A DNA stretch of 64,000 nucleotides from a virus. The position numbers were made by a program, and so were the translations under genes. The number at the start of each line of letters is the position of its first letter. Position 1 is the first letter of the stretch. Of the stretch, positions 1-64,000 are shown piece by piece. The notes below the pieces were generated by a model that worked only from the letters and a program-made list of their open reading frames with translations, did no database searches and had not been told where the DNA came from. Location of the stretch: positions 1-64,000 of the IMG/VR virus record IMGVR_UViG_3300032236_001065; one strand, 5' to 3'.

Positions 1-1
1 A

Positions 2-2476
2 CAAGGCTTGCAAGGGCCTCAAGGAACACAGGGTCTGCAGGGAGTACAAGGTCCCCAAGGTACACAAGGTTTGCAAGGTGTGCAAGGCCCACAAGGAACA
101 CAGGGTCTGCAGGGAGTACAAGGACTACAGGGAATGCAGGGTGTGCAGGGCACACAAGGAACCCAGGGAACCCAGGGAATTCAAGGTCTTGTCGGACCAA
201 TTAATACACAAAATGCTCACCAATCAGTAGAAGCAGTTTCAGTAGGACTTCTTCCAAATTCTCCAGCATATACAGCGGGATCTGCAGATGCAGAAAATGG
301 AACTGGTGTAGGTGCATATCTTCAAGCTACAACAAATGGAACTTTATCTGTTGATGGATATACTTCGCCATATATTGCAATTGGTGATCGTATTCTTGTT
401 ACAGGACAAACCAATCAATCTCAAAATGGTATTTATGTTGTATCAGCAACAGGTGGTGCTTCAGCTAAATGGAAATTAACTCGTGCAACAGACTATAACA
501 ATAATGTGGCGGGACAAGTTGAAGAAGGAGACTATGTATTTGTAACTGATGGAACATCATACTCAAAGACAGTATGGATTCAGGTTGGAAATGGATCAAA
601 TCCTGACGGCACAATTATTATTGGTACAGATAATATTCAATTTGCTCAAACATCTGGACTTGGAGCACAGGGAATAACTGGTGCACAAGGAGCGGGTGGA
701 ACAAGAGCATACTGGGGTTCATTCTGGGATAATACAAATCAAACAGCTTCAAGCACAACAACTGCATATACAGTAGGAATTAATAGCACAGACTCAAATT
801 CCCTAGGTGTAAGCATTGTTAATGGAAATCAGATTACATTTGCTCATGCGGGCGTATATAATGTTCAATTCTCTATGCAATTAGTAAACACTGCATCTGC
901 AATTCATAATGTTAATATCTGGCTTCGCAAAAATGGTACAGATATTGCAGATTCAAATGGACAAGCCACAATTCCTGCAAAATCAGGAAGTTTAGCTGGT
1001 CAAAGTATTGCTTCATGGAACTATGTTTTGCAAGTTGCAGATAATGATTATTTGCAGCTTATGTGGCAAACAGAAAACACTGCAGTATCTATTGAAACTA
1101 TTCCAAGTGGAACTACTCCAAATACCCCAGAATCACCAGGAATTATTGTTACTGCAACACAAGTTGCATATGCAATTCAAGGAATACAGGGTCTTTCAGT
1201 TCAAGGAATTCAAGGCGTACAAGGCGTACAGGGTCCGCAAGGAACGCAGGGTCTTCAAGGTGTACAAGGTGCACAAGGAAATCAAGGAACACAGGGTTCT
1301 CAAGGAATTGGAATTCAAGGTCTATCTGGAACACAAGGAACGCAGGGATTACAAGGGGCAACTGGAGGATTACTCACTCCAACAAGCTATATTTCACAAG
1401 GTAGGCTGGCATCTGATTTTACAGTAACAGCAAATACTGATACATTGCTTCCATTTGTTGTTGATTTTGATCCACAAGGTTGGTGGAATCCAACAACAAA
1501 GAGACTTACACCAACTATTGCTGGTTATTACTTAGTTGATTACCAAGTTTGGTGGGCAGCGGGAGCTTCTGGAATCACTGGTCAAAATAATATTCAAGCT
1601 CGTAGAAATGGTAATACATTTATAGTTGACCAATTAACAATCAATTCAAATAACGGATATACGTTGGATGGAAATAAAGCCATATACATGAATGGTTCAA
1701 CAGACTATCTTGACTTTACTGCTTATACATCAAATACAACATCTCAAGTTATTCAGTATGGTGGTAATACATTGGGGCAAGGTACATTTTTTACCGCCAC
1801 ACTTATTACAAGTGGTACAGTTCAAGGAACTACAGGTTCACAAGGAACTGCAGGCTTTGTAGGTTCAAATGGATCTCAAGGTGTGCAAGGATATACTGGT
1901 TCACAAGGAACTGCTGGATTTGTTGGCTCAAACGGTTCACAAGGTGTACAAGGTTTACAAGGAGCAACTGGGGCGGGAGTTCAAGGAATACAAGGTCCTC
2001 AAGGTACATTAACATTAACTCCTGCAAGAACAGTAACAGAATTTCCAACACCAACATCTGGACAAACTACATTTTCAGTGTCATATACACCAGGATACAT
2101 TGATGTATTCCTAAATGGTGTAAGACTTGCATCTGCTGACTATACCGCCACAAATGGCACATCTGTTGTGCTGGCTACTGGCGTAAATTCAGGCGATGTT
2201 GTTAACGTTGTTACATACTCACTTGGCTTGGGTGCACAGGGAATTCAGGGAAGTGCTGGAACAATAGGAACCAATGGTGTTCAAGGAATTCAGGGTATTT
2301 CTGGAAATGCTACAGCATCTTATCAATATATAGCAAACAATGGTGTTCAGGCAACACAAAGATTAAAGTTAAACTTCGTGGGAGTTACAATTGCTGATGA
2401 TTCTGCTAATAATCAGACAACTGTTACAATTAGTGGAGGAAACACAGAAATTAATGCTATTATGGGAGTTTACTGA
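2..2476 (+). CDS. Collagen-like tail fibre protein (5' partial)
   Basis: The reading frame is open to the left edge, so the true start lies outside the window. Residues 1-60 and several later blocks (about 395-455, 610-665) are Gly-X-Gln collagen-like triplets (GTQG, GVQG, GPQG), expected to form a rigid trimeric triple helix. Between them lie two beta-rich domains: one near residues 235-390 with an [14 protein letters not shown] stretch like C1q/TNF-type trimer heads, and a similar one near 460-605. A third module (about 670-745, LNGVRL...[10 protein letters not shown]) recurs at the start of the next two fibre genes. Such chimeras are usually phage tail or capsid fibres that contact the host. 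The gene is very rich in Gln, Gly, Thr and Asn. It ends overlapping the next ATG. Exact virion position is unknown. Confidence 0.85.
20..123 (+). repeat. Tandem DNA repeat coding collagen-like triplets
   Basis: A block of about 31 bases beginning AAGGAACACAGGGTCTGC occurs near 20 and again, identical, 72 bases later. It is an in-frame tandem duplication encoding eight Gly-X-Y triplets per unit, so its copy number can change without breaking the reading frame. Confidence 0.8.
1834..1951 (+). repeat. In-frame tandem duplication in the fibre gene
   Basis: Two copies of about 60 bases, each beginning GGTTCACAAGGAACTGC and encoding [19 protein letters not shown]-type sequence. The copies differ mainly at third codon positions, so the duplication is older than the one at the left edge. 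Confidence 0.75.
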
Positions 2477-2781
2477 TGGCTACAAGCACAGCAACATTAT
2501 TTTATAGAGGAGCAGCAGCTACTAGCTCTACTACTCTCTATACCGTCCCAGCCAATACAACTTCTGTCCTAACAGATATAGTCATTTCAAGCACAGACTC
2601 AGCACAGCAGTCTGTAACAATCACCGTTGACGGTGTTGTATTAATTCCAGCAGTTCCTGTCCCCTCTAATAGCGTGGTGAATTTTCAGTTTAAGTCTGTA
2701 ATTGCAGCAGGTAAAATCGTTGCTGGTTATGCAGGATCAACAAACGTCAACTTCCACATATCAGGGGTACAGATTGCATGA
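2476..2781 (+). CDS. Small virion surface protein (hypothetical)
   Basis: A 101-residue protein whose ATG shares a base with the upstream stop (TGATG), indicating translational coupling to the collagen-like fibre. It is rich in Ser, Thr, Val and Ala with alternating hydrophobic stretches (TLYTVPANTTSVLTDIVIS), typical of a small all-beta virion decoration or fibre-base protein. No catalytic motif is visible. The 97-residue protein at 62270 has a similar size, composition and position directly before a glycine-rich fibre gene, so the two may play the same part. Function is inferred from context only. Confidence 0.7.
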   Translation: MATSTATLFYRGAAATSSTTLYTVPANTTSVLTDIVISSTDSAQQSVTITVDGVVLIPAVPVPSNSVVNFQFKSVIAAGKIVAGYAGSTNVNFHISGVQIA

Positions 2782-4025
2782 CAATAGAACAGTACCCTAC
2801 ATCCAATAACGTAATCAACACACTTACATGGCGTTACAATGCCACAGGTGGAGAAACAACACTTTCAGGAACAGATTCGTTTGGTCAAGCTTTATCATAT
2901 ACGGCGGGAACTGAACAAGTATTCGTCAACGGCGTTCTAATCATTAGAAATGTTGACTATACAGCATCAAATGGATCTTCAGTTACATTAACACAAGCAT
3001 TAAATGCTGGCGATATATTCCAGGTATATGCAATATCTCCATACAATGTTTCTCAAATGCCAGCAGCATCTATTACTGGAACATTAACTTCAAATCAATT
3101 ATTTGTAAGCGGAACAACAACACAAAGAACTGCAACATCCCCATCAGCTGGGACATTATATTTTGACACAACATTGCAGCAGCTATTTATTTATACTGCA
3201 TATGGATGGGCAACTGCAAGTGCATCTCCATTCGCTACAGTATCTGGAGGAGTTTTAACTTCGGATACAACATACTATTATCGTACATTTACCTCTACTG
3301 GATCTTTATCGGTATCTAATGCTACATTAACAGCAGATATGCTTGTTATTTCAGGTGGCGGCGCTGGAAACATTGGTAAGTCGGGAGTTTATTATGGTGA
3401 AGGTGGTGGAGCAGGACAAGTAACATTAACTCTTGCTCAAAGTCTACCAATTTCTACATATTCAATTACTGTAGGTGCAGGTGGAGCTTCAATGTCAAAC
3501 GGAAACTTAGGGGCAGACGGATACTCTGGAACAGCATCACAAGTTCAAACTTTTACTGCTGGAACTCCAGGTGGAGGAGGACTTTATAACACTGGTTATG
3601 GAGGAACTTCTGGCAATGGATTTATTGGAGGAGCACCAAATGCAACAGCTGGCGGTGGCGGCGGCGGAGCGTCTGTAGTTGGAGGATCAGCACCAAACTC
3701 AACAACACCTGGAAATGGTGGAAATGGATTGGGTGGAACTGGTTACACAAGCTATGCAGTATTAGATGGTATTGGAGCTGCAACTTCAACTGGTCAGTTG
3801 TCATCTTCACATTATTACTATGGCGGTGGCGGCGGAGGTACTCAAGGCAATACTATTGGATCTGGCGGCCTAGGCGGTGGCGGAGGCACAAGTACTTCTA
3901 CTGTAAATGCAACAGCAAACACTGGCGGCGGCGGAGCAGCAGGATCTTATCAAGCTTTTGTCCCAGGAACTGGCGGTTCAGGTTTAGTGGTTATTCGTTA
4001 TACAAGAGCATCGGTGGGTGGTTAA
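2778..4025 (+). CDS. Glycine-rich tail fibre protein, paralogue 1
   Basis: First of eight consecutive paralogues. Residues about 1-95 form a small beta domain (VFVNGVLIIRNVDYTASNG) shared with the collagen-like fibre and paralogue 2. Residues about 115-145 carry the common anchor motif (AGTLYFDTTLQQL, then a GW). A TSDTTYYYRTFTSTG motif near 160 leads into a long glycine-rich domain with runs of GGGG, ending in VVIRYTRASVGG. Proteins of this plan are phage virion fibres; I infer a role in adsorption. The ATG overlaps the previous stop (ATGACA, 4-base overlap), so it belongs to the same operon. Confidence 0.82.
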   Translation: MTIEQYPTSNNVINTLTWRYNATGGETTLSGTDSFGQALSYTAGTEQVFVNGVLIIRNVDYTASNGSSVTLTQALNAGDIFQVYAISPYNVSQMPAASITGTLTSNQLFVSGTTTQRTATSPSAGTLYFDTTLQQLFIYTAYGWATASASPFATVSGGVLTSDTTYYYRTFTSTGSLSVSNATLTADMLVISGGGAGNIGKSGVYYGEGGGAGQVTLTLAQSLPISTYSITVGAGGASMSNGNLGADGYSGTASQVQTFTAGTPGGGGLYNTGYGGTSGNGFIGGAPNATAGGGGGGASVVGGSAPNSTTPGNGGNGLGGTGYTSYAVLDGIGAATSTGQLSSSHYYYGGGGGGTQGNTIGSGGLGGGGGTSTSTVNATANTGGGGAAGSYQAFVPGTGGSGLVVIRYTRASVGG

Positions 4026-4028
4026 TAA

Positions 4029-5339
4029 ATGACAACAAGTATGTATCCAACTCCAAAATCTTCAATTACATCTGCTATATGGCGTTATAATGCGACGGGA
4101 GGAGAGACAAGTCTCTCTGGTAATGATATAACAGGAGCACCATTAAATTATCAACCTAACCAAGAAGAATTATATCTAAATGGTGTCCTATTAGTAAGAG
4201 GTACAGATTATACTGCTACAGATGGTATAACAATTTCAGGTTTAGCTGCATTATCTGCAGGTGATTATGTTCAAATTCATTCATATAATAATTCAACAAC
4301 TGCAAATGCACTTACATTGGGTTCTACAATTGTTAATTTAGGGCAAACAACTTCTACAGTATCTGGATTAAGTTTAAATAATGCTACAGTTACTATTTCT
4401 TCAGGATCTACAAGTTCCCGCCCAGCAACCCCAAATGTTGGACAATTATATTATGATACAACTCTAAGTTCTTTAATTATTTGGAATGGATCTTCATGGG
4501 GCAATGTTTATTCAGCTTACCCAATAGTAACTGGAGGAACTTTAACTTCAGATGCAACTTATTATTACCGTACATTTACATCAAGTTCAAACCTAGTTAT
4601 TTCTACCAATGCATTAACTGCAGATATACTTATGGTTTCAGGCGGTGGCGGTGGATCTAATAGCGGTGCTATTGGTTCGGGCGGTGGCGGTGGAGCACTT
4701 TATTATTCACCAGGATTAATTTTTAATACGGGAACAACTGCAATAGTAGTTGGTGCTGGCGGTGCAGCAGATTCAACAAGTTCTGGGCCTGGAGCAGCTG
4801 GATCATCATCTAGTTTTGGTTCAACATCAATTTCATATAGCAATGGTGCAACAGGTAGTGGTGGTTCTACAGGAGGAAATGGTGGTAATTCCGAAAGCAT
4901 TATAAGCGGAACTACTACTACATACACTGGAGGAACAGGTGCTGGACCTGCGGGTTCTCGCCGTGGAGGTTCTGGTGCTGGAGCTGGAGCAAATGGCTCA
5001 AGCTCTTATCCTGCAGTTGGCGGTGCTGGAGTTAACACATATTCTTCTTGGGCAACAGCTACTTCTACAGGTGCAAACAGCGGATATTATGCTGGTGGTG
5101 GTGCTGGAGGATATGAATATAATGGCAGCTATTCACAGACCGCTGGAGGTTTAGGCGGAGGCGGCGTTGGCGGAGCTGGAACTTCTAATCCAAACTATAA
5201 TGCTGGAAATGGTACAGCAAATACTGGCGGCGGTGGTGGTGGTTGCGGAGGTCAAGCAAGTGTAGTTGGAGGAGCTTCAGGTGCTGGCGGTTCAGGAATT
5301 GTTATTGTTCGTTATACAAGATCTCAGGTAGGTGGATAA
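4029..5339 (+). CDS. Glycine-rich tail fibre protein, paralogue 2
   Basis: 436 residues, same plan as the preceding gene: an N-terminal beta module (LYLNGVLLVRGTDYTATDG), the anchor motif (RPATPNVGQLYYDTTLSSL), a TSDATYYYRTFTSSS motif and a glycine-rich domain ending IVIVRYTRSQVGG. The C-terminal tail is nearly the same in all array members, which means their DNA ends are homologous. The stop overlaps the ATG of the next gene (TAATG). The inferred role is a virion fibre that contacts the host envelope; receptor and oligomeric state cannot be read from the sequence. Confidence 0.82.
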   Translation: MTTSMYPTPKSSITSAIWRYNATGGETSLSGNDITGAPLNYQPNQEELYLNGVLLVRGTDYTATDGITISGLAALSAGDYVQIHSYNNSTTANALTLGSTIVNLGQTTSTVSGLSLNNATVTISSGSTSSRPATPNVGQLYYDTTLSSLIIWNGSSWGNVYSAYPIVTGGTLTSDATYYYRTFTSSSNLVISTNALTADILMVSGGGGGSNSGAIGSGGGGGALYYSPGLIFNTGTTAIVVGAGGAADSTSSGPGAAGSSSSFGSTSISYSNGATGSGGSTGGNGGNSESIISGTTTTYTGGTGAGPAGSRRGGSGAGAGANGSSSYPAVGGAGVNTYSSWATATSTGANSGYYAGGGAGGYEYNGSYSQTAGGLGGGGVGGAGTSNPNYNAGNGTANTGGGGGGCGGQASVVGGASGAGGSGIVIVRYTRSQVGG

Positions 5340-6529
5340 TGTCCAAAGCTAGAGATATTGCAAGTGCTAAATCATTAAAGGCGGGGACTACAAGTAACCG
5401 CCCCTCTTCTCCTAATATAGGAGATTTATATTTTGATACAACAATTGATGATATGTTTGAGTATACTCAGGCGGGATGGATACAAATTGGATCAGAAGTT
5501 CCAAGACCCCCAACTATTGGAACAATTGTTACATATGGCAGTGGAGCAGCAACAGTTCCATTCACTCCATCTACTCAAGGAGCGGCAGCTGGTACATATA
5601 CTGTAATTTCTAATACAGGAGGATTTACTGCTACAGGTACTACTAGCCCCATAGTTGTATCTGGATCATTTAATGCTGGATCTTCTTATACATTTACTGT
5701 TACAGCAACAAATGGAAATGGAACCTCTACTTCATCTTCTGCAAGCAACTCTGTTATACCTTATTCACTACCAACAGTAACTGGTGGAACCTTGACTTCT
5801 GACGCAACATACTATTATAGAACTTTTACAGCCAGTTCAACATTAGTTATTTCAAATGCTCCTCTTACAGCAGATGTATTTATTGCAGGAGGCGGAGGCG
5901 GTGGTGGTGGTGCTGGTGTATGGACAGATACTCGTGGCGGCGGCGGCGGCGGATATACATCATTAAATAGTGGAGTATCACTTAGTTCTTCAATAGCCGT
6001 AGTTGTTGGTGCAGGCGGTGCAGGAGGTTCAAGTAGTGGTCAAAATGGAAGTAATGGTGCTGCATCTAGCCTAGGATCGTATACTGCAAATGCAGGTTAT
6101 GGAGCTGTAGGTGCAAGTGGAGGGGCGGGAGGCTCTGGCGGAGCAGGTTCGGCTGGTGGAACTCCAAGTACAACTCCTGGAGGAACTGGAGGAACAAATG
6201 GTTCCAATGGAGGCAATGGAGCTGCAGGTTCAGGAGGAGCTGGGCAAGGAACAACTACCTATAATACTTGGAACGGAAACATATATTATGGCGGCGGCGG
6301 TGGCGGTGGTTCATGCTCATATGGAACTGGAGGCGGAGCAGGAGGAGCTACGGGTGGTGGACAAGCAGGCGGAAATGGCGGATCTGGTAGCGATGGAACA
6401 GCAAACTCTGGCGGCGGCGGCGGTGGTGGCGGTGGAGACTACGGTGGAGCTGGAGCTCATGGATACGGTGGAGCAGGCGGATCAGGTAAAGTAATTGTTA
6501 GATACACAAGAGCACAAGTTGGTGGATAA
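5339..6529 (+). CDS. Glycine-rich tail fibre protein with FN3-like domain, paralogue 3
   Basis: The frame is open upstream to 5243, but the real start is the ATG at 5339: it overlaps the preceding stop as in the sister genes, and the protein then begins MSKARDIAS like the others. It has 396 residues. After the anchor motif (RPSSPNIGDLYFDTT) comes a fibronectin type III-like domain (about residues 57-145, with a SYTFTVTATNGNG strand), then the TYYYRTFT motif and a glycine-rich domain with several runs of GGGGGG, ending VIVRYTRAQVGG. It is a predicted adsorption fibre. The FN3-like insertion distinguishes paralogues 3 and 4 from the others. Confidence 0.82.
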   Translation: MSKARDIASAKSLKAGTTSNRPSSPNIGDLYFDTTIDDMFEYTQAGWIQIGSEVPRPPTIGTIVTYGSGAATVPFTPSTQGAAAGTYTVISNTGGFTATGTTSPIVVSGSFNAGSSYTFTVTATNGNGTSTSSSASNSVIPYSLPTVTGGTLTSDATYYYRTFTASSTLVISNAPLTADVFIAGGGGGGGGAGVWTDTRGGGGGGYTSLNSGVSLSSSIAVVVGAGGAGGSSSGQNGSNGAASSLGSYTANAGYGAVGASGGAGGSGGAGSAGGTPSTTPGGTGGTNGSNGGNGAAGSGGAGQGTTTYNTWNGNIYYGGGGGGGSCSYGTGGGAGGATGGGQAGGNGGSGSDGTANSGGGGGGGGGDYGGAGAHGYGGAGGSGKVIVRYTRAQVGG

Positions 6530-7704
6530 TGTCAAAAGCAAGGGATATTGCAAATAAGAAACCAGTAAAATTTGGATCTACTGCAAATAGACCAGCATCT
6601 CCAGCTGTAGGTCAAATTTACTATGATACTACCTTAGATGATTTAATTGAATATACTTCGGCGGGATGGGTACAGATTTCTTCTCAAATTCCCCGCACTC
6701 CAACTATAGGAACAGCTACAGTAATATCAACAACACAAGTATCATTAAGCTTTAGTCAAAATACACAAGGCGCAGTTGCTACATCATTTGTTGCTACATC
6801 AAATACTGGAAATTTTACAGGAACTGGAAATAGCAGCCCTATAATTATAAATGGTTCATTTGCAGCAGGAACTTCATATACATTTACTATAATTGCTAAA
6901 AATGGAAATGGTTCATCATCTTCAAGTGGTGCAAGTAATTCAGTTGCCCCAGCTCCAGTATTAATAACTGGAGGAACATTAACTTCTGATGCTACTTACT
7001 ACTATAGAACATTTACTTCAACGGGAAATCTTACGGTGCTTGGAAATCTAACGGCAGATGTTTTGGTTATTGCAGGTGGCGGAGCAGGAGCCTATGGATA
7101 TGCTGGCGGAGGTGGTGCTGGAGGACTTCTTTATTTTCCTGCAACAGCATTAACAACAGGTTCTTATACAGCTACAATTGGAGCAGGAGGTACTATTAGC
7201 ACTTCAGGCTACAATACTGGAGGAAATGGAAATAATTCTCAATTTGGTTCATTGACACCAGTTTGTTATGGTGGCGGTGGCGGTGCCATTTACGGAAATA
7301 CTGGAAATTCTGGTGGTTCGGGCGGTGGCGGTGGTTGGTCTGGCGGATCGGGCGGTTCAGGAACATCAGGTCAAGGTCACAATGGAAGTAGCAGATACCC
7401 AGGTGGTGGCGGTGGTGGCGGAGCAGGTGGAGATGCTAGTGGTAATGACGGTGGTCCAGGAACTTCAGACTATTCATCGTGGGCTTTAGCAACATCTACA
7501 GGAGTTTTATATAGTGGTTCTTATTACTATGCAGGTGGCGGTGGTGGAGAATATAGTAGTAATTCAACAAACGGAAGAGTTCCTGGTTATACAGCTGGTC
7601 CAGCAAATTCAGGAAGTGGTGCGGGTGGAAACAACAGTTCTAACCCTTCAGGCGGCTCGGGAATAGTTATTGTTAGATATACAAGAAGTCAGGTAGGCGG
7701 GTAA
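6529..7704 (+). CDS. Glycine-rich tail fibre protein with FN3-like domain, paralogue 4
   Basis: 391 residues, beginning MSKARDIANKK and coupled to the previous gene by a TAATG overlap. The order of parts is the anchor motif (RPASPAVGQIYYDTTLDDL), an FN3-like domain (about 57-145, SYTFTIIAKNGNG), a TSDATYYYRTFTSTG motif, then a glycine-rich domain ending VIVRYTRSQVGG. It is closest to paralogue 3, suggesting a recent duplication of that domain set. A virion fibre role is inferred from family resemblance and position. Confidence 0.82.
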   Translation: MSKARDIANKKPVKFGSTANRPASPAVGQIYYDTTLDDLIEYTSAGWVQISSQIPRTPTIGTATVISTTQVSLSFSQNTQGAVATSFVATSNTGNFTGTGNSSPIIINGSFAAGTSYTFTIIAKNGNGSSSSSGASNSVAPAPVLITGGTLTSDATYYYRTFTSTGNLTVLGNLTADVLVIAGGGAGAYGYAGGGGAGGLLYFPATALTTGSYTATIGAGGTISTSGYNTGGNGNNSQFGSLTPVCYGGGGGAIYGNTGNSGGSGGGGGWSGGSGGSGTSGQGHNGSSRYPGGGGGGGAGGDASGNDGGPGTSDYSSWALATSTGVLYSGSYYYAGGGGGEYSSNSTNGRVPGYTAGPANSGSGAGGNNSSNPSGGSGIVIVRYTRSQVGG

Positions 7705-8819
7705 TGTCAAAAAATAGAGATAGATCTACATCATCAGGAAAAATTGGACCTACATCAGCTATACCAAGTAACCCATATATTGGGCAAAAATATTTTGACA
7801 CAACTTTACAACAATTTTTTAATTATACAACTGCAGGATGGTTAGCAGTTCATCAACTCCCGCCACTTGTTGTAACTGGCGGAACATTAACATCTGATAC
7901 AACATACTATTATAGAACTTTTACAACTACTGGAAATTTAGTTGTTACTGGTGGAACTGGATTATCATTTGATTATTTAGTTATTGCAGGCGGTGGCGGT
8001 GGCGGTGGCGAATGGTATACACCTGGAGGCAATATTGGTGGTGCAGGCGGCGGTGCTGGAGGTCTTCGTTCTACTGTAACTGCAACAGGTGGTGGTGGTA
8101 CTTTAGAGTCAACTTTATTTGCATCAACAGGTATAATCTATGCGATAACAGTTGGTGCGGGAGGAGCAGGCGGTAATGGTTCATCTCAAACTAAATCTCA
8201 AATTGGTTCTAATTCAAGCATTATAGGTGGTTCAGTTTCCATATCTTCAACAGGTGGTGGTCGTGGAGGAGATTCCGCTTACCCTTCAGATGCCACATAT
8301 GGTTCTGGCGGAACAGGTGGTTCTGGTGGTGGAAGTGTTGCTCAATACGGAACAGAAACAATAGGAAGCGGAACTAGCAATCAAGGATATTCAGGAGGAG
8401 CGGGTAATGGCGTATCTCCAGCCTATGGCGCAGGCGGCGGTGGCGGAGCAGGTGCTGTAGGAAGTAATGGAAGCTCTAGTGCGGCAGGTACTGGTGGAAA
8501 TGGCGTTTTAATTTCAGCTTTGGCTACACCAACTTCAACTGGTGCATCAGGTTATTATGCAGGTGGTGGCGGCGGAGGTTATTATGGCTCAGGCTCTACA
8601 ACCCCCGCTGCTGGAGGTTCTGGCGGCGGAGGATCTGGAAATTATCGTTATGCTGCAAGCGGAAATGGAAACGCAAGCGGTTATGCTGGAACTGCAAACA
8701 CTGGCGGAGGCGGTGGTGGTTCAGGTGGTTCACAAGGTGGAACAGCTTGGCAAAATGGCGGTAATGGTGGAAGTGGTTTAGTTATTATTAGATATACTCG
8801 TACTCAAGTAGGCGGGTAA
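7704..8819 (+). CDS. Glycine-rich tail fibre protein, paralogue 5
   Basis: 371 residues, starting in a TAATG overlap with paralogue 4. It lacks the FN3-like domain: the anchor motif (NPYIGQKYFDTTLQQF...TAGW) passes directly to TSDTTYYYRTFTTTG and a glycine-rich domain ending VIIRYTRTQVGG. The GGGG runs separate short Tyr/Ser-rich segments (GYYAGGGGGGYYG), which in this kind of domain probably form surface loops. It is followed by a short non-coding element with a promoter-like box that is repeated after paralogue 7. Predicted virion fibre. Confidence 0.82.
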   Translation: MSKNRDRSTSSGKIGPTSAIPSNPYIGQKYFDTTLQQFFNYTTAGWLAVHQLPPLVVTGGTLTSDTTYYYRTFTTTGNLVVTGGTGLSFDYLVIAGGGGGGGEWYTPGGNIGGAGGGAGGLRSTVTATGGGGTLESTLFASTGIIYAITVGAGGAGGNGSSQTKSQIGSNSSIIGGSVSISSTGGGRGGDSAYPSDATYGSGGTGGSGGGSVAQYGTETIGSGTSNQGYSGGAGNGVSPAYGAGGGGGAGAVGSNGSSSAAGTGGNGVLISALATPTSTGASGYYAGGGGGGYYGSGSTTPAAGGSGGGGSGNYRYAASGNGNASGYAGTANTGGGGGGSGGSQGGTAWQNGGNGGSGLVIIRYTRTQVGG

Positions 8820-8841
8820 CTAAAAGAATGATAAAATATAT
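8805..8841 (+). repeat. Intergenic repeated element, copy 1 (copy 2 at 10965-11001)
   Basis: About 36 bases from the last codons of one fibre gene through the stop and TAAAAGAATGATAAAATATA are the same as at 10965-11001, except one base. Each carries a -10 box just before a fibre gene that starts a new transcript. Duplication together with the neighbouring gene is the simplest origin. Confidence 0.75.
8832..8837 (+). promoter_or_regulatory. Promoter -10 box, first copy of repeated element
   Basis: TGA-TAAAAT, an extended -10 type, in a 36-base element that is almost identical to that before 11014. It lies 18 bases before the ATG of paralogue 6, leaving a short leader with a TTGGAG ribosome site. 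No clear -35 box. Confidence 0.55.
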
Positions 8842-8855
8842 TAATTGGAGATTAA

Positions 8856-9926
8856 ATGTCAAGAGCTAGAGATGTTTCAAATACAGGATATTCAATAGGG
8901 CCCACAACATCCCGCCCATCTTCTCCATATATCGGACAAGAATATTTTGACACTACATTGCAAGAATTAATTACGTATTCATCCGTTGGTTGGGTAGCAG
9001 CTGGAATATCTGCAATACCAGTAGTATCAGGCGGAACACTTTTTTCAGATACAACATATTATTATAGATTGTTTACATCTTCTTCAAATTTGGTAGTTTC
9101 TGGACAATCTTTAACTGCAGATATTTTGCAAGTTGCAGGCGGCGGGTCTGGCGGAAGATATGGCGGAGGCGGAGGTGCAGGAGGAGTTGTTTATATAAAT
9201 TCTCAATCACTTACCCCACAATCATATTCGGTAACCGTTGGTGCAGGAGCAGCGGGATATGCAGGAGATGCTCAAAATGGAGGACAAGCAAGCAATGGAA
9301 ACAATAGTGCATTTGGAGCCTTAGTTCAAGCGGTAGGCGGTGGCGGTGGTGGACTTTATCAAAATAACAAAAATGTAAGCTCAGCAGGAGCAGCAGGTGG
9401 GTCAGGTGGTGGCGGAGCAATGTACAATATTAGTGCAAGCACAGCCGCAGGAGGATCTTCAAACCAAACAACTGGTAGCGGATATACTGTTTATGGCAAT
9501 TCTGGAGGAAATGGTGGTTTGTATAACAGTATTGATGCTGGAGGTGGTGGAGGAGCAGGAGCATCTGGAAACAATGGTACTTCAAGTGGTGCAGGAACAG
9601 GAGGAAATGGAACTTCAGCATATTCTTCGTGGGGACTAGCAACTTCAACTGGTCAAAACGTTGCTGGAACAGTTTATTTTGCTGGCGGTGGCGGTGGCGG
9701 ATCTGTTAAATCAAATACCCGTGCCTCTGGAGGCTATGGCGGAGGAGGTTCGGGAGAGTATTCAAACAATACATCAACAACTTCTTCAATTGTAGATGCA
9801 TTAACAAACACAGGTGGTGGCGGTGGAGGAAACCCAGATGTCTATGTTAGCGGAGTTTGGAGAGCAGGAAATGGTGGTTCAGGAGTAGTCATTGTTCGCT
9901 ATACTAAAGCATCAGTAGGCGGGTAA
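8856..9926 (+). CDS. Glycine-rich tail fibre protein, paralogue 6
   Basis: 356 residues, preceded by its own promoter-like box (TAAAAT at 8832) and a TTGGAG ribosome binding site. The order is MSRARDVSNT, the anchor motif (RPSSPYIGQEYFDTTLQEL), a SDTTYYYRLFTSSS motif and a glycine-rich domain ending VIVRYTKASVGG. Having its own promoter suggests it can be expressed separately from paralogues 1-5. Predicted virion fibre; no enzyme motif is visible. Confidence 0.82.
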   Translation: MSRARDVSNTGYSIGPTTSRPSSPYIGQEYFDTTLQELITYSSVGWVAAGISAIPVVSGGTLFSDTTYYYRLFTSSSNLVVSGQSLTADILQVAGGGSGGRYGGGGGAGGVVYINSQSLTPQSYSVTVGAGAAGYAGDAQNGGQASNGNNSAFGALVQAVGGGGGGLYQNNKNVSSAGAAGGSGGGGAMYNISASTAAGGSSNQTTGSGYTVYGNSGGNGGLYNSIDAGGGGGAGASGNNGTSSGAGTGGNGTSAYSSWGLATSTGQNVAGTVYFAGGGGGGSVKSNTRASGGYGGGGSGEYSNNTSTTSSIVDALTNTGGGGGGNPDVYVSGVWRAGNGGSGVVIVRYTKASVGG

Positions 9927-9932
9927 TAAATA

Positions 9933-10979
9933 ATGGGTCGCATTAGAGATATGGCACAATCAGCAAGATCTATTAATACTACTTCTAATCGCCCCGCAAA
10001 TCCTTATATAGGTCAAAAATATTTTGATACAACATTACAACAGTTATTAAATTATACAAGTGCTGGCTGGTATCCAGTAAATACATATCCAGTTGCAACA
10101 GTAACTGGTGGTACATTATATTCAGACACAACATACTATTATAGAGCATTTACTGCTACTGGAAATTTAACTGTTTCAACATTACCATTAACTGCAGATA
10201 TTCTTATTGTAGCAGGCGGTGGCGGTGGCGGTGGACTTGCAGGTGCTGGTGGAGGTGCTGGCGGATTGCTATATTTATCAAGTCAAAGCTTATCAACAGG
10301 AACACATACTTCAACTATAGGTGCAGGTGCAGCAGGCATAGGTGCTTGGTCAGCAACAATAAATGGTTCAAATTCTCAATTTGACTCAAACATTGCTTTA
10401 GGTGGTGGTGGCGGCGGCGGTGCTAACCAGACAGGTGCTTCTGGTGGTTCTGGCGGCGGTGGCGGTGGTGGATATGAATCAGCTGCTGGCGGAGCTGGGG
10501 GAACAGGAACTTCTCCTCAAGGAAACAATGGCGGCTCAGGAGCAAATGGTAACGGTTCTTTAGGTCACTCAGGTTCTGGCGGTGGCGGTGGCGGTGCTTC
10601 TACCGCTGGAGGATCTGGAACAACAAATGCAAACGGAGGATCTGGAAGTTCAGCTTACTCAGCTTGGCTATTAGCAACAAGCTTAGGTCAAAATGTTTCT
10701 GGTACATATTACATTGCTGGCGGTGGCGGTGGTGGCGGAGGTTATAACACTTCTTCTATCGTGGGTACTGGTGGTAATGGTGGAGGAGCTAATGGTGGAG
10801 CAGCAGGTTCTGGAGTAGGCGGCAACGGTGGTGCAGGTGCAGGTTCATCCGCAAATAGTAATACAGGTGGCGGCGGCGGCGGTGGCGGTGGCGGTCAAGG
10901 TGGCGGCGGTCAAGGTGGCGGCAATGGCGGCTCTGGATTAATAATTATTCGCTACACTCGCACACAAGTGGGCGGGTAA
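9933..10979 (+). CDS. Glycine-rich tail fibre protein, paralogue 7
   Basis: 348 residues with the same plan: the anchor motif (RPANPYIGQKYFDTTLQQL...SAGW), SDTTYYYRAFTATG, then one of the longest glycine tracts in the array (GGGGGGGGGG near residue 310) and an ending IIIRYTRTQVGG. Only six bases separate it from paralogue 6, so they are probably co-transcribed. The DNA just after the stop repeats the element found after paralogue 5. Predicted virion fibre. Confidence 0.82.
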   Translation: MGRIRDMAQSARSINTTSNRPANPYIGQKYFDTTLQQLLNYTSAGWYPVNTYPVATVTGGTLYSDTTYYYRAFTATGNLTVSTLPLTADILIVAGGGGGGGLAGAGGGAGGLLYLSSQSLSTGTHTSTIGAGAAGIGAWSATINGSNSQFDSNIALGGGGGGGANQTGASGGSGGGGGGGYESAAGGAGGTGTSPQGNNGGSGANGNGSLGHSGSGGGGGGASTAGGSGTTNANGGSGSSAYSAWLLATSLGQNVSGTYYIAGGGGGGGGYNTSSIVGTGGNGGGANGGAAGSGVGGNGGAGAGSSANSNTGGGGGGGGGGQGGGGQGGGNGGSGLIIIRYTRTQVGG

Positions 10980-10991
10980 CTAAAAGAATGA

Positions 10992-10997
10992 TAAAAT
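10992..10997 (+). promoter_or_regulatory. Promoter -10 box, second copy of repeated element
   Basis: TGA-TAAAAT in the second copy of the element, 16 bases before the ATG of the divergent paralogue 8, with AGGAG in the short leader. Conservation of this spacer, while the leaders differ, argues for function. Confidence 0.55.
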
Positions 10998-11013
10998 ATA
11001 CACAGGAGATTAA

Positions 11014-11997
11014 ATGACACGTGCAAAAGATTTAGCAAGCTCAGCATATTCAATAGGAAATACAAGTTCCCGCCCATCATCACCATATGTTGGACAAGAG
11101 TATTTTGATACAACCCTTCAACAGCTAATAGTCTATAGCTCTGGCGGTTGGATTGCAGCTGGAAGCCCAGGTCCAGTTACAGCTAGCTATCTTGTTGTGG
11201 CAGGTGGCGGAGGATCTAAGGCAGCAACAGGTTGCTGCACAGGATCTGGTGGTAATGGAGCGGGTGGTCTTTTAACTGGATCACAACAATTTTCTTCAGG
11301 TGTCACATACACAATTTCTGTAGGTGCAGGAGGTAGTGGAAGTAATGGCTCAAACTCTTCTATTTCTGGAACTGGATTAACTACTATCTTAGCTTATGGT
11401 GGAGGATACGGAAGTACTTATACTGCAGGAGATCCTGCAACCTCTGGAGGTTCAGGCGGAGGAGGTTGTTATCCAACAGCTTCTGGAGGAGCTGGAACAA
11501 GCGGTCAAGGTTATGCTGGAGGAAATGATGCAGGTGCACTATCTCCAAACGCTGGCGGAGGCGGCGGAGGCGGAGCTGGCGGGGTAGGTTCAGATGGAGA
11601 AATTCCAGATGGAAGACATACTGGCTCTGGAGGAAATGGTATTCAATCATCAATAACTGGAACAGCAACATACTATGCTGGCGGCGGCGGAGCAGCTGTA
11701 CGTGGAAACTGGGGAAGCAATGGAACATATTACAAAGGAACAGGCGGTTTAGGTGGTGGTGGCGTTGGAGCAGATCCAACAACAAACAATGCAACTAATG
11801 GATCTGCAAATACAGGAGGCGGAGCGGGCGGAGCTTATGGAAATAATACAGGCGCAACAAATACTATTGGCGGCTCAGGGGTTATTATAATTTCTGCACC
11901 AAGAGCAGCTGCATCAACAACAGGCTCTCCAACCATAACAACAAATGGCTCAAATACGGTATATACATTTACAGGCATAGGATCAATAACCTTTTAG
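11014..11997 (+). CDS. Glycine-rich tail fibre protein, divergent paralogue 8
   Basis: 327 residues. It has the usual start and anchor motif (RPSSPYVGQEYFDTTLQQLIVYSSGGW) but lacks the TYYYRTFT linker and passes straight into the glycine-rich domain (YLVVAGGGG). Its C-terminus also differs: the sister-type IRYTR ending is replaced by PTITTNGSNTVYTFTGIGSITF-like sequence, a beta-strand ending often seen in glycine-rich phage fibre proteins. It contains a CC pair near residue 75, rare in this array. A repeated promoter-like box and an AGGAG site precede it. It closes the array and may be a different functional class. Confidence 0.8.
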   Translation: MTRAKDLASSAYSIGNTSSRPSSPYVGQEYFDTTLQQLIVYSSGGWIAAGSPGPVTASYLVVAGGGGSKAATGCCTGSGGNGAGGLLTGSQQFSSGVTYTISVGAGGSGSNGSNSSISGTGLTTILAYGGGYGSTYTAGDPATSGGSGGGGCYPTASGGAGTSGQGYAGGNDAGALSPNAGGGGGGGAGGVGSDGEIPDGRHTGSGGNGIQSSITGTATYYAGGGGAAVRGNWGSNGTYYKGTGGLGGGGVGADPTTNNATNGSANTGGGAGGAYGNNTGATNTIGGSGVIIISAPRAAASTTGSPTITTNGSNTVYTFTGIGSITF

Positions 11998-12006
11998 GAG
12001 AAAAAT

Positions 12007-12372
12007 ATGGCACATTATGCAAAGCTTGACTCAAATAACATAGTAACAGAAGTTGTTGTTGTTAATAATGAGGTTATAACAGTTGATGGTGTTGAATCAG
12101 AGCAAAAGGGATTAGACTTTCTTTATGAACTAACTGGTCATAAAAACTGGGTAAAATGCTCATATAATGGAAATATAAGATTAAACTTTCCAGGTATAGG
12201 AATGTCTTATGATAAAGACAGGGATGCTTTTATTACTCACAAGCCATATCCAGATTGGGTTCTTGATGAAGAAACCTGCAGATGGAAACCTCCAATTGAA
12301 ATGCCAAATGATGGAAAAGAATATAAGTGGTTTACGGAAGAACATAGATGGATTCAGATAAACGAAGTCTAA
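12007..12372 (+). CDS. Conserved phage structural-type protein, paralogue A
   Basis: 121 residues, beginning MAHYAKLDSNNIVTEVVVV, with an AGGAG site upstream. It matches the plan of the protein at 12577 (MAHFAEIDSNNKVVRVLVV) over its whole length: an N-terminal strand pair, a W-V-x-x-S-Y-N segment, F/Y-x-GIGxSYD and P-x-P-x-W-x-L. I recognise this as a small protein common in cyanophage and freshwater phage tail-fibre regions, of unknown biochemical role. Its position right after the fibre array suggests a virion or fibre-assembly part. Confidence 0.75.
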   Translation: MAHYAKLDSNNIVTEVVVVNNEVITVDGVESEQKGLDFLYELTGHKNWVKCSYNGNIRLNFPGIGMSYDKDRDAFITHKPYPDWVLDEETCRWKPPIEMPNDGKEYKWFTEEHRWIQINEV

Positions 12373-12527
12373 TAATAGCTGAAGATAGCAAAATAGAGGC
12401 ACGACAAGATATTTGTAGGGGCTGTGATAGCTTATTTAAAGCTACATGGACATGTATTGAATGTGGGTGCTTTATGAAAATTAAAACACGCCTAAATGCA
12501 TCAACCTGCCCCCTTCAAAAATGGTGA
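12348..12527 (+). CDS. Small zinc-ribbon protein (59 aa)
   Basis: A short gene starting at an ATG inside the end of the preceding gene, with GGAAG seven bases upstream. It encodes 59 residues with the pattern CRGCDSLF-KATWTCIECGCFM-K-CPLQKW: two CxxC pairs plus a late Cys, as in a small zinc-binding domain. The same pattern (CKNCPSLI, CKKCGCFM, CPIGKW) occurs in the 95-residue protein at 41159, so this is a second copy of the family. Molecular role is unknown. It ends just before a promoter-like box. Confidence 0.75.
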   Translation: MDSDKRSLIIAEDSKIEARQDICRGCDSLFKATWTCIECGCFMKIKTRLNASTCPLQKW

Positions 12528-12543
12528 TTTATAAAAACTATGC

Positions 12544-12549
12544 TATACT
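12544..12549 (+). promoter_or_regulatory. Extended -10 promoter before paralogue B
   Basis: TGC-TATACT, 27 bases before the ATG at 12577, with AAAGGAG in the leader. No convincing -35 box. It would give paralogue B its own short transcript ended by the terminator at 13006. Confidence 0.6.
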
Positions 12550-12576
12550 TTAATAAGATTTACAAAGGAGATCTAA

Positions 12577-12984
12577 ATGGCACATTTTGCAGAAATTGAT
12601 TCAAACAACAAGGTAGTTCGTGTACTAGTAGTAGCTGATGAAAATGCAGCAGATGGTCATAACTTCCTTGCTAACACCCTCGGCCTTGGTGGCACTTGGG
12701 TTCAAACTTCATACAACACTCGTGGTGGAGTACACTACGGTGCTGATGGAAAGCCTGATGGAAAAGAGCAAATTGGTTTTAACTATGCTGGTATCGGATA
12801 TAGCTATGATGCAACCGACAAGGCATTTTATGCACCACAACCATTTCCTTCATGGACATTGAATAAGACATCTTATACATGGGAAGCACCAGTTGCATAC
12901 CCTTCAGATCAAAAGCCTTATGCATGGAATGAAGAGACAAAGGCTTGGGATCCAATTGAGATGCCAACACCTCCAACAGCATAA
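12577..12984 (+). CDS. Conserved phage structural-type protein, paralogue B
   Basis: 135 residues, with AAAGGAG upstream and its own TATACT box. It is homologous to paralogue A at 12007 but has a longer middle (QTSYNTRGGVHYGADGKPDG) and a Pro-rich C-terminus. Base use is somewhat richer in C and G at third positions than in paralogue A, hinting at stronger expression. A strong hairpin terminator follows directly, so the pair closes the fibre transcription unit. Precise function is unknown; a virion role is inferred. Confidence 0.78.
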   Translation: MAHFAEIDSNNKVVRVLVVADENAADGHNFLANTLGLGGTWVQTSYNTRGGVHYGADGKPDGKEQIGFNYAGIGYSYDATDKAFYAPQPFPSWTLNKTSYTWEAPVAYPSDQKPYAWNEETKAWDPIEMPTPPTA

Positions 12985-13005
12985 TAAAAATATAAACATT
13001 AAAGA

Positions 13006-13040
13006 GCCAGGAAATTCTTATTTCCTGGCATCTTTGTTTT
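13006..13040 (+). terminator. Intrinsic terminator after fibre unit
   Basis: A perfect 10-bp stem, GCCAGGAAAT with ATTTCCTGGC, closes a TCTT loop and is followed by a T-rich tract (ATCTTTGTTTT). It lies after the paralogue B gene and immediately before a new TATAAT box, so it separates the fibre operon from the LamG gene. Confidence 0.88.
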
Positions 13041-13044
13041 AAGA

Positions 13045-13050
13045 TATAAT
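13045..13050 (+). promoter_or_regulatory. TATAAT box directly before LamG gene (leaderless)
   Basis: A consensus TATAAT lies seven bases before the ATG at 13058 and no ribosome binding site fits between them. Transcription would start at or next to the start codon, producing a leaderless message. Confidence 0.65.
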
Positions 13051-13057
13051 AGGATAT

Positions 13058-15073
13058 ATGTCATATAAACAAGCAGTATTAAGAGATAATCCACTTGGAT
13101 TTTGGTTACTTGATGGTCCTTCAACACTCAGGACATATGGCACATTATTGCTTGAATATGCAACATATCAAGACTACCTAGATAATGAACAATCATATTT
13201 GCAAGAACTTAACTCTATGTATTTACAAGATGTATCTGCATATCAAAATAACTATAATTCATCTACTGGATTTGGTGGTAATTCAGCAGCATACACTTTG
13301 GGTTCCCCGAATTTTCAAGATGTAATGACTCTTATTACACACGCCAATTATGATACACAAAATAATGGTTGCAGAATTACAGATAACATTGGCGTAGATA
13401 TTCTTAATATTTATAAAGGGTTTGAGGCGGGATATGAAAAGAAAAACTTTGGTATTGAATTTTGGGCATTAATACAATCCCCGCCAACTGTTGATTTCCC
13501 ACTAGTATCATTAAAATCAGGTTCAAATAATAGAATGAGAATCTATATAAATGGAGACTCAATTTACTTTCAAGTATACTTTTCAAATGGCACAAGTTCT
13601 ACTACAAAGAAGCAGATATTGTCATGGGATCAACCATTCCATGTATTTGCAATTGCCAAAGATGACAGCATTAAGATATACGTAAATGCTAAGTCTGATG
13701 AAACAATATCATTTGCTTCAAGCTTGAGCTACTATACAGATCCAGGCAATCCAACAAATAATCAAAGCTTAACTTATTATGATGCTATTGATCATAGTAG
13801 ATTTTGTGTTGGTCCCGCCGCTTCTGGGCAGCATTTCACAATAAACGGACTGGCACTGTATGACTATGAACTTTCTATAAATCAAATGCAGGCACATATG
13901 TTCTGGGCACATAGAGATTCTGATCCGATTAATTATTCAAAGCAAACAAATGTATCTAACTTTAAATTTGATAATACTGTTGGTCAATTAATTTTGTCAA
14001 AGCAACTTTCTTCTGCCCCAGCCTATAATCTAGGAACATTTTCAAATGTTATTGCCGATAAGTCAGGCATCACTTTGACACAGACTACATCCTCGCAGGC
14101 GGGCGTGGGAATATGGGAGTATGCATTTACAGCAACTTCTTACACAAACTTTGCAAATATTAATTTAGCATGGGATTCAGGTTCTACCCAGGATTCAACA
14201 GTTTCAACCAAATATGTAAAGGTAGAAGTATCTTATGACGAAGGTGCTACATTTTATCAAGTAACAAATGGAAAGAACTTTCCATACTTTATGTCAATGT
14301 ATTCTTCTGCAATTGGCGTAAGAGTTTTGGTAAGAGTTACACTGTTTTCTCAAGACACATCTTTGAGTAACCAGCCTAGACTAGACAACTTGTCAATCAA
14401 ACTTTATGCAGATATTTCTGAAGTATCAGATTCTGGCTTGTTCAAGATTGCACCTACAACAAACTCAACATACATTATCAAAACAGATAATACCAACCTT
14501 CTTTCAAGAAGTAGCAATCTAGGAATTAGATTTTCAGCACAAGATCCAGGTGGAACCCCAGGTTCAGCAATTATATCTGCAATCTCAGGCTCATCATTTG
14601 AATCAATAGAATTTTGGTTCCAATACAACGGTGTGGGCGGGGCAGTGTTAGATATTGGTGGCACAAACCCAGATTTATATGTAGATTCAAACAATGTATT
14701 AAATAAAGGATATCCTACAGGTTACCTATATATAAATGGAGTGGATAGATCTTCATCTCCAATAACATTGGTAAATGGTGAAATGTATCATGTCGTGGTT
14801 GTATATTCAGCTTCACAAACACATGACATTCTTATCAATGGTTCGTATAACGGGTCTTATAGCCCTTCAGATGCCAGCTACGGCTATATAACCATATATC
14901 CTGGACAACTTAGCCTTTCTCAAGTACAAGCTAGGTATTTGTCATTTATATCTGTGGCTACAGGAATTGCCAGGGATTCAATTACCTCTTTGGGCTCAAT
15001 TTTGGAATACTCTGGTGCAGCAAACAATATAAACGATGGTCAGCCTATCGGTTTCCATCGCCATATTAACTAA
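13058..15073 (+). CDS. LamG/concanavalin A-like virion protein
   Basis: 671 residues. Two segments look like LamG-type beta-sandwich lectin domains: about 125-280 (FGIEFWALIQSP...LYDYELS) and about 505-640 (IEFWFQYNG...VNGEMYHVVVVYSASQTHDILING...LSLSQVQARY). A beta-rich domain lies between them. The N-terminus (YKQAVLRDNPLGFWLLDG) is a start I associate with phage LamG-bearing structural proteins. Such domains usually bind carbohydrate, so attachment to host glycans is a reasonable inference. The ATG lies 7 bases after a TATAAT box with no ribosome binding site, implying a leaderless message. Confidence 0.8.
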   Translation: MSYKQAVLRDNPLGFWLLDGPSTLRTYGTLLLEYATYQDYLDNEQSYLQELNSMYLQDVSAYQNNYNSSTGFGGNSAAYTLGSPNFQDVMTLITHANYDTQNNGCRITDNIGVDILNIYKGFEAGYEKKNFGIEFWALIQSPPTVDFPLVSLKSGSNNRMRIYINGDSIYFQVYFSNGTSSTTKKQILSWDQPFHVFAIAKDDSIKIYVNAKSDETISFASSLSYYTDPGNPTNNQSLTYYDAIDHSRFCVGPAASGQHFTINGLALYDYELSINQMQAHMFWAHRDSDPINYSKQTNVSNFKFDNTVGQLILSKQLSSAPAYNLGTFSNVIADKSGITLTQTTSSQAGVGIWEYAFTATSYTNFANINLAWDSGSTQDSTVSTKYVKVEVSYDEGATFYQVTNGKNFPYFMSMYSSAIGVRVLVRVTLFSQDTSLSNQPRLDNLSIKLYADISEVSDSGLFKIAPTTNSTYIIKTDNTNLLSRSSNLGIRFSAQDPGGTPGSAIISAISGSSFESIEFWFQYNGVGGAVLDIGGTNPDLYVDSNNVLNKGYPTGYLYINGVDRSSSPITLVNGEMYHVVVVYSASQTHDILINGSYNGSYSPSDASYGYITIYPGQLSLSQVQARYLSFISVATGIARDSITSLGSILEYSGAANNINDGQPIGFHRHIN

Positions 15074-15121
15074 AAATAGCATCCAAATGTTCAGTTTTTA
15101 CGCCTTTCCATTAGAAAGTGG

Positions 15122-15127
15122 TATTAT
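15122..15127 (+). promoter_or_regulatory. Extended -10 box before head operon (leaderless)
   Basis: TGG-TATTAT, six bases before the ATG at 15134, with no ribosome site. It would start a leaderless transcript covering the portal and lysis genes. Confidence 0.58.
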
Positions 15128-15133
15128 TCCTAT

Positions 15134-15472
15134 ATGGCTAAAATGAAAGTAACACCAATTGATGAGGTAAACTGGGGCATGTATTGCTGGGTTATGCCTG
15201 ACGACACTATTGTAATGGATGAAGAGGGAGCTTATTTGAGCATCCCGTCCATGAAAGGCGACATTCGCCAGATTAAAAAGCTTAAAGAAGTAGCAAAGCA
15301 TTATGGCTTGGAAGATGGCAAGCCTCTATTTTTTGCAGGTCACAGAGTAGTAACAGATGAAGAATTAGAAGAACAACGCAGGCGGGGAGACATGGGGCTA
15401 GTACCAGACCCACATGACCTTCCAGCCATGATGGAATATATTGAAGAAATGAGGGAGATGGATCTTGGCTAA
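15134..15472 (+). CDS. Conserved hypothetical protein before portal
   Basis: 112 residues, acidic, with a helical middle (GDIRQIKKLKEVAKHYG) and a C-terminal PDPHDLPAMMEYIEEM segment. I do not recognise a family with known function. It overlaps the portal start by eight bases and so is translationally coupled to it; a role in the portal or packaging region is possible. The ATG is six bases from an extended -10 box (TGGTATTAT) and has no ribosome binding site, so it probably begins a leaderless transcript of the head operon. Confidence 0.7.
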   Translation: MAKMKVTPIDEVNWGMYCWVMPDDTIVMDEEGAYLSIPSMKGDIRQIKKLKEVAKHYGLEDGKPLFFAGHRVVTDEELEEQRRRGDMGLVPDPHDLPAMMEYIEEMREMDLG

Positions 15473-17042
15473 TTTAACAGTAGCAGATGATTTTGATGAC
15501 GACGATAATGGAGTCACAATTAAGATGGGAACACAGCATACAACAGAATCTGATTTTGATGACCCATTTAATCTAACATGGGATGAAATTAGAAAAGCCG
15601 AAGGCCTAGGTGCAAACTTCCGCCGTAAGGTTGATAGAATGCAAAAGTCATTTACAGGGCAGGGGGATGCAAAGTCTAAGAAGCTTGATCCACTTGATCT
15701 TACAGGATATTCACTTTTTCAGATTGTTCAGCCTCCATATAACGTTCTTTATCTAGCACAGCTTTATGATGTATCTCCATATCATCACTCTGCAGTAAAT
15801 GCTAAAGCAGCAAACGTAATTGGTCTTGGATATCAATTTGATAATACATGGGCAACTACAATGAAAATTGAAGATTCAATGGATAACACAAAGAAGCTTG
15901 ACAAACTTCGCTCAAAGATTGAGCAGGCTAAAGTTGAACTTCGTGGCTACCTAGAATCTCTTAATTCAGATGATTCATTTACAGAAACAATGAAGAAGCT
16001 TTATATTGACTTAGAGTCAACAGGAAATGCCTATCTTGAAGTTGGTCGTACATCAAATGGAAAGATTGGTTACATTGGACATATTCCTACAACAACTATG
16101 AGAATCCGCCGTCACCGTGATGGCTTTGTTCAGGTTGTTTATAACCGCTACACATTCTTTAGAAACTTTGGTGATACCGAGACCCCAGATCAGATTGGAA
16201 CTGACCCCCAGCCAAACGAAGTTATTCACTTCAAAGTCTTTACTCCTTCCAATACATATTATGGAGTACCAGACATTCTTTCAGCAAAGAATGCAGTAGC
16301 GGGCGATGAGTTCGCACAGCGTTTTAATCTGGATTATTTTGAGAACAAAGCAGTACCTCGTTACATTATTGTTGTAAAGGGTGCAAAACTAACTGCTGAT
16401 TCAGAGCGTAAGTTGCTTGAGTTCTTCCAAACTGGACTTAAAGGCAGAAACCATAGAACCCTTTATATTCCCCTTCCATCAGACGGAGAACAGGGTCGTG
16501 TTGAGTTTGAAATGAAGCCAGTTGAAGCGGGAGTTCAAGATTCATCATTCAAGAACTATGCAGTAGAAAATAGAGATCGTATTCTTATTGCACACAGAGT
16601 TCCTATTTCTAAGATCGGTATGCCACAAGGTGTATCGTTGGCAAATGCTAAAGATGCAGATAAGACATTTAAAGAGCAGGTATGTCGTCCTCGTCAAGAA
16701 GAACTTGAGTTTAAAGTTAACTTGATTATCAGAGAATTTACCGATGCTTTCGTATTGCGATTTAATGAACTTGCACTTACAGATGAAGAGACACAATCAA
16801 GAATTGATGATCGCTATCTTAAGGATCAAGTTATTACTCCTAACGAAGTTCGTGCACGTCGTGGGATGGCTCCACTTGAAGGTGGTGATGCAGTATTGGT
16901 TATCAATCCTAAAGCAATGCAAGATGCAGCATCAGACGCAAGCGGAAACAAAACTCGTGACCAAAATAGAACTTTAAATGCACCAGACAAAATGGGAACA
17001 GCTCGTAACGCTAAAGGCGAAGGGCGACAAGAAGGCAACTAA
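15465..17042 (+). CDS. Portal protein
   Basis: 525 residues, start TTG with AGGGAG seven bases upstream. It fits the HK97/PBSX-type portal family: an N-terminal segment with DVSPYHHSAVNAKA, a stem-like region with GNAYLEVGR, then HFKVFTPSNTYYGVPDILSA and a C-terminal region with RVPISKIGMPQGVSLANA and QVITPNEVRARRGM. Twelve copies are expected at one capsid vertex, forming the DNA channel that binds terminase during packaging and later the connector. The C-terminal 40 residues are polar and probably disordered. The terminase genes are not adjacent but over 40 kb downstream in this window. Confidence 0.93.
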   Translation: MANLTVADDFDDDDNGVTIKMGTQHTTESDFDDPFNLTWDEIRKAEGLGANFRRKVDRMQKSFTGQGDAKSKKLDPLDLTGYSLFQIVQPPYNVLYLAQLYDVSPYHHSAVNAKAANVIGLGYQFDNTWATTMKIEDSMDNTKKLDKLRSKIEQAKVELRGYLESLNSDDSFTETMKKLYIDLESTGNAYLEVGRTSNGKIGYIGHIPTTTMRIRRHRDGFVQVVYNRYTFFRNFGDTETPDQIGTDPQPNEVIHFKVFTPSNTYYGVPDILSAKNAVAGDEFAQRFNLDYFENKAVPRYIIVVKGAKLTADSERKLLEFFQTGLKGRNHRTLYIPLPSDGEQGRVEFEMKPVEAGVQDSSFKNYAVENRDRILIAHRVPISKIGMPQGVSLANAKDADKTFKEQVCRPRQEELEFKVNLIIREFTDAFVLRFNELALTDEETQSRIDDRYLKDQVITPNEVRARRGMAPLEGGDAVLVINPKAMQDAASDASGNKTRDQNRTLNAPDKMGTARNAKGEGRQEGN

Positions 17043-17045
17043 AAA

Positions 17046-17903
17046 ATGGCAACAGCCCTAGATGTTTTAAACGTTGCTAGAAGCCAAATAGGATTTGTTG
17101 AAGGTCCTATGAATGAAAACCCATATGGAATTTGGTATGGTGTTCCTAATGCAAGTTATTGTGCTATGGGAATTTCATGGTGCTTTGCACAAGTTGGTTT
17201 ATCACATTTAGTAGCTGCACAAACTTCAAAAGGCTTTGCTTATTGCCCAGCAGGTTTGAATTGGTTTCAACGCCAAGGTTTAGTTGTAAATAAATATCAA
17301 GCACAACCTGGTGATCTTGTTTTCTTTTCTTGGGGAACTGGAGTTGCAGAACACATTGAAATTGTTGAAGCAGCATCGGCAGATGGATTAACAACAATTG
17401 GTTTTAATACCACTGATAAAAATACAAAAGAAGCAGCAAATGGCGGCGGGTGTTATAGGGAGCATCGCCCATATCTCTATGTTATGGCTATTGTAAGACC
17501 TAAATATCCAGTTCCAGTAAAGCCAACAACTGGCGTTGCAACAAGCAAGAAGGCTACTGCAGGAGTAGCAGCAACAGGAGCAGCGGTGGCGGGAACAACT
17601 GGAATGATGCATACAGGAACTACAACAACTACTGCAACTACAACAAAGCCAACTACAGTATTTATAGCCCCTCCATTTCCAACATCTCAAAATTCATTTA
17701 AATTGGGTCAAACAAATGATGCAGTATTAACAATTCAGAAGGCATTAGTTAAGAAAACATTACTTGCTTCAAAATATGCCACTGGAACAATGAATACTCA
17801 AACACAGGCAGCATTGGCTAAATTTGATCAAAAGCTGGGAATTATTGTAAAAGGTGGAGCAGTTCCACAAATAGTTTATGATAATTTGAAGGGATCGCTA
17901 TGA
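17046..17903 (+). CDS. Endolysin: CHAP domain plus peptidoglycan-binding domain
   Basis: 285 residues. Residues about 1-155 form a CHAP (cysteine, histidine-dependent amidohydrolase/peptidase) domain: Cys39 in NASYCAMGISWCF, PGDLVFFSWG at 88-97, and His103 in AEHIEIV. A Thr/Ala-rich linker (about 160-215) leads to a PG_binding_1-like domain (FKLGQTNDAVLTIQKAL...TQAALAKFDQKLG). It should cleave peptidoglycan peptide bonds. No signal peptide is visible, so a holin is likely needed. It lies between portal and prohead protease, an unusual place for a lysis gene; a virion-associated lysin is an alternative. Confidence 0.9.
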   Translation: MATALDVLNVARSQIGFVEGPMNENPYGIWYGVPNASYCAMGISWCFAQVGLSHLVAAQTSKGFAYCPAGLNWFQRQGLVVNKYQAQPGDLVFFSWGTGVAEHIEIVEAASADGLTTIGFNTTDKNTKEAANGGGCYREHRPYLYVMAIVRPKYPVPVKPTTGVATSKKATAGVAATGAAVAGTTGMMHTGTTTTTATTTKPTTVFIAPPFPTSQNSFKLGQTNDAVLTIQKALVKKTLLASKYATGTMNTQTQAALAKFDQKLGIIVKGGAVPQIVYDNLKGSL

Positions 17904-18271
17904 GCTTAAAACACCACTTTAAATTTAATGTAGGAGAGGCAAAACAGCTCGGAATAGCCCTTATTAGTTCATATGGAATGTGGGCAGCTACAGGATTTCA
18001 GAAAAGTATAACAGGTTTAATTTATCCTATTATGGGCTTTATAACAGGAGGATTGGCATCTCATAACTCAACAGCATCACCCAATGTTATGCCACAATCC
18101 CACATAGAAACCCCGTATGTTAATAACATAAATGATAAGAGTTCTGATGTTCCACCGCCCCTACCGCCTACATCTATCCCTACGGCGGGGGTTACAGAGC
18201 AGCCACAACAGCAATTTCAGAATGTAAAAGTAATACCAAAATCAACAGAAGGAGGAAATAGCAGTTCATAA
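17900..18271 (+). CDS. Small membrane protein, holin candidate
   Basis: 123 residues, start ATG overlapping the endolysin stop (ATGA). Two hydrophobic segments (about 15-33, LGIALISSYGMWAATGF, and 37-54, ITGLIYPIMGFITGG) are followed by a long polar Pro/Ser/Gln-rich tail with a PPPLPP stretch. Membrane segments plus tight coupling to an endolysin suggest a holin or another lysis protein. The long tail is atypical for classic small holins. The 59-residue protein at 43711 is a competing holin candidate. Confidence 0.6.
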   Translation: MSLKHHFKFNVGEAKQLGIALISSYGMWAATGFQKSITGLIYPIMGFITGGLASHNSTASPNVMPQSHIETPYVNNINDKSSDVPPPLPPTSIPTAGVTEQPQQQFQNVKVIPKSTEGGNSSS

Positions 18272-18319
18272 AATAAGTAAAAATTTCACCTAAAATTATG
18301 ACTTATTTATAAAGCTTGC

Positions 18320-18325
18320 TATTAT
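18320..18325 (+). promoter_or_regulatory. Extended -10 box before prohead protease
   Basis: TGC-TATTAT, ten bases before the ATG at 18336 and without a ribosome site, so the leader would be only a few bases. It would drive protease, scaffold and major capsid protein. Confidence 0.58.
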
Positions 18326-18335
18326 TTATTTACAT

Positions 18336-19730
18336 ATGGAACTACAAAAAACTTATTGGAATAACAGTGGCTCTTCTCTAGCCCTCTCATTCCCAATCGC
18401 CAAGGTTGATAGAGAAAAAAGAACCGTATCGGGATTTGCTTCCCTTGATAATGTTGACAAGCATGGAGACATTGTAACTGCTGAAGCAAGCAAAGCAGCT
18501 TTTGATAATTTCAGAGGAAACATCCGTGAGATGCACGGACCTTCTGCAGTTGGCAAGATGCTTAACTTTAAGGAAGACTCTTTCTTTGATAAAGAGACTG
18601 GCAAGAAATATAGCGGAATTTATGTAACAGCATATGTCTCCAAGGGTGCACAAGATGCATGGGAGAAGTGCTTAGATGGTACATATACAGGTTTCTCAAT
18701 TGGTGGAAACATTGTAGATGCAAAAATGGAAAAGTCTGATGATGGATCAGAATCAAGGAGAGTTATTCACAAATATGAACTACACGAACTTAGTCTTGTG
18801 GATTCTCCAGCAAACCCACTTGCAAATATTTTTTCAATTCAAAAGATGGCAGAAGGCATTATAACAGAGAACGTATTCTGGTGCAGCACTGATGAAGTAG
18901 CATCAACCGCAACAGCAACAACAAAGAGTTGTGTTGTTTGCGATGGAGAGATGACAAACATTGGATGGGTTGAGCAAGCAGATGTTGAGAAGTTTGAAGC
19001 AATTGAAAAGGTAATTGATTCTTATTTCAAGAAAGATGATGCTCCAACATCAGCACATGAAGCAACGGAGACAGCAGCTCCAGGTTTGGCGGGAAATGTA
19101 ATTGATAGCACAACAGCTATTAATCTCTATCCTGATCAAAACACAAAACAAAAAGTCACGTTTAACGACGGACTTAAGAAGAGTGAAGAAAATTCACTCA
19201 ACGAAGGAGGTAACAAAATGGCAGAAGACACAGATGTAACAATTGAGAAGTCAATTGATGCAGAGACTCCAGCCGAAGAAGTTTCATCTGTAGATGAGAC
19301 ATCAGAAGTTACAGCAACAATTGAAAAGGCTGTAGAAATCTCTGAAGTTGAAGATACACTTGATTTTACAAAGATGGTCACTGACCTCAAGACCTTCTTT
19401 GGTGAGTCTATTGAAAAGAATTATGCCCTACAATCAGCTACTATTGCAGATCTCCAGAAGGTTATTGATGTAACCACTGCTGAGCTTGCAAAGGTGAACA
19501 ATTCATTTGAGGAAATGAAGAAGTCACACACAGAGCTTGTAGAAAAGCATGAAGCCCTACAAAAGTCAGTTACGGATATGTATGGAAAGATTGACTATGT
19601 TGATCACCAACTTAAGGGCTTTGAGTCCGCAACTGCAGTTAAGAAGTCCGTTGGGGTTTCCGAACAACCAATGGCTACAATCCAAAAAAGTATATGGCAA
19701 GGACACTTCCTCGGTGTTAATAACCTATAA
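18336..19730 (+). CDS. Prohead protease-scaffold fusion
   Basis: 464 residues. The N-terminal part (about 1-170) is a caudoviral HK97-type prohead serine protease: VSGFASLDNVDKHGDIV at 31-47, the catalytic-type His67 in REMHGPSAVG, Ser121 in GTYTGFSIGG, and HELSLVDSPANPLA. A linker with a CVVCDGEM pair follows. From about residue 295 the protein is acidic and helical (coiled-coil segments near 380-440), as expected of a scaffold. A strong internal start at 19218 would produce the scaffold alone. The start ATG is ten bases after a TATTAT box with no ribosome binding site. Confidence 0.9.
   Translation: MELQKTYWNNSGSSLALSFPIAKVDREKRTVSGFASLDNVDKHGDIVTAEASKAAFDNFRGNIREMHGPSAVGKMLNFKEDSFFDKETGKKYSGIYVTAYVSKGAQDAWEKCLDGTYTGFSIGGNIVDAKMEKSDDGSESRRVIHKYELHELSLVDSPANPLANIFSIQKMAEGIITENVFWCSTDEVASTATATTKSCVVCDGEMTNIGWVEQADVEKFEAIEKVIDSYFKKDDAPTSAHEATETAAPGLAGNVIDSTTAINLYPDQNTKQKVTFNDGLKKSEENSLNEGGNKMAEDTDVTIEKSIDAETPAEEVSSVDETSEVTATIEKAVEISEVEDTLDFTKMVTDLKTFFGESIEKNYALQSATIADLQKVIDVTTAELAKVNNSFEEMKKSHTELVEKHEALQKSVTDMYGKIDYVDHQLKGFESATAVKKSVGVSEQPMATIQKSIWQGHFLGVNNL
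19218..19730 (+). CDS. Scaffold protein from internal in-frame start
   Basis: Inside the protease gene, in the same frame, an ATG at 19218 follows AAGGAGGT with six bases of spacing, one of the best ribosome binding sites in the window. The product would be 170 residues, starting MAEDTDVTIEKS, acidic and coiled-coil rich, matching the scaffold part of the fusion. Phage lambda makes its Nu3 scaffold from an internal start within the C protease gene in just this way. The parallel is known biology; its use here is inferred. Confidence 0.65.
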   Translation: MAEDTDVTIEKSIDAETPAEEVSSVDETSEVTATIEKAVEISEVEDTLDFTKMVTDLKTFFGESIEKNYALQSATIADLQKVIDVTTAELAKVNNSFEEMKKSHTELVEKHEALQKSVTDMYGKIDYVDHQLKGFESATAVKKSVGVSEQPMATIQKSIWQGHFLGVNNL

Positions 19731-19766
19731 AAATCTAACAAAAAAATAAGGTGGTGAAATAAATAA

Positions 19767-20927
19767 ATGAGTAATGAACTTCTACAAAAAGTAATTGATA
19801 CTACGAACCTCGGTTCTTCAGCAGTCAATGCATCAGGCGACGCATCTAACCTTTCAGGTAATGGTCTCCTATATCCAGATCAGGCTAACCGCTTCCTGGA
19901 TTACATGTGGGACGCTACGATTCTTGCTAAGGCAGCTCGTACAATCCGCATGCGTTCAAATACAACTGAAATTGATCGTGTTGCAGTTGGACAACGTATT
20001 ATGACCGTTGCACAGGAAGAGAATCCACGTAACTATGTTGCGTCTAACGATTCCTGGACTAACGCTAATTCTACTTCGTTCTCAAATGCAGCAGCACAAT
20101 TCAACAAGGTATCCCTTACAACACGTAAGCTACGTCTTGACTGGGAACTTTCAGCAGAATCTCTAGAAGATAACGTTGAGGGTCCAGATCTAGAAGATCA
20201 CATTGCACGTTTGATGGCTACCCAGGCAGGTAACGATATTGAGGATGTTCTCATCAATGGTCTCGGAACTGGCTCAGGTTTGCTTTCAGCGTTCCAAGGT
20301 TTCCGTGCTCTCGCACTTAACAACGCACACGTTGTTGATGCAAACGGTAACGGTCTAGACAAGACAATTTTCAACGCAGCAATCAAGGCATTGCCTCGTA
20401 AGTACAAGCAACGTCGTAACCAACTTCGCTTCTTCACAGGATCTAACTTGGTACAAGACTACTTGTTCAACCTAACCGCAGAAACTAGCTCTGGCTTTAC
20501 CCCATTTGATATCGCTTCAGGTATCATTCGTGGTGATGTTGCAGCTAACGATGGTGGTCCAGGTACTGTAACTCCATTTGCTTTCGGTATCCCAGTTATC
20601 AACGTTCCGTTGATGGATGAGACCCGTTCAGGCGACTACTCAGGTGCAGCTGGCCTTCATGGCGAGATTCACTTGACATTCCCTCAAAACTTCATTATTG
20701 GTATTAAGCGTGATGTAACAGTCTATCGCTTGTTCCAACCAAAGAAGGACACAATTGAGTACACACTCTTCATTCGTGTCGGTTGCGTAATGGAAAACTA
20801 CGATGCACATGTTATCGTTAAGAACGTCAAGGTTGCAGGTTCTGTTGGTGGAGCTCTCGGTTCCTTTACTAACGGTTCTGGTATTACTGGTGGCTCAAAC
20901 GTCGCTGGCTTTACAACTTCATTCTAA
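19767..20927 (+). CDS. Major capsid protein
   Basis: 386 residues, directly after the protease-scaffold gene and preceded by an extended ribosome binding site (AAGGTGGTGA). Typical HK97-fold features: an N-terminal region suited to removal by the protease, KVSLTTRKLRLDWELSAESLED (E-loop to spine region), ATQAGNDIEDVLINGLGTG, and PFAFGIPVINVPLMDE followed by QNFIIGIKRDVTVYR near the C-terminus. Codon use changes sharply to C-ending codons (AAC, TTC, CGT, GGT), as expected for a very highly expressed gene. A hairpin terminator follows 25 bases after the stop. Confidence 0.93.
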   Translation: MSNELLQKVIDTTNLGSSAVNASGDASNLSGNGLLYPDQANRFLDYMWDATILAKAARTIRMRSNTTEIDRVAVGQRIMTVAQEENPRNYVASNDSWTNANSTSFSNAAAQFNKVSLTTRKLRLDWELSAESLEDNVEGPDLEDHIARLMATQAGNDIEDVLINGLGTGSGLLSAFQGFRALALNNAHVVDANGNGLDKTIFNAAIKALPRKYKQRRNQLRFFTGSNLVQDYLFNLTAETSSGFTPFDIASGIIRGDVAANDGGPGTVTPFAFGIPVINVPLMDETRSGDYSGAAGLHGEIHLTFPQNFIIGIKRDVTVYRLFQPKKDTIEYTLFIRVGCVMENYDAHVIVKNVKVAGSVGGALGSFTNGSGITGGSNVAGFTTSF

Positions 20928-20952
20928 TTTAAATAATTAGATGCAAGATTGG

Positions 20953-20985
20953 GGGGATTACTTAGGTAGTCCCCTTAATCATTTT
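20953..20985 (+). terminator. Intrinsic terminator after major capsid gene
   Basis: A 9-bp stem (GGGGATTAC with GTAGTCCCC, one T-G wobble) with loop TTAG, followed by TTAATCATTTT. The trailing T tract is modest. Placed just after the capsid gene, it probably limits read-through to the downstream connector genes, which have their own TATAAT box. Confidence 0.75.
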
Positions 20986-20989
20986 CTGC

Positions 20990-20995
20990 TATAAT
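20990..20995 (+). promoter_or_regulatory. Extended -10 promoter before connector operon
   Basis: TGC-TATAAT, five bases before an ATG at 21001 and 23 before the preferred start at 21019. The terminator of the capsid gene sits directly upstream, so this begins the connector transcript. Confidence 0.68.
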
Positions 20996-21018
20996 AAACA
21001 ATGACGAAAGGAAATTTA

Positions 21019-21417
21019 ATGTCATTTACAGAATTAAAAGTTACAGAATTAAGAAAAGTTGCAGATTCATTTGGTGTAGATACCAGTGAATTAAAGACAA
21101 AACAAGAAATCATTGCTGCCATTGAAGAAGAAGGCATTACATATCAGATGTATGCTAAGTTTGACGGGGCAGAAAAGCAAGAAGTCAAAATCTCAGAAAT
21201 GGAAAAGGTCCAAAGAGAAAAGAAGATTTTGAAGCCTACAAATTCAGTTTTAGTTAAGATGGAAAGAATGAATCACTCCTACCAGACTGGTGGATATACA
21301 TTCTCTGAAGAACATCCTTTTGTTGCTATGTCAGAAGCAGACGCACAACGTATTTTTGACACACAAGATGGATTCCGCCTTGCGACTCCCCGAGAGGCTC
21401 AAGAGTACTACTCATAA
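21019..21417 (+). CDS. Small head protein with SAP/Rho-N-like N-terminus
   Basis: I choose the ATG at 21019 because AAAGGAA lies just upstream; an in-frame ATG at 21001, five bases after a TATAAT box, would give a leaderless form six residues longer. The 132-residue product starts with a helix-extended-helix stretch (LKVTELRKVADSFGVDTSELKTKQEIIAAIEEEG) like SAP/Rho-N domains. The C-terminal half has FSEEHPFVAMSEADAQRIF. Proteins of this type often follow the capsid gene in actinophages; the function is not established. Confidence 0.75.
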   Translation: MSFTELKVTELRKVADSFGVDTSELKTKQEIIAAIEEEGITYQMYAKFDGAEKQEVKISEMEKVQREKKILKPTNSVLVKMERMNHSYQTGGYTFSEEHPFVAMSEADAQRIFDTQDGFRLATPREAQEYYS

Positions 21418-21434
21418 ATAAGGAGGCGATTTGA

Positions 21435-22385
21435 TTGCAGACAATAGCAAACAACAGCCAAGTAAAAATAAAGTTAGAAATCTTCAGCGATGGAGTTCTA
21501 ACTCAAGCAGATAGCGATCCTAAAGTATCATTCTATGATGCTGATAATGATGCAAGCGTGATAACTGGCTTTTCAAATTTGTCTGTAATAGATGAGCAAC
21601 CTAATGGTATATACTCATTTTTATTGACCCCCGCAATTACTAGTGTTAACCGAGTCCTAGAGGTCAGATGGACCTACACTCTTGGTGGAGTAACTGCTAC
21701 ACAGACAGACTTCTATCGCGTAGAGTCTCCATATGCAACAGTTTCAGAAGTTATTGACTTCCTAGGATTTGGTTCAACACCAGCAGATTCAAATTATGTT
21801 GATCCAAAGCAGATTGCAAATGCTGAAAAAATGGCAAGAACAATCATTGAAGGTTATACGGGAGTAAAATTTTATACATACTACGGTTCACAAGAAGTCC
21901 GTGGAATAGGTGCAGACATTGTAGAACTAACAGAAAGAATTTTAACTATTGATAAAGTTCTTGAAAATGATTATGTAGTTATTGATACTACAATTCAACC
22001 ATATTTAAATACATTTGGGTTTTCTGTTGAGATAACGCCAACAGCTAAAGGAGTTCGCATCATGAACCCTGGCTGGGATGTTCAATATGACAATCAAGTA
22101 GATCCAACCGTAATGTACTATGGTAAGTTTAAAGATGGTGCAAGATATACTTTTGTTGGGCAAATGGGATATAAGTATGTTCCAGAAGATATCAAACAAG
22201 CATCAATGCTTTTAATTCAAGATCTTCTTGCAAATGATTATAATTGGAGAAACAAATACCTTCAAAAGGTTGACCTAAGTGAAATCTCTTTTGAGATGGC
22301 AAAGGGTGCATTTAACGGTACAGGCAATGTAACCGTAGATAACATCCTAGACCAATATCGCAACGTCAATATAGTGATTATCTAA
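21435..22385 (+). CDS. Head-tail connector (adaptor) protein with N-terminal beta domain
   Basis: 316 residues, start TTG with AAGGAGG upstream. Residues about 1-105 form an Ig-like beta domain (KVSFYDADND...VLEVRWTYTLGG). The rest resembles connector adaptor proteins (HK97 gp6 / SPP1 gp15 type): SEVIDFLGF, KQIANAEKMARTIIEGYTG, YVPEDIKQASMLLIQDLLANDYNWRNKYLQ. Adaptors form a ring below the portal. Position after the capsid genes and an overlap with the next connector gene support the call. The fused beta domain is unusual and may reach the outer surface of the neck. Confidence 0.75.
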   Translation: MQTIANNSQVKIKLEIFSDGVLTQADSDPKVSFYDADNDASVITGFSNLSVIDEQPNGIYSFLLTPAITSVNRVLEVRWTYTLGGVTATQTDFYRVESPYATVSEVIDFLGFGSTPADSNYVDPKQIANAEKMARTIIEGYTGVKFYTYYGSQEVRGIGADIVELTERILTIDKVLENDYVVIDTTIQPYLNTFGFSVEITPTAKGVRIMNPGWDVQYDNQVDPTVMYYGKFKDGARYTFVGQMGYKYVPEDIKQASMLLIQDLLANDYNWRNKYLQKVDLSEISFEMAKGAFNGTGNVTVDNILDQYRNVNIVII

Positions 22386-22837
22386 TGTTTAACGCATCCG
22401 TTATAGCCTCTATTATGAATATGAAGGCTGATATCTACAAGCAACAAAATGCACAAGATCCAAATACGGGAGCAGTTACTCGTCAATGGGTATATCAAAA
22501 AACAATTCAGTGCAAAGTAGAGCCAATTAAAGTAGGCGGGGCATCAACTAGGGGCGACAATAAAGTTTATGCAACAAATGTTGAAGGTGCTTATACAGAG
22601 AAGATGCAGTTAAAGCTAAAAGGTCTTGAGCTTATGTCCAAGCGTTGGAGAATAGAAAACATTCGTTCAAGTGATGGTAAGCAAGTATATGTTGAAATTG
22701 ATAAGATTGATTCTCCAGATACTAAGTTTGAAGTAACTTCTTCACACGCCGTGTTAGACCCCTTTGGTAAAATTTCTTATTATGAATCTGTAGTCACAAG
22801 AGTCCAGGTGCAGGACGATGATCCAACTTCAAATTGA
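22385..22837 (+). CDS. Head closure (head-tail joining) protein
   Basis: 150 residues, ATG overlapping the preceding stop (TAATG). The protein is beta-rich with an early MKADIYKQQNAQDPNTGAVTRQW segment resembling SPP1 gp16 / HK97 gp7-type head-closure proteins, which often begin with a similar strand-turn-strand. Order adaptor, closure, tail-completion, terminator is the standard siphovirus connector order, and this gene occupies the second place. The call rests mainly on synteny and size. Confidence 0.65.
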   Translation: MFNASVIASIMNMKADIYKQQNAQDPNTGAVTRQWVYQKTIQCKVEPIKVGGASTRGDNKVYATNVEGAYTEKMQLKLKGLELMSKRWRIENIRSSDGKQVYVEIDKIDSPDTKFEVTSSHAVLDPFGKISYYESVVTRVQVQDDDPTSN

Positions 22838-23537
22838 TACAGGGGCTATGATTGCCGAACTTGACAATAAGATAGCGGGAATAAAAGAATTAACATCTCC
22901 TTCTGTATTAACAGAAATTGCAAAAGCTACATTTACAATTACAGGAAATAGATTTGTTACAGATCTTGACAATTATGCAAGACGTAATCCAAAGAAAATG
23001 CACCATGTTTATGAATGGGGTGGAATTGGAAAGCCACAGTCAAGACTTTTTGTTTTAGAAAGAGCTGCTGTGCTATATGGCGATTTAAATGTAAATACTA
23101 GATTCCTACCCTCAAAACTTCCAGTTCCGATTAGCCCAGCTCTATTAACACCAGGACCAACTGGTAAAGTAGTTTCAAAAAGAAGTATTTTTGCTGATAA
23201 GGCAACTGTTATGGAAAAAGGAACAAAAGTAAGTTTTTCTGCAAAAAAAGTTTTGGCTTTTGCAGATGGACAAGGAATTGCTTTTATTGCAAAGGGCACA
23301 ACAATCAATATTAATAACCCTGGGGGCATACAAACAAAAAATGCTTTTGCCACCTATATGCTAGATTGGTATACTAAGAACGGCAATGTAGTCATGGATG
23401 GATCAGGATTTTATGAAAAGATTCAGGCAGAAACTGAAGCAGTTCTAAATGCTAACGGTACTGGGGCTACACAGGTCAAACAAGCGGTTATGAGGGCAGC
23501 AGAAGCTGTTTCAGCAGGAAAGGTAGAGATTATATGA
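22818..23537 (+). CDS. Tail completion / minor head-tail protein (HK97 gp10-like position)
   Basis: 239 residues, overlapping the preceding gene by 20 bases. The N-terminal half has an amphipathic helix (MIAELDNKIAGIKEL) followed by a beta-rich region with KVSFSAKKVLAFADGQG; the C-terminal helix (ETEAVLNANGTGATQVKQAVMRAAEAV) is Ala-rich. No catalytic motif is visible. Gene order places it as the neck or tail-completion protein between head closure and tail terminator. Identification is by context. Confidence 0.55.
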   Translation: MIQLQIDTGAMIAELDNKIAGIKELTSPSVLTEIAKATFTITGNRFVTDLDNYARRNPKKMHHVYEWGGIGKPQSRLFVLERAAVLYGDLNVNTRFLPSKLPVPISPALLTPGPTGKVVSKRSIFADKATVMEKGTKVSFSAKKVLAFADGQGIAFIAKGTTININNPGGIQTKNAFATYMLDWYTKNGNVVMDGSGFYEKIQAETEAVLNANGTGATQVKQAVMRAAEAVSAGKVEII

Positions 23538-24052
23538 CAACTGATTATACACACGTAGCAGCCTACGATATTCGCAATTTTATATGGGCGGAATTGCAAA
23601 GTTCAGGGCTTCTTAAGCCTAGTGATTATATAGCTGATGGTTTTTCAGAACCACTAATTCCTATTATTCCATCACAACAAGTTCCAGAATTTAACAATCT
23701 TTTGCCAGGTAAAACATATATTACTTATAATGTATCTCAAAAGAACTATGGTGTTCAGTGGTGGGTCTCAGAAGAAAATTTCATCATGGAAGTAGTTTCC
23801 AGAAATAATGCTCAAATTCAGACAATAATTAACTTCCTGATAGACCTTTTCAGAAGATACGACCTTTCGGCTGGCGATCTTAATGTTTCGCTAGTAGCTG
23901 GAAGCCCATTCAAATTTCTCTGGTTTAGACTTGATACTTCAGATCCAGTTCAGCCATTTGTTGATGAAGGCGGGTTCATGAGTGGAGACCTCTCCATAGT
24001 ATATGGATATACCCGTGAGGTTGATGTATCTGGCAATGGCCGAATGCTTTAA
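23534..24052 (+). CDS. Tail terminator protein
   Basis: 172 residues, ATGA overlap with the preceding gene. A helix near residue 10 (AAYDIRNFIWAELQSSG), a middle strand pair (GKTYITYNVSQKNYGVQWWVSEENFIMEVVS) and a helix (QIQTIINFLIDLFRRYD) match the alpha/beta plan of tail terminators (lambda gpU / SPP1 gp17 type), which cap the tail tube and bind the head connector. It is the last gene before the tail tube gene, the usual place for this protein. Confidence 0.65.
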   Translation: MTTDYTHVAAYDIRNFIWAELQSSGLLKPSDYIADGFSEPLIPIIPSQQVPEFNNLLPGKTYITYNVSQKNYGVQWWVSEENFIMEVVSRNNAQIQTIINFLIDLFRRYDLSAGDLNVSLVAGSPFKFLWFRLDTSDPVQPFVDEGGFMSGDLSIVYGYTREVDVSGNGRML

Positions 24053-24055
24053 AAT

Positions 24056-24083
24056 TTGAATTATTTCCCTTCAATGCTATAGT
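24056..24083 (+). promoter_or_regulatory. Promoter of the tail tube gene
   Basis: TTGAAT, 16 bases, then TGC-TATAGT. The long leader (about 64 bases) contains a TTACTT-GAGG-AAGTAA hairpin at 24085-24100, right at the expected 5' end, and a T7 run. Such a 5' hairpin could stabilise this abundant message. Confidence 0.6.
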
Positions 24084-24153
24084 TTTACTTGAGGAAGTAA
24101 GTTGTCATCTTTTTTGTTTATTCTAAATAAAATAAGGTGGTGAAATATAAAAT

Positions 24154-24939
24154 ATGGCTACAAGTACAAAAAATATTCTCGTTGGTGCAGCATCTATTTT
24201 CGTAAGCGTTGGAAACAGCTCTAACGATGCAGGTCGCCCAAACACAAAAGCATCAGATTTAGCAACACTCATGCCTTCACAGACATCAGCTCGTTCAGCT
24301 CTTCTTGGATCTTCAACATTCCGTGAGGTTGGTTACACAACTTCTGGACTAGAAGTTTCATACGAGCCAAACTATGGTGAAGTGATGGTTGATCAGCTTC
24401 TTGATGCAGCTCGTCTATTCAAGCAATCACTTAAGGTTATGCTTAAGACAGAACTCACAGAAGCAACTCTTGAAAACCTTCAGCTTTCATGGGGTCAACT
24501 TGATTATGTCTATGGAACAAACTCATCTGGTACAGCTACTCAATCAATTCCATTGTTGATTCCTAATGACTCAACAGTTACAACTGTTTCAGATAATCCA
24601 GCAGCAACCCTTAAGATGGCTGCAGGTGCACTTGGTGATGCTCCAGTAGAGCGTACACTTATTGCAGTTGGTAATGCACCAGCACAAATTGGTTCTTCTG
24701 TTGCAACAACAGACGCAGGAACTGCAATCGGTTCTGGAGTAACAACAGCTATTGCTCGTAACAAGGAGCGTGTATATGTTGCACGTCGTGTAGTATCAAT
24801 TGATACAACCGCACATGCATTGAAGCGTGACACAGCAACTGTGTTCCCAGTTTCATTCCGTTGCCTACCAGATAGCGATCCAAGCTACTCAGGTATGGAA
24901 TACGGCGTAGTTATTGACCGTGTATTCGGTACATACTAA
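24154..24939 (+). CDS. Major tail tube protein
   Basis: 261 residues, directly upstream of the chaperone and tape measure genes. It is beta-rich, with VGAASIFVSVGNSS near the start and FREVGYTTSGLEVSYEPNYGEVMVDQLLDAARL, a pattern seen in siphovirus tail tube proteins, and a C-terminal MEYGVVIDRVFGTY. Like the capsid gene it uses C-ending codons and has the same AAGGTGGTGA ribosome binding site, both signs of very high expression. It has its own promoter and a strong terminator. Hexameric rings of it would stack around the tape measure. Confidence 0.85.
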   Translation: MATSTKNILVGAASIFVSVGNSSNDAGRPNTKASDLATLMPSQTSARSALLGSSTFREVGYTTSGLEVSYEPNYGEVMVDQLLDAARLFKQSLKVMLKTELTEATLENLQLSWGQLDYVYGTNSSGTATQSIPLLIPNDSTVTTVSDNPAATLKMAAGALGDAPVERTLIAVGNAPAQIGSSVATTDAGTAIGSGVTTAIARNKERVYVARRVVSIDTTAHALKRDTATVFPVSFRCLPDSDPSYSGMEYGVVIDRVFGTY

Positions 24940-24964
24940 TCTGTAAACAAAACTTAATATAGAT

Positions 24965-25003
24965 TTCAGGCCCCCGTCAATAAAAGGCGGGGGTTCTGAA
25001 TTT
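24965..25003 (+). terminator. Intrinsic terminator after tail tube gene
   Basis: A G+C-rich hairpin, CCCCCGTC with GGCGGGGG (one wobble), loop AATAAAA, extended by TTCAG/CTGAA beyond a small internal bulge, then a short T run. It isolates the very highly expressed tail tube message from the chaperone and tape measure operon. Confidence 0.82.
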
Positions 25004-25029
25004 GTCTAAGCACAAAGTATTGGTATAAT
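25002..25029 (+). promoter_or_regulatory. Promoter of chaperone/tape measure operon
   Basis: TTGTCT, 16 bases, then TGG-TATAAT, directly after the tail tube terminator and 22 bases before the ATG at 25052, whose leader carries AAAGGAG. Confidence 0.7.
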
Positions 25030-25051
25030 TTAACTAACAAAAGGAGCTATA

Positions 25052-25387
25052 ATGGCAACAACAGTATATGATGTAGTAGAAATTGAATTAAGTAACGGGG
25101 AGACTGTTACTCTAAAACCCCTGCCTATTAAGCAGTTGAAGAAGTTTATGGATATTGTCAAGGAAATGGAACTGCCAGAGAATGAATCTGAAGATGCAGC
25201 AATGGACGTATTCATTAAAGCAGCTATGGTGTGCTTGGAAGCATCAAAGTCCCCACTAGCAACAAATAAAGATTTGTTTGAGGAAACAGTTGAAGTTCCT
25301 ACAATGATGAAGATTCTTGAAGTTTGCGGAGGTTTGAAACTTAACGACCCAAACCTACTGGGAGCAGCTCTAGTTGGGACGAACTAG
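25052..25387 (+). CDS. Tail assembly chaperone, short form (G-type)
   Basis: 111 residues, with AAAGGAG upstream and an extended -10 promoter. It starts MATTVYDVVEIELSNGETVTLKPLPIKQLKKFMDIV, typical of tail assembly chaperones that bind the tape measure before the tube forms. Near its 3' end the heptamer C-CCA-AAC (25348-25354) is in the right phase for a -1 slip into the frame of the next open region. Position directly before the tape measure gene supports the call. Confidence 0.82.
   Translation: MATTVYDVVEIELSNGETVTLKPLPIKQLKKFMDIVKEMELPENESEDAAMDVFIKAAMVCLEASKSPLATNKDLFEETVEVPTMMKILEVCGGLKLNDPNLLGAALVGTN
25348..25354 (+). other. Programmed -1 frameshift site (CCCAAAC)
   Basis: The heptamer C-CCA-AAC has X-XXY-YYZ form with the zero-frame codons CCA and AAC in register. 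A -1 slip re-pairs to CCC and AAA. It lies in the only region where the short chaperone frame (stop at 25387) and the downstream frame (open from 25345) overlap. Confidence 0.78.
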
Positions 25388-25665
25388 ATCTAGCCTCCCT
25401 TGAGTCCGAAGTTTTCTTGCTCGGTCATTGGAAAAATTATGATGAGCTTGAAAGCAACCTGTCGCTAGATGAGTTGATGGCAACATTGAACGCAGCTAGA
25501 GATAGAGAACATCGTGAAAGGAAGTTCCTGGCAGCAATGCAGGGTATTGATCTGGAAGAAGATAAAGAACCAGAAGATATTACAGCGTTGGTAGATGTAA
25601 GAACTGCAAGAGACGAAGGCTTTGGTATAAACGAAGGACTTGGTTTCATGAGTCAGGAAGGGTGA
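25354..25665 (+). CDS. Tail assembly chaperone, frameshift extension (T part)
   Basis: This frame is open from 25345 and has no good start of its own (only a TTG at 25417 without a ribosome site). It is in the -1 frame relative to the gene at 25052. A slip at CCCAAAC would join 101 codons of the first gene to 103 codons here, giving a fusion of about 204 residues. The extension continues sensibly through the overlap (DELDLASLESEVFLLGHWKNY) and has helical, acidic sequence (LDELMATLNAARDREHRERKFLAAM). This matches the G/GT chaperone pairs of siphoviruses. Confidence 0.78.
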   Translation, partial: PTGSSSSWDELDLASLESEVFLLGHWKNYDELESNLSLDELMATLNAARDREHRERKFLAAMQGIDLEEDKEPEDITALVDVRTARDEGFGINEGLGFMSQEG

Positions 25666-25668
25666 TAA

Positions 25669-28600
25669 GTGGCTAATATTCAATTAAAGATTACCGCATT
25701 AGGTGATTTTTCAAGCGTTAACAATCAACTTAAAGCCCTTCAAACACAGGTACAACTTCTTCAAAAAAGTATTGCTGGTGTCGGATTAGATGCCAGCTTA
25801 ACAACACAACTTAAAAATGTTCAAAATGAGTTTAGTAATGCTTTAGTATCTAGCGGTAATTTTACAAAGCAAACAGTACAATTAACTTCTGAAACAGAAA
25901 AATTTGGAGCAGCACTTCAAGCTGGAAAGTTAAAGCTTGGAGATTATTTTAGTATTATTACTGGTCGCTCGGGTGCTGCTCAAAAATCCGTACAAGCACT
26001 TGCAGTAGAACAAGTTAAGCTTAATAACTCTATTGTCCAACAAGATATTACTAAGCAGGGTGTATATAGTGTATACACACCTACAACCATTAATGCTACT
26101 GCAAAAGCAGTTGAACTAGCAGCCGCCAAACAAAATATATTTAATATTGCTGTTCAGCAAGGATCTCAAAAGCTTATTGATTTTGGTAAGAATACTCAGT
26201 GGGCAGGTCGTCAGCTTACTGTTGGTCTTTCTATGCCAGCCCTGCTTTTTGGTAGCCAAGCTGTTGCAGCTTTTAAGGCAGTAAATACAGAATTAACAAG
26301 ATTGCAAAGACTTTATGGTGAAGGTCTTACACCCCCATCACAAGCACAATTAACACAGATCTCTGATCAAGTTATTAAATTGGGCGCACAAGTTGCAACT
26401 CAAATGGGTATTGCACAGTCAGAAACTGTTAAAGTAGCAGCAAACTTTGCAGCTATGGGTAAAGAAGGTCAGAATCTTCTTGATGTAACATATCAAGCAC
26501 AAAGACTTTCTAAGCTCGGTGCTATTGATGCAACACAAGCAACAAACACTATTGTTTCGCTACAAAACGTTTACAAGGTAAGCACTATGGATCTTGCCAA
26601 CGCAGTTAACTTTATGTCATCTATGCAGAAGCAAACCACCATGTCGCTTCAAGATATGACTGATGCAATTCCTCGTGTTGGACCTATCATGGCACAACTT
26701 GGTGGTTCATACAAAGACACAGCAGTTATGCTTCTTGCAATGCGTGAAGCTGGTGTACCAGCAGCCCAAGCCGCTAACGCACTTAAATCAGCATTTGCAT
26801 CTATCATTGCACCAACTTCAGCCGCAACAAAAGAGTTTGCATCGTTCGGTATTAACCTAGATAAAATTAAATCATCTGGAACACCAGTACAAATGCTTAT
26901 GGCTCTGCAGTCAGCTCTTGTAGGAATAGCTCCACTTGCAAGAGAGCAGTTAATTGAAAAGTTATTTGGTAAGTTCCAGTTTGCTCGTGTGTCAGCACTT
27001 CTTGATAACTTTGGAAAAGTAGGATCTCAAACACAAAACGCTTTGAAGGTAGCTGGTGCAACAAATGCACAGCTTGCAACTTTGGCGGGACAAGAAATGG
27101 CTCAAGCTACAGCTTCTACTACAGCTAAATGGCAAAGAGCAATAGAAGGACTTAAAGCTTCACTATATCCAATTGGTCAAAAGATTCTTGAAGTAGGAAC
27201 AAAGATTATGGACTTTGGCCAAAAGATTGCAGATTTCTTTAATAAGTTACCTGGCCCAATTAAATCAGGTTTAGGAATTTTGCTTACACTTGGAGTTATA
27301 GCTGGTCCAGTAATTATGATTACTGGTTTGTTTGCTAACTTATTTGGACAAGTAGTAAAGGTTGGATACTCACTACTTGGTGTTATTGATGGAAGTAAAA
27401 AGTGGAGAGAATTAATGACTCCCGCTGGAATTGCTGCAAAGACAGCAACAGATGCATTTCAAACAGGGTTGCTTGAAAATGTTACTGCAGTAGATACCCT
27501 TAACGCCGCACTTCAAAGATTGATTACAAGTCTTGAAGCAATCAATACTGCAATGAATATATCAACTGGTTCTGCAATAGTTAGTACTGTAGAGGCAGGA
27601 TTAGCTGGCGGAAAGATACCATTCAAAGCACCAGGAATGGCTACAGGAGGAGTTGTTCCAGGAACAGGAAACTCAGATAGTTATCCTGCAATGCTCACTC
27701 CAGGCGAAGCGGTAATTCCAAAGAGTGCAGTAGCAGAACATGGACCACTAATCAATGCAATTATATCTGGAAGTTTGCCAGGATATAATGGCGGACTTAG
27801 AGCTAATGTAAGACAGCAATATGGTGGAAACTTTAATTATTTGTCTGAAAGCGGAAATATAAGAAGTTATGCAGATAGAGAAGTAGCACACCTTGATGCT
27901 CCAATAGATTTGCCAACAGGTGCAAGTGAAGAAAATGCAAAAGTTGCGATGTACCATAGAGAAATAAATCAAGGTACAAACAGTGGCATGTCAGCACAGG
28001 ACTACTTAGATTATTTAAATGGACAAACAATGTCTGTAGGCAATGGTGGCAGATTAATGCCAAAGCTAAGAGTCGTTGATGCTGCTGGCAATCCAGCTTC
28101 AAGATCAATTACTCATAGTCAAGAATTGGCATATGGACCAATGGCAACAACTGCAGGTATCACTGATCCAAAACAAAGACAAGCTTTTTATGATGAAATT
28201 GATAAAAGAATAAAGGCTTGGTTAGAGCCTTTGGCTAAAGCTAACAAGCAGATTAAAGATGTCGCAGGACCAGGACAAGAAAGTGCAACACAAGTTGGTC
28301 AAATTGTTAATGAAGTATTAAAACAACAAAGCTTTGGACAAACTCAAGATGCAATTAGTACTTTGGAAGCACCTCTTGAAACAAGAACTACGGGTAAGGG
28401 AAGATCGGGAAGAACTAGAAGATTTGTAGGTGGCGATACTAGAATATCTGGTATAGTGTCAAAGATACTAGCTGGAAAAACAGTAACTAAATCTCAAGAA
28501 GATACCTTGATGGCATCAGGACTTATTGATTCAGGAAACTTTTCTAAGCTTGATTCAGAAGCAAGAAAACAACTTGAGATAGAATCTCCTTCCAAAAAGG

Positions 28601-31224
28601 GAGAAGCTACAGGAAAATCATATGTTTCTGGAGTACAAAAAGGTGTCAAAGAACAAGCACCTGAGTTATGGACTGAAGGCAAAAAAGTTGTTTCATCAAT
28701 GCATGACGGAATTGAAGAAGGACTTAATGGATCTGCAGGTCAATCAAAGATACAGTCAATATTTAGTAGAGCATTCGGTGCTAATTCTCGTCTAGGCGGA
28801 ATGATGTCTAAATTCTCTGGTATGGGAATGATGGGCCGTATGGGTGTTGGTATGGGCATAACAACAGTTTCACAGATGGCTTCACCGCTACTCAGCAAAC
28901 TTCCTGGTGGTAATTTAATTACAGATGCAATGTCTGGTGCTGGAATGGGTGCAGGATTTGGACCTTGGGGTATGGCGGCGGGAGCCGCAATAAGCCTTGT
29001 AACAGGTGGCATAAAGTCATTAATGGCTATGGAAAAACAACATGCTGCAGAATCTAAAGCAGACTTTACATCAAGTGCAGATGCAGTTCAATTCCTAGGT
29101 GGTAAAGTTGTTGATACAACATCTCATCTAAAAGACCTAAATATTGTACTTAATAATCCATCAAGCGGAACTTCAAATGCTGCTAAAGCTTTGGGTGCAA
29201 ATATAGCATATACAAGCCAGCAGTTAGACAGCTTTGCTTCAATGGTAAAGAGTTTACCAAAAGATAACTCTCTAGCATTAGTAATTAAACAAGTAAAAGA
29301 TGCAGGAGATTCAGGATCTGCAGCAAAAATAGCAGCTGAATTTGCAACACTTAATCAGGCTATTAATAATACAAGTCCTACACAAGCAAAGCAGCTTGAA
29401 CAATTAATATTAACAGTTGGCGGTAAAGATGCAAGTGCGGCAAAGCCTCCAGTTGCAAACCAGCTAGATGCAATGAGAGCATCACTAAGTGCCGCATTGC
29501 CAAATGGAAAACAATTCTCACAAGTAATTGGACAAATTACAAGTGCAGCATTAAATGCTAACTCCCTAGATAGCATAAATCTAGCTATAAAAGCAATCGG
29601 TTCTTCATCGGCAACTGCCGAACAACAAGTAGCGGGACTATTAGGGTACTTCACCCAGCTAGGAAATTCTGGAGCCATAAAGCTTATAACTGCAATGCAA
29701 GGACAGGGCGGGTTTAACGGAGGAGACATACTTAAAACCCTTGCAGCATATCAAGGCGGAGCTAATATTACTTTTGCAACATTGTCAAAAGACCTTAAGT
29801 CTGGAGCAATAGATAAAACACTTACAGCACAAGAGGATAAAAGAAAGAAAAATGCTAAAGAAATTGCAGGTTTGCAAGATCAACTTAATAAACTGCAAAA
29901 TGCAAATACATCTGGGCAAATAGCAAATACAGCTGCAACAAATGCAGGGCTTCCAGCATTAAATCAAAGACAAAAGCTTCTTGATGCAAATCTTAAAAAG
30001 CTTCAAGATTTGCAAAAAGCACAAACTCAAAATACAAATTATGCTACAACAAAAGAAGATCTTAAGAATCAAATTCTTATGGCTCAAGCCACAGGCGATA
30101 ATCTTAAAGCCCAGTTATTACAGCAACAACTCATGGGTGCTACAAAAGACTTTAATTTACAAAACAGTGTAGATAAAGCACAACAAGCAGCAGATGCTAA
30201 TAGATTAGCAATAGATCAAGCAAATGCTCAAGCAACTACTTTGCAGACTACTGCACAAAATAATAATACTGCGGCAATAGATGCATTGACTAAAAAAATT
30301 GCTGCTTTACAAAATGGTCCGAACCCAGGATCAATTAACATGGACTCAACGGCTGGACAAAAAGGCCCAGGTTTGTCAGCATCTGGTTTTGGATCATTAA
30401 GTGATTTAAATAAGTTTAAAATTTCTCCAAGCGTAGGTGCTACATTTACTGGGCAAGATGGAAAGCAATATAAGATTGCTGGTATAAATAAAAATCCAGG
30501 AAAAGGCCTTTTGCCAACATTCCAAGCATATCCAGTTTCAAAAGCAGATGGTGGACACATAACTGGACCAGGATCTTCAACATCTGATTCAATACCAGCA
30601 ATGCTTTCAAACGGTGAATATGTAATCAATGCAGGTGCAGTATCACATTATGGTAAGGGAACATTTGATGCTCTTAATGCCCGCCATCTTGCTAAAGGCG
30701 GGGTAGCAAGAACTAACTCTTCTATTACTTATCACCGTCAACACATGAATAGAATTTCTCGTCACTTTGCTAACGGCGGTATTGTTGATATGTTAATGGG
30801 TAATGCCATTGGTAATGCAGAACACCAAATGGGCAGTGCATTAAGTTTCTTGAGTAAAGAAGCCCTTGAAACAGTTGGAATTAGTCCAGCATTAAGATTG
30901 TTACAAGGTAAAAAACAAAGTAATTGGGATTATTTAGGAGTTGCTTCAATGTTGGCTGGGCCAGCAAAAGGCTTGGGATTAATTCCAAAAGCACTCGGAC
31001 CTTTGGCAGCTTTGTTAGAAGGCGCAGATCTTACTCAAAATACATTTGAAGCGGCGGGTAATTTGAAACAAAGTGCAGCTGGGTCAAATCACATATATAA
31101 TGTAAATGTGAATGTAGCAAAGGTTGACTCAACAGTGGATATGGAAAAGGCAATTCATGATGCAATGTCCAAGATTGATGCAAAAGCAAAGATGAGTGGT
31201 AGAGTAAGCGTGGTGGGTGGATAA
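25669..31224 (+). CDS. Tape measure protein
   Basis: 1851 residues, start GTG three bases after the chaperone extension. The N-terminal quarter is helical with a phage TMP-type region (TQWAGRQLTVGLSMPALLFGSQAV...AREQLIEKLFGKFQFARVSALLDNF). A hydrophobic stretch near 534-562 may insert in the host membrane during DNA entry. Two Gly-rich cassettes (about 655-700, TPGEAVIPKSAVAEHG; and 1630-1680, SDSIPAMLSNGEYVINAGAVSHYG) are a hallmark of actinophage tape measures. At roughly 1.5 angstrom per residue the tail would be near 280 nm long. Confidence 0.93.
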   Translation: MANIQLKITALGDFSSVNNQLKALQTQVQLLQKSIAGVGLDASLTTQLKNVQNEFSNALVSSGNFTKQTVQLTSETEKFGAALQAGKLKLGDYFSIITGRSGAAQKSVQALAVEQVKLNNSIVQQDITKQGVYSVYTPTTINATAKAVELAAAKQNIFNIAVQQGSQKLIDFGKNTQWAGRQLTVGLSMPALLFGSQAVAAFKAVNTELTRLQRLYGEGLTPPSQAQLTQISDQVIKLGAQVATQMGIAQSETVKVAANFAAMGKEGQNLLDVTYQAQRLSKLGAIDATQATNTIVSLQNVYKVSTMDLANAVNFMSSMQKQTTMSLQDMTDAIPRVGPIMAQLGGSYKDTAVMLLAMREAGVPAAQAANALKSAFASIIAPTSAATKEFASFGINLDKIKSSGTPVQMLMALQSALVGIAPLAREQLIEKLFGKFQFARVSALLDNFGKVGSQTQNALKVAGATNAQLATLAGQEMAQATASTTAKWQRAIEGLKASLYPIGQKILEVGTKIMDFGQKIADFFNKLPGPIKSGLGILLTLGVIAGPVIMITGLFANLFGQVVKVGYSLLGVIDGSKKWRELMTPAGIAAKTATDAFQTGLLENVTAVDTLNAALQRLITSLEAINTAMNISTGSAIVSTVEAGLAGGKIPFKAPGMATGGVVPGTGNSDSYPAMLTPGEAVIPKSAVAEHGPLINAIISGSLPGYNGGLRANVRQQYGGNFNYLSESGNIRSYADREVAHLDAPIDLPTGASEENAKVAMYHREINQGTNSGMSAQDYLDYLNGQTMSVGNGGRLMPKLRVVDAAGNPASRSITHSQELAYGPMATTAGITDPKQRQAFYDEIDKRIKAWLEPLAKANKQIKDVAGPGQESATQVGQIVNEVLKQQSFGQTQDAISTLEAPLETRTTGKGRSGRTRRFVGGDTRISGIVSKILAGKTVTKSQEDTLMASGLIDSGNFSKLDSEARKQLEIESPSKKGEATGKSYVSGVQKGVKEQAPELWTEGKKVVSSMHDGIEEGLNGSAGQSKIQSIFSRAFGANSRLGGMMSKFSGMGMMGRMGVGMGITTVSQMASPLLSKLPGGNLITDAMSGAGMGAGFGPWGMAAGAAISLVTGGIKSLMAMEKQHAAESKADFTSSADAVQFLGGKVVDTTSHLKDLNIVLNNPSSGTSNAAKALGANIAYTSQQLDSFASMVKSLPKDNSLALVIKQVKDAGDSGSAAKIAAEFATLNQAINNTSPTQAKQLEQLILTVGGKDASAAKPPVANQLDAMRASLSAALPNGKQFSQVIGQITSAALNANSLDSINLAIKAIGSSSATAEQQVAGLLGYFTQLGNSGAIKLITAMQGQGGFNGGDILKTLAAYQGGANITFATLSKDLKSGAIDKTLTAQEDKRKKNAKEIAGLQDQLNKLQNANTSGQIANTAATNAGLPALNQRQKLLDANLKKLQDLQKAQTQNTNYATTKEDLKNQILMAQATGDNLKAQLLQQQLMGATKDFNLQNSVDKAQQAADANRLAIDQANAQATTLQTTAQNNNTAAIDALTKKIAALQNGPNPGSINMDSTAGQKGPGLSASGFGSLSDLNKFKISPSVGATFTGQDGKQYKIAGINKNPGKGLLPTFQAYPVSKADGGHITGPGSSTSDSIPAMLSNGEYVINAGAVSHYGKGTFDALNARHLAKGGVARTNSSITYHRQHMNRISRHFANGGIVDMLMGNAIGNAEHQMGSALSFLSKEALETVGISPALRLLQGKKQSNWDYLGVASMLAGPAKGLGLIPKALGPLAALLEGADLTQNTFEAAGNLKQSAAGSNHIYNVNVNVAKVDSTVDMEKAIHDAMSKIDAKAKMSGRVSVVGG

Positions 31225-31754
31225 TGTCATATATGCTGAATGCTGGAATTGAAATATCAATAGATAACTCTACTTGGTATAAATTAACTGATGATAATCG
31301 TCAACCCATTAAAGTTGCATATGAAGTTATTGAAAAGACTAACCGCATGGCAGACGGAACACTCCGCCGATATGTTATTGCAAGAAAACATAAAATAACT
31401 GCATCTTGGCAAAATGTCTGGAGCAAAACATCTTTATCTACAGATAAAAATTATGCGGGAGCATGGATGAAATCATTCTATGAAGCCAATGTCTTTATCC
31501 CAATTTATGTAAGATTAACAATAGCTTCTGCAAATACTCAGAATATAAATACTACAAACGGATTTATTCCTACAGAAACAATTGCAACAGCAGATGTATA
31601 TACAAATGGAGATACATATGTGCCATCATATGTTGCAAATAGTTCTGGCAACATGACATACAACGTCTTTATAACATCATTTGATTATGAAGTTTTAAAG
31701 CGTAATAAAGATTTTGACTTGGTAAACATTAATATAGAGTTTACGGAGATCTAA
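31224..31754 (+). CDS. Minor tail protein (distal tail candidate)
   Basis: 176 residues, TAATG overlap with the tape measure gene. The protein is beta-rich, with an aromatic-rich middle (TASWQNVWSKTSLSTDKNYAGAWMKSFYEANVFIPIYVRLTIAS) and a C-terminal strand VNINIEFTEI. The gene directly after the tape measure normally encodes the distal tail or first baseplate protein, and that is the best guess. No residue pattern proves it. Confidence 0.55.
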   Translation: MSYMLNAGIEISIDNSTWYKLTDDNRQPIKVAYEVIEKTNRMADGTLRRYVIARKHKITASWQNVWSKTSLSTDKNYAGAWMKSFYEANVFIPIYVRLTIASANTQNINTTNGFIPTETIATADVYTNGDTYVPSYVANSSGNMTYNVFITSFDYEVLKRNKDFDLVNINIEFTEI

Positions 31755-34700
31755 TGCTAGGTACATCAACAATTCAACAATACTTCGCATCTGGAGATTC
31801 ACATTATGTGCTCCCGCAAGTTTCACTTGAGTGGAACTATAATCTTTTCTATGCTCCATATGTCACAACAAACGGGGCGGGAACAACAATAGTTCCTACT
31901 GGAACATGGTCAAATGGACCATCAACATCTAATGCAGGTAGAATAACAACAGTATTTCAAGCAGATACATCACAGACTACCAGATCATGCTATCTGTTTA
32001 GTACAACATCAGGATCAAATTCATCTACACTAACTATATCTAATTTAACAAACACAACCAATACATACAAGATTACTTTCTATGCAAAGGTTGATAGAGA
32101 TGCAACTGTAAAGCTTTCAGCGTTAGCAATGATTGATTATCATAGAGCACACTCAGTATCACAAGATATTGATAGTGTTACATGGACTAAGTTTGAGGTT
32201 TACTTAAGTTCCCGCCCAACACAAACACCATATTCAAGCCCGACACTTTCTCTGCATCATTCAGCAACTGATGGTACATCTACTTATGGAATTTTGATTG
32301 ATCAACTTGAAATGCATCAAACAACAGACTTTGAATATCAGTATGGAAACCTATGGACTACATACTCTCCTTTTCATGCGTTTAGACCAGGAGAAAGCTT
32401 TGTTCCTTCGGGTAATGCTCTTGTTCAGCATCCATCAAACTTCAGACAAATAAAATATGATTTCCAGACCAGCTACTATGATTTTAATAATCAAACAATG
32501 CCAGTAAGTCCAGTTGTATATCACCCAACTCTGCTGGCAACAGATACTTCAAATCCAGTATATAAAAACGGTTTCTTATCAGAATGGTCTCAGTATAAAT
32601 ATTTTGTAGCAGATTCAACAACCCCATCTTTGACTGGAATATATGATAAAACTCTTAATACAAATAAAATTGTAATAAAGTTTAATCTTTCATATGCAAA
32701 CCCATCAAGCTTTACTGTAAATTTATCAAATAATACAAATTCAAGCGGAACATATACTAATAGCTATACAACAAGTGTTAACCTAACTAATGCAGATATT
32801 GATAGTTCAGGCACTTGCATTTTGTACCTTCAGGTTGACGGATCTTGGAAATCAGCCGCTGCTGGTGGATCATGGTCAGTTACACCACAGTTTGATTTTA
32901 ATGGTGTAGTTAGATTTGGTGGTAATAACGGAGCTTCAGCTGTAAAACAAATTAATCAAATTACAGTGACGCAAAATTCAGCAAACTTAAATGCATACTA
33001 TTCTTCAAAGTCGTCTTCAACAAACGCTACCATTATAACTAACAATCCAGATAAAACAACAACCACAAACCCTGGAACAACGTTTGATGAAACTGCTCAA
33101 ATGAAAAGAATGCAAGTCATTGAAGTATCTCCTAGACTAGAGATTGATGTTACATACTTCACCATGTCAGTTGATACGAATGCTCAGCTTGATAATAAAA
33201 TGAACCCACTTCCAATTTCCGCTATATCTTCAAATATGGCAACTATCACACTTTCAAATGTGCCTCTAACAGTAAGTAGCCAAGTTCTAACATTGTTTTC
33301 AAATAACTCATCAAGTTCAATATTGAAAGGCTTGTTTAGAAATTATGTTAAATGCTATGTGAACTATGTTATTAAGGATACAGTTGCAGGAGCAACATCT
33401 TCAGATAAATTTATACCAGGCGGAGTATTCTATGTTGATACCTGGGATGGTAAAGATATTGAAAAAACTGTAATAACTGCATATGACAGCACAAAGTATT
33501 TGCAGCTTGCACAGCCTACAGACTATGTTTCACAATCAGAAGATGCTTTTAGACTTATAAGTAACATACTAGATTTTGCAGGATTCACAGACTATAACTA
33601 TGACGAGCTTAGAAGAGTGTGTAGATCAACCGTAAAGCTATCAGATGGAACTATAAAAAATAGTACAGCACCATTAAAGATGAGATATTTTTATGTTGAT
33701 GGAACTCAGCAAAAGGTTTTTGATGTGCTTAGAGAAATTTTTGAAGTCTATCAAATAGCCGCATATATAGATTCATATGGTGTAATGAGATTTATTAACG
33801 TTGATGGAATTTTTGATCCATCAAATAAGATTAATATGCTTCTACATGATAATAAAACTTCACAATCAATCAGCACCGCAAATGGATATGCAAATAACCT
33901 TACTGTTGATAGCAATATTGTACAAGATACATATACTGAAACAGTTAAAACTAAAGTAGGAAAAGCAACACTTACCTATAAAACACCTCAAGTTGTTAAG
34001 ACTTTAAAAGCAGATCAGTCACTTCTCAATGATAATCTTTATGTAAATGTTCCACCAACATATCAGACTTCAGCAAATGTTATTTGGGATTCAACTATTG
34101 ATGAATCAACTACCTATAATCACCTAGCAGAGACAATGGATCTAACTGCTACTAAATTTAGAGTGCCAGATAATGAAGCAACGGCAGCAACAGGTGCAGT
34201 GAATTTTAATTCATATGGAATAGATCACGACGGATTTGGAATTATTGAAGGTGAGATTGTAAGCTTTAAATACAAAGAATTTTTGTTCTCTACACCAGCA
34301 GGAAATCAAATAAGATCAATTGCAAACTCTTCAGACTTTGCCGCCCAATTTGCAGAAGTAGTTGAGCAGACGGGAACTAATAGTGATATTACAGTTACAA
34401 GAACTGGGTACATCACAAACGTAGATAGAGGACTATTTAATACTCCCGTAAGAAATCACGTTAAGATGTCAACGCTAAACGATATACAGCAAAAATTTGA
34501 TACTTCTGCTGCAACAGCTATCTCTATTCGCAACGGAGATTTGATGCTGACATCAAACTCTGGAGAAATATCAAAGATAACATGCTTAGACCCATATTCA
34601 ACAAATGGATCACTTAATGATTATAAAACTTTTTCAACTAAAATTTTGATGGGTGCTAATGCAGGATCTTCTGGGGTATATCCGACGGGAACTAAGATGG

Positions 34701-35887
34701 GTCTTGTCATGCACAATACTTCCAACCAGCCTAGTATGTATGTATCAATAACACAGCAAAAAGATTCAAAAGGAAATGATCAATATTTACTTTCAGCAAC
34801 ATCTGATGGAACTACAAACTTACTTATTCCAACAATGCCACATGTAGATGTAACTAATATTATAAAAGCTCAAGGAACGCTTTATGATATCAATTCTCCA
34901 TTCTCAGAATATAGTAAGTATATTAATCTTAAAGTAGTTATAAAAGACCCTACACAATCTTCATCAAATCCTAATGCACTTTCACCAAATGCTTTTGAAA
35001 TATTTATTAATAGATCAAGAGTGCCAATTCATACATCTATAACTACTCCGCCAAACACCAGTGGAAAATTTGGTGTATTTGTATCTGGAACTTCTGCAGC
35101 AGTAAAATTTGCTGAGGTTTATGCAACCCAAAGTTGCATAGATGATCAAAATATATTTTATCATTATCAATTGCCTTGGTTTGCTGAAAAGATTGCAAGT
35201 AATAAAAAGATTCTTGAAATTAGTTACATAGTACAGCCAAGCCCAGTAATTATTGGAATAAACTACTATGACATTAAAGATGCCCAAGCACCTTCCCTAG
35301 ATGCATTCCCATTAAAACTTATGTACGATTGGTACTATATTGTTGATCCATCAGCTCCGCTTGTTGTAAATACAAATACAACAACACCTAATCTTCCTTC
35401 AATACAGGTTGATGAATATGCACTTAATTATTCACCAGTCTACCATTCTGGGTTCAGAAGTAGATTTGCAATTGTTAACTGCTCCCCGTCCCAAGTCTGG
35501 ATTAAAAAAGCAGCAGATACAATTAATAAAATCAATGTTGATTTTAGCTTAGTTACCGATACTCTCATCACCTTGGGCCCAGATGTCACTATTGAAAAAG
35601 TTTTTGATGAGGCAAATATAAATGAAGTGGTTGATATAACCTCAAGCTGGGTACAAGATAAAAATACTGCAACTTCAATTTTAAGAACTATATACCGTGC
35701 TTTGGACGGGTTTTCAAGAGACACTACAATATCAATCTATGGAAACCCATTATTTGAAATTGGCGATATTGTAACCATTAATTATGGCCTAAAGAACATA
35801 ACTGGGCAAAAATATTTTGTACAAGGCGTAGAGCAAATTTTTGATACAGGCTTAACAACATTGCTTACTTTAAATCAGATTGGCTGA
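31754..35887 (+). CDS. Large baseplate hub / tail tip protein
   Basis: 1377 residues, TAATG overlap with the previous gene. Residues about 1-200 form a carbohydrate-binding-module-like beta-sandwich (NTTNTYKITFYAKVDRDATVKLSA). The middle (about 460-680) resembles hub proteins that bind the distal tail ring: GGVFYVDTWDGKDIEKTVITAYDSTKYLQLAQ, then FRLISNILDFAGF. A C-terminal GNPLFEIGDIVTINYGLKNITGQKYFVQGVEQIF segment also fits tail hub proteins. Size and position are those of a siphovirus tail tip scaffold. I see no peptidase or lysozyme motif. Confidence 0.72.
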   Translation: MLGTSTIQQYFASGDSHYVLPQVSLEWNYNLFYAPYVTTNGAGTTIVPTGTWSNGPSTSNAGRITTVFQADTSQTTRSCYLFSTTSGSNSSTLTISNLTNTTNTYKITFYAKVDRDATVKLSALAMIDYHRAHSVSQDIDSVTWTKFEVYLSSRPTQTPYSSPTLSLHHSATDGTSTYGILIDQLEMHQTTDFEYQYGNLWTTYSPFHAFRPGESFVPSGNALVQHPSNFRQIKYDFQTSYYDFNNQTMPVSPVVYHPTLLATDTSNPVYKNGFLSEWSQYKYFVADSTTPSLTGIYDKTLNTNKIVIKFNLSYANPSSFTVNLSNNTNSSGTYTNSYTTSVNLTNADIDSSGTCILYLQVDGSWKSAAAGGSWSVTPQFDFNGVVRFGGNNGASAVKQINQITVTQNSANLNAYYSSKSSSTNATIITNNPDKTTTTNPGTTFDETAQMKRMQVIEVSPRLEIDVTYFTMSVDTNAQLDNKMNPLPISAISSNMATITLSNVPLTVSSQVLTLFSNNSSSSILKGLFRNYVKCYVNYVIKDTVAGATSSDKFIPGGVFYVDTWDGKDIEKTVITAYDSTKYLQLAQPTDYVSQSEDAFRLISNILDFAGFTDYNYDELRRVCRSTVKLSDGTIKNSTAPLKMRYFYVDGTQQKVFDVLREIFEVYQIAAYIDSYGVMRFINVDGIFDPSNKINMLLHDNKTSQSISTANGYANNLTVDSNIVQDTYTETVKTKVGKATLTYKTPQVVKTLKADQSLLNDNLYVNVPPTYQTSANVIWDSTIDESTTYNHLAETMDLTATKFRVPDNEATAATGAVNFNSYGIDHDGFGIIEGEIVSFKYKEFLFSTPAGNQIRSIANSSDFAAQFAEVVEQTGTNSDITVTRTGYITNVDRGLFNTPVRNHVKMSTLNDIQQKFDTSAATAISIRNGDLMLTSNSGEISKITCLDPYSTNGSLNDYKTFSTKILMGANAGSSGVYPTGTKMGLVMHNTSNQPSMYVSITQQKDSKGNDQYLLSATSDGTTNLLIPTMPHVDVTNIIKAQGTLYDINSPFSEYSKYINLKVVIKDPTQSSSNPNALSPNAFEIFINRSRVPIHTSITTPPNTSGKFGVFVSGTSAAVKFAEVYATQSCIDDQNIFYHYQLPWFAEKIASNKKILEISYIVQPSPVIIGINYYDIKDAQAPSLDAFPLKLMYDWYYIVDPSAPLVVNTNTTTPNLPSIQVDEYALNYSPVYHSGFRSRFAIVNCSPSQVWIKKAADTINKINVDFSLVTDTLITLGPDVTIEKVFDEANINEVVDITSSWVQDKNTATSILRTIYRALDGFSRDTTISIYGNPLFEIGDIVTINYGLKNITGQKYFVQGVEQIFDTGLTTLLTLNQIG

Positions 35888-35909
35888 TTTATAGCTAAAA
35901 TGCTATAAT
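35880..35909 (+). promoter_or_regulatory. Promoter of tail tip operon
   Basis: TTGGCT, 18 bases, then TGC-TATAAT, overlapping the end of the hub gene. The leader to the ATG at 35926 carries TAGGAG. Confidence 0.65.
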
Positions 35910-35925
35910 TTAAGTTAGGAGAAAT

Positions 35926-37053
35926 ATGGCGGGTTCAGTACAGAAAAGAACTACAGGTAAACCAGTCACTGGTACAGTTGCCGCTGCCATAAAGAAAAAG
36001 CCTGAAATTTGGATTGGTCCTAATGACCCAAGAAATGATCCAGACTATATAAGAAACTATCCTGGGACTATTCATCAGCTTACAGCAGCTCAGTTCGCCG
36101 TATGGCTCAAAACACAATATTCTGAGGCGGGAGTGGCAGGAGTTGTTTCTTCAGCAGACCTATATGCAGGAGATATACCAGACTCCAGTCAAGTTAATGG
36201 ACAACTTGACAACACCCTTTTACCTCCATCAAATATAAAGTGGGATGGAACTTTTACAACAGTAAATACAGATATTGGAATTTTGCAGGATATAGAGATT
36301 ACATTTGATCCAGCTCCAGAAGATCCATTTGATGGAAGTTTTGTATATCATGTTTATTATGAAGCAGAGGGTTCTGTTGCAACACCTCCAACAGCTGCCA
36401 CAGCTCCAGCCGCAAGTGCATCGGTAATTCAAACAGTTGCCAATAAAGCTATTGTTACGTCAACAACAACTCCTGTAAACGGAGTAGTTACCGCTGCTAC
36501 TGGAAATGGAACTACAATTACTTATACATGTGCAAATAATTTCTCAGCTGGTCAATCAGTAACAGTCACAGGCCTTGGAGTAAAATCTGGAGTATCATTA
36601 AATATTTCAGGATTAACTATTTTGACTGCAACAAGTACATATTTTACAGTAAGCAGCAACAAGGTCGGTGTGTCTTCAGGAAAGGGGTCTGCAACATCTA
36701 CAGTAAAGAAGATTACAACTCCAGTTAAAACATCCAGCACACTTCAATTTAAATTTCCTGCAAAGACAAACGCATCTTCATATACCATTACAGTTACTGG
36801 ATCAAATTTGCCAAACAGCTCTGGACAAACACAGATGACATATACAGGCATACCAGCTACAGGTGGATCAAAGGCTTACACATCTGGAACAGTACATGGT
36901 AGCTACGCTTTGGTAAAATCAGGCAGCAATATAACATTTACATTAACTCAAACAAACGGCAGATCGTACAGTGGTTCATATTCTGCTAAAATACAAGTAC
37001 ACTATGCAAAATCATCTTCCGTGGAGGTAATCAGTGAATCAGTCACAATTTAA
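35926..37053 (+). CDS. Minor tail protein, beta-rich, repeat-like C-terminus
   Basis: 375 residues behind a good promoter (TGCTATAAT) and a TAGGAG site. The N-terminus is basic (QKRTTGKPVTGTVAAAIKKKP), followed by IWIGPNDPRNDPDYIRNYPGTIHQL and a beta domain (DIEITFDPAPEDPFDGSFVYHVYYEAEG). The rest is Ser/Thr-rich with Ig-like strands (TITYTCANNFSAGQSVTVTGLG; SYTITVTGSNLPNSSG). It looks like an elongated tail-tip protein of stacked beta domains. It overlaps the next gene by 20 bases. Exact role is unknown. Confidence 0.6.
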   Translation: MAGSVQKRTTGKPVTGTVAAAIKKKPEIWIGPNDPRNDPDYIRNYPGTIHQLTAAQFAVWLKTQYSEAGVAGVVSSADLYAGDIPDSSQVNGQLDNTLLPPSNIKWDGTFTTVNTDIGILQDIEITFDPAPEDPFDGSFVYHVYYEAEGSVATPPTAATAPAASASVIQTVANKAIVTSTTTPVNGVVTAATGNGTTITYTCANNFSAGQSVTVTGLGVKSGVSLNISGLTILTATSTYFTVSSNKVGVSSGKGSATSTVKKITTPVKTSSTLQFKFPAKTNASSYTITVTGSNLPNSSGQTQMTYTGIPATGGSKAYTSGTVHGSYALVKSGSNITFTLTQTNGRSYSGSYSAKIQVHYAKSSSVEVISESVTI

Positions 37054-37969
37054 AGGTACATATGTTTTTAAGCAAAACGGTATTGAGATTGGAAGATCTT
37101 CAAATCTTATAACCAACAATGGAAGAAAGATGCTGATGCAATATTTGGCGGCTTCAAGAGTGGACTGGTCTGCAGATATAGCCATAGGTGCATTACCAAC
37201 AACTCCTACAGCTACAGATACACAACTTAACTTTGAAACAGGTAGATATCCAGTTATTTTAAAAAGCTATATAGCAGCTAATGCAACCACTGGAGATCCT
37301 GATCTTATTGTGATTAGAGGAACAATTCCAGAAAATACATATGCCAACATATATGAAATTGGCACATATGCTACAACCAACAGAAATTCCCCGTCCTCAA
37401 ATAAAAATAACTTGATTCTTACTGATATGTCAGATGTAGCCAATTGGACAACACCAGCGGGATCTATATCTACAAATGTCTTTACACCACAAGGTGCTGC
37501 ATCTCCAAGAATTGGTCAATATTCAGTTACTATATCAAATAGCACTTTGTATCAGAATACAGGACTTGCTATACCATTCAGTAACTATAGCTCTATAGAC
37601 TCTTTGCAGATACTTGTATACAACACAGTAGCGGGTAATGTTTCAGTTACATTAACCGACGTAGCTGGATATACACAAACAATTAACTTTACACTAACCA
37701 ATAACACAGGATATTCTGTTTTATCAACTAATTTTGATACAAGTGTAGGCACGGGAACAGATAAAACAATATCTAACTTTAATTACATTTCATCAATAGC
37801 AATAAGAACTGATTCAACTGCAGCACTTACACTTGATGCAATTAAAACTTCAAGTGCAGCAGAAATATCTATGGAAGAATCAATAGTTAGTAAATCAGTG
37901 TTAACTACACCAATAGCAAAGCTTTATAACGTACCATTGGATATAGAATATTACGTTGAACTACTATAA
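37034..37969 (+). CDS. Minor tail / baseplate protein
   Basis: 311 residues, start GTG chosen because GGAGGT lies five bases upstream. The N-terminus (GTYVFKQNGIEIGRSSNLITNNGRKMLMQYLA) with a following IAIGALPTTPT resembles tail-tip proteins in which a GxxxLITNxGR segment precedes a beta domain. A second beta-rich half (LQILVYNTVAGNVSVTLTDVAGYTQTINFTLTN) looks carbohydrate-binding-module-like. Found between other tail-tip genes. Function is inferred from position. Confidence 0.6.
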   Translation: MNQSQFKGTYVFKQNGIEIGRSSNLITNNGRKMLMQYLAASRVDWSADIAIGALPTTPTATDTQLNFETGRYPVILKSYIAANATTGDPDLIVIRGTIPENTYANIYEIGTYATTNRNSPSSNKNNLILTDMSDVANWTTPAGSISTNVFTPQGAASPRIGQYSVTISNSTLYQNTGLAIPFSNYSSIDSLQILVYNTVAGNVSVTLTDVAGYTQTINFTLTNNTGYSVLSTNFDTSVGTGTDKTISNFNYISSIAIRTDSTAALTLDAIKTSSAAEISMEESIVSKSVLTTPIAKLYNVPLDIEYYVELL

Positions 37970-37986
37970 GATAGGAGGTTGAATAA

Positions 37987-39159
37987 ATGGCGGGTTCTCA
38001 GTCATTAATAGTAAAAGGCTTACAGCCAAACACTATTTATAAATTACAAGTCTATGCAGTTAAAACTGTTAATGGAACTGTAACACATTCACCTTCTACT
38101 ACAACAACAATTACAACTGGTGCAAATAGCACAGGTGGAAATAATTTTAAAGTTACAAATGGTGGAACCGATATGCAGCTTGCAGGCGGAACCATCTACG
38201 CTGGAACTTTTGATGATGGCCTAGGACAGCTAGACCCGTTGACTGGATCTTCAGATGGAGTTACTCCATCCGCATTAACGGCATCAAACTATGGAGTAGC
38301 ATTAAATCAGTTTGGAATAATGGCTTATAATGGTGGAACTCCAGAGTTTTATATTGACTCAAGAACTGGCAATGCATTTTTTGCAGGCACACTTACAATT
38401 GGATCTATTACTGATGCAGGCGGGGCTACACAAAGCTCTGTAGATAGTTTAAGTGGCTCTATAAGCAGTATATCTAGTTCATTGTCAAACTATATATTAC
38501 AAAGTGGATATACTCCACAAACATTTACATCCATAGGTCATGGAACAGTAAATACTGGAACTTTATATTCAAATAACCTTACAGTTCCATTGACTGGAAC
38601 ATATGTATATTCCACAACTGGATCATATATTGATTTATCAACAGGTGCAATTATTACTCCAAGTCTTGCCATATGGCCACCCGCAGTAGATTCTACAACT
38701 CCGACTGGACCAAATCACGATACAAATAACTGGTCCGCATATTTTGCAGGAACACTGATGAACTCTTTAGATGGACAAAATGGAATTGTTATACAAAGCT
38801 ACACTAATCCTCCATCTAATATAAGTGGTGGAACACCTATCGGTGGTACGGATGCGGCATATTCTATTAACTTTAATAAAGCTGGAACAACATATGCAAG
38901 TATGGGTTTATTCGGAACTAATAATTTTTCAATTTCTTTGGCAAATTCCAGCGGAGCTGTTGCGGGTTATTTAGATCTTGGTGTTTACGCCACAGCAATT
39001 GGAGGATACAATAGTATTCAGCTAAACGGATCAGATAATAGAATATGGCTACAAAGTTCTACTCCATATAATCAAAGCGGCTTAAGAAATATAATTGCTG
39101 TATCATCAACAGCAAGTGCACCTTCAGGCAATAATGGTGATATTTATGTTACATACTAG
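37987..39159 (+). CDS. Tail fibre protein with partial FN3 and fibre domain
   Basis: 390 residues, AGGAGG upstream. The start (SLIVKGLQPNTIYKLQVYAVKTVNG) is the C-terminal half of a fibronectin type III domain. A linker leads to a tail-fibre segment (GQLDPLTGSSDGV...ALNQFGIMAYNGGTPEFYIDSRTGNAFFAGTLTIGSI), a pattern seen in central tail fibre proteins, then a Ser-rich helix (SSVDSLSGSISSISSSLSNYI) that could trimerise. The remainder is beta-rich with a C-terminal region like those after fibre shafts. Likely part of the tail tip. Confidence 0.65.
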   Translation: MAGSQSLIVKGLQPNTIYKLQVYAVKTVNGTVTHSPSTTTTITTGANSTGGNNFKVTNGGTDMQLAGGTIYAGTFDDGLGQLDPLTGSSDGVTPSALTASNYGVALNQFGIMAYNGGTPEFYIDSRTGNAFFAGTLTIGSITDAGGATQSSVDSLSGSISSISSSLSNYILQSGYTPQTFTSIGHGTVNTGTLYSNNLTVPLTGTYVYSTTGSYIDLSTGAIITPSLAIWPPAVDSTTPTGPNHDTNNWSAYFAGTLMNSLDGQNGIVIQSYTNPPSNISGGTPIGGTDAAYSINFNKAGTTYASMGLFGTNNFSISLANSSGAVAGYLDLGVYATAIGGYNSIQLNGSDNRIWLQSSTPYNQSGLRNIIAVSSTASAPSGNNGDIYVTY

Positions 39160-39167
39160 GAAATAAA

Positions 39168-40871
39168 ATGGCAATAAAAATAAAAGTTGGAAGTACATGG
39201 ACTTCATTAAAAGGCATGTTTATAAAAAAATCAGATAATTTGTGGTATCCAATAAAAAAGGGCTATATATACTTTAATAGTGGATGGAATTTGTTTTTTT
39301 CTTCATATAGTGGACCAACTCAGCTCACCTCTCCAACCTTGTCTGGAACAGGTGCTGCTTTGACAAATTTAACTGGCACTTCAGGAACCTATCAATCTGG
39401 CACTTATATTTCAAAGATATCTTATGTTGGAGCAATACTACAACAGTATATACCATCTGGCGGAGTTGTTAACGGATTAACAACTTCAAGCCTTGGAGAT
39501 GCTGGTAATTCTCCATATACAATTACACAGTCTGATGCCACAAATCCATCATATTATTTTTATTATGTTGATGCCGTAACTGGAAATGATTCTCAAGTTT
39601 ATTATTATTATAGTGCTTCTATAAAAGCATATATACCTACTGTAACTGACAATTTTAATAGATCCGTATCAAGCGGCCTAGGAACAATGTCAAGTGGATT
39701 CACATATGGATTAAACAACCTAGACTCACACTGGAAGACACAACAAATAAGTGGTAGTAATTATGGAGCAATTGTTTCAGCATTGCCAGCATCTAATGCT
39801 ACTCCTTCAAATTATCCGCTTGAAGCAATTGAACTTACAGGTAAAACTGATATTACGGCACAAATTGATATACCGTATCAAGGAACAGGTCCAGGTATTG
39901 CTTTTTGGGCCGCAAGCGGTTCACAATGGTGGGCAGCATCAACAAGTCAAAGTTCGTCCAGTGGTACGGCTTATACGTGTAGTCCAGGGACATATACATA
40001 TTATAATTGTGGAACTTCAGGCACAACTACAGTAACAGATTGTTTTGGAACAACTTTGCTTTGGAATGGAACTACTCAAACTCAAGCACACAATATTGCA
40101 TATTCAAATTGTGGAAGCGGGTCATGTACCATTACAGATTTAGGTTGTTCACCTGTCACAAACTATGTATGTGATATTTCTAACTCGTATGGATATACGG
40201 GATCACAAACTACATATTCTGCAACTGCAGCAAACGTAGGCAAGCCATGTGCACTAGATTATTCAGCATATCCAACATTTTATTATTATCGTGTAGCTGC
40301 TCAAACAACTACAAATTGTCAATCATCTTGTACATATGAAACTTATTCTGCATCAACTTGTAGTGGTAGTGCAAGTTATTCTAATAACACAACTACAGGA
40401 ACATGTGGATGTAGTTCTGCACAAACTGGTTCAAATTGTAGTGGATCAACAATAAATACAGATTCTGGCGGGACAGGTTGTGGTTCTTGTGCGGTTGCCA
40501 CTGGAACGGTAACTACATACTATACTGATATAGTTATATATTCTGCAAGCGGATCTGCAGTCACATTAATGTGTAGTTCACCTTCAGCAAATGGTACTAG
40601 CTGCATCTCATCTTCAGGTTCAACACACATGTCTTCAAGTAATAATTCATATGCCACAATTGCTCCAGGCAGGATTAAGGTTGTAACATCGGGGAATAGT
40701 GTTGTAGTATCTGCATATGATAGTACTTTGACTAATTCACTAGGCACATTAACATACAATGCAACGTCTCCAACAAAAGCAGATGCTAATGGTTCAAGCT
40801 ATGCGGGAATCATAATGACACCGAGTACGACAAACTATGACCTTTGGGCAGATAATCTTTCTATACAGTAG
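39168..40871 (+). CDS. Tail tip / receptor-binding candidate with cysteine-rich insertion
   Basis: 567 residues. The N-terminus (IKIKVGSTWTSLKGMFIKKSDNLWYPIKKGYIYFNSGW) is an anchor type common to phage tail-tip proteins. A jelly-roll-like domain begins near 160 (DNFNRSVSSGLGTMSSG) and runs to GIAFWAASGSQWWAA near 255. It is then interrupted by about 210 residues (271-479) holding 18 cysteines, after which the fold resumes (APGRIKVVTSGNSVVVSAYDS...YDLWADNLSIQ). All cysteines of the protein lie in the insertion. As last large tail gene it is the best receptor-binding candidate. A strong promoter follows. Confidence 0.68.
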   Translation: MAIKIKVGSTWTSLKGMFIKKSDNLWYPIKKGYIYFNSGWNLFFSSYSGPTQLTSPTLSGTGAALTNLTGTSGTYQSGTYISKISYVGAILQQYIPSGGVVNGLTTSSLGDAGNSPYTITQSDATNPSYYFYYVDAVTGNDSQVYYYYSASIKAYIPTVTDNFNRSVSSGLGTMSSGFTYGLNNLDSHWKTQQISGSNYGAIVSALPASNATPSNYPLEAIELTGKTDITAQIDIPYQGTGPGIAFWAASGSQWWAASTSQSSSSGTAYTCSPGTYTYYNCGTSGTTTVTDCFGTTLLWNGTTQTQAHNIAYSNCGSGSCTITDLGCSPVTNYVCDISNSYGYTGSQTTYSATAANVGKPCALDYSAYPTFYYYRVAAQTTTNCQSSCTYETYSASTCSGSASYSNNTTTGTCGCSSAQTGSNCSGSTINTDSGGTGCGSCAVATGTVTTYYTDIVIYSASGSAVTLMCSSPSANGTSCISSSGSTHMSSSNNSYATIAPGRIKVVTSGNSVVVSAYDSTLTNSLGTLTYNATSPTKADANGSSYAGIIMTPSTTNYDLWADNLSIQ

Positions 40872-40897
40872 ACAGAAAAAGCCATATGGTGTATAAT
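40869..40897 (+). promoter_or_regulatory. Promoter after tail module
   Basis: TAGACA, 17 bases, TATAAT: one mismatch to the sigma-70 consensus at -35 and none at -10. It drives the small genes from 40916, whose leader carries AAAAAGGAG. Confidence 0.72.
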
Positions 40898-40915
40898 AAA
40901 TAAAAAGGAGAATAA

Positions 40916-41155
40916 ATGACCGATAATGCTTCACAAAATAATTTAACACCTATCAAGGTTGCTTATATTCTTGATGGAGAAGTTGTTGAACTTTTACATA
41001 CAGATGAAAGACTTTCTGCAATTTTTTTAAGTAATCCAATTGTTCTTGATGTTACTAAGCAGTTTAATGACGATCCTTCATCAGTAAGAATTGGCATGTC
41101 TTATGACGCAGCCACTGGCACTTTTTCAGAGCCAGCAACAATTGTGGGAGCTTAA
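40916..41155 (+). CDS. Small conserved hypothetical protein
   Basis: 79 residues, with AAAAAGGAG upstream and a TAGACA-17-TATAAT promoter. The sequence (IKVAYILDGEVVELLHTDERLSAIFLSNPIVLDVT) looks like a compact alpha/beta or all-beta domain, without Cys or catalytic motif. The pairing of a small beta protein with a zinc-ribbon protein just downstream repeats the arrangement at 12007/12348. I do not recognise a family with known function. Confidence 0.65.
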   Translation: MTDNASQNNLTPIKVAYILDGEVVELLHTDERLSAIFLSNPIVLDVTKQFNDDPSSVRIGMSYDAATGTFSEPATIVGA

Positions 41156-41158
41156 TAA

Positions 41159-41446
41159 ATGTCAGAAAAATCACCGTGGCAAATATGGAAAGAAAAAAAT
41201 GAAGGTGATTCTGTAAGACCTTGGGATTTAATTAATCCAAATATTAATAATGTTCCAGAAGACACATTTAATCATAGATTTGAAATATGCAAAAATTGTC
41301 CATCTTTAATTAAACTAACAAATCAGTGTAAAAAGTGTGGTTGTTTTATGAATGCAAAAGCTAAGCTTCCACATGCTACATGCCCAATTGGAAAGTGGGG
41401 AGCTTACCATGAAGTTCCAGATCTCGTGGAAGAACAGGGGGAATAA
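41159..41446 (+). CDS. Small zinc-ribbon protein (95 aa)
   Basis: 95 residues. After a polar N-terminus (PWQIWKEKNEGDSVRPWDLI) it carries FEICKNCPSLIKLTNQCKKCGCFMNAKAKLPHATCPIGKWG: two CxxC pairs and an extra CxC-type pair expected to bind zinc. It is a paralogue of the 59-residue gene at 12348. Proteins of this pattern are common in cyanophages and freshwater phages but have no assigned role. It abuts the next ATG with no gap. Confidence 0.72.
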   Translation: MSEKSPWQIWKEKNEGDSVRPWDLINPNINNVPEDTFNHRFEICKNCPSLIKLTNQCKKCGCFMNAKAKLPHATCPIGKWGAYHEVPDLVEEQGE

Positions 41447-41659
41447 ATGGAATTGACTAAAGAGGAAAAGATAGATATAATTAATCAACATTATAAGGCT
41501 TCTGTTGAAAATGCTTTTGATATTCAATTAAATTTGATTCAGGAAAAAGCTATAGCAAATCCAAATCAAGATGTAATAGATGCTTTAAATAACAATCTTG
41601 AAATAGAAAAAGCTAAACAACAAGCATTAAATGCACAAATAGATTTGCTTAATCAATAA
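41447..41659 (+). CDS. Small coiled-coil protein
   Basis: 70 residues, AGGGGGA upstream. It is almost entirely helical and charged, with a heptad-like C-terminal half (DVIDALNNNLEIEKAKQQALNAQIDLLNQ). No known family recognised. It sits in a run of small genes after the tail module, alongside another coiled-coil protein, and might be a virion accessory or chaperone; this is only suggested by position. Confidence 0.6.
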   Translation: MELTKEEKIDIINQHYKASVENAFDIQLNLIQEKAIANPNQDVIDALNNNLEIEKAKQQALNAQIDLLNQ

Positions 41660-41673
41660 AAAAGGATGTAAAA

Positions 41674-41862
41674 ATGGATAAGGCAGAATTAATCATTACT
41701 GCTCTAAAACAACGTATTGGTCAAATGGCAGCAGATCATGCTATTGAGGTTGCACTTTTGAGATCAGAATTGACGGAGCTAACAGATGCTATTACTGAAT
41801 ATAAGGAAAAAGAAAAGGCTCGTGATGAATATTCTAAAGGTATTTCAGAAATCGCCAAGTAA
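41674..41862 (+). CDS. Small coiled-coil protein
   Basis: 62 residues, AAAGGATG upstream. A single long amphipathic helix is predicted by eye (LIITALKQRIGQMAADHAIEVALLRSELTELTDAITEYKEKEKARDEY). It overlaps the next gene by 38 bases in another frame. Unknown function; small coiled coils in this position may be chaperones or lysis accessory proteins. Confidence 0.55.
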   Translation: MDKAELIITALKQRIGQMAADHAIEVALLRSELTELTDAITEYKEKEKARDEYSKGISEIAK

Positions 41863-42214
41863 AAATTACAGCCCTTCGGTTCCAAGCGGTCTAATTGCCC
41901 AAACTGAAAAAGGTTATTTTTATATAAAAGGGTCAAAGAAATTTAAATTTGTATCTGATAGAGCTATGTTGTCATGGACATTGCCAGTTATAAAAACAAC
42001 AGATGACAAGATTTCAGGTATCCCTACAAGCGGCTTGCTGGGCTTTAGAGACGGTACTTTGGTCAAGAACATAGCAGATGGTAAAATATATCTTATAAGC
42101 GATTCAAAACGCCGTCACATAACTGATCCAGATGTGCTAGAATGGCTTGATACAGAGATTGTACGGGCGGGAGAGAAAGAAATTTCTATCCATCCAGAAG
42201 GAGATAAACTATGA
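41825..42214 (+). CDS. Conserved hypothetical protein with KRRHITDP motif
   Basis: 129 residues. The frame is open from 41786, but I choose the ATG at 41825, preceded by AAAAGG. The core (GLIAQTEKGYFYIKGSKKFKFVSDRAML...GTLVKNIADGKIYLISDSKRRHITDPDVLEWL) holds two short repeats of a small beta motif (YF/YIKG-KKFKFVSD and IYLISD-KRRHITDP). Similar repeats occur in secreted and phage proteins of actinobacteria. Role unknown. It overlaps the following gene by four bases. Confidence 0.6.
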   Translation: MNILKVFQKSPSKNYSPSVPSGLIAQTEKGYFYIKGSKKFKFVSDRAMLSWTLPVIKTTDDKISGIPTSGLLGFRDGTLVKNIADGKIYLISDSKRRHITDPDVLEWLDTEIVRAGEKEISIHPEGDKL

Positions 42215-42627
42215 CAAGCTTAGTATTACCTACAGATAATGCGGTTATTGACTATAGCCTTATTTCTCAAATGATGACTGCAATCAATAATCTTCAAACA
42301 CAGGTTAACAAGCTTACGCCTCCACAGACTGTTGATACAAATTCTAAGACCCCTGTCACCCCGAGACTTGCATACAAGGTTATTACAATTGGAGATGCAG
42401 GTTTTCCTGCAGGATCTAATATCACTGTTAATGCAACTGACCTAGGCCTTACAACAATTCTTTCAATCACTGGAACTCCATATACAGCGGGCGGTACACA
42501 GAGATACTGTTGGCTATCATCATTTAATGGATCAAAAGCAGTATTTACTTTGAATGCAGCAACAACTGCAGCAAGTGGTAGCAATTCAATTAAATTTCAA
42601 CTATATGTAATAGCAGTAGGGTATTAA
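42211..42627 (+). CDS. Small structural-type protein
   Basis: 138 residues, AAGGAG upstream and ATGA overlap. A helical start (YSLISQMMTAINNLQTQVNKLTPPQ) that could trimerise is followed by a beta-rich region (KVITIGDAGFPAGSNITVNATDLGLTTILSITG...IKFQLYVIAVGY). A short coiled coil plus a beta head is the plan of small trimeric virion proteins. Function inferred only from architecture. Confidence 0.58.
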   Translation: MTSLVLPTDNAVIDYSLISQMMTAINNLQTQVNKLTPPQTVDTNSKTPVTPRLAYKVITIGDAGFPAGSNITVNATDLGLTTILSITGTPYTAGGTQRYCWLSSFNGSKAVFTLNAATTAASGSNSIKFQLYVIAVGY

Positions 42628-42887
42628 TGTACAACCCTATCCAAGCTTGGCATAGGAGAGAAAAAAAGATTAGTAAAGAAGGGTATGTTTTGGTAAAAGT
42701 GCCAGAGCATCCAAAAAACTTCAAAGGCTGGTATTATGAGCATAGACTCATAATAGAAAAACAATTAAATAGACTTATTAATGATTGGGAAACCATTCAT
42801 CATATAAATGAAGATAAAACTGATAATAGATTAGTTAATCTTTTTTTATGTTCAAGATTAGAGCATAATAAAGCTCATGTAGCTTGA
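42627..42887 (+). CDS. HNH endonuclease (homing type)
   Basis: 86 residues, TAATG overlap. It contains WYYEHRLIIEKQLNRL followed by IHHINEDKTDNRLVNLFLCSRLEHNKAH, the H-H...N...H pattern of HNH_3-type endonucleases common in phages. The two adjacent His, the Asn in DNRLVNL and the last His match the metal-binding and catalytic places. Short free-standing HNH genes are usually selfish homing nucleases. A TTGACA promoter overlaps its end. Confidence 0.8.
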   Translation: MYNPIQAWHRREKKISKEGYVLVKVPEHPKNFKGWYYEHRLIIEKQLNRLINDWETIHHINEDKTDNRLVNLFLCSRLEHNKAHVA

Positions 42888-42913
42888 CAAAAAACAATAT
42901 CTAACGGTACAAT
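42884..42913 (+). promoter_or_regulatory. Promoter of metallophosphoesterase operon
   Basis: TTGACA (perfect), 18 bases, TACAAT, starting at the very end of the HNH gene. It lies 25 bases before the ATG at 42939 and may start an early transcript running into the replication genes. Confidence 0.75.
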
Positions 42914-42938
42914 TAACTAAACCTAGACAAAGGATTAT

Positions 42939-43694
42939 ATGGCTAACGACTTAAAATGGATGATGGTGTCAGATGTACACTTTCCCCGCCACGATGAACG
43001 CAAGGTAGAATTATTTTTAAAAGTTATGAAATGGTGGAAGCCAGATGCAGTTGATCTGCTTGGTGACATTGATGATGCTGATTCAACAAGCCGCTGGGCT
43101 GATGGATTACCCGATGAGGGCGTTTCAATTATGGACGGCGGAGTTACAGGAACCCGTCAGTTCCTAGCAGACATTAGAGCAATTGTTCCAGATGCAGAAT
43201 GTCATTTCCATGATGGTAATCATGGCTGGACAAGACATGGAGACTATATTGCAAAGAAAGCTCCAACACTACTAGATTTCGTTACACCAGATTCACTCTA
43301 TGAATATAATAAGCATGGCTTTAACTGGCATCATTATAATGAACCGCCAGTCAAGCGTTTTGGTGATATGTATGGTCATCATGGCGAGTCCATTTCCAAG
43401 CACTCTGGAGAATCTGTTCGTAACGATGTCAACAACTGGGGTATCTCTCTAGTTCGTGGACATTCTCACCGCATGGGTGCTTATTATCAGACATACAATC
43501 TAAGTGGTCAAGAACTACGAGGATATGAAATCGGACACCTATGTGATGAAGAAAAAATGGATTATTCAATCCAAAAGAATTGGCAGGCAGGATTTGCAGT
43601 GGCACATGTTGTCAATGATTATCCACATATGCAGCTAATACAAATTACACGAGATTATACTTGTGTAGTAGACGGTAAAATTTTTACCGCTTAA
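42939..43694 (+). CDS. Metallophosphoesterase (calcineurin-like)
   Basis: 251 residues. Metal-binding motifs occur in order: SDVHFPRHD (Asp12, His14), LLGDIDDAD near 40, DGNHGWTRHGD near 91, and GHSHRMG near 179, with further His in MYGHHGES. These are the calcineurin-like phosphoesterase signature. The substrate may be nucleic acid, a nucleotide or a protein phosphate; the sequence does not decide. It has its own near-consensus promoter, so it may begin an early or middle operon that continues into the replication genes. Confidence 0.85.
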   Translation: MANDLKWMMVSDVHFPRHDERKVELFLKVMKWWKPDAVDLLGDIDDADSTSRWADGLPDEGVSIMDGGVTGTRQFLADIRAIVPDAECHFHDGNHGWTRHGDYIAKKAPTLLDFVTPDSLYEYNKHGFNWHHYNEPPVKRFGDMYGHHGESISKHSGESVRNDVNNWGISLVRGHSHRMGAYYQTYNLSGQELRGYEIGHLCDEEKMDYSIQKNWQAGFAVAHVVNDYPHMQLIQITRDYTCVVDGKIFTA

Positions 43695-43710
43695 CCTATA
43701 AGGAGAAATA

Positions 43711-43890
43711 ATGAACGCAAAGCGTAAGGCTCTTGTTGAGCACTATGTATATGCAACTGCTGCAGCAGCAGTGGCAATTTGGCAGGGTGGAAACCACGAT
43801 GTCAAGAAGGTAGCATGGGCAGCACTTGTTGGTGTACTTGGTCCAGTTCTAAAGGCTACTATTGATCACTTCAACGCACCAGCAAAGTAA
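43711..43890 (+). CDS. Small membrane protein, second holin candidate (59 aa)
   Basis: 59 residues, with AAGGAG well placed upstream. Hydrophobic segments about residues 12-24 (YVYATAAAAVAIW) and 33-49 (VAWAALVGVLGPVLKAT) are separated by a short polar turn and flanked by charged ends (MNAKRKALVEH; FNAPAK). This is compatible with a two-segment holin, though no lysin is nearby. The C-ending codons stand out from its neighbours and suggest high expression. A small virion membrane-associated protein is another possibility. Confidence 0.58.
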   Translation: MNAKRKALVEHYVYATAAAAVAIWQGGNHDVKKVAWAALVGVLGPVLKATIDHFNAPAK

Positions 43891-43912
43891 GTTAGTATAA
43901 GAAAACTTAATA

Positions 43913-44098
43913 ATGTTGAATTGTAAAAAGTGTGCAGGACGAGTATTCGTTGATAGGGTTTATTCCCAGAACCTAAGAGTTGAATTGTTCTGCATACTCT
44001 GTGGGAAAAGATGGATGGTCAAAAGGGAAAATAGGTTCGCTTCATGGGTAGCAAAAAAAGAGGAAGCTCTGCAGCACGGTTACGGTATTTCTATCTAA
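43913..44098 (+). CDS. Small zinc-ribbon protein
   Basis: 61 residues. CKKCAGRVFVDRVYSQNLRVELFCILCGKRWMV is a two-knuckle zinc ribbon of the type found in phage regulators of transcription or replication. It overlaps the next gene by 55 bases in a different frame. Function unknown; DNA or RNA contact is plausible for this fold. Confidence 0.62.
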   Translation: MLNCKKCAGRVFVDRVYSQNLRVELFCILCGKRWMVKRENRFASWVAKKEEALQHGYGISI

Positions 44099-44559
44099 AC
44101 GGTAAGTTGCATAAAGTTCTTCGTCGTTCACGAGGTGAAGACCTATTGGTTGCTTGGGACTACCAGTTGGGTAAGCGTGTTGCTTACAGCTTGACGGATG
44201 TCAATAAAAATAAGCAACATGCCTATCCTATATCTGAAGTGGTCAAAATTATAGGCAAGCATGAAGACACAATAAAACTACATATTTATAGGGGAAGCCT
44301 TAAAGCCCCACAACAAGCTTACTCTCTTAATGGAAATAAAACTCCAGGCAAGTATTATTGGAGTGAAGATGATATTAGAGAGATGCATGATTTCTTTAAG
44401 ACAGTTCACAGGGGCAGGCCAAGAGGCGATGGTAAGATCACTATTGGAGATATGCCAAGTAGAGCAGAGATAGAAGCTATGATGAAACAAGAAAACATTT
44501 TATATGTCAAGAATAACGATGGGGAGTTTGTCCCAGTTTGGAAAGCACCAGAATGGTAA
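44044..44559 (+). CDS. MerR-like helix-turn-helix DNA-binding protein
   Basis: 171 residues. I accept the first ATG, despite a weak ribosome site, because MGSKKRGSSAARLRYFYLNGKLHKVL is a start I associate with actinophage proteins of this kind. The middle (YPISEVVKIIGKHEDTIKLHIYRGSLKAPQQ...YYWSEDDIREMHDFF) is a MerR/excisionase-type winged helix-turn-helix. HRGRPRGDG is an AT-hook-like basic patch. It may regulate phage transcription or bind DNA at replication. Confidence 0.72.
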   Translation: MGSKKRGSSAARLRYFYLNGKLHKVLRRSRGEDLLVAWDYQLGKRVAYSLTDVNKNKQHAYPISEVVKIIGKHEDTIKLHIYRGSLKAPQQAYSLNGNKTPGKYYWSEDDIREMHDFFKTVHRGRPRGDGKITIGDMPSRAEIEAMMKQENILYVKNNDGEFVPVWKAPEW

Positions 44560-44786
44560 ATAAGTCTGACAAAGATGCCAAGCATGTCTTGCATCAAGCA
44601 CTTCGTGTGTTAGAATTCACAATGGAATTAGCACAAGAGAAGGGCGATATTGATGCTATGATAGGTATCTCAGATCGCTTGATGATGTTATATCAACATT
44701 TATCAGAAGGTAGTGTTAAAAAGTTTAAGCCAGGATTTGCATTTGCAGCAGATAAGGAAGAAAAGGTAGAACATGAATCAGACTAA
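44553..44786 (+). CDS. Small helical protein (hypothetical)
   Basis: 77 residues. Although the frame is open to 44538, the ATG at 44553 is preferred: GGAAAG lies seven bases upstream and it overlaps the previous stop. The product is helical (HVLHQALRVLEFTMELAQEKGDIDAMIGISDRLMMLYQHL) with a charged tail. Similar short helical proteins accompany replication genes in actinophages, but I cannot assign a role. Confidence 0.6.
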   Translation: MVNKSDKDAKHVLHQALRVLEFTMELAQEKGDIDAMIGISDRLMMLYQHLSEGSVKKFKPGFAFAADKEEKVEHESD

Positions 44787-44988
44787 CGTTAAGGTTGAAC
44801 TTCAGTTTACCCGTAACTTGGGTAATTATGAAAGCCTAAAGATCGGTATTGGTATTGAAGATTTTCAGAGAGATGGCGAGAATATTGACGAAGCCACCAA
44901 TAGGGTGTATACTTTCGTTGAGAAGAAGTTGATGGAGAAAGTCAACGAAGTTGAACAAGAGCTGAATTCTAACAAAGGTAAAAAATGA
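44773..44988 (+). CDS. Small conserved hypothetical protein
   Basis: 71 residues, overlapping both neighbours slightly. The first half is a beta hairpin (VKVELQFTRNLGNYESLKIGIGIEDF), the second an amphipathic helix (ATNRVYTFVEKKLMEKVNEVEQELN). The plan is like small nucleic-acid-binding or dimerisation domains. It lies directly before the helicase block and is presumably co-expressed with it. Confidence 0.62.
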   Translation: MNQTNVKVELQFTRNLGNYESLKIGIGIEDFQRDGENIDEATNRVYTFVEKKLMEKVNEVEQELNSNKGKK

Positions 44989-45317
44989 CAAAAGATGAAG
45001 CAAAGCTGGCATACGGCTTAGTTTCACTTTACTGTGCTTTATACAAAGAGCATTACAAGAAGCCCGCCGTTGTAAACAAGTACAGAGAAAAGTGGGCTAT
45101 GCAAGATGTTATTGATAGCGTTGGATACGAGAGAGCCAGAATACTCCTAGAGTATTATTTTAAGATTACAAAGAGTGGACACCCGCTTACTTGGTTCTTT
45201 TATAACTTTGAAAAGCTTGACCTTACATTACAACAAATTGAAGAAGATAAAACTCGTCGTGAGCTAATAAGAGCTAAGACAAAATATATGGTTGAAGAAA
45301 GAGATAATGAACACTGA
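44985..45317 (+). CDS. Helicase-loader candidate
   Basis: 110 residues, ATGA overlap with the previous gene and overlapping the helicase start. It is helical and basic, with YEHYKKPAVVNKYREKWAMQDVIDSVG-like sequence and a YYFKITKSGHPLTWFFYNFEKLDLTLQQIEED segment. Small helical genes directly upstream of a DnaB-type helicase often encode loaders. That is position-based inference; no AAA+ motif is present. Confidence 0.55.
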   Translation: MTKDEAKLAYGLVSLYCALYKEHYKKPAVVNKYREKWAMQDVIDSVGYERARILLEYYFKITKSGHPLTWFFYNFEKLDLTLQQIEEDKTRRELIRAKTKYMVEERDNEH

Positions 45318-46533
45318 ATCAGCAGTTATAACAGCGGTTTGTCACAATAAAGATATTGCTACAGTCCTTGCTGAGAACATTGATGAAGTATTTACTTCGC
45401 ACAGAGATGTATGGGAAGGTCTTAAGTCTTACTATTTAAAGTTTAAAGCAGTACCAGATGTATCAGTGCTTACAGATAAGTTTAAAGATTTTGAGCCAGT
45501 AAAGGTCAAGGGCGAGACAGCCTACTATCTTGACCAATTGAAGAATGAATACTTGGCGGGAAGAGTAAGAAATCTTCTGCTATCTTCTGGGGCAAGTTTA
45601 AAGACAGAGGCATCATCAAGAGTTATCTTAGAGATGCAAAAAGAATTAAATACACTTGGAAAGCTTACTGCAAATGTCCGAGATGTTGACCTTACAGATT
45701 TTAAATTGGCAGAGCAGCACTTTGAGTCTGTGAAAAACCGTTCTGATGCAATGGGCGGTAGTCCAGGAATCATGACTGGCTTTAAGGCTATTGACTATGC
45801 ATATCCCACAGGAATGGCTCCAGGACACCTTATCGTCATGATTGGTTGGCCAGGTAGGGGTAAGACTTGGTTCTCCTCTTATTTGGCTTGTAAGGCTTGG
45901 GAACAGGGCTTTAAGCCCATGATTATATCCCTTGAGATGACACCAGAGAATATGCGTGACCGTATCTATACTATGATGGGGTCGGGACTGTTCAAGGCTT
46001 CAGACTTCTCTAGAGGTAATATTGATATAGATCAATTTGATGAATGGGGTACAAAGAAATTTGCCAATAAGAACCAATTCATTCTTGTATCAAATGAAGG
46101 TACAGGTCAAGTTACACCGAATACGGTGCAAGCTAAAATTGACCAGCATAAGCCCGATATTGTAATTCTTGATTATCACCAATTGTTTAATGATTCATCT
46201 GGAGCAAAGTCAGAAGTTGAAAGAAATAGAAATATTTCTCGTGACTTTAAATTGTTGGCAGTTCGCAATAATATTCCTATCATTGATATTACTGCTGCAA
46301 CTATGGATGATGTTTCAGACCAAGATGCCCCGCCACTACTTTCACAAGTAGCTTGGTCAAAGGCTATTGAATATGATGCTGATATGGCTATCGCCGTACA
46401 CAAGCAACCTGATTCAAATGTTATGGAAATTGTAAGCCGTAAGAATCGCCACGGTACTGAGTTCGGATTCTATTTGGACTGGGACTTGAACCGAGGAATC
46501 ATTACGGAGTTGTACGATAAGGGTATAGCATAA
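45307..46533 (+). CDS. Replicative DnaB-like DNA helicase
   Basis: 408 residues from the ATG at 45307; an in-frame TTG at 45292 is less likely. After a helical N-terminal domain (SAVITAVCHNKDIATVLAENIDEVF, resembling DnaB N-domains) comes a RecA-fold helicase core: Walker A GWPGRGKTWFSS near 179, SLEMTPENMRDR near 215, Walker B IVILDYHQLF near 285. It should unwind the replication fork as a hexamer, with the primase encoded two genes downstream. Confidence 0.9.
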   Translation: MNTESAVITAVCHNKDIATVLAENIDEVFTSHRDVWEGLKSYYLKFKAVPDVSVLTDKFKDFEPVKVKGETAYYLDQLKNEYLAGRVRNLLLSSGASLKTEASSRVILEMQKELNTLGKLTANVRDVDLTDFKLAEQHFESVKNRSDAMGGSPGIMTGFKAIDYAYPTGMAPGHLIVMIGWPGRGKTWFSSYLACKAWEQGFKPMIISLEMTPENMRDRIYTMMGSGLFKASDFSRGNIDIDQFDEWGTKKFANKNQFILVSNEGTGQVTPNTVQAKIDQHKPDIVILDYHQLFNDSSGAKSEVERNRNISRDFKLLAVRNNIPIIDITAATMDDVSDQDAPPLLSQVAWSKAIEYDADMAIAVHKQPDSNVMEIVSRKNRHGTEFGFYLDWDLNRGIITELYDKGIA

Positions 46534-46553
46534 TTTATGTAATCAAAGTCTAA

Positions 46554-46571
46554 CTTGATATAATTATCAAG
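46554..46571 (+). promoter_or_regulatory. TATAAT box inside a perfect inverted repeat (operator candidate)
   Basis: CTTGATA-TAAT-TATCAAG is a 7-bp perfect inverted repeat with a four-base centre, and the TATAAT box (46559-46564) lies within it. A dimeric regulator bound here would block the promoter of the 46586 gene and primase. The MerR-like or small HTH proteins encoded nearby are possible partners. Confidence 0.55.
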
Positions 46572-46585
46572 AAAGATTGGTGATC

Positions 46586-46870
46586 ATGTACCCAAGAAAA
46601 ATACATGACTTCTGGATGAATGGAATTATCAAAGATGATTCTATCTTTCAGAGCTCAAGGGAGAACTATGAAAGACTTTTGGTCCAGCAGATGCGAGACA
46701 AAGGTTACGTTCCTGTCCTTGACATGCAACCCCAGTTTAATGTAAAATATAACGAGAGCAAGGATCACTACTCTTTCAATCTTGTAATGTACGGCATTTA
46801 CATTGGTAAAGCTAAGGCATTAAAGTATGAAGGGTTCTCTGGTCAGAGTTTAATACCTAAAGGAAAATAA
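46586..46870 (+). CDS. Small hypothetical protein between helicase and primase
   Basis: 94 residues. TTG (46577) and GTG (46580) are also in frame, but the ATG at 46586 follows AAGAAAG and begins MYPRKIHDFW. The protein is mixed alpha/beta (FQSSRENYERLLVQQMRDKGYVPVLDMQPQFNVKYNESKDHYSFNLVMYGIYIG). A TATAAT box inside a perfect inverted repeat lies upstream. It abuts the primase gene. Function unknown; a replication accessory role is suggested by position. Confidence 0.65.
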   Translation: MYPRKIHDFWMNGIIKDDSIFQSSRENYERLLVQQMRDKGYVPVLDMQPQFNVKYNESKDHYSFNLVMYGIYIGKAKALKYEGFSGQSLIPKGK

Positions 46871-47830
46871 ATGTCAGATGCATATACTAAAGCGGACCTC
46901 CGCTCTATTTTGCAATCTTGTGGCATTGAAATAATTTCAGAGACAGGCACAGACTTTCTGTGCCTTTGTCCATTCCACCACAATACAGATTCTCCAGCGT
47001 TTGCGGTCAGCTACTCTAAAGGTTTGTACATTTGTTACAATCAGAACTGCAACTCGGCGGGAACTGTGCTGGAACTTGTTAAAATATTAACTAACCGCAA
47101 TGACTATGAAGCAATGAGATTCATATCGTCAAACAAACTTTCTGATGCTGAGATATTTGAAGAAAGCCTTAAAGAGGCATTAGATGATAAGCCAGATTTT
47201 GTGGAGTTCCCACAACCTACGCTAGATAAACTTTATGAAGATATTGTAAATACACCAAAGGCAATAGATTATTTTAGAACTCGCAAGATTTTAACAGAAG
47301 CAGTTGATTACTTTAAGCTTGGCTATTCAGAAAAGCAGAGCATGGTTACAGTTCCTTTGCACAGCCCAGAAGGTTTGCCAGTTGGCGTTATTGGAAGATC
47401 AATTGAAGGCAAAGCATTTAAGAACAGTCCAAACCTGCCACGCAATAAAACAATGTTTAACCTGCACAGAGCAAAGCGTGAGGGTGGAACAATTATAGTC
47501 GTAGAGTCTAGCTTTGATGCTATACGCTTATGGCAGGCGGGATATCCAAATGCAGTAGCCACTTTGGGTGGTAGTATTTCAGACACTAATATTCAACACT
47601 TAAATAAGTATGCATCTACAGTTATTATTATGACAGATAATGACAGTGCTGGGCGGGCATTAGGAAATACAATCGCTAATAAACTAAAGAATAAAAATGT
47701 ATTATGGGCTAAATATAACCATGATTGTGTATATCCCCACATGGCAAAAGATGTGGGCGATCTCACAGATGAAGAAATAAAACAGTGTGTAAAGAATGCA
47801 ATTCCGCATTTTGAATACGCTGTAATGTGA
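46871..47830 (+). CDS. DNA primase (DnaG-like, zinc finger plus Toprim)
   Basis: 319 residues. An N-terminal CHC2-type zinc finger is visible: Cys33, His36 (CPFH), then Cys55 and Cys60 (YICYNQNC). A catalytic middle follows, with a Toprim domain near 210-270: VVESSFDAIRLWQAG (Glu in the first motif) and IIMTDNDSAGR (the DxD-type motif). It is shorter than bacterial DnaG and lacks the helicase-binding C-terminal domain. It should synthesise RNA primers for the phage polymerase. Confidence 0.9.
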   Translation: MSDAYTKADLRSILQSCGIEIISETGTDFLCLCPFHHNTDSPAFAVSYSKGLYICYNQNCNSAGTVLELVKILTNRNDYEAMRFISSNKLSDAEIFEESLKEALDDKPDFVEFPQPTLDKLYEDIVNTPKAIDYFRTRKILTEAVDYFKLGYSEKQSMVTVPLHSPEGLPVGVIGRSIEGKAFKNSPNLPRNKTMFNLHRAKREGGTIIVVESSFDAIRLWQAGYPNAVATLGGSISDTNIQHLNKYASTVIIMTDNDSAGRALGNTIANKLKNKNVLWAKYNHDCVYPHMAKDVGDLTDEEIKQCVKNAIPHFEYAVM

Positions 47831-47836
47831 TATACT
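47831..47836 (+). promoter_or_regulatory. Extended -10 promoter before SSB candidate
   Basis: TGA-TATACT, overlapping the primase stop. A leader of about 40 bases holds a small GGGC/GCCC hairpin and AAGGAG before the ATG at 47882. Confidence 0.6.
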
Positions 47837-47881
47837 AGAGGAACAGGGCATTAAACAGCCCTTATACTAAGGAGAAATAAT

Positions 47882-48559
47882 ATGGGTATCGTAACAGGTC
47901 TAAAGGCTATGAATGAACAAATGGAACAAAAGTCTCATTCTGGCGACACACAAAAAGGAAGATGGCTACAACTTAAAGATGGCCAATCACTAAAAATCCG
48001 CTTCATGCAAGAAATTGATCCAGACTCAAAGAATTATATTGAGAAGGCTGGTCTTGCTTTCATTGCAGTAGAGCACACTAACCCAAAGGATTACAAGCGT
48101 AAGGCTCTTTGTACAATTGAAGACCAAGGTCGCTGCTATGGTTGCGAAATGCACCGCCGTGATCCAAAGGCTGGTTGGAAGGGTCGTTCACGTTTCTATG
48201 CAAACGTGCTTGTTGATGATGGTTCAGAAGAGCCATATGTCGCAATCTTTTCACAAGGTGCAGGTCCAAAGTCTGCAACACCTGAAATCATTAACTATGC
48301 AGGAGAGACTGGAAGTATTTCCAATCTTACTTGGAAGCTAAAGCGTACAGGTACTGCTACTGACACAAACTATTCAATCATTCCTTTGCCTACAGCAGAT
48401 GTAGCAGCAATTGATTTTGATAAGTATGAATTGTTTGACCTTCAAAAGACTGCAGTTCGTGATGTTCAGTATGATGAGCAAGAAGCATTCTATCTCGGAA
48501 TTACTTCTGATTCATCAGAGGAATCATTGCAATCAACTTCATCCGCCGTTGAGTGGTAA
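47882..48559 (+). CDS. Single-stranded DNA-binding protein candidate
   Basis: 225 residues with AAGGAG upstream and its own promoter. An early WLQLKDGQSLKIRFMQEID strand pair looks like an OB-fold start; then CTIEDQGRCYGCEMHRRDP resembles a zinc-binding insertion, as in T4 gp32. The C-terminus is acidic and Ser-rich (SDSSEESLQSTSSAVEW), as in SSBs that recruit partners by the tail. The gene lies between primase and polymerase and uses C-ending codons of a highly expressed gene. I consider SSB likely but not proven. Confidence 0.7.
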   Translation: MGIVTGLKAMNEQMEQKSHSGDTQKGRWLQLKDGQSLKIRFMQEIDPDSKNYIEKAGLAFIAVEHTNPKDYKRKALCTIEDQGRCYGCEMHRRDPKAGWKGRSRFYANVLVDDGSEEPYVAIFSQGAGPKSATPEIINYAGETGSISNLTWKLKRTGTATDTNYSIIPLPTADVAAIDFDKYELFDLQKTAVRDVQYDEQEAFYLGITSDSSEESLQSTSSAVEW

Positions 48560-48583
48560 TTAATAACTAACAGAAAGCTAAAC

Positions 48584-51500
48584 ATGTCTGACTTTGTTCA
48601 TTTGCATGTCCATTCGCACTATTCGCTTATGGATGGTTTAAACACACCTCATGAATTACTTGAGGCTGCAAAAAATCAAGGTCAGGCATCTTTAGCCATT
48701 ACAGACCACGGCTCTCTCGCATCCCATAGAGATATGCAGATTGCTGCCAAAGAACTAGGCATGAAGCCAATCTTGGGTCTTGAGGCGTACATATCTTCAA
48801 CAGATAGATTTGACAAGAGAGCGGTTGCAAAGCGTGACGACAACACTTCTTTGTACAATCATATTATCCTGTTAGCAAAAGATGATTTAGGTCTAAAGAA
48901 CTTACAAAAGCTTTCACAAATTGCTTGGACTGAAGGATACTATCACAAGCCCCGTATTGATATTGATGCACTTTGGGAATTTGGTGACGGTATAATTGTA
49001 GTGTCTGGTTGTATGAATGGACTTATCTCTAAGGCAATTGAGCGTGGGGATAATGAAAAAGCAAGAGAATATGTCAAGATGTTTAAGAATCGTTTTGGCA
49101 AAGACTTTTATATTGAAGTTCAAGCACATAACCCAGGGAGTTTAAATACAGCTCTGCTTGCGTTAGCAGATGAATTTGGAGTAAAGCCAGTTGCTACGGG
49201 AGATTGTCATTTTGCAAAGAAAGAGGAGAGGGATCTGGAAGAACTCCTCCTTATCCTATCAACTAAGCCCACGCAAAACAAAGAAGCAGACTATGCAAGT
49301 GGTCGCTCTTACACTAATGTTATTGATAGATTTGACCACCTATATCCTGACCGCCCAATTAGTTTCTCTGAGATTAATGTATATATTCAATCCTACAAAG
49401 AAATCAAGGCGGACTTTGAGAAGGCGGGGATTACACGCAAGGATATCTACGAATCATCAGTAGAGATTGCAGACAAGGTTGAAGTCTATGACTTCCATGA
49501 GAATCTTGATTTGCTACCAGTACCAAAAAAGAATGCATTAAAAACAGTAAAAGAGTTGTGCGAAAAGTCTCTAGTAGAAAAGGGTTTAGACAATGAGACA
49601 TACAGAGAAAGACTCCAAGAAGAACTTCAAGTCATTGCTGACAAAAACTTTGCTAGTTACTTCCTTGTTGTTGGCGATATGGTGGGTTGGGCGAAAGAAA
49701 ACCAAATCATGGTTGGCCCAGGTAGAGGATCCGCTGCAGGAAGTTTAGTATGTTACTTAATGGGTATTACAGAAGTAGACCCAATTAAGTTTGACCTATT
49801 GTTCTTCCGATTTATTAATCCAGAGCGTAATGACTTCCCCGATATTGATACGGACTTTATGGACCGCCGTCGTGGTGAAGTAAAAGAGTATCTACGTAAA
49901 AAGTTTAAGCATGTAGCTTCTATTTCTACATACCAATACTTCAAGGATAAGGGTGTTGTGCGGGATGTGGCGAGAGCTTTCCTAGTACCACTTGGAGAAG
50001 TTAATAAAGCACTAAAGGGTGTTGAGACATTTGAAGAGTATGAATCAAGCCAAAGCACAGAAGAATTCAGAAAGAAATATCCAGAGGTAACTAAGTATGC
50101 CTCTATGTTGCGTGGCAAGATTCGTGGTAATGGAATGCATGCCGCTGGTGTAGTTGTAGCAAGAGATGATATTAGTAAGTATGTTCCAATTGAAACTCGC
50201 AAAGACCCAAATGATTCAGTATCTGGTCGTATTCCTGTAGTTGCATATGATATGGATCAAACTGCAGACCTAGGTCTTATTAAGCTTGATGTATTGGGAC
50301 TTAAAACATTATCTGTTATTGATGATACTTTGCGTACCATTGAACATATTAAGAAGAAGAAGATTGATCTTAAATCAATTAAGCTTAATGACCCCAAAGT
50401 ATTTGAAATGCTTTCAGGCGGTTTTACAAAGGGCGTATTCCAAGCTGAAGCAACACCTTATACAAACTTGTTGATGAAAATGGGTGTAAGCACATTTGAA
50501 GATCTTGCAGCATCAAACGCATTGGTACGTCCAGGTGCTATGAATACTGTGGGTGGCTCGTATATTCGCCGTAAAAAAGGTGAAGAGATGGTTACTTATG
50601 CTCATCCAATTATGCATGAGTTTACCGAAAGAACATATGGTGTTATTATATATCAAGAGCAGGTAATGCAAGCCTGCGTTTATCTTGGCGGTATGTCTTG
50701 GGCGGATGCTGATAAGGTCCGTAAGATTATCGGTAAGAAAAAGGATGCGAGTGAATTTGATGCTTACAAAGACCAGTTTGTTCAAGGTGCGAGTAAGCAT
50801 ATTACAAGCGAGGATGCAATCAAACTATGGCATGACTTTGAAGCTCATGCGGGCTATTCCTTTAACCGTTCTCACGCTATTGCTTACTCTATGCTGTCTT
50901 ATTACACTGCTTGGCTTAAATATTATTACCCTCTTGAGTTTATGTTTGCCGTTCTCAAAAATGAAAAAGACAAGGATGCCAGGACGGATTATCTACTTGA
51001 GGCTAAGCGGTTGGGCATTAAAGTACTACTCCCGCATATTAACGAATCTGAACTAGATTTCAGTATTCAAGGTAACTCAATTCGCTTTGGATTATCTAAT
51101 ATCAAGTATATTTCAGATAACATTGGTAGCAAGATTACTCAGCTTCGCCCATTTAAATCCTACAAGGACTTTACAGAGAAGGCGGGAGTTAAGGGTAGTG
51201 GTATCAACTCCAGAGCTATAGAATCCCTTAATATGATTGGTGCAGCAGCATTTGATGATAATAAGCGTAAGGGTACAGAGAATGAAAATCTATATGAATA
51301 CCTTGGAATTCCAAAGTTTGATACTGGCAAGTTAAGTCCTGCTATTAAAGCACAGGTTAATCCACTTGAAGAGTTTCTTGAAGAAGGTTGCTTTGTCCTA
51401 CTAGCAATGGTCAAGTCCATTAAGAAAGGTCTTACATGGGCTCGTGTGGAGCTTGTAGACGATACAGGTTCAGTGGGTATCTTCCATGAAGTAAATACAA

Positions 51501-51859
51501 AGATTGAGCCAGGCATGATGTACTTCTTCTTGGTAGGAGATAACCGCATTCACAAGTATGTGACAATTGATGATGTAGTCAATAAGGTTGATGACCCATT
51601 CGTACATTGGCTATACAAGGATAAGTTAAAGATTGATAATGGAAAGATGCTTGTTTTAGATTTTACACATTATAAGACTAAAGCAAACAAGATGATGGCA
51701 CATATTATTTTGTCTGATGCAGATAAAAAGCTTGAGAGAGTAATTGCTTTCCCGAAGCTTTATGCAAAGGCACTTGGAAAGATGCAGGCGGGAATGATTT
51801 GTGACCCCGCAATTGCACAGATGGATGATGGAACTTTGTTTGTTAAGGAGGTGAACTAA
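48584..51859 (+). CDS. dnaE: DNA polymerase III alpha subunit (DnaE-like)
   Basis: 1091 residues. The N-terminal PHP domain starts at once (VHLHVHSHYSLMDG, ITDHGSLASH). The polymerase core shows GPGRGSAAGSLVCYLMGITEVDP near 385, PDIDTDFMDRRRGEV near 418-431 with the two catalytic-type Asp, and KLDVLGLKTLSVIDD near 567. GFNRSHAIAYSMLSY-type sequence marks the fingers, and an OB-fold region lies near 960-1010. It is a family C replicative polymerase, as found in some actinophages. A beta-clamp gene is not evident here, so a host clamp may be used. Confidence 0.94.
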   Translation: MSDFVHLHVHSHYSLMDGLNTPHELLEAAKNQGQASLAITDHGSLASHRDMQIAAKELGMKPILGLEAYISSTDRFDKRAVAKRDDNTSLYNHIILLAKDDLGLKNLQKLSQIAWTEGYYHKPRIDIDALWEFGDGIIVVSGCMNGLISKAIERGDNEKAREYVKMFKNRFGKDFYIEVQAHNPGSLNTALLALADEFGVKPVATGDCHFAKKEERDLEELLLILSTKPTQNKEADYASGRSYTNVIDRFDHLYPDRPISFSEINVYIQSYKEIKADFEKAGITRKDIYESSVEIADKVEVYDFHENLDLLPVPKKNALKTVKELCEKSLVEKGLDNETYRERLQEELQVIADKNFASYFLVVGDMVGWAKENQIMVGPGRGSAAGSLVCYLMGITEVDPIKFDLLFFRFINPERNDFPDIDTDFMDRRRGEVKEYLRKKFKHVASISTYQYFKDKGVVRDVARAFLVPLGEVNKALKGVETFEEYESSQSTEEFRKKYPEVTKYASMLRGKIRGNGMHAAGVVVARDDISKYVPIETRKDPNDSVSGRIPVVAYDMDQTADLGLIKLDVLGLKTLSVIDDTLRTIEHIKKKKIDLKSIKLNDPKVFEMLSGGFTKGVFQAEATPYTNLLMKMGVSTFEDLAASNALVRPGAMNTVGGSYIRRKKGEEMVTYAHPIMHEFTERTYGVIIYQEQVMQACVYLGGMSWADADKVRKIIGKKKDASEFDAYKDQFVQGASKHITSEDAIKLWHDFEAHAGYSFNRSHAIAYSMLSYYTAWLKYYYPLEFMFAVLKNEKDKDARTDYLLEAKRLGIKVLLPHINESELDFSIQGNSIRFGLSNIKYISDNIGSKITQLRPFKSYKDFTEKAGVKGSGINSRAIESLNMIGAAAFDDNKRKGTENENLYEYLGIPKFDTGKLSPAIKAQVNPLEEFLEEGCFVLLAMVKSIKKGLTWARVELVDDTGSVGIFHEVNTKIEPGMMYFFLVGDNRIHKYVTIDDVVNKVDDPFVHWLYKDKLKIDNGKMLVLDFTHYKTKANKMMAHIILSDADKKLERVIAFPKLYAKALGKMQAGMICDPAIAQMDDGTLFVKEVN

Positions 51860-52059
51860 TGGAAAATCAAGATGTAGCTAACGCTAATATATCCCTAGAA
51901 CAAATTTTGGCAGCAATCATTAATAAGTTTGGTTCAATTGATATTGATATCAAGGACTTGCTAACAAATTATTCAGCTAAAAGTATTTCAGTAACTCAAG
52001 ATCCAGATAACAAAGTTGTTACTTTTGAGCTTGTTGAGAGTCCAACAGAAACCGAATAA
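51859..52059 (+). CDS. Small hypothetical protein after polymerase
   Basis: 66 residues, with AAGGAGGTG upstream and overlapping the polymerase stop by one base, so translation is coupled. It has an N-terminal helix (ISLEQILAAIINKFG) and a C-terminal beta hairpin (SISVTQDPDNKVVTFELVE). No known family. A small partner of the polymerase or RecA is possible. Confidence 0.65.
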   Translation: MENQDVANANISLEQILAAIINKFGSIDIDIKDLLTNYSAKSISVTQDPDNKVVTFELVESPTETE

Positions 52060-52065
52060 ATAGTG

Positions 52066-52071
52066 TATAAT
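52066..52071 (+). promoter_or_regulatory. TATAAT box before recA unit (leaderless)
   Basis: TATAAT preceded by TG, eight bases before the ATG at 52080 and without a ribosome site. It would produce a leaderless message for the small gene and recA. Confidence 0.65.
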
Positions 52072-52079
52072 ATAAGTAT

Positions 52080-52334
52080 ATGGCTCAGTCCTACATACTT
52101 AAAGGTACGGAGAACGAGTTCTTGCTAGTAATTAGAGCAGAGGACGAAAAAGCAATCTATAACATTATAGATTTTTTAGCGACTAGTCGTAATGAACAGA
52201 TTAAAGAGTTAGCAATAGAATTAGAAAAGAGTTTACATGATAACGGAAGAGATTCTAGCAAAACTAGATCCAAAAACAAGGTCAAGGCTTCAACTAGCAA
52301 CAACAGTAAGCGTAGAAAAACAAAAGACACCTAG
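52080..52334 (+). CDS. Small protein overlapping recA, basic C-terminus
   Basis: 84 residues. The ATG is eight bases after a TATAAT box with no ribosome site, implying a leaderless message. The first half (SYILKGTENEFLLVIRAEDEKAIYNIIDFLATSRNEQIKELAIELEKSL) is alpha/beta; the last 30 residues are very basic and Ser-rich (SSKTRSKNKVKASTSNNSKRRKTKD). The last 98 bases overlap the start of recA in another frame. The basic tail could be an accident of the overlap or a nucleic-acid-binding tail. Unknown role. Confidence 0.6.
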   Translation: MAQSYILKGTENEFLLVIRAEDEKAIYNIIDFLATSRNEQIKELAIELEKSLHDNGRDSSKTRSKNKVKASTSNNSKRRKTKDT

Positions 52335-53235
52335 CATTGCTTTGACAATGGGTCTCAAAGGAGGCTTGGGCTTTGGTCGTCAAGTTCTTATTTGGGGAAA
52401 TAAATCTGCTGGTAAATCATCATTCTGTTTACAAATGATTGGTCAGGCACAGAAAGAAGGTAAGACTTGTGCTTGGATTGATGCAGAGGCATCATATGAC
52501 CCAGCATGGGCAGCCCGCTTGGGTGTTGATTCAGAATCTCTTATCTATTCACCAGCCAAATCTATCAATGACATGGTGGATGTTGCACAGCAACTTATGG
52601 AAGCGGGAGTAGATATTATTGTTGTAGATTCTATCTCAGCTTTACTTCCCGCCATTTATTTTGAGAAAGATAGTTCTGATCTCAAGAAACTTGAAGACAC
52701 CAAGCAGATTGGTGCAGAAGCAAAGGATATGACACATGCAGTCAAAATGCTTAACTATGCCAATAAGAATACATTACTCGTGCTTATTTCTCAACAGAGA
52801 AATCAATTCGGTAGCATGCATGCATCGCACATCCCTACAGGCGGAATGGCAGTTAAGTTTTTTAGCAGTACCGTCATTAAACTTTGGGCATCGGAAGCTG
52901 ATGCGAATGCTATTAAGGCTGGAATCCAAGTTGGTGACAAGATTATTGAACAAAAAGTTGGTAGACCAGTCAATTGGATTATTGACTACAACAAAACTGG
53001 GCCAATGGGTTTATCAGGCCAGTACGACTTTTATTTTCAAGGTGATAAAGTTGGAGTTGACGTTGTTGGCGAGATCCTAGATACTGCAGAAATGATGGGC
53101 ATTGTACAAAAAGGCGGTGCTTGGTACACTGTTAATGAAGAACGTTTTCAGGGTCGTGCAAAAGCCGTAGAATATTTGCGGGAAAATCCAGATGTAGCTG
53201 AAAAGATTAAGGGAGAAATATATGACAAGTCTTGA
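52237..53235 (+). CDS. recA: RecA-type recombinase
   Basis: 332 residues. The start at 52237 lies inside the preceding gene but is needed for the normal N-terminal helix. Walker A is GNKSAGKSS (about residues 53-61), a variant of the usual GPESSGKT. Then come WIDAEASYDPAWAARLGVD, Walker B VDIIVVDSISALLP, and an ISQQRNQFG segment in place of the normal INQ-type L2 entrance; PTGGMAVKFFSS follows. It should form filaments on single-stranded DNA for recombination and repair. It is shorter than bacterial RecA at the C-terminus. Confidence 0.9.
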   Translation: MITEEILAKLDPKTRSRLQLATTVSVEKQKTPSIALTMGLKGGLGFGRQVLIWGNKSAGKSSFCLQMIGQAQKEGKTCAWIDAEASYDPAWAARLGVDSESLIYSPAKSINDMVDVAQQLMEAGVDIIVVDSISALLPAIYFEKDSSDLKKLEDTKQIGAEAKDMTHAVKMLNYANKNTLLVLISQQRNQFGSMHASHIPTGGMAVKFFSSTVIKLWASEADANAIKAGIQVGDKIIEQKVGRPVNWIIDYNKTGPMGLSGQYDFYFQGDKVGVDVVGEILDTAEMMGIVQKGGAWYTVNEERFQGRAKAVEYLRENPDVAEKIKGEIYDKS

Positions 53236-53413
53236 GCAGTTTCTTAATAAAGATACAAAAACAAAGCACAAGAGAGTTGAACCAGCAAGCGGTTCATTTG
53301 CTTGTCAAAGTCAAGATTGCAAAGAAATTGTCTTTGAAGGTTTTGTTGATAAAGAAGAAAATCGTCTCTACTGGATATGCAGTCAGAACCATGAATCAAG
53401 TGTGGTATTTTAA
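53222..53413 (+). CDS. Small zinc-binding-type protein
   Basis: 63 residues, GGGAG upstream, overlapping the recA end. GSFACQSQDCKEIVFEGFVDKEENRLYWICSQNHESSVVF contains a CxxxxC pair, then CxxxH, which could bind one zinc. A basic N-terminus (KDTKTKHKRVE) precedes it. Function unknown; location among recombination genes suggests contact with DNA. Confidence 0.6.
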   Translation: MTSLEQFLNKDTKTKHKRVEPASGSFACQSQDCKEIVFEGFVDKEENRLYWICSQNHESSVVF

Positions 53414-53721
53414 TGTCAGAGCGTGGAGAAATCAAGCGTGATGGAGCAAAAGGACAAAAAAATTCTGGTCGTGGCGATTACCAAAAGGGAGACGCTCAAT
53501 GGCATAATTTTGTGGTTGATTATAAAGAGTATGAGAAGTCAATCTCTATATCAAAAGCTATTTGGGCTAAAATTTGTACGGACACCTTTAAGGTGGATAG
53601 GAATAAGAGTCCAGTTCTCAAGCTTATCCTTGGTGGAGAAGGCTCTAAAACTAGACTTGCAGTAATTGAATGGGCTTTGTTGGAACAACTAATTGAGTGT
53701 TGGGAGACACATAATGATTGA
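53413..53721 (+). CDS. Holliday junction resolvase-like nuclease candidate
   Basis: 102 residues, ATG overlapping the previous stop. KNSGRGDYQKGDAQWHNFVVDYKEYEKS has the spacing of a PD-(D/E)XK nuclease core: Asp in KGDA, then the D-Y-K in VVDYK, after a basic loop. The helix that follows (ISISKAIWAKICTDTF) and a strand (PVLKLILGG) fit small archaeal-type or phage resolvases. Located between recA and the Cas4-like gene. I am moderately confident of a nuclease, less so of junction resolution. Confidence 0.62.
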   Translation: MSERGEIKRDGAKGQKNSGRGDYQKGDAQWHNFVVDYKEYEKSISISKAIWAKICTDTFKVDRNKSPVLKLILGGEGSKTRLAVIEWALLEQLIECWETHND

Positions 53722-53896
53722 TGATACTAACCTAGATGAGTTTCAAATCTGGTTTCAAAATGGTGTAGAGCGTGGATGGATTTCAGATGTTTTCTGTGCA
53801 ACCCACGATGGAGTACCATCTATTTCTGAGGAAGAAGAAAAGGAATGGGAAGAAGGCGGAGACCCATGCCAGTTCTGCGTTAGGATTCTTGAATGA
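53714..53896 (+). CDS. Small conserved actinophage-type protein
   Basis: 60 residues. The frame is open from 53693, but the ATG at 53714 has GGGAG seven bases upstream. The sequence FCATHDGVPSISEEEEKEWEEGGDPCQFCVRIL has the Cys-His-Asp-Gly then CxxC arrangement I associate with a small family frequent in actinophages, possibly binding zinc. Function unknown. It overlaps both neighbours. Confidence 0.68.
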   Translation: MIDDTNLDEFQIWFQNGVERGWISDVFCATHDGVPSISEEEEKEWEEGGDPCQFCVRILE

Positions 53897-54219
53897 CAGA
53901 AAAGCCAGTTATTGAATTAATCAGCGAACTTACAGAGTTCAATGATATGAAGCAATTCATGAGTGACCCAGATCTTGACTATGCTCTTGATTTGATTATT
54001 AAGCTTATTGCAAAGCCAGATGTTCCATCATCAAAGGCTCCCGATCTTATTGTAAAGATGCAGGCTTTGTCTGCTAAGTTTGCTATGATGTCACGCTATT
54101 ACACCACCTTTGAAAAAGGCGGGGAGAACAGCAAGAAGAAGAACGTGTATTACACAGCTGAAGAAGCAATCAATAGATTAGTAGATGCTCTAAAGTATTC
54201 TGCAAAGTATGGAGCATAA
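53893..54219 (+). CDS. Conserved helical protein (hypothetical)
   Basis: 108 residues, ATGA overlap. It is helical throughout (LDYALDLIIKLIAKPDVPSSKAPDLIVKMQALSAKFAMMSRYYTTF), ending in a basic GGENSKKKNVYYTAEEAINRLVDALKY segment. Similar proteins accompany recombination genes of actinophages. No catalytic motif is visible. Confidence 0.65.
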   Translation: MTEKPVIELISELTEFNDMKQFMSDPDLDYALDLIIKLIAKPDVPSSKAPDLIVKMQALSAKFAMMSRYYTTFEKGGENSKKKNVYYTAEEAINRLVDALKYSAKYGA

Positions 54220-54335
54220 TGAATTTTTTAAGAAGACTTTTCCATAAGCATGTTTCAACAGATATAGCATGCCCTTTTACTGGAAAGACATACATAATGT
54301 GCTCTGAATGTGGTAAAAGGATTGGTGTCAGATAA
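54219..54335 (+). CDS. Very small CxxC protein (38 aa)
   Basis: A 38-residue gene fitted exactly between its neighbours: the ATG overlaps the preceding stop (TAATG) and its own TAA overlaps the next ATG. The product (MNFLRRLFHKHVSTD...YIMCSECGKRIGVR) has a basic N-terminal helix, one isolated Cys and one CxxC knuckle, resembling half a zinc ribbon. Perfect coupling on both sides argues that it is translated. Function unknown. Confidence 0.6.
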   Translation: MNFLRRLFHKHVSTDIACPFTGKTYIMCSECGKRIGVR

Positions 54336-55120
54336 TGGGAAGAGATTTAATAGCTAATTTAAAGTTTCAAAAGGTATCAGACCCAGAAGGCTTTGATCCA
54401 ATTAAATTTGCAGAAATGTATGAGGAGGCAGTATTAAGTGGAAAAAGACCAAACGAATTCACGCAGAAGAAAACTTTTAGCCCTAGCACTGTTGGTTATG
54501 GTAATGGTAACTGCCCTAGATATTGGTTCATTGCTTTTACTGGTGCTGAGTTTGAAAATGAAACTGATGCTATGGGTGTCGTTAACATGGATAATGGTAC
54601 GTATGTTCATGATCGCATTCAGAAAGTCATGGCTAAAACTCCAGTATTCAAGGCAAATGAAACAGAAGTTACCCATGATGATCCTCCAATTAGAGGATTT
54701 GCAGACACTTTTATTGAATGGAACGGAAAAGAAGTAGTAGGCGAAATCAAGTCTGCCAAAGAAGAAATATTTGCAATCAGACAAGCTGAGATGCAAGGGC
54801 TTCCATACCATAAAGTTCAGCTATTAACTTATATGAAAATACGTGGAGCAAAGCAAGGTTTCTTTTTCTATGAAAATAAAAATGATAATTCATTTTTAAT
54901 TATTCCAATTAACATGGATGAAAAGAATGCCAAGCTTGTTGACGGTGTATGGGACTGGATGCGTAAAGTATACGGTGCATATGAGGATGGAACTTTGCCA
55001 GAAAGAACATTTACCAAATCAACATGGGCATGTAAGGGTTGTCCAGTTAAGAAGGTATGTTGGGCTGAGAAGAAAGATCTCGGTGAGGTTTACATAGAAC
55101 CGTTGGTGCTTGAAAAATGA
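54335..55120 (+). CDS. Cas4/RecB-like PD-(D/E)XK exonuclease
   Basis: 261 residues. Cys60 (NGNCPRYW) and a C-terminal trio (ACKGCPVKKVCW, about 232-241) give the four-cysteine iron-sulfur pattern of Cas4 and AddB-like nucleases. Between them lie GFADTFIEWNGKEVVGEIKSAK (Asp near 122, the E-I-K core near 136) and a helix with YHKVQLLTYMKIRGAKQGFFFYENK (QxxxY-like motif). It probably resects DNA ends for RecA-mediated recombination. No CRISPR genes are present, so it is not a CRISPR adaptation factor. Confidence 0.85.
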   Translation: MGRDLIANLKFQKVSDPEGFDPIKFAEMYEEAVLSGKRPNEFTQKKTFSPSTVGYGNGNCPRYWFIAFTGAEFENETDAMGVVNMDNGTYVHDRIQKVMAKTPVFKANETEVTHDDPPIRGFADTFIEWNGKEVVGEIKSAKEEIFAIRQAEMQGLPYHKVQLLTYMKIRGAKQGFFFYENKNDNSFLIIPINMDEKNAKLVDGVWDWMRKVYGAYEDGTLPERTFTKSTWACKGCPVKKVCWAEKKDLGEVYIEPLVLEK

Positions 55121-55404
55121 AATGTGCCTATGATGAATGTAAAAAAGAATTTACTCCTAAAACACACAATCAGAAATATTGCTCTGATGAATGTTGCCGA
55201 ATAGCAACTAATCAAAAATTAAAAGAAGCTTACTATGAGAAGAAGGCAAGACTTGCGGGCAAGCAAAGGATTTGTAAAACTAAAGGCTGCAATGTAATTT
55301 TGAGTAGATATAATGAATCAAGCATATGTGATAAGTGTGTCAGCTCTTCTAAAGAAAATGATAGAAAAGCCCTAATAGAAATGATAGAAAATGTCATTGG
55401 CTAA
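55117..55404 (+). CDS. Zinc-finger protein
   Basis: 95 residues, ATGA overlap with the Cas4-like gene. The first half, MKCAYDECKKEFTPKTHNQKYCSDECCRIA, is a C-C...C-C ribbon of the type CxxxxC-x13-CxxxC. The second half has a further pair set (RICKTKGCNVILSRYNESSICDKC). Two zinc knuckles separated by a basic helix suggest DNA binding. It overlaps the RuvC-like gene. Confidence 0.7.
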   Translation: MKCAYDECKKEFTPKTHNQKYCSDECCRIATNQKLKEAYYEKKARLAGKQRICKTKGCNVILSRYNESSICDKCVSSSKENDRKALIEMIENVIG

Positions 55405-55948
55405 GCTTGTAAAGCCCAGAGGTACTAAAGTGCTAGGCATAGATGCCAGCACTAATAGCCTTGCATTTTGCTTGATGAATGGAAAAGAGGCGGTTAAATG
55501 GGGAGAGATCACATTTGACGGGGCAGATGTATACGAAAGAATACTTGATGCCAAAAGAAAGATTAAATCATTTAAGAATCAGCTAGATACTGATTTTGTT
55601 GTTATAGAGGCTGCTATATCAGTTAAGTCAGTGCACACGGGAATGAAAATGGCATACGTATTTGGTGCTATAATGGGAGAGTTGCTTAGTAATAATGTTG
55701 AGGTAGTGGAGGTTCACCCCATAACCTGGCAGTCATACCTTGGAAACAAGAATTATACTAAGGCAGAGAAAGAGGCGATTAAACTTGAATTCCCAGGAAA
55801 ATCAGATAACTGGATTAAAGCAAAAATCAGAGAAAGAAGAAAACAAAGGACGATTGACTTTGTTAGAAATATGGGCGTTAAAACTGAGTCCGATAATGTC
55901 GCTGATGCGGCGGGAATAGCGTGGTATGCAGTAAATGAAATTATATGA
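55391..55948 (+). CDS. RuvC-like Holliday junction resolvase
   Basis: 185 residues. An RNase H-fold nuclease is visible: Asp18 in VLGIDASTNSLAF, Glu73 in DFVVIEAAIS, and Asp168/Asp172 in ESDNVADAAGIAW, in the order and spacing of RuvC. GEVVEVHPITWQSYLG-like sequence and a basic region (KIRERRKQRTIDFVRNMG) fit DNA binding. It should resolve junctions before packaging. It is one of two resolvase candidates in this block. Confidence 0.85.
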   Translation: MSLAKLVKPRGTKVLGIDASTNSLAFCLMNGKEAVKWGEITFDGADVYERILDAKRKIKSFKNQLDTDFVVIEAAISVKSVHTGMKMAYVFGAIMGELLSNNVEVVEVHPITWQSYLGNKNYTKAEKEAIKLEFPGKSDNWIKAKIRERRKQRTIDFVRNMGVKTESDNVADAAGIAWYAVNEII

Positions 55949-56096
55949 CTCTAAAGAGTGGTGCTATAAAAGATATGTAGTAGAAAAGAAAAAAATTGTT
56001 GATATGGCTATGGAAGCTAAATGCTCACATATGACAATTCAGCGATCACTAGAAAGATTTGGATTTATCAAGAAACCTAGAAAGTGGACTAAATAA
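55935..56096 (+). CDS. Small helix-turn-helix protein (53 aa)
   Basis: A 53-residue gene starting inside the end of the RuvC-like gene and ending in a TAATG overlap with the next one. The sequence (YKRYVVEKKKIVDMAMEAKCSHMTIQRSLERFGFIKKPRKWTK) reads as a short helix-turn-helix: IVDMAMEAKCSHMTIQRSLERFG resembles the recognition unit of resolvase-type and sigma-type domains, flanked by basic residues. A DNA-binding regulator is likely; target unknown. Confidence 0.62.
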   Translation: MKLYDSKEWCYKRYVVEKKKIVDMAMEAKCSHMTIQRSLERFGFIKKPRKWTK

Positions 56097-56410
56097 TGGC
56101 AAAAAACTATGACGACCTATATTTGCATGCAGTAAATGCTCCATCTGGACATAGAATCCTTGACAAGTGTATGAATATAGCACAAATGCTTATTGATAAA
56201 AATATATCCTATGGCGACTCCGCCCTGTCTCCAAAAAGAATATTTTCAACTTCAGATAATGTAGAGCAGCTTAAAGTAAGAATTGATGATAAGTTAAATC
56301 GTATTGCAAATGCTCAAGGATACCCAGGCGATAATGATATTGATGATATGATTGGTTATTTAATCTTACTTAAAATTGCTATTGACAAGAACCGACAAGA
56401 TGGAGTATAA
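56096..56410 (+). CDS. Nucleotide-modification-associated domain protein (DUF1599-like)
   Basis: 104 residues. KNISYGDSALSPKRIFSTSDNVEQLKVRIDDKLNRIAN...DNDIDDMIGYLILLKIA matches the plan I know as nucleotide modification associated domain 1 (DUF1599): a helical protein with a YGDS segment, a DDKLxR segment and a final DxxDxxGY helix. Such proteins are often found near base-modification genes in phages. That association and the sugar cassette downstream are of interest; direct activity is unknown. Confidence 0.68.
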   Translation: MAKNYDDLYLHAVNAPSGHRILDKCMNIAQMLIDKNISYGDSALSPKRIFSTSDNVEQLKVRIDDKLNRIANAQGYPGDNDIDDMIGYLILLKIAIDKNRQDGV

Positions 56411-56411
56411 T
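56382..56411 (+). promoter_or_regulatory. Consensus promoter of FmdB-like and sugar cassette
   Basis: TTGACA, 18 bases, TATAAT: both hexamers match the sigma-70 consensus perfectly. It lies inside the end of the DUF1599-like gene, and the ATG at 56417 is five bases after TATAAT, so the transcript is leaderless. It probably drives the three sugar genes. Confidence 0.75.
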
Positions 56412-56416
56412 TAAGT

Positions 56417-56596
56417 ATGCCAACATATCCATATGCTTGTGTAAATTGCGATACAAGTGAAGAAGTGACTAGAAAATTTAATGACCCAGAAGTAATTCCG
56501 CCATGCCCAACTTGTGGGTATAAAATGGCAAGAGTATATACCCCCGCAGGAATCCAATTTAAGGGTTCTGGTTTTTACAAAACAGATAATGGATAA
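56417..56596 (+). CDS. FmdB-like zinc-ribbon protein (59 aa)
   Basis: 59 residues. MPTYPYACVNCDTSEEVTRKFNDPEVIPPCPTCGYKMARVYTPAGIQFKGSGFYKTD matches the FmdB-type putative regulatory zinc ribbon: YxYxCxxC, later CPxCG, then a GFKGxGFYxTD-like end. Its ATG begins five bases after TATAAT of a consensus TTGACA-18-TATAAT promoter, with no ribosome site, so it appears leaderless. It overlaps the start of the methyltransferase gene and may head the sugar cassette transcript. Confidence 0.78.
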   Translation: MPTYPYACVNCDTSEEVTRKFNDPEVIPPCPTCGYKMARVYTPAGIQFKGSGFYKTDNG

Positions 56597-57332
56597 AATG
56601 GAAAATCAAGAAGATTTTGAAAAACATGAAAGAATATTTTATTTAAAAAAACAATTAGAAATTTTTGAAGCAGCTGATGTAGAATATTCCAGGTTCGGCA
56701 GCACAAATGATGGTGGATACATTCTTGTAAATGATCTGGTTAATGATGATTATTTGCTTTCAATGGGTGTTGAAGGAAACGTAGACTTTGAAAAAGATTT
56801 ATCTAAAATAATTTCAGGTATGGACTTGTACGATTTTTCTGTTTCAGATTTACCTGAACCAATAAATAATTCAATTTTTTTTCAAGAAAAAATTGGTTTA
56901 AAGGAAAATGGCGATACAGACTTGTCAGCCTGCCTAGAAAGAATTAGTTTGACTACAGACTTAATTTGGAAGATGGATATAGAGGGCGGGGAGTTAGATA
57001 TTTTGCCTTATGTTACAGAAGATCAACTAAATAGGTTTAGACAAATAGTCATTGAATTCCATGATATGGATAGACTTGAATCAGACATGGAATATTATAA
57101 TAAGGTTTTATCTTCGCTTATTAGTATAAGGAGAACACATACGCCAGTTCTTGTTCATCCTAATAACAATATACATTTAATAGTAATAGGAAATTCTCCA
57201 GTACCGCCAGTTTTTGAAGTATTGTATTTAAGAAATTCAAGCTATTCTTTTAAAAACAAAATAGATCCGTTTAAAAATTTGATTGCTAGAAATAATTTAA
57301 TTAAGCCAGAGATAGGATTGACATTTCCATGA
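56589..57332 (+). CDS. FkbM-like SAM-dependent methyltransferase
   Basis: 247 residues. I take the ATG at 56589, which overlaps the FmdB-like stop; 56598 is possible. VEYSRFGSTNDGGYILVND and YLLSMGVEGNVDFEKDLS (the SAM-pocket strand and loop) and WKMDIEGGELDILPYV...FRQIVIEFHDMD are features of FkbM-type methyltransferases, which act on sugar hydroxyls. The gene is markedly AT-rich. With the following glycosyltransferase and isomerase it forms a three-gene sugar cassette. Confidence 0.78.
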   Translation: MDKMENQEDFEKHERIFYLKKQLEIFEAADVEYSRFGSTNDGGYILVNDLVNDDYLLSMGVEGNVDFEKDLSKIISGMDLYDFSVSDLPEPINNSIFFQEKIGLKENGDTDLSACLERISLTTDLIWKMDIEGGELDILPYVTEDQLNRFRQIVIEFHDMDRLESDMEYYNKVLSSLISIRRTHTPVLVHPNNNIHLIVIGNSPVPPVFEVLYLRNSSYSFKNKIDPFKNLIARNNLIKPEIGLTFP

Positions 57333-58090
57333 AAAAGAAAATACTCATTTATTGTCTTTTCAGAGACTCGTCATATTATATAAAATTTCATTATAAAATG
57401 ATGAAGCAAATTGTTGAAACTTTTCCAGAAATAGAATTTTATTATTCAGCATATGAAAATGATTCAATTGATAGTACGCCAGAGTTACTTCAGAATTTGA
57501 ACTGGTCATTTTTTAAAGATTATTCAATAGTTACTGAAAAACTAGATACAAAAAAGTATGGTCCAGTAATGGCAGAAGACAGGGTAAAAAATCTTTCCAT
57601 AGCAAGAAACAAAGCTGTTGAAGCAAAAGATTTTTATAAAGATGTTGATTATATAATGATGTTTGAATCAGACATTGTTTTTGATATTTCAACTGTAAAA
57701 AAGATTATTAATTTTGATATAGTTGAGCCAGAGTTTGATATAGTTTCTGGCTTTACTTCTTTCATGAGAGATCCAATATTAATATATGATACTTGGGCTA
57801 CCCGAACGACCAATAGATACGACAATGATTTGCATCCAATTGATTTAAAACCAGATTGGCAGAATACCTATTACGACACTTACTATACAACATCAAATGG
57901 AATTTGTTTGATGAAGGCCGAGCCATTTAAAAAAGGTGTGCGATACGATTATATAAATAAAAGTTATGGAAAATTTGACTGTGAAACAGCAGTACTATGC
58001 AAAAACTTTAGGGATCATAATTACAACAATATTTATATAATTCATAAAGCTCTTATATATCATGGAGTGGCACTAAATGATTCCGATTAA
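57329..58090 (+). CDS. Glycosyltransferase (CAP59/mannosyltransferase-like)
   Basis: 253 residues, ATGA overlap with the methyltransferase. It starts KKKILIYCLFRDSSYYIKFHYKMMKQIV; a middle NLSIARNKAVEAKDF...YIMMFESDIVFDIS carries an acidic E-S-D motif where a metal-binding DxD lies in GT-A enzymes; later NTYYDTYYTTSNGICLMKAEPF and KFDCETAVLCKNF. The order resembles CAP59-type alpha-1,3-mannosyltransferases. Donor and acceptor are unknown; the adjacent isomerase hints at a mannose-type sugar. Confidence 0.72.
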   Translation: MKKKILIYCLFRDSSYYIKFHYKMMKQIVETFPEIEFYYSAYENDSIDSTPELLQNLNWSFFKDYSIVTEKLDTKKYGPVMAEDRVKNLSIARNKAVEAKDFYKDVDYIMMFESDIVFDISTVKKIINFDIVEPEFDIVSGFTSFMRDPILIYDTWATRTTNRYDNDLHPIDLKPDWQNTYYDTYYTTSNGICLMKAEPFKKGVRYDYINKSYGKFDCETAVLCKNFRDHNYNNIYIIHKALIYHGVALNDSD

Positions 58091-58418
58091 AGAAAACAGA
58101 CCGTGGGGATTTTACAGATCCCTGGAAGAGTCAGAGAACTATAAGGTTAAATATATTTGGGTAGACTCTGGTCATAAACTATCTTATCAAACCCACAAAT
58201 ATAGAAGTGAACATTGGTTCATTGTCTCTGGTGTAGCATTGGTTACTATAAATGATGAGCAAAATGTAATGTATGGCGGGGACAGTGTGGATATTCCAGT
58301 TGGCACACCACATAGAATAGAAGCTTTAAATACACCAGTAGAGTTTATAGAGGTCCAGTCTGGCACATATTTTGGTGAAGATGACATAGTTAGAATAGAG
58401 GATGCATATGGCAGATAA
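58077..58418 (+). CDS. Mannose-6-phosphate isomerase type II-like cupin
   Basis: 113 residues. The sequence follows the C-terminal isomerase domain of ManC/AlgA-type enzymes almost motif by motif: RPWGFYRSLEESENYKVKYIWV, LSYQTHKYRSEHWFIVSG, SVDIPVGTPHRIEA, and a final FIEVQSGTYFGEDDIVRIEDAYGR. It lacks the guanylyltransferase half, so it is a stand-alone isomerase or sugar-nucleotide cupin. It overlaps the glycosyltransferase by 14 bases, confirming one operon. Confidence 0.85.
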   Translation: MIPIKENRPWGFYRSLEESENYKVKYIWVDSGHKLSYQTHKYRSEHWFIVSGVALVTINDEQNVMYGGDSVDIPVGTPHRIEALNTPVEFIEVQSGTYFGEDDIVRIEDAYGR

Positions 58419-58938
58419 TGAGATTGAATTAGCTGGTCAATTTGATCAAATGAATAAGGTTATTGAAGAGTTGCTAAAAGGTAATTCTCCAGCACAGATA
58501 GCCCGCTCTTTAGACCTTACCCGTGTTCAAGTAGAAAACTATATTGATGCATGGAAGGGCTTTGTCCATGACAATAAAGCTATACGTGAACGTGCAAAAG
58601 AAGCTTTAGCGGGAGCGGATGAGCATTACAATATGCTTATCAAAGAAGCTTGGGTTACATTAAACCAAGCAGATGCACAGGATGCACCTAATATTAAAGC
58701 ACAAGTAATTAAGCTTATTGCTGACATTGAAGCAAAGCGTATTGATATGTTAAACAAGGCGGGAGTTCTAGAAGATACTTCTATGGCTGACCAGATCCTA
58801 GAATCAGAAAGAAAACAAGATATTCTTGTTGGTATTCTTAGAGATGTAACTTCATCTTGTGAACATTGCAAGTGGGAAGTATCAAGAAGATTGTCAGAAG
58901 TAACTGGACAAGTAGAGGCAGTTGTTATAAGTGACTGA
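58408..58938 (+). CDS. Terminase small subunit
   Basis: 176 residues from the ATG at 58408, with AGAGG six bases upstream; 58402 is also in frame but too close to that site. A helix-turn-helix is visible near 25-50 (NSPAQIARSLDLTRVQVENYIDAWKGF), followed by long helices (AKVIKLIADIEAKRIDMLNKAG-like oligomerisation region) and a C-terminal CEHC segment. It overlaps the large terminase by eight bases. It should recognise the packaging site on phage DNA. Confidence 0.8.
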   Translation: MADNEIELAGQFDQMNKVIEELLKGNSPAQIARSLDLTRVQVENYIDAWKGFVHDNKAIRERAKEALAGADEHYNMLIKEAWVTLNQADAQDAPNIKAQVIKLIADIEAKRIDMLNKAGVLEDTSMADQILESERKQDILVGILRDVTSSCEHCKWEVSRRLSEVTGQVEAVVISD

Positions 58939-60772
58939 TTTTAATGTATTCCTTGATGCACTTGAGGGAGATGAGTTTTCTGAAAAACCTGCATCTCTTG
59001 AGGAGTTTGTAACAAGCAAGGATTACCTTGGTTTGCCACCATTGTCGCAATACCAGTATCAAATGATTAGGGCTTCAACACAAATTTATAAGCGTGAAAC
59101 TTTGCGTAAACTTTATGGCGAAGAAGAAGGCGAAAAGATTTGGAAGCAAACTTGTTCTGAAGTTATTTTACAGCTAGGTAAAGGTTCTGGAAAAGACTAT
59201 ACATCTACTATTGCTTGTGCCTACATGGTACATTTGCTTTTATGCCTAACTGATCCAGCAAGATATTATGGAAAGCCACCAGGCGATGCTATTGATATTA
59301 TCAATATTGCTATTAACGCTATTCAAGCCAACCGAGTATTCTTTAAAGGATTTACACAGCGTATTGAAAAGTCACCCTGGTTTCAAGGAAAGTATATTGC
59401 TAAAGCAAATATGGTTGAATTTGATAAAGCTGTAACAGTTCACTCAGGCCACTCTGAACGTGAAGCATGGGAAGGTTATAACGTTCTTGTAGTTATCCTT
59501 GATGAAATTTCAGGCTTTGAATTGGAATCAACTTCTGGCCATGAACAAGCGAAGACTGCATCATCAATTTATAAGATGTACCGTGCATCTGTAAACTCTC
59601 GTTTTCCAGATTTTGGTAAAGTAATTCTACTTTCATTTCCACGTTTTAAGAACGATTATATCCAACAAAAGTATAACGAGGCGGTGGCTGAGAAGGAAGT
59701 AGTTCTTAGACATCATAAGTTTAAGGTAGACCCAGATCTTCCAGATGGCACAGAAGGTAATGAATTTGAAATGGAATGGGAAGAAGATCACATTATTTCA
59801 TACAAAGTGCCTAGAATGTATGCTTTAAAAAGACCAACATGGGAAATTAATCCTACCAGAACTATTGATGATTTTACTATTGACTTTTATACAGACCCTA
59901 CAGATGCTCTTTCTCGCTTTGCATGTATGCCTCCAGATGCCACAGATGCGTTCTTTAAAAACCGTGCGGTTATTGAAAAAGCATTTAGTAATCCAAATTT
60001 AAATGTAGATTCTTATGGAAGATTTGATGATTCATTCAAGCCTAAAGATAACATTAAATATTTTATGCATGTTGACTTAGCCCAAAAGCATGACCACTGT
60101 GCCGTAGCTTTAGCACATGTTGACGGCTGGGTGACAATGAAAATTGGTGACAAATATAAAGAAGCAGCACCCAGAGTTGTAGTGGATGCCGTAAGATATT
60201 GGACTCCAACAGCATCAAAGTCAGTTGATTTTACAGAAGTTAAAGATTATATTACAAGCGTCAGAGATCGTGGTTTTAATCTTAAAATGGTTACATTTGA
60301 CCGATGGAACTCTCACGACATGATGCAACAATTAAATGTTCACGGGATTAAAACTGAAGTCTTATCAGTTGCAAAGAAACATTATGAGGATATGTCTCTA
60401 ACTTTAACTGAAGAAAGATTGCATGGACCAAAAATCCAATTGCTTATAGATGAATTGCTACAACTTCGTATTGTTAAAGATAAAGTTGATCACCCTAGAA
60501 AAGGTTCTAAAGACCTTTCAGATGCTGTTTGTGGTTCAATATATAATGCTATTGCAATGACCCCACCAGATTCAGATAAAGAAGTTGAAATCTATTCTTA
60601 TTCTGGTGTATTTGCAGATGAATTAGCAAAACTTAAAGAAGAGTCAGATGCCAGATTAAAGACTGTTATTAAAATGCCTGAAAAACCTGATATGCCATCA
60701 AATTTGCGGGATTTCATGGGGCTTGATGAAGATGAAGACAATATCCCTATTGACAGCTTTAGAATACTATAG
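58931..60772 (+). CDS. terL: Terminase large subunit
   Basis: 613 residues, start GTG. The ATPase half has GKGSGKDYTS (Walker A-like, about 81-90), and VLVVILDEISGFEL (Walker B, about 184-197). The nuclease half shows HVDLAQKHDHCAVAL near 378 (first catalytic-type Asp), VTFDRWNSHDMMQQL near 455 and DLSDAVCGSIYNAI near 525 (final Asp). It is the packaging motor that binds the portal. In this window it lies far from the portal gene, separated by tRNAs and the whole fibre region if the genome continues round. Confidence 0.92.
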   Translation: MTDFNVFLDALEGDEFSEKPASLEEFVTSKDYLGLPPLSQYQYQMIRASTQIYKRETLRKLYGEEEGEKIWKQTCSEVILQLGKGSGKDYTSTIACAYMVHLLLCLTDPARYYGKPPGDAIDIINIAINAIQANRVFFKGFTQRIEKSPWFQGKYIAKANMVEFDKAVTVHSGHSEREAWEGYNVLVVILDEISGFELESTSGHEQAKTASSIYKMYRASVNSRFPDFGKVILLSFPRFKNDYIQQKYNEAVAEKEVVLRHHKFKVDPDLPDGTEGNEFEMEWEEDHIISYKVPRMYALKRPTWEINPTRTIDDFTIDFYTDPTDALSRFACMPPDATDAFFKNRAVIEKAFSNPNLNVDSYGRFDDSFKPKDNIKYFMHVDLAQKHDHCAVALAHVDGWVTMKIGDKYKEAAPRVVVDAVRYWTPTASKSVDFTEVKDYITSVRDRGFNLKMVTFDRWNSHDMMQQLNVHGIKTEVLSVAKKHYEDMSLTLTEERLHGPKIQLLIDELLQLRIVKDKVDHPRKGSKDLSDAVCGSIYNAIAMTPPDSDKEVEIYSYSGVFADELAKLKEESDARLKTVIKMPEKPDMPSNLRDFMGLDEDEDNIPIDSFRIL

Positions 60773-60778
60773 TAGAAT
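60750..60778 (+). promoter_or_regulatory. Promoter of tRNA cluster region
   Basis: TTGACA, 17 bases, TAGAAT, overlapping the 3' end of terL. It could transcribe the 60809 gene, the three tRNAs and the candidate structured RNA as one unit. Confidence 0.7.
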
Positions 60779-60808
60779 ACACCTACAACAACAAACAAAG
60801 GATAATAA

Positions 60809-61084
60809 ATGTTAGCGAATGGAACGATTAAAACAATTGAAGACGATGAAGATATCTATATTAGTTTAACTTCACTTTGTGAATATTTTACACAATCATC
60901 AGTAAATATGAAGAAAGAAATTGAAGGTGTAGAAACACGTAATAAGAGATATGCATTGGGATTATATGATATGATGCATACTATTGCACAAGAAATTGTA
61001 GAGTTGGGCAAGTTTGAAGCACAGCGTAGAATGATTGATACTCCTCAAGATATTCTTGATATCGCTGAAAAGTTTAAGAAGTAA
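60809..61084 (+). CDS. Small hypothetical protein after terminase
   Basis: 91 residues, AAAGGATAA upstream and a TTGACA-17-TAGAAT promoter overlapping the end of terL. Acidic N-terminus (ANGTIKTIEDDEDIYISLTSLCEYFTQSS) followed by helices (KRYALGLYDMMHTIAQEIVELGKFEAQRRMID). No family recognised. It is directly followed by tRNA-Asn, so it may be co-transcribed with the tRNA cluster. Confidence 0.65.
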   Translation: MLANGTIKTIEDDEDIYISLTSLCEYFTQSSVNMKKEIEGVETRNKRYALGLYDMMHTIAQEIVELGKFEAQRRMIDTPQDILDIAEKFKK

Positions 61085-61094
61085 ATTTTAAAAT

Positions 61095-61168
61095 TGGTCT
61101 GTAGCTCAATTGGCAGTAGCGTCCGACTGTTAATCGGAAGGTTGTAGGATCGTGCCCTACCAGACCAG
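61095..61168 (+). tRNA. tRNA-Asn (GTT)
   Basis: A full cloverleaf can be drawn: 7-bp acceptor stem (TGGTCTG with CAGACCA), a short D stem, anticodon stem TCCGA/TCGGA with loop CTGTTAA, giving anticodon GTT for Asn, and a T stem GTAGG/CCTAC. The T loop (ATCGTGC) departs from the usual TTCGANT, which is odd but does not break pairing. CCA is not fully encoded. It probably supports reading of the Asn codons frequent in the fibre genes. Confidence 0.88.
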
Positions 61169-61203
61169 CAAATTATTAACCAACTAATAGAGAGAGTATA
61201 ATT

Positions 61204-61452
61204 ATGAATATGATGGCAGAAAAGACAGAGGAAGTAATTGATGATAAAGAGTTTGTACTTGGTCCTAGCAATCGCTGTGATTCTTGTTCTGCTGAGGCGT
61301 TAGTTTGGGTTAAAGGTGTTGCGGGAGAATTAATGTTTTGCGGACACCATTATTCAAAAAATGAAAATGCTCTGAAAGAATTTGCGTTTGAGATCATTGA
61401 TGAAAGAGAAAAGTTAATACAGAATAAATTAATTGGTGAAGCACACGCCTAA
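61204..61452 (+). CDS. Small actinophage-type zinc protein (DUF7455-like)
   Basis: 82 residues between two tRNA genes. SNRCDSCSAEALVWVKGVAGELMFCGHHYSKNENALKEFAFEIID shows CxxC, then a beta hairpin, then CxxH and a helix, a pattern I know from a small family common in actinobacteria and their phages. A single zinc site is likely. It is one of the better hints for an actinobacterial host. Function unknown. Confidence 0.72.
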   Translation: MNMMAEKTEEVIDDKEFVLGPSNRCDSCSAEALVWVKGVAGELMFCGHHYSKNENALKEFAFEIIDEREKLIQNKLIGEAHA

Positions 61453-61459
61453 TCAATAA

Positions 61460-61533
61460 GGAGCAATAGCTCAGTTGGTTAGAGCCCCCGACTCATAATC
61501 GGGTCGTCGTAGGTTCAAGTCCTACTTGCTCCA
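61460..61533 (+). tRNA. tRNA with CAT anticodon (Met, possibly Ile2)
   Basis: A complete cloverleaf: acceptor GGAGCAA/TTGCTCC, D stem GCTC/GAGC, anticodon stem CCCGA/TCGGG with loop CTCATAA, and T arm GTAGG-TTCAAGT-CCTAC. Anticodon CAT is read as elongator Met, unless modified to lysidine for Ile. It begins eight bases after the small zinc protein gene and has no encoded CCA. Confidence 0.92.
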
Positions 61534-61537
61534 CTAA

Positions 61538-61609
61538 TTCCCGTTCGTCCAATTGGCAGGACAATGGCCTTTGAAGCCATGAATCGTGGTCCGAATCCAC
61601 GGCGGGAAG
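61538..61609 (+). tRNA. tRNA-Gln (TTG)
   Basis: Only four bases follow the preceding tRNA. Cloverleaf: acceptor TTCCCGT/GCGGGAA (one G-T pair), D stem GTCC/GGAC, anticodon stem ATGGC/GCCAT with loop CTTTGAA, anticodon TTG for Gln, T arm CGTGG-TCCGAAT-CCACG. It reads CAA and CAG, which are very abundant in the collagen-like Gly-X-Gln fibre gene. CCA is not encoded. Confidence 0.92.
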
Positions 61610-61610
61610 C

Positions 61611-61730
61611 GAGGCTACAGATGGCACACCTTAGTATGGATATAGTTACACATAAACATGTACCCGAGTGTAAGAGTTCGGGGAGATAGGGCAGCGTCAT
61701 TCGGTGCTGGAATATCCATCTGTAGTCCTC
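61611..61730 (+). ncRNA. Candidate structured RNA next to tRNA cluster
   Basis: Starting right after tRNA-Gln, about 120 bases with no open frame are closed by a long helix: CTACAGATGG (61615-61624) pairs perfectly with CCATCTGTAG (61716-61725), extended by GAGG/CCTC across one bulged T. Inside are two hairpins: CCCGA/TCGGG (61663-61682) and CAGCG/TGCTG (61692-61709). ATGGATAT (61635-61642) can compete for the ATATCCAT arm, so two folds are possible. It is not a standard tRNA. The class is unknown to me. Confidence 0.55.
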
Positions 61731-61743
61731 ATCTAAATGATGT

Positions 61744-61749
61744 TATAAT
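61744..61749 (+). promoter_or_regulatory. Extended -10 box before terminase-region HNH gene
   Basis: TGT-TATAAT, nine bases before the ATG at 61759 with no ribosome site. It lies directly after the closing helix of the candidate structured RNA. Confidence 0.62.
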
Positions 61750-61758
61750 TAAACTATC

Positions 61759-62301
61759 ATGACAGATGCCCACGATCAAAAAATGACTTTCACTGTTCTG
61801 GCTCATATACCAGAACATGACCCCAGGGAATCTGATCCAAATTACAAATATTTTAATGCAGCCAAAAAACGCATAAAAAAGGCGGGACTTTGGAAATGTG
61901 CCATAAATGATGATTTATGCGGTGGACAAATGGAATTACACCATACACACATAGAATTTAGCCAGATACCTAATGCTGATAAGGTTAAAGTAGAGGCATA
62001 TTTTGGGTTAAATTTCAAGGATGATCAAGAGTTTCAAGTGTGGCTAGAAAGTCCAGGAAATCTTGAGGTATTGTGTACTAATCACCATAGGACACATTAT
62101 GGGATTCACACCCTGCCCCACGCTCTTTGGGAAGCCCTGCGTTTTAGAAAAAATGGTACTTTGCCTTCTGCAGAAGTAATACCAAATGCTAAAAAGAAAA
62201 AGTTTGATATCAAAGAAGCTTTGGGTTCAAAACCAAATGCTGATATAATTAAGGCGGAGGAAACAAACAATGGCAATCAATCATCAAATAGTAACAGTTG
62301 A
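61759..62301 (+). CDS. HNH endonuclease, terminase-region type
   Basis: 180 residues. WKCAINDDLCGGQMELHHTHIEFSQ has a Cys pair then H-H; NLEVLCTNHHRTHYGIH later supplies the Asn, Cys and His residues, giving a zinc-stabilised HNH fold. An HNH protein near terminase assists DNA cleavage during packaging in phages such as HK97 (gp74), so this may be a packaging factor rather than a homing nuclease. The ATG is nine bases after an extended -10 box without a ribosome site. The Asn/Ser-rich C-terminus overlaps the next gene. Confidence 0.78.
   Translation: MTDAHDQKMTFTVLAHIPEHDPRESDPNYKYFNAAKKRIKKAGLWKCAINDDLCGGQMELHHTHIEFSQIPNADKVKVEAYFGLNFKDDQEFQVWLESPGNLEVLCTNHHRTHYGIHTLPHALWEALRFRKNGTLPSAEVIPNAKKKKFDIKEALGSKPNADIIKAEETNNGNQSSNSNS
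62221..62249 (+). promoter_or_regulatory. Promoter of right-hand fibre unit
   Basis: TTGGGT, 17 bases, TGA-TATAAT within the 3' part of the HNH gene. The short leader to the ATG at 62270 carries GGAGG. It would drive the small virion protein and the last glycine-rich fibre. Confidence 0.65.
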
Positions 62302-62563
62302 CAATAGCGGAACTTCCCTTGTCAGCATTCCACAAGCAAATGCAATTCCTTATGAGAATAAGGTTTCAATTTCAATTCAGAATTTAGATTCAAACAATAC
62401 TGTTTACTTGGGAGCAGCTGGAGTCAGTGGCTCAGTTTATGGCTACGCTCTTGCAGCAGGTACAACATTTGCAATTGACCTACTTCCTGGCGATAAGCTT
62501 TTTGGAACAACAGGAACAAATGGTTTAACAGCACAAATTGCAGTTCTAGCAGCAGAGGTTTAA
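62270..62563 (+). CDS. Small virion surface-type protein
   Basis: 97 residues, GGAGG upstream and an extended -10 box within the preceding gene. It is all-beta in appearance (IVTVDNSGTSLVSIPQAN...VSISIQNLDSNNTVYLGAAGVSG...YALAAGTTFAIDLLPGDKLFGTTGTNG), a plan common for small decoration or fibre-base proteins in freshwater phages. It resembles the gene at 2476 in size and place, each directly before glycine-rich fibre genes. Confidence 0.68.
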   Translation: MAINHQIVTVDNSGTSLVSIPQANAIPYENKVSISIQNLDSNNTVYLGAAGVSGSVYGYALAAGTTFAIDLLPGDKLFGTTGTNGLTAQIAVLAAEV

Positions 62564-62564
62564 T

Positions 62565-64000
62565 ATGGCTATAAGACTAAACTTAGGATCTTTATCAAAC
62601 AAGATTACTTTGCCTGGTCTTTTTCGCAATTTTTCAATATTAAGTGGTGGAACAACAACTTCTGATTCAATTTATTATTATACAACTTTTAACAGCACTG
62701 GAACTTTTAGTATTTCTAATGCACCATTAAAAGCAGATATTCTTGTTGTCGCTGGTGGCGGTGGCGGAGGATATCAACAGTCAGGCGGTGGTGGAGCTGG
62801 AGGATATCAATCTTTATCTTATAAGCTGCCTGTAGGAACATATACTGTAACTATCGGCGGCGGTGGTTATGGTGGATATGAAAATGTAAAAGGTGGTCAA
62901 GGAGCAAGCTCTTCTTTTGGTAGTTTAATTACTTCAGTTGGCGGCGGTGGCGGAGGCTCTTGGGGCCGTGGTGCAACAGGTGGAGTAACAAATGTTGGTG
63001 GAGATGGAGGTTCTGGTGGTGGTAATGGAATCGGAACTGGAAACCCAACTGGTGGACACGGAATTGCTGGGCAAGGACATGATGGCGGAACAAGTGCTTT
63101 CAATGGCGGTGGCGGCGGAGCAGGACAAATTGGGCAACAAGGAGATGCAGTAAATGGATCTTATGGCGGTGCTGGCGGAAATGGTTTAACTTGGTTTAAT
63201 GGTCAAACATATGCAGGCGGCGGCGGCGGAGGAGCATTCCAACCAGCCAATACTGTAGGAGGTGCTGGCGGTGCTGGCGGAGGCGGAGCTGGAAAATCTG
63301 GAAATATAAACGGAGATCCTGGCTCAACAAATACTGGCGGCGGCGGCGGTGCTGGAGGGCAATATTCAAGTTCTTTCCCATTTGGAAGTGGCGGAACGGG
63401 CGGTTCTGGAATTGTTATTCTTCGTTATCCTAAATCTATAGTAGCTTCAAATGATTCATCCCTTACATATATTACAATTAATGGAACAAGATATTCAATA
63501 TCAGACCTAGCTGGAATTAGCAACACAATTAATTTACCATATGGAACAACATCTGCAACAGTATCAGCAACCCAGTCAAACAAGTATGCAAAAATTAATA
63601 TATCTAGTACTTCAGGTTTTTCAACAGGAGATAATACATGTACCATAACAGTAACAGCTCAAGATCAAACAACAACCGCTTATACATTAAATCTTCATGT
63701 TATTGCAGCATCAACAGATACTAGAATAGGTACAGTTACAATAAATGGAACAACATATTCTGCAGATGATTTATCTGCAATTTCAGGCATTATTTCATTG
63801 CCATATGGAACAACTTCAGTAACAGTATCTGCAACTGCCCTAGATCAATTTGCAAGAATTGGTACTATAACTGGTAGTACAGATTTGTCTGTAGGAGATA
63901 ATACACTTCATATAGCTGTAATATCACAATCTGGTTTAATAGGATTTTATAATATTAATCTTGCAGTTGCAGCACCCGCAACAGATTCATCTTTATCATC
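62565..64000 (+). CDS. Glycine-rich fibre protein with cadherin-like repeats (3' partial)
   Basis: The frame is open from the ATG at 62565 to the right edge (at least 478 residues), one base after the previous stop. The first 60 residues contain SGGTTTSDSIYYYTTFNSTG, the linker found in the fibre array, then a glycine-rich domain ending GSGIVILRYPKSIVAS. From about residue 290 come cadherin-like beta-sandwich repeats (LTYITINGTRYSISDL...INLPYGTTSATVSATQ; then RIGTVTINGTTYSADDL...ISLPYGTTSVTVSAT) of about 90 residues each. It is the ninth family member and the only one with these repeats. Predicted long adsorption fibre. Confidence 0.82.
   Translation, partial: MAIRLNLGSLSNKITLPGLFRNFSILSGGTTTSDSIYYYTTFNSTGTFSISNAPLKADILVVAGGGGGGYQQSGGGGAGGYQSLSYKLPVGTYTVTIGGGGYGGYENVKGGQGASSSFGSLITSVGGGGGGSWGRGATGGVTNVGGDGGSGGGNGIGTGNPTGGHGIAGQGHDGGTSAFNGGGGGAGQIGQQGDAVNGSYGGAGGNGLTWFNGQTYAGGGGGGAFQPANTVGGAGGAGGGGAGKSGNINGDPGSTNTGGGGGAGGQYSSSFPFGSGGTGGSGIVILRYPKSIVASNDSSLTYITINGTRYSISDLAGISNTINLPYGTTSATVSATQSNKYAKINISSTSGFSTGDNTCTITVTAQDQTTTAYTLNLHVIAASTDTRIGTVTINGTTYSADDLSAISGIISLPYGTTSVTVSATALDQFARIGTITGSTDLSVGDNTLHIAVISQSGLIGFYNINLAVAAPATDSSLS

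What the first reader, a model, noticed from the sequence alone, without database searches (positions are those of the whole stretch)
39978..40604. Eighteen cysteines packed into an insertion within a tail-tip beta domain
The jelly-roll-like fold running from DNFNRS to GIAFWAASGSQWWAA is interrupted at residues 271-479 by a segment with 18 cysteines (pairs such as CGC, CxxC, CxxxxC), then resumes. Phage tail proteins rarely contain many cysteines, as they fold in the reducing cytoplasm. A disulfide-rich or metal-binding loop region on a receptor-binding protein would be an unusual, possibly hypervariable, binding surface.
Basis: partly seen in the sequence, partly recalled or inferred. Interest (0 to 1): 0.66.

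Follow-up and report, generated by a model that had tools for sequence, protein, structure and literature searches.

The report
Disulfide knob on phage tail lectin
A tail protein of an uncultured bacterial virus carries a lectin-like domain with a fast-changing, cysteine-packed loop held out on a stalk; [quoted passage not shown]

Summary
In detail: ORF 39168-40871 (567 aa) has 18 Cys, all within residues 271-479. It belongs to an uncatalogued family of jelly-roll domains in uncultured phages, with no Pfam or PHROG match and no matching annotated phage, plasmid or prokaryote genome.
In 44 members with distinct insertions (85-494 aa, 6-54 Cys) the insertion's Cys count is even in 44/44; nine other residues are even in 17-25/44. 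The rule was read off that set; a last scan then gave seven further phages, all even. At least 29 changes in Cys count lie on the tree. Intrachain disulfides explain this; four-Cys metal sites do not (24/54 counts are 2 mod 4).
AlphaFold2 gives a confident jelly roll whose two 19-residue strands (253-271, 443-461) form a stalk under an unresolved knob. A relative's fold matches glycan-binding mycobacteriophage Douge central fibre. In some relatives flanks are 97-98% identical and knobs 50-60%; against its nearest relative the window's knob changed no faster than its flanks. No reverse transcriptase was found. Receptor binding is inferred.

The parts
39168..40871 (+). 567-aa distal tail protein, predicted receptor-binding protein; 18 Cys
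   Evidence: last large ORF of the tail module; syntenic in L036, L001, L019
39168..39305 (+). N-terminal ~46-aa anchor of short W-x-x-V/I repeats, shared with many phage tail proteins
   Evidence: with relatives as query, only this region matches Burkholderia, Rhizobium (one annotated 'receptor recognition protein'), Vibrio and Pelagibacter phages; present in syntenic genes whose C-termini differ
39312..39635 (+). beta-rich spacer domain (aa 49-156), predicted, no Pfam hit
   Evidence: 76% identical to L001; AF2 strands
39639..39953 (+). first half of the lectin-like jelly roll (aa 158-262)
   Evidence: AF2 pLDDT mostly 76-91; HMM jrN hits
39924..39980 (+). outgoing stalk strand, aa 253-271, ends at first Cys
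   Evidence: AF2/DSSP E253-271
39978..40493 (+). cysteine-rich knob, aa 271-442, 16 Cys
   Evidence: alignment; low pLDDT
40494..40550 (+). returning stalk strand, aa 443-461
   Evidence: AF2/DSSP E443-461
40494..40868 (+). second half of the jelly roll (aa 443-567)
40572..40604 (+). second mini-loop with Cys469 and Cys479, predicted to be one disulfide
   Evidence: absent as a unit from L036, L001, L019
37987..39159 (+). preceding distal tail protein (weak, sub-threshold fn3 match)
37034..37969 (+). tail protein, phrog_9983
31754..35887 (+). minor tail/baseplate protein, phrog_10359; distant relatives in Streptomyces phages
25669..31224 (+). tape measure protein

Best explanation
The gene encodes a distal tail receptor-binding protein. 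An N-terminal anchor fixes it to the tail tip; a concanavalin-like (lectin-fold) jelly roll forms its head; two neighbouring strands of that jelly roll are extended into a two-stranded stalk that carries a knob of about 170 residues. The knob's 16 cysteines (plus 2 in a side loop) are all paired in intrachain disulfides, which hold a Thr/Ser/Gly/Tyr-rich, charge-poor chain in shape without a conserved hydrophobic core, so that sequence, length and disulfide pattern can change while the frame stays constant. In the family the knob diversifies by fast substitution, indels and probably exchange of gene segments, not by a retroelement found here. Shown: insertion in a conserved frame, even parity across the family, knob divergence in several relatives. 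Predicted: the stalk. Inferred: the disulfides themselves, oxidation after lysis (the cytoplasm is reducing), contact with the host surface.
For: Even Cys number in the insertion of 44/44 distinct insertions, against 17-25/44 for S, T, G, Y, N, A, P, V, Q; 43/43 clusters at 80% identity; at least 29 changes of count on the tree; seven newly found phages all even: insertion counts 8, 20, 18, 18, 12, 50 and one C-terminal tail of 44; control ORFs of the same loci 8 even, 11 odd. Window-specific Cys come as a set of four (327, 384, 469, 479) relative to L036, whose 14 Cys all align. Even parity is an accepted sign of disulfides in exported proteins (PMC7678975). Stalk strands and confident jelly roll from AF2. 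Fold match of relative L045 to Douge central fibre gp20 (E 1.9e-4) and CBM66 (TM 0.74 on target, E 0.057); Douge fibre domains bind mycobacterial surface glycans (PMC13033339). L066/L070: flanks 3 nonsynonymous and 9 synonymous in 203 codons, Cys region 53 nonsynonymous, 17 synonymous, 16 gaps in 120.
Against: No disulfide or binding has been measured. For the window itself the knob is not faster than the flanks against L036 (0.60 vs 0.64). AF2 does not resolve the knob, and no disulfide geometry could be read. The Foldseek support is for relative L045; the window's own model has no significant PDB match. How 18 Cys pair correctly after synthesis in a reducing cytoplasm is unexplained. Parity of close relatives is not independent, hence the tree-based count.
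Confidence: 0.74

Rival explanations
1. The cysteines bind metal (zinc-ribbon-like CxxC pairs or clusters).
For: CxxC occurs in 32 of 54 insertions and in the window (CGSC).
Against: Four-Cys sites would favour multiples of 4; 24 of 54 counts are 2 mod 4. 35 of 54 insertions have no His to complete mixed sites. Counts up to 54 with no fixed motif are unlike metal sites.
Confidence: 0.06
2. The insertion is a disulfide-stabilised structural element (virion durability, protease resistance, contacts between subunits) and does not contact the host.
For: Parity shows pairing, not binding. Some syntenic genes carry even-numbered Cys-rich C-terminal tails instead of a knob (L012 10, L014 4, L016 12, L023 6).
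Against: Knob diverges far faster than its frame in several close relatives, typical of recognition surfaces; the frame resembles glycan-binding tail domains.
Confidence: 0.18
3. Neutral low-complexity filler expanding by tandem repeats.
For: Some knobs are obvious repeats (L102 CCTG units, L116).
Against: Neutral drift would give odd counts half the time; 44/44 and then 7/7 are even. The window insertion has only short imperfect repeats.
Confidence: 0.02

Closest known systems
Mycobacteriophage Douge central fibre protein gp20 (PDB 8ZDP)
   Same: Similar fold by Foldseek (relative L045, E 1.9e-4, probability 1.00); distal tail protein of an actinobacterial phage; domains shown to bind surface glycans (PMC13033339).
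   Different: 11% identity; the Cys content of gp20 was not checked, and the word disulfide does not occur in the paper.
CBM66 / legume-type lectin (concanavalin-like) jelly rolls
   Same: Same general fold (4b1m TM 0.74 on target; several lectins, E 0.03-0.1).
   Different: E-values weak, no sequence match; none is known to me to carry such a knob.
Bovine ultralong CDR-H3 stalk-and-knob antibodies
   Same: Works alike: two-stranded stalk on a beta-sandwich, disulfide-rich variable knob, preference for even Cys numbers in bovine antibodies (PMC7366855, PMC5994613).
   Different: Not homologous; made by V(D)J recombination and somatic hypermutation; knobs much smaller.
DGR-diversified phage receptor-binding proteins (Mtd, tentaclins; PMC10743442)
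   Same: Variable recognition surface on a conserved lectin-like frame.
   Different: C-type lectin fold, point changes at template adenines, needs reverse transcriptase; none found in 16 records.
Uncharacterized proteins of uncultured Caudovirales phages (UniProt A0A6J5RDN1, A0A6J5KM36)
   Same: Best structural matches, 30% identity to L045: likely unannotated family members.
   Different: No described function; Cys content not examined.

Membership tests
Concanavalin-like lectin / LamG / CBM jelly rolls | two-sheet beta sandwich fold | tested here: met
   AF2 pLDDT 92-98 for most of the L045 jelly roll; Foldseek Douge gp20 E 1.9e-4, CBM66 TM 0.74 but E 0.057; tested on the relative, the window model alone gave no significant match
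Concanavalin-like lectin / LamG / CBM jelly rolls | sequence match to a curated lectin or CBM family | tested here: not met
   no Pfam or PHROG match to the domain
Concanavalin-like lectin / LamG / CBM jelly rolls | glycan binding | not testable with these tools
   needs protein
DGR-diversified receptor-binding proteins | reverse transcriptase in the genome | tested here: not met
   PF00078 absent from own record and 15 relatives' records; several are fragments
Metal-binding Cys clusters | Cys/His in sets of four | tested here: not met
   24/54 counts are 2 mod 4; 35/54 insertions lack His
Disulfide-rich extracellular domains | complete pairing, hence even Cys number | tested here: met
   44/44 and then 7/7 even; other residues about half
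Disulfide-rich extracellular domains | measured disulfide bonds | not testable with these tools
   needs mass spectrometry or a structure
Phage receptor-binding protein | distal tail position with a modular C-terminus | tested here: met
   end of tail module; conserved anchor with swapped C-termini in relatives
Phage receptor-binding protein | binding to host surface | not testable with these tools
   needs adsorption or binding assay

The most novel reading that the evidence does not exclude
Uncultured phages evolved a counterpart of the bovine stalk-and-knob antibody: a constant lectin-fold frame presenting a hypervariable, fully disulfide-scaffolded knob as the tropism determinant, diversified without a retroelement and oxidised after the virion leaves the reducing cytoplasm.
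Probability: 0.5. Interest if true: 0.85.

Novelty: new variant of a known kind. Interest (0 to 1): 0.68.

Why it matters
It would add a second way, besides retroelement hypermutation, of keeping a phage recognition surface hypervariable on a fixed frame: a disulfide-scaffolded knob. It raises a testable question, how a virion part made in a reducing cytoplasm acquires up to 27 disulfides. The family is missing from the protein-family libraries searched, and its knobs are a natural library of stalk-grafted disulfide-rich binders.

Tried and rejected
Reverse-transcriptase (DGR) origin: no RT in 16 records. Host or prophage copies in GTDB genomes: none in two scans. Isolated phages and plasmids: with the window protein no match; with relatives L019 and L001 only the N-terminal anchor region, with L045 and L047 nothing. 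A degenerate DNA motif at the insertion boundary found nothing. PDB sequence search: nothing credible. Foldseek with the whole window model: no significant match, presumably because the unresolved knob and extra domains dilute it. Phage thioredoxin as the oxidant: found in 6 of 8 knob-bearing records (own copy at 72009-72251 of the record, WCNPC motif) and in 1 of 10 syntenic relatives without the knob, itself with a Cys-rich tail, but the latter records are mostly shorter fragments, so no conclusion. Literature searches for Cys-rich phage tail proteins found nothing relevant.

Full report
Observation. ORF 39168-40871 (+) encodes 567 aa with 18 Cys at residues 271-479 and none elsewhere; the main ORFs of the window average 0.48% Cys (binomial P about 3e-17). 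The window is part of an 81.5-kb virus record. The gene is the last large one of a tail module: tape measure 25669-31224, minor tail protein 31754-35887, tail protein 37034-37969. The minor tail protein has distant relatives in 127 Streptomyces phage records, so an actinobacterial host is likely but inferred.

Frame and insertion. Three syntenic relatives were found: L036 (61% identity, 14 Cys), L001 (47%, 10 Cys) and L019 (about 28%, 14 Cys). The jelly-roll halves align throughout; the Cys-rich segment lies between ...FWxxxxxxWWAAS and (T)YYTDIVIYSA.... Cys469 and Cys479 are in a second, window-specific mini-loop. Of the window's 18 Cys, 14 align with all 14 of L036; the other four are 327, 384, 469, 479. 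In the other relatives of the same tail module the gene at this place keeps the N-terminal anchor but has other C-termini, some ending in Cys-rich tails of 4, 6, 10 or 12 Cys.

Family. Scans of viral contigs with the jelly-roll alignment gave ten and then eighty loci. Two half-domain HMMs delimited 57 distinct domains in 43 clusters at 80% identity. Insertions are 85-494 aa with 6-54 Cys; the L103 group has no insertion at this loop but a C-terminal Cys-rich tail with proline linkers. No Pfam or PHROG family covers the domain. Searches of annotated phages with the window protein and with relatives L045 and L047 gave nothing, with relatives L019 and L001 only N-terminal anchor matches; plasmids and GTDB genomes gave nothing. 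Structural neighbours in BFVD include uncharacterised proteins of uncultured phages (30% identity) and minor tail proteins of Arthrobacter, Rhodococcus, Gordonia and Streptomyces phages.

Parity. The insertion's Cys count is even in 43/43 clusters (one of these is the L103 group with none) and in 44/44 representatives with distinct insertions; nine other residues counted in the same insertions are even in 17-25 of 44. On a tree of the flanks the count changes at least 29 times. Control ORFs from the same loci with six or more Cys are 8 even, 11 odd. The regularity was noticed in the first relatives and then in the data; the last scan was run with the rule in hand and gave seven further distinct phages, all even: insertion counts 8, 20, 18, 18, 12 and 50, and a C-terminal tail of 44 (one jelly-roll Cys in L150 and, in L158, one Cys before the likely Met start are excluded). 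Three more with an undetected or weak first half (L123, L124, L125) have 32 each on the same start-codon reading, and L088 has 10. Single Cys outside the insertion occur in a few members and do not follow the rule. Full intrachain pairing explains this; interchain bonds, free thiols or neutral drift would not, and four-Cys metal sites do not fit counts of 2 mod 4 in 24 of 54. Even parity is used in the literature as a sign of disulfides in exported proteins (PMC7678975).

Variability. L066 and L070 share 98% of flank residues but 50% of the insertion; L048 and L051 97% and 60%; L048 and L055 82% and 24%. For L066/L070 the flanks carry 3 nonsynonymous and 9 synonymous codon changes in 203 codons, the Cys region 53 and 17 plus 16 gaps in 120. 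The raised synonymous share in the Cys region hints at segment exchange besides selection; this is an inference. Not every pair shows the contrast: the window against L036 does not (0.64 flank, 0.60 insertion), nor do L042/L043 and the L075 group, while the window against L001 does (0.52, 0.26). No reverse transcriptase was found in 16 records.

Structure. AF2 models have a confident jelly roll (L045 pLDDT 92-98 over most of it; window mostly 76-94 in the flanks, with weaker stretches). In the window model strands 253-271 and 443-461 are 19 residues each and bracket the knob, whose pLDDT is mostly below 50; that they pair as a stalk is read from the secondary structure, no coordinates were inspected. 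Foldseek puts the L045 model next to mycobacteriophage Douge central fibre gp20 (E 1.9e-4) and, weakly, CBM66 and L-type lectins; Douge fibre domains bind mycobacterial glycans (PMC13033339). The window's own full-length model gave no significant match. The knob is rich in Cys, Thr, Ser, Gly, Tyr and poor in charge.

Reading. The most likely role is a receptor-binding head with a disulfide-scaffolded, variable knob, functionally like the bovine stalk-and-knob CDR-H3, whose antibodies also prefer even Cys numbers (PMC7366855), without homology. Insertion in a conserved frame, parity and the variability of several relatives are shown; the stalk is predicted; disulfides, oxidation after lysis and receptor contact are inferred.

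Noticed in passing
window 41159-41446: Small 6-Cys protein (CxxC pairs, Pfam DUF6171, phrog_13558) just downstream, also present in L001 and L036.
   Followed up: no
own record 72009-72251 (L127:474-770), outside the window: Thioredoxin-like protein with WCNPC; similar genes in five of seven other knob-bearing records, and in one of ten syntenic relatives without the knob (mostly shorter fragments).
   Followed up: partly
L102:3926-5401 and L158:2905-4275: Extreme knobs: 54 Cys in CCTGxNNC-type repeats, and 50 Cys with many CC and CxxC pairs.
   Followed up: partly
L103:3863-5929 and L150:2857-4851: Insertion-free jelly roll followed by polyproline linkers and a 44-Cys C-terminal region.
   Followed up: partly
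L010:10822-12908, L011:16912-18549: Syntenic tail gene ends in a segment that looks like a Hint (intein/hedgehog-type) domain (CIQGDTLVRT...); Pfam scan reported only fn3.
   Followed up: partly
window 39168-39305: Short W-x-x-V/I repeat anchor; relatives' copies match Burkholderia, Rhizobium, Vibrio and Pelagibacter phages, a widespread attachment module.
   Followed up: partly
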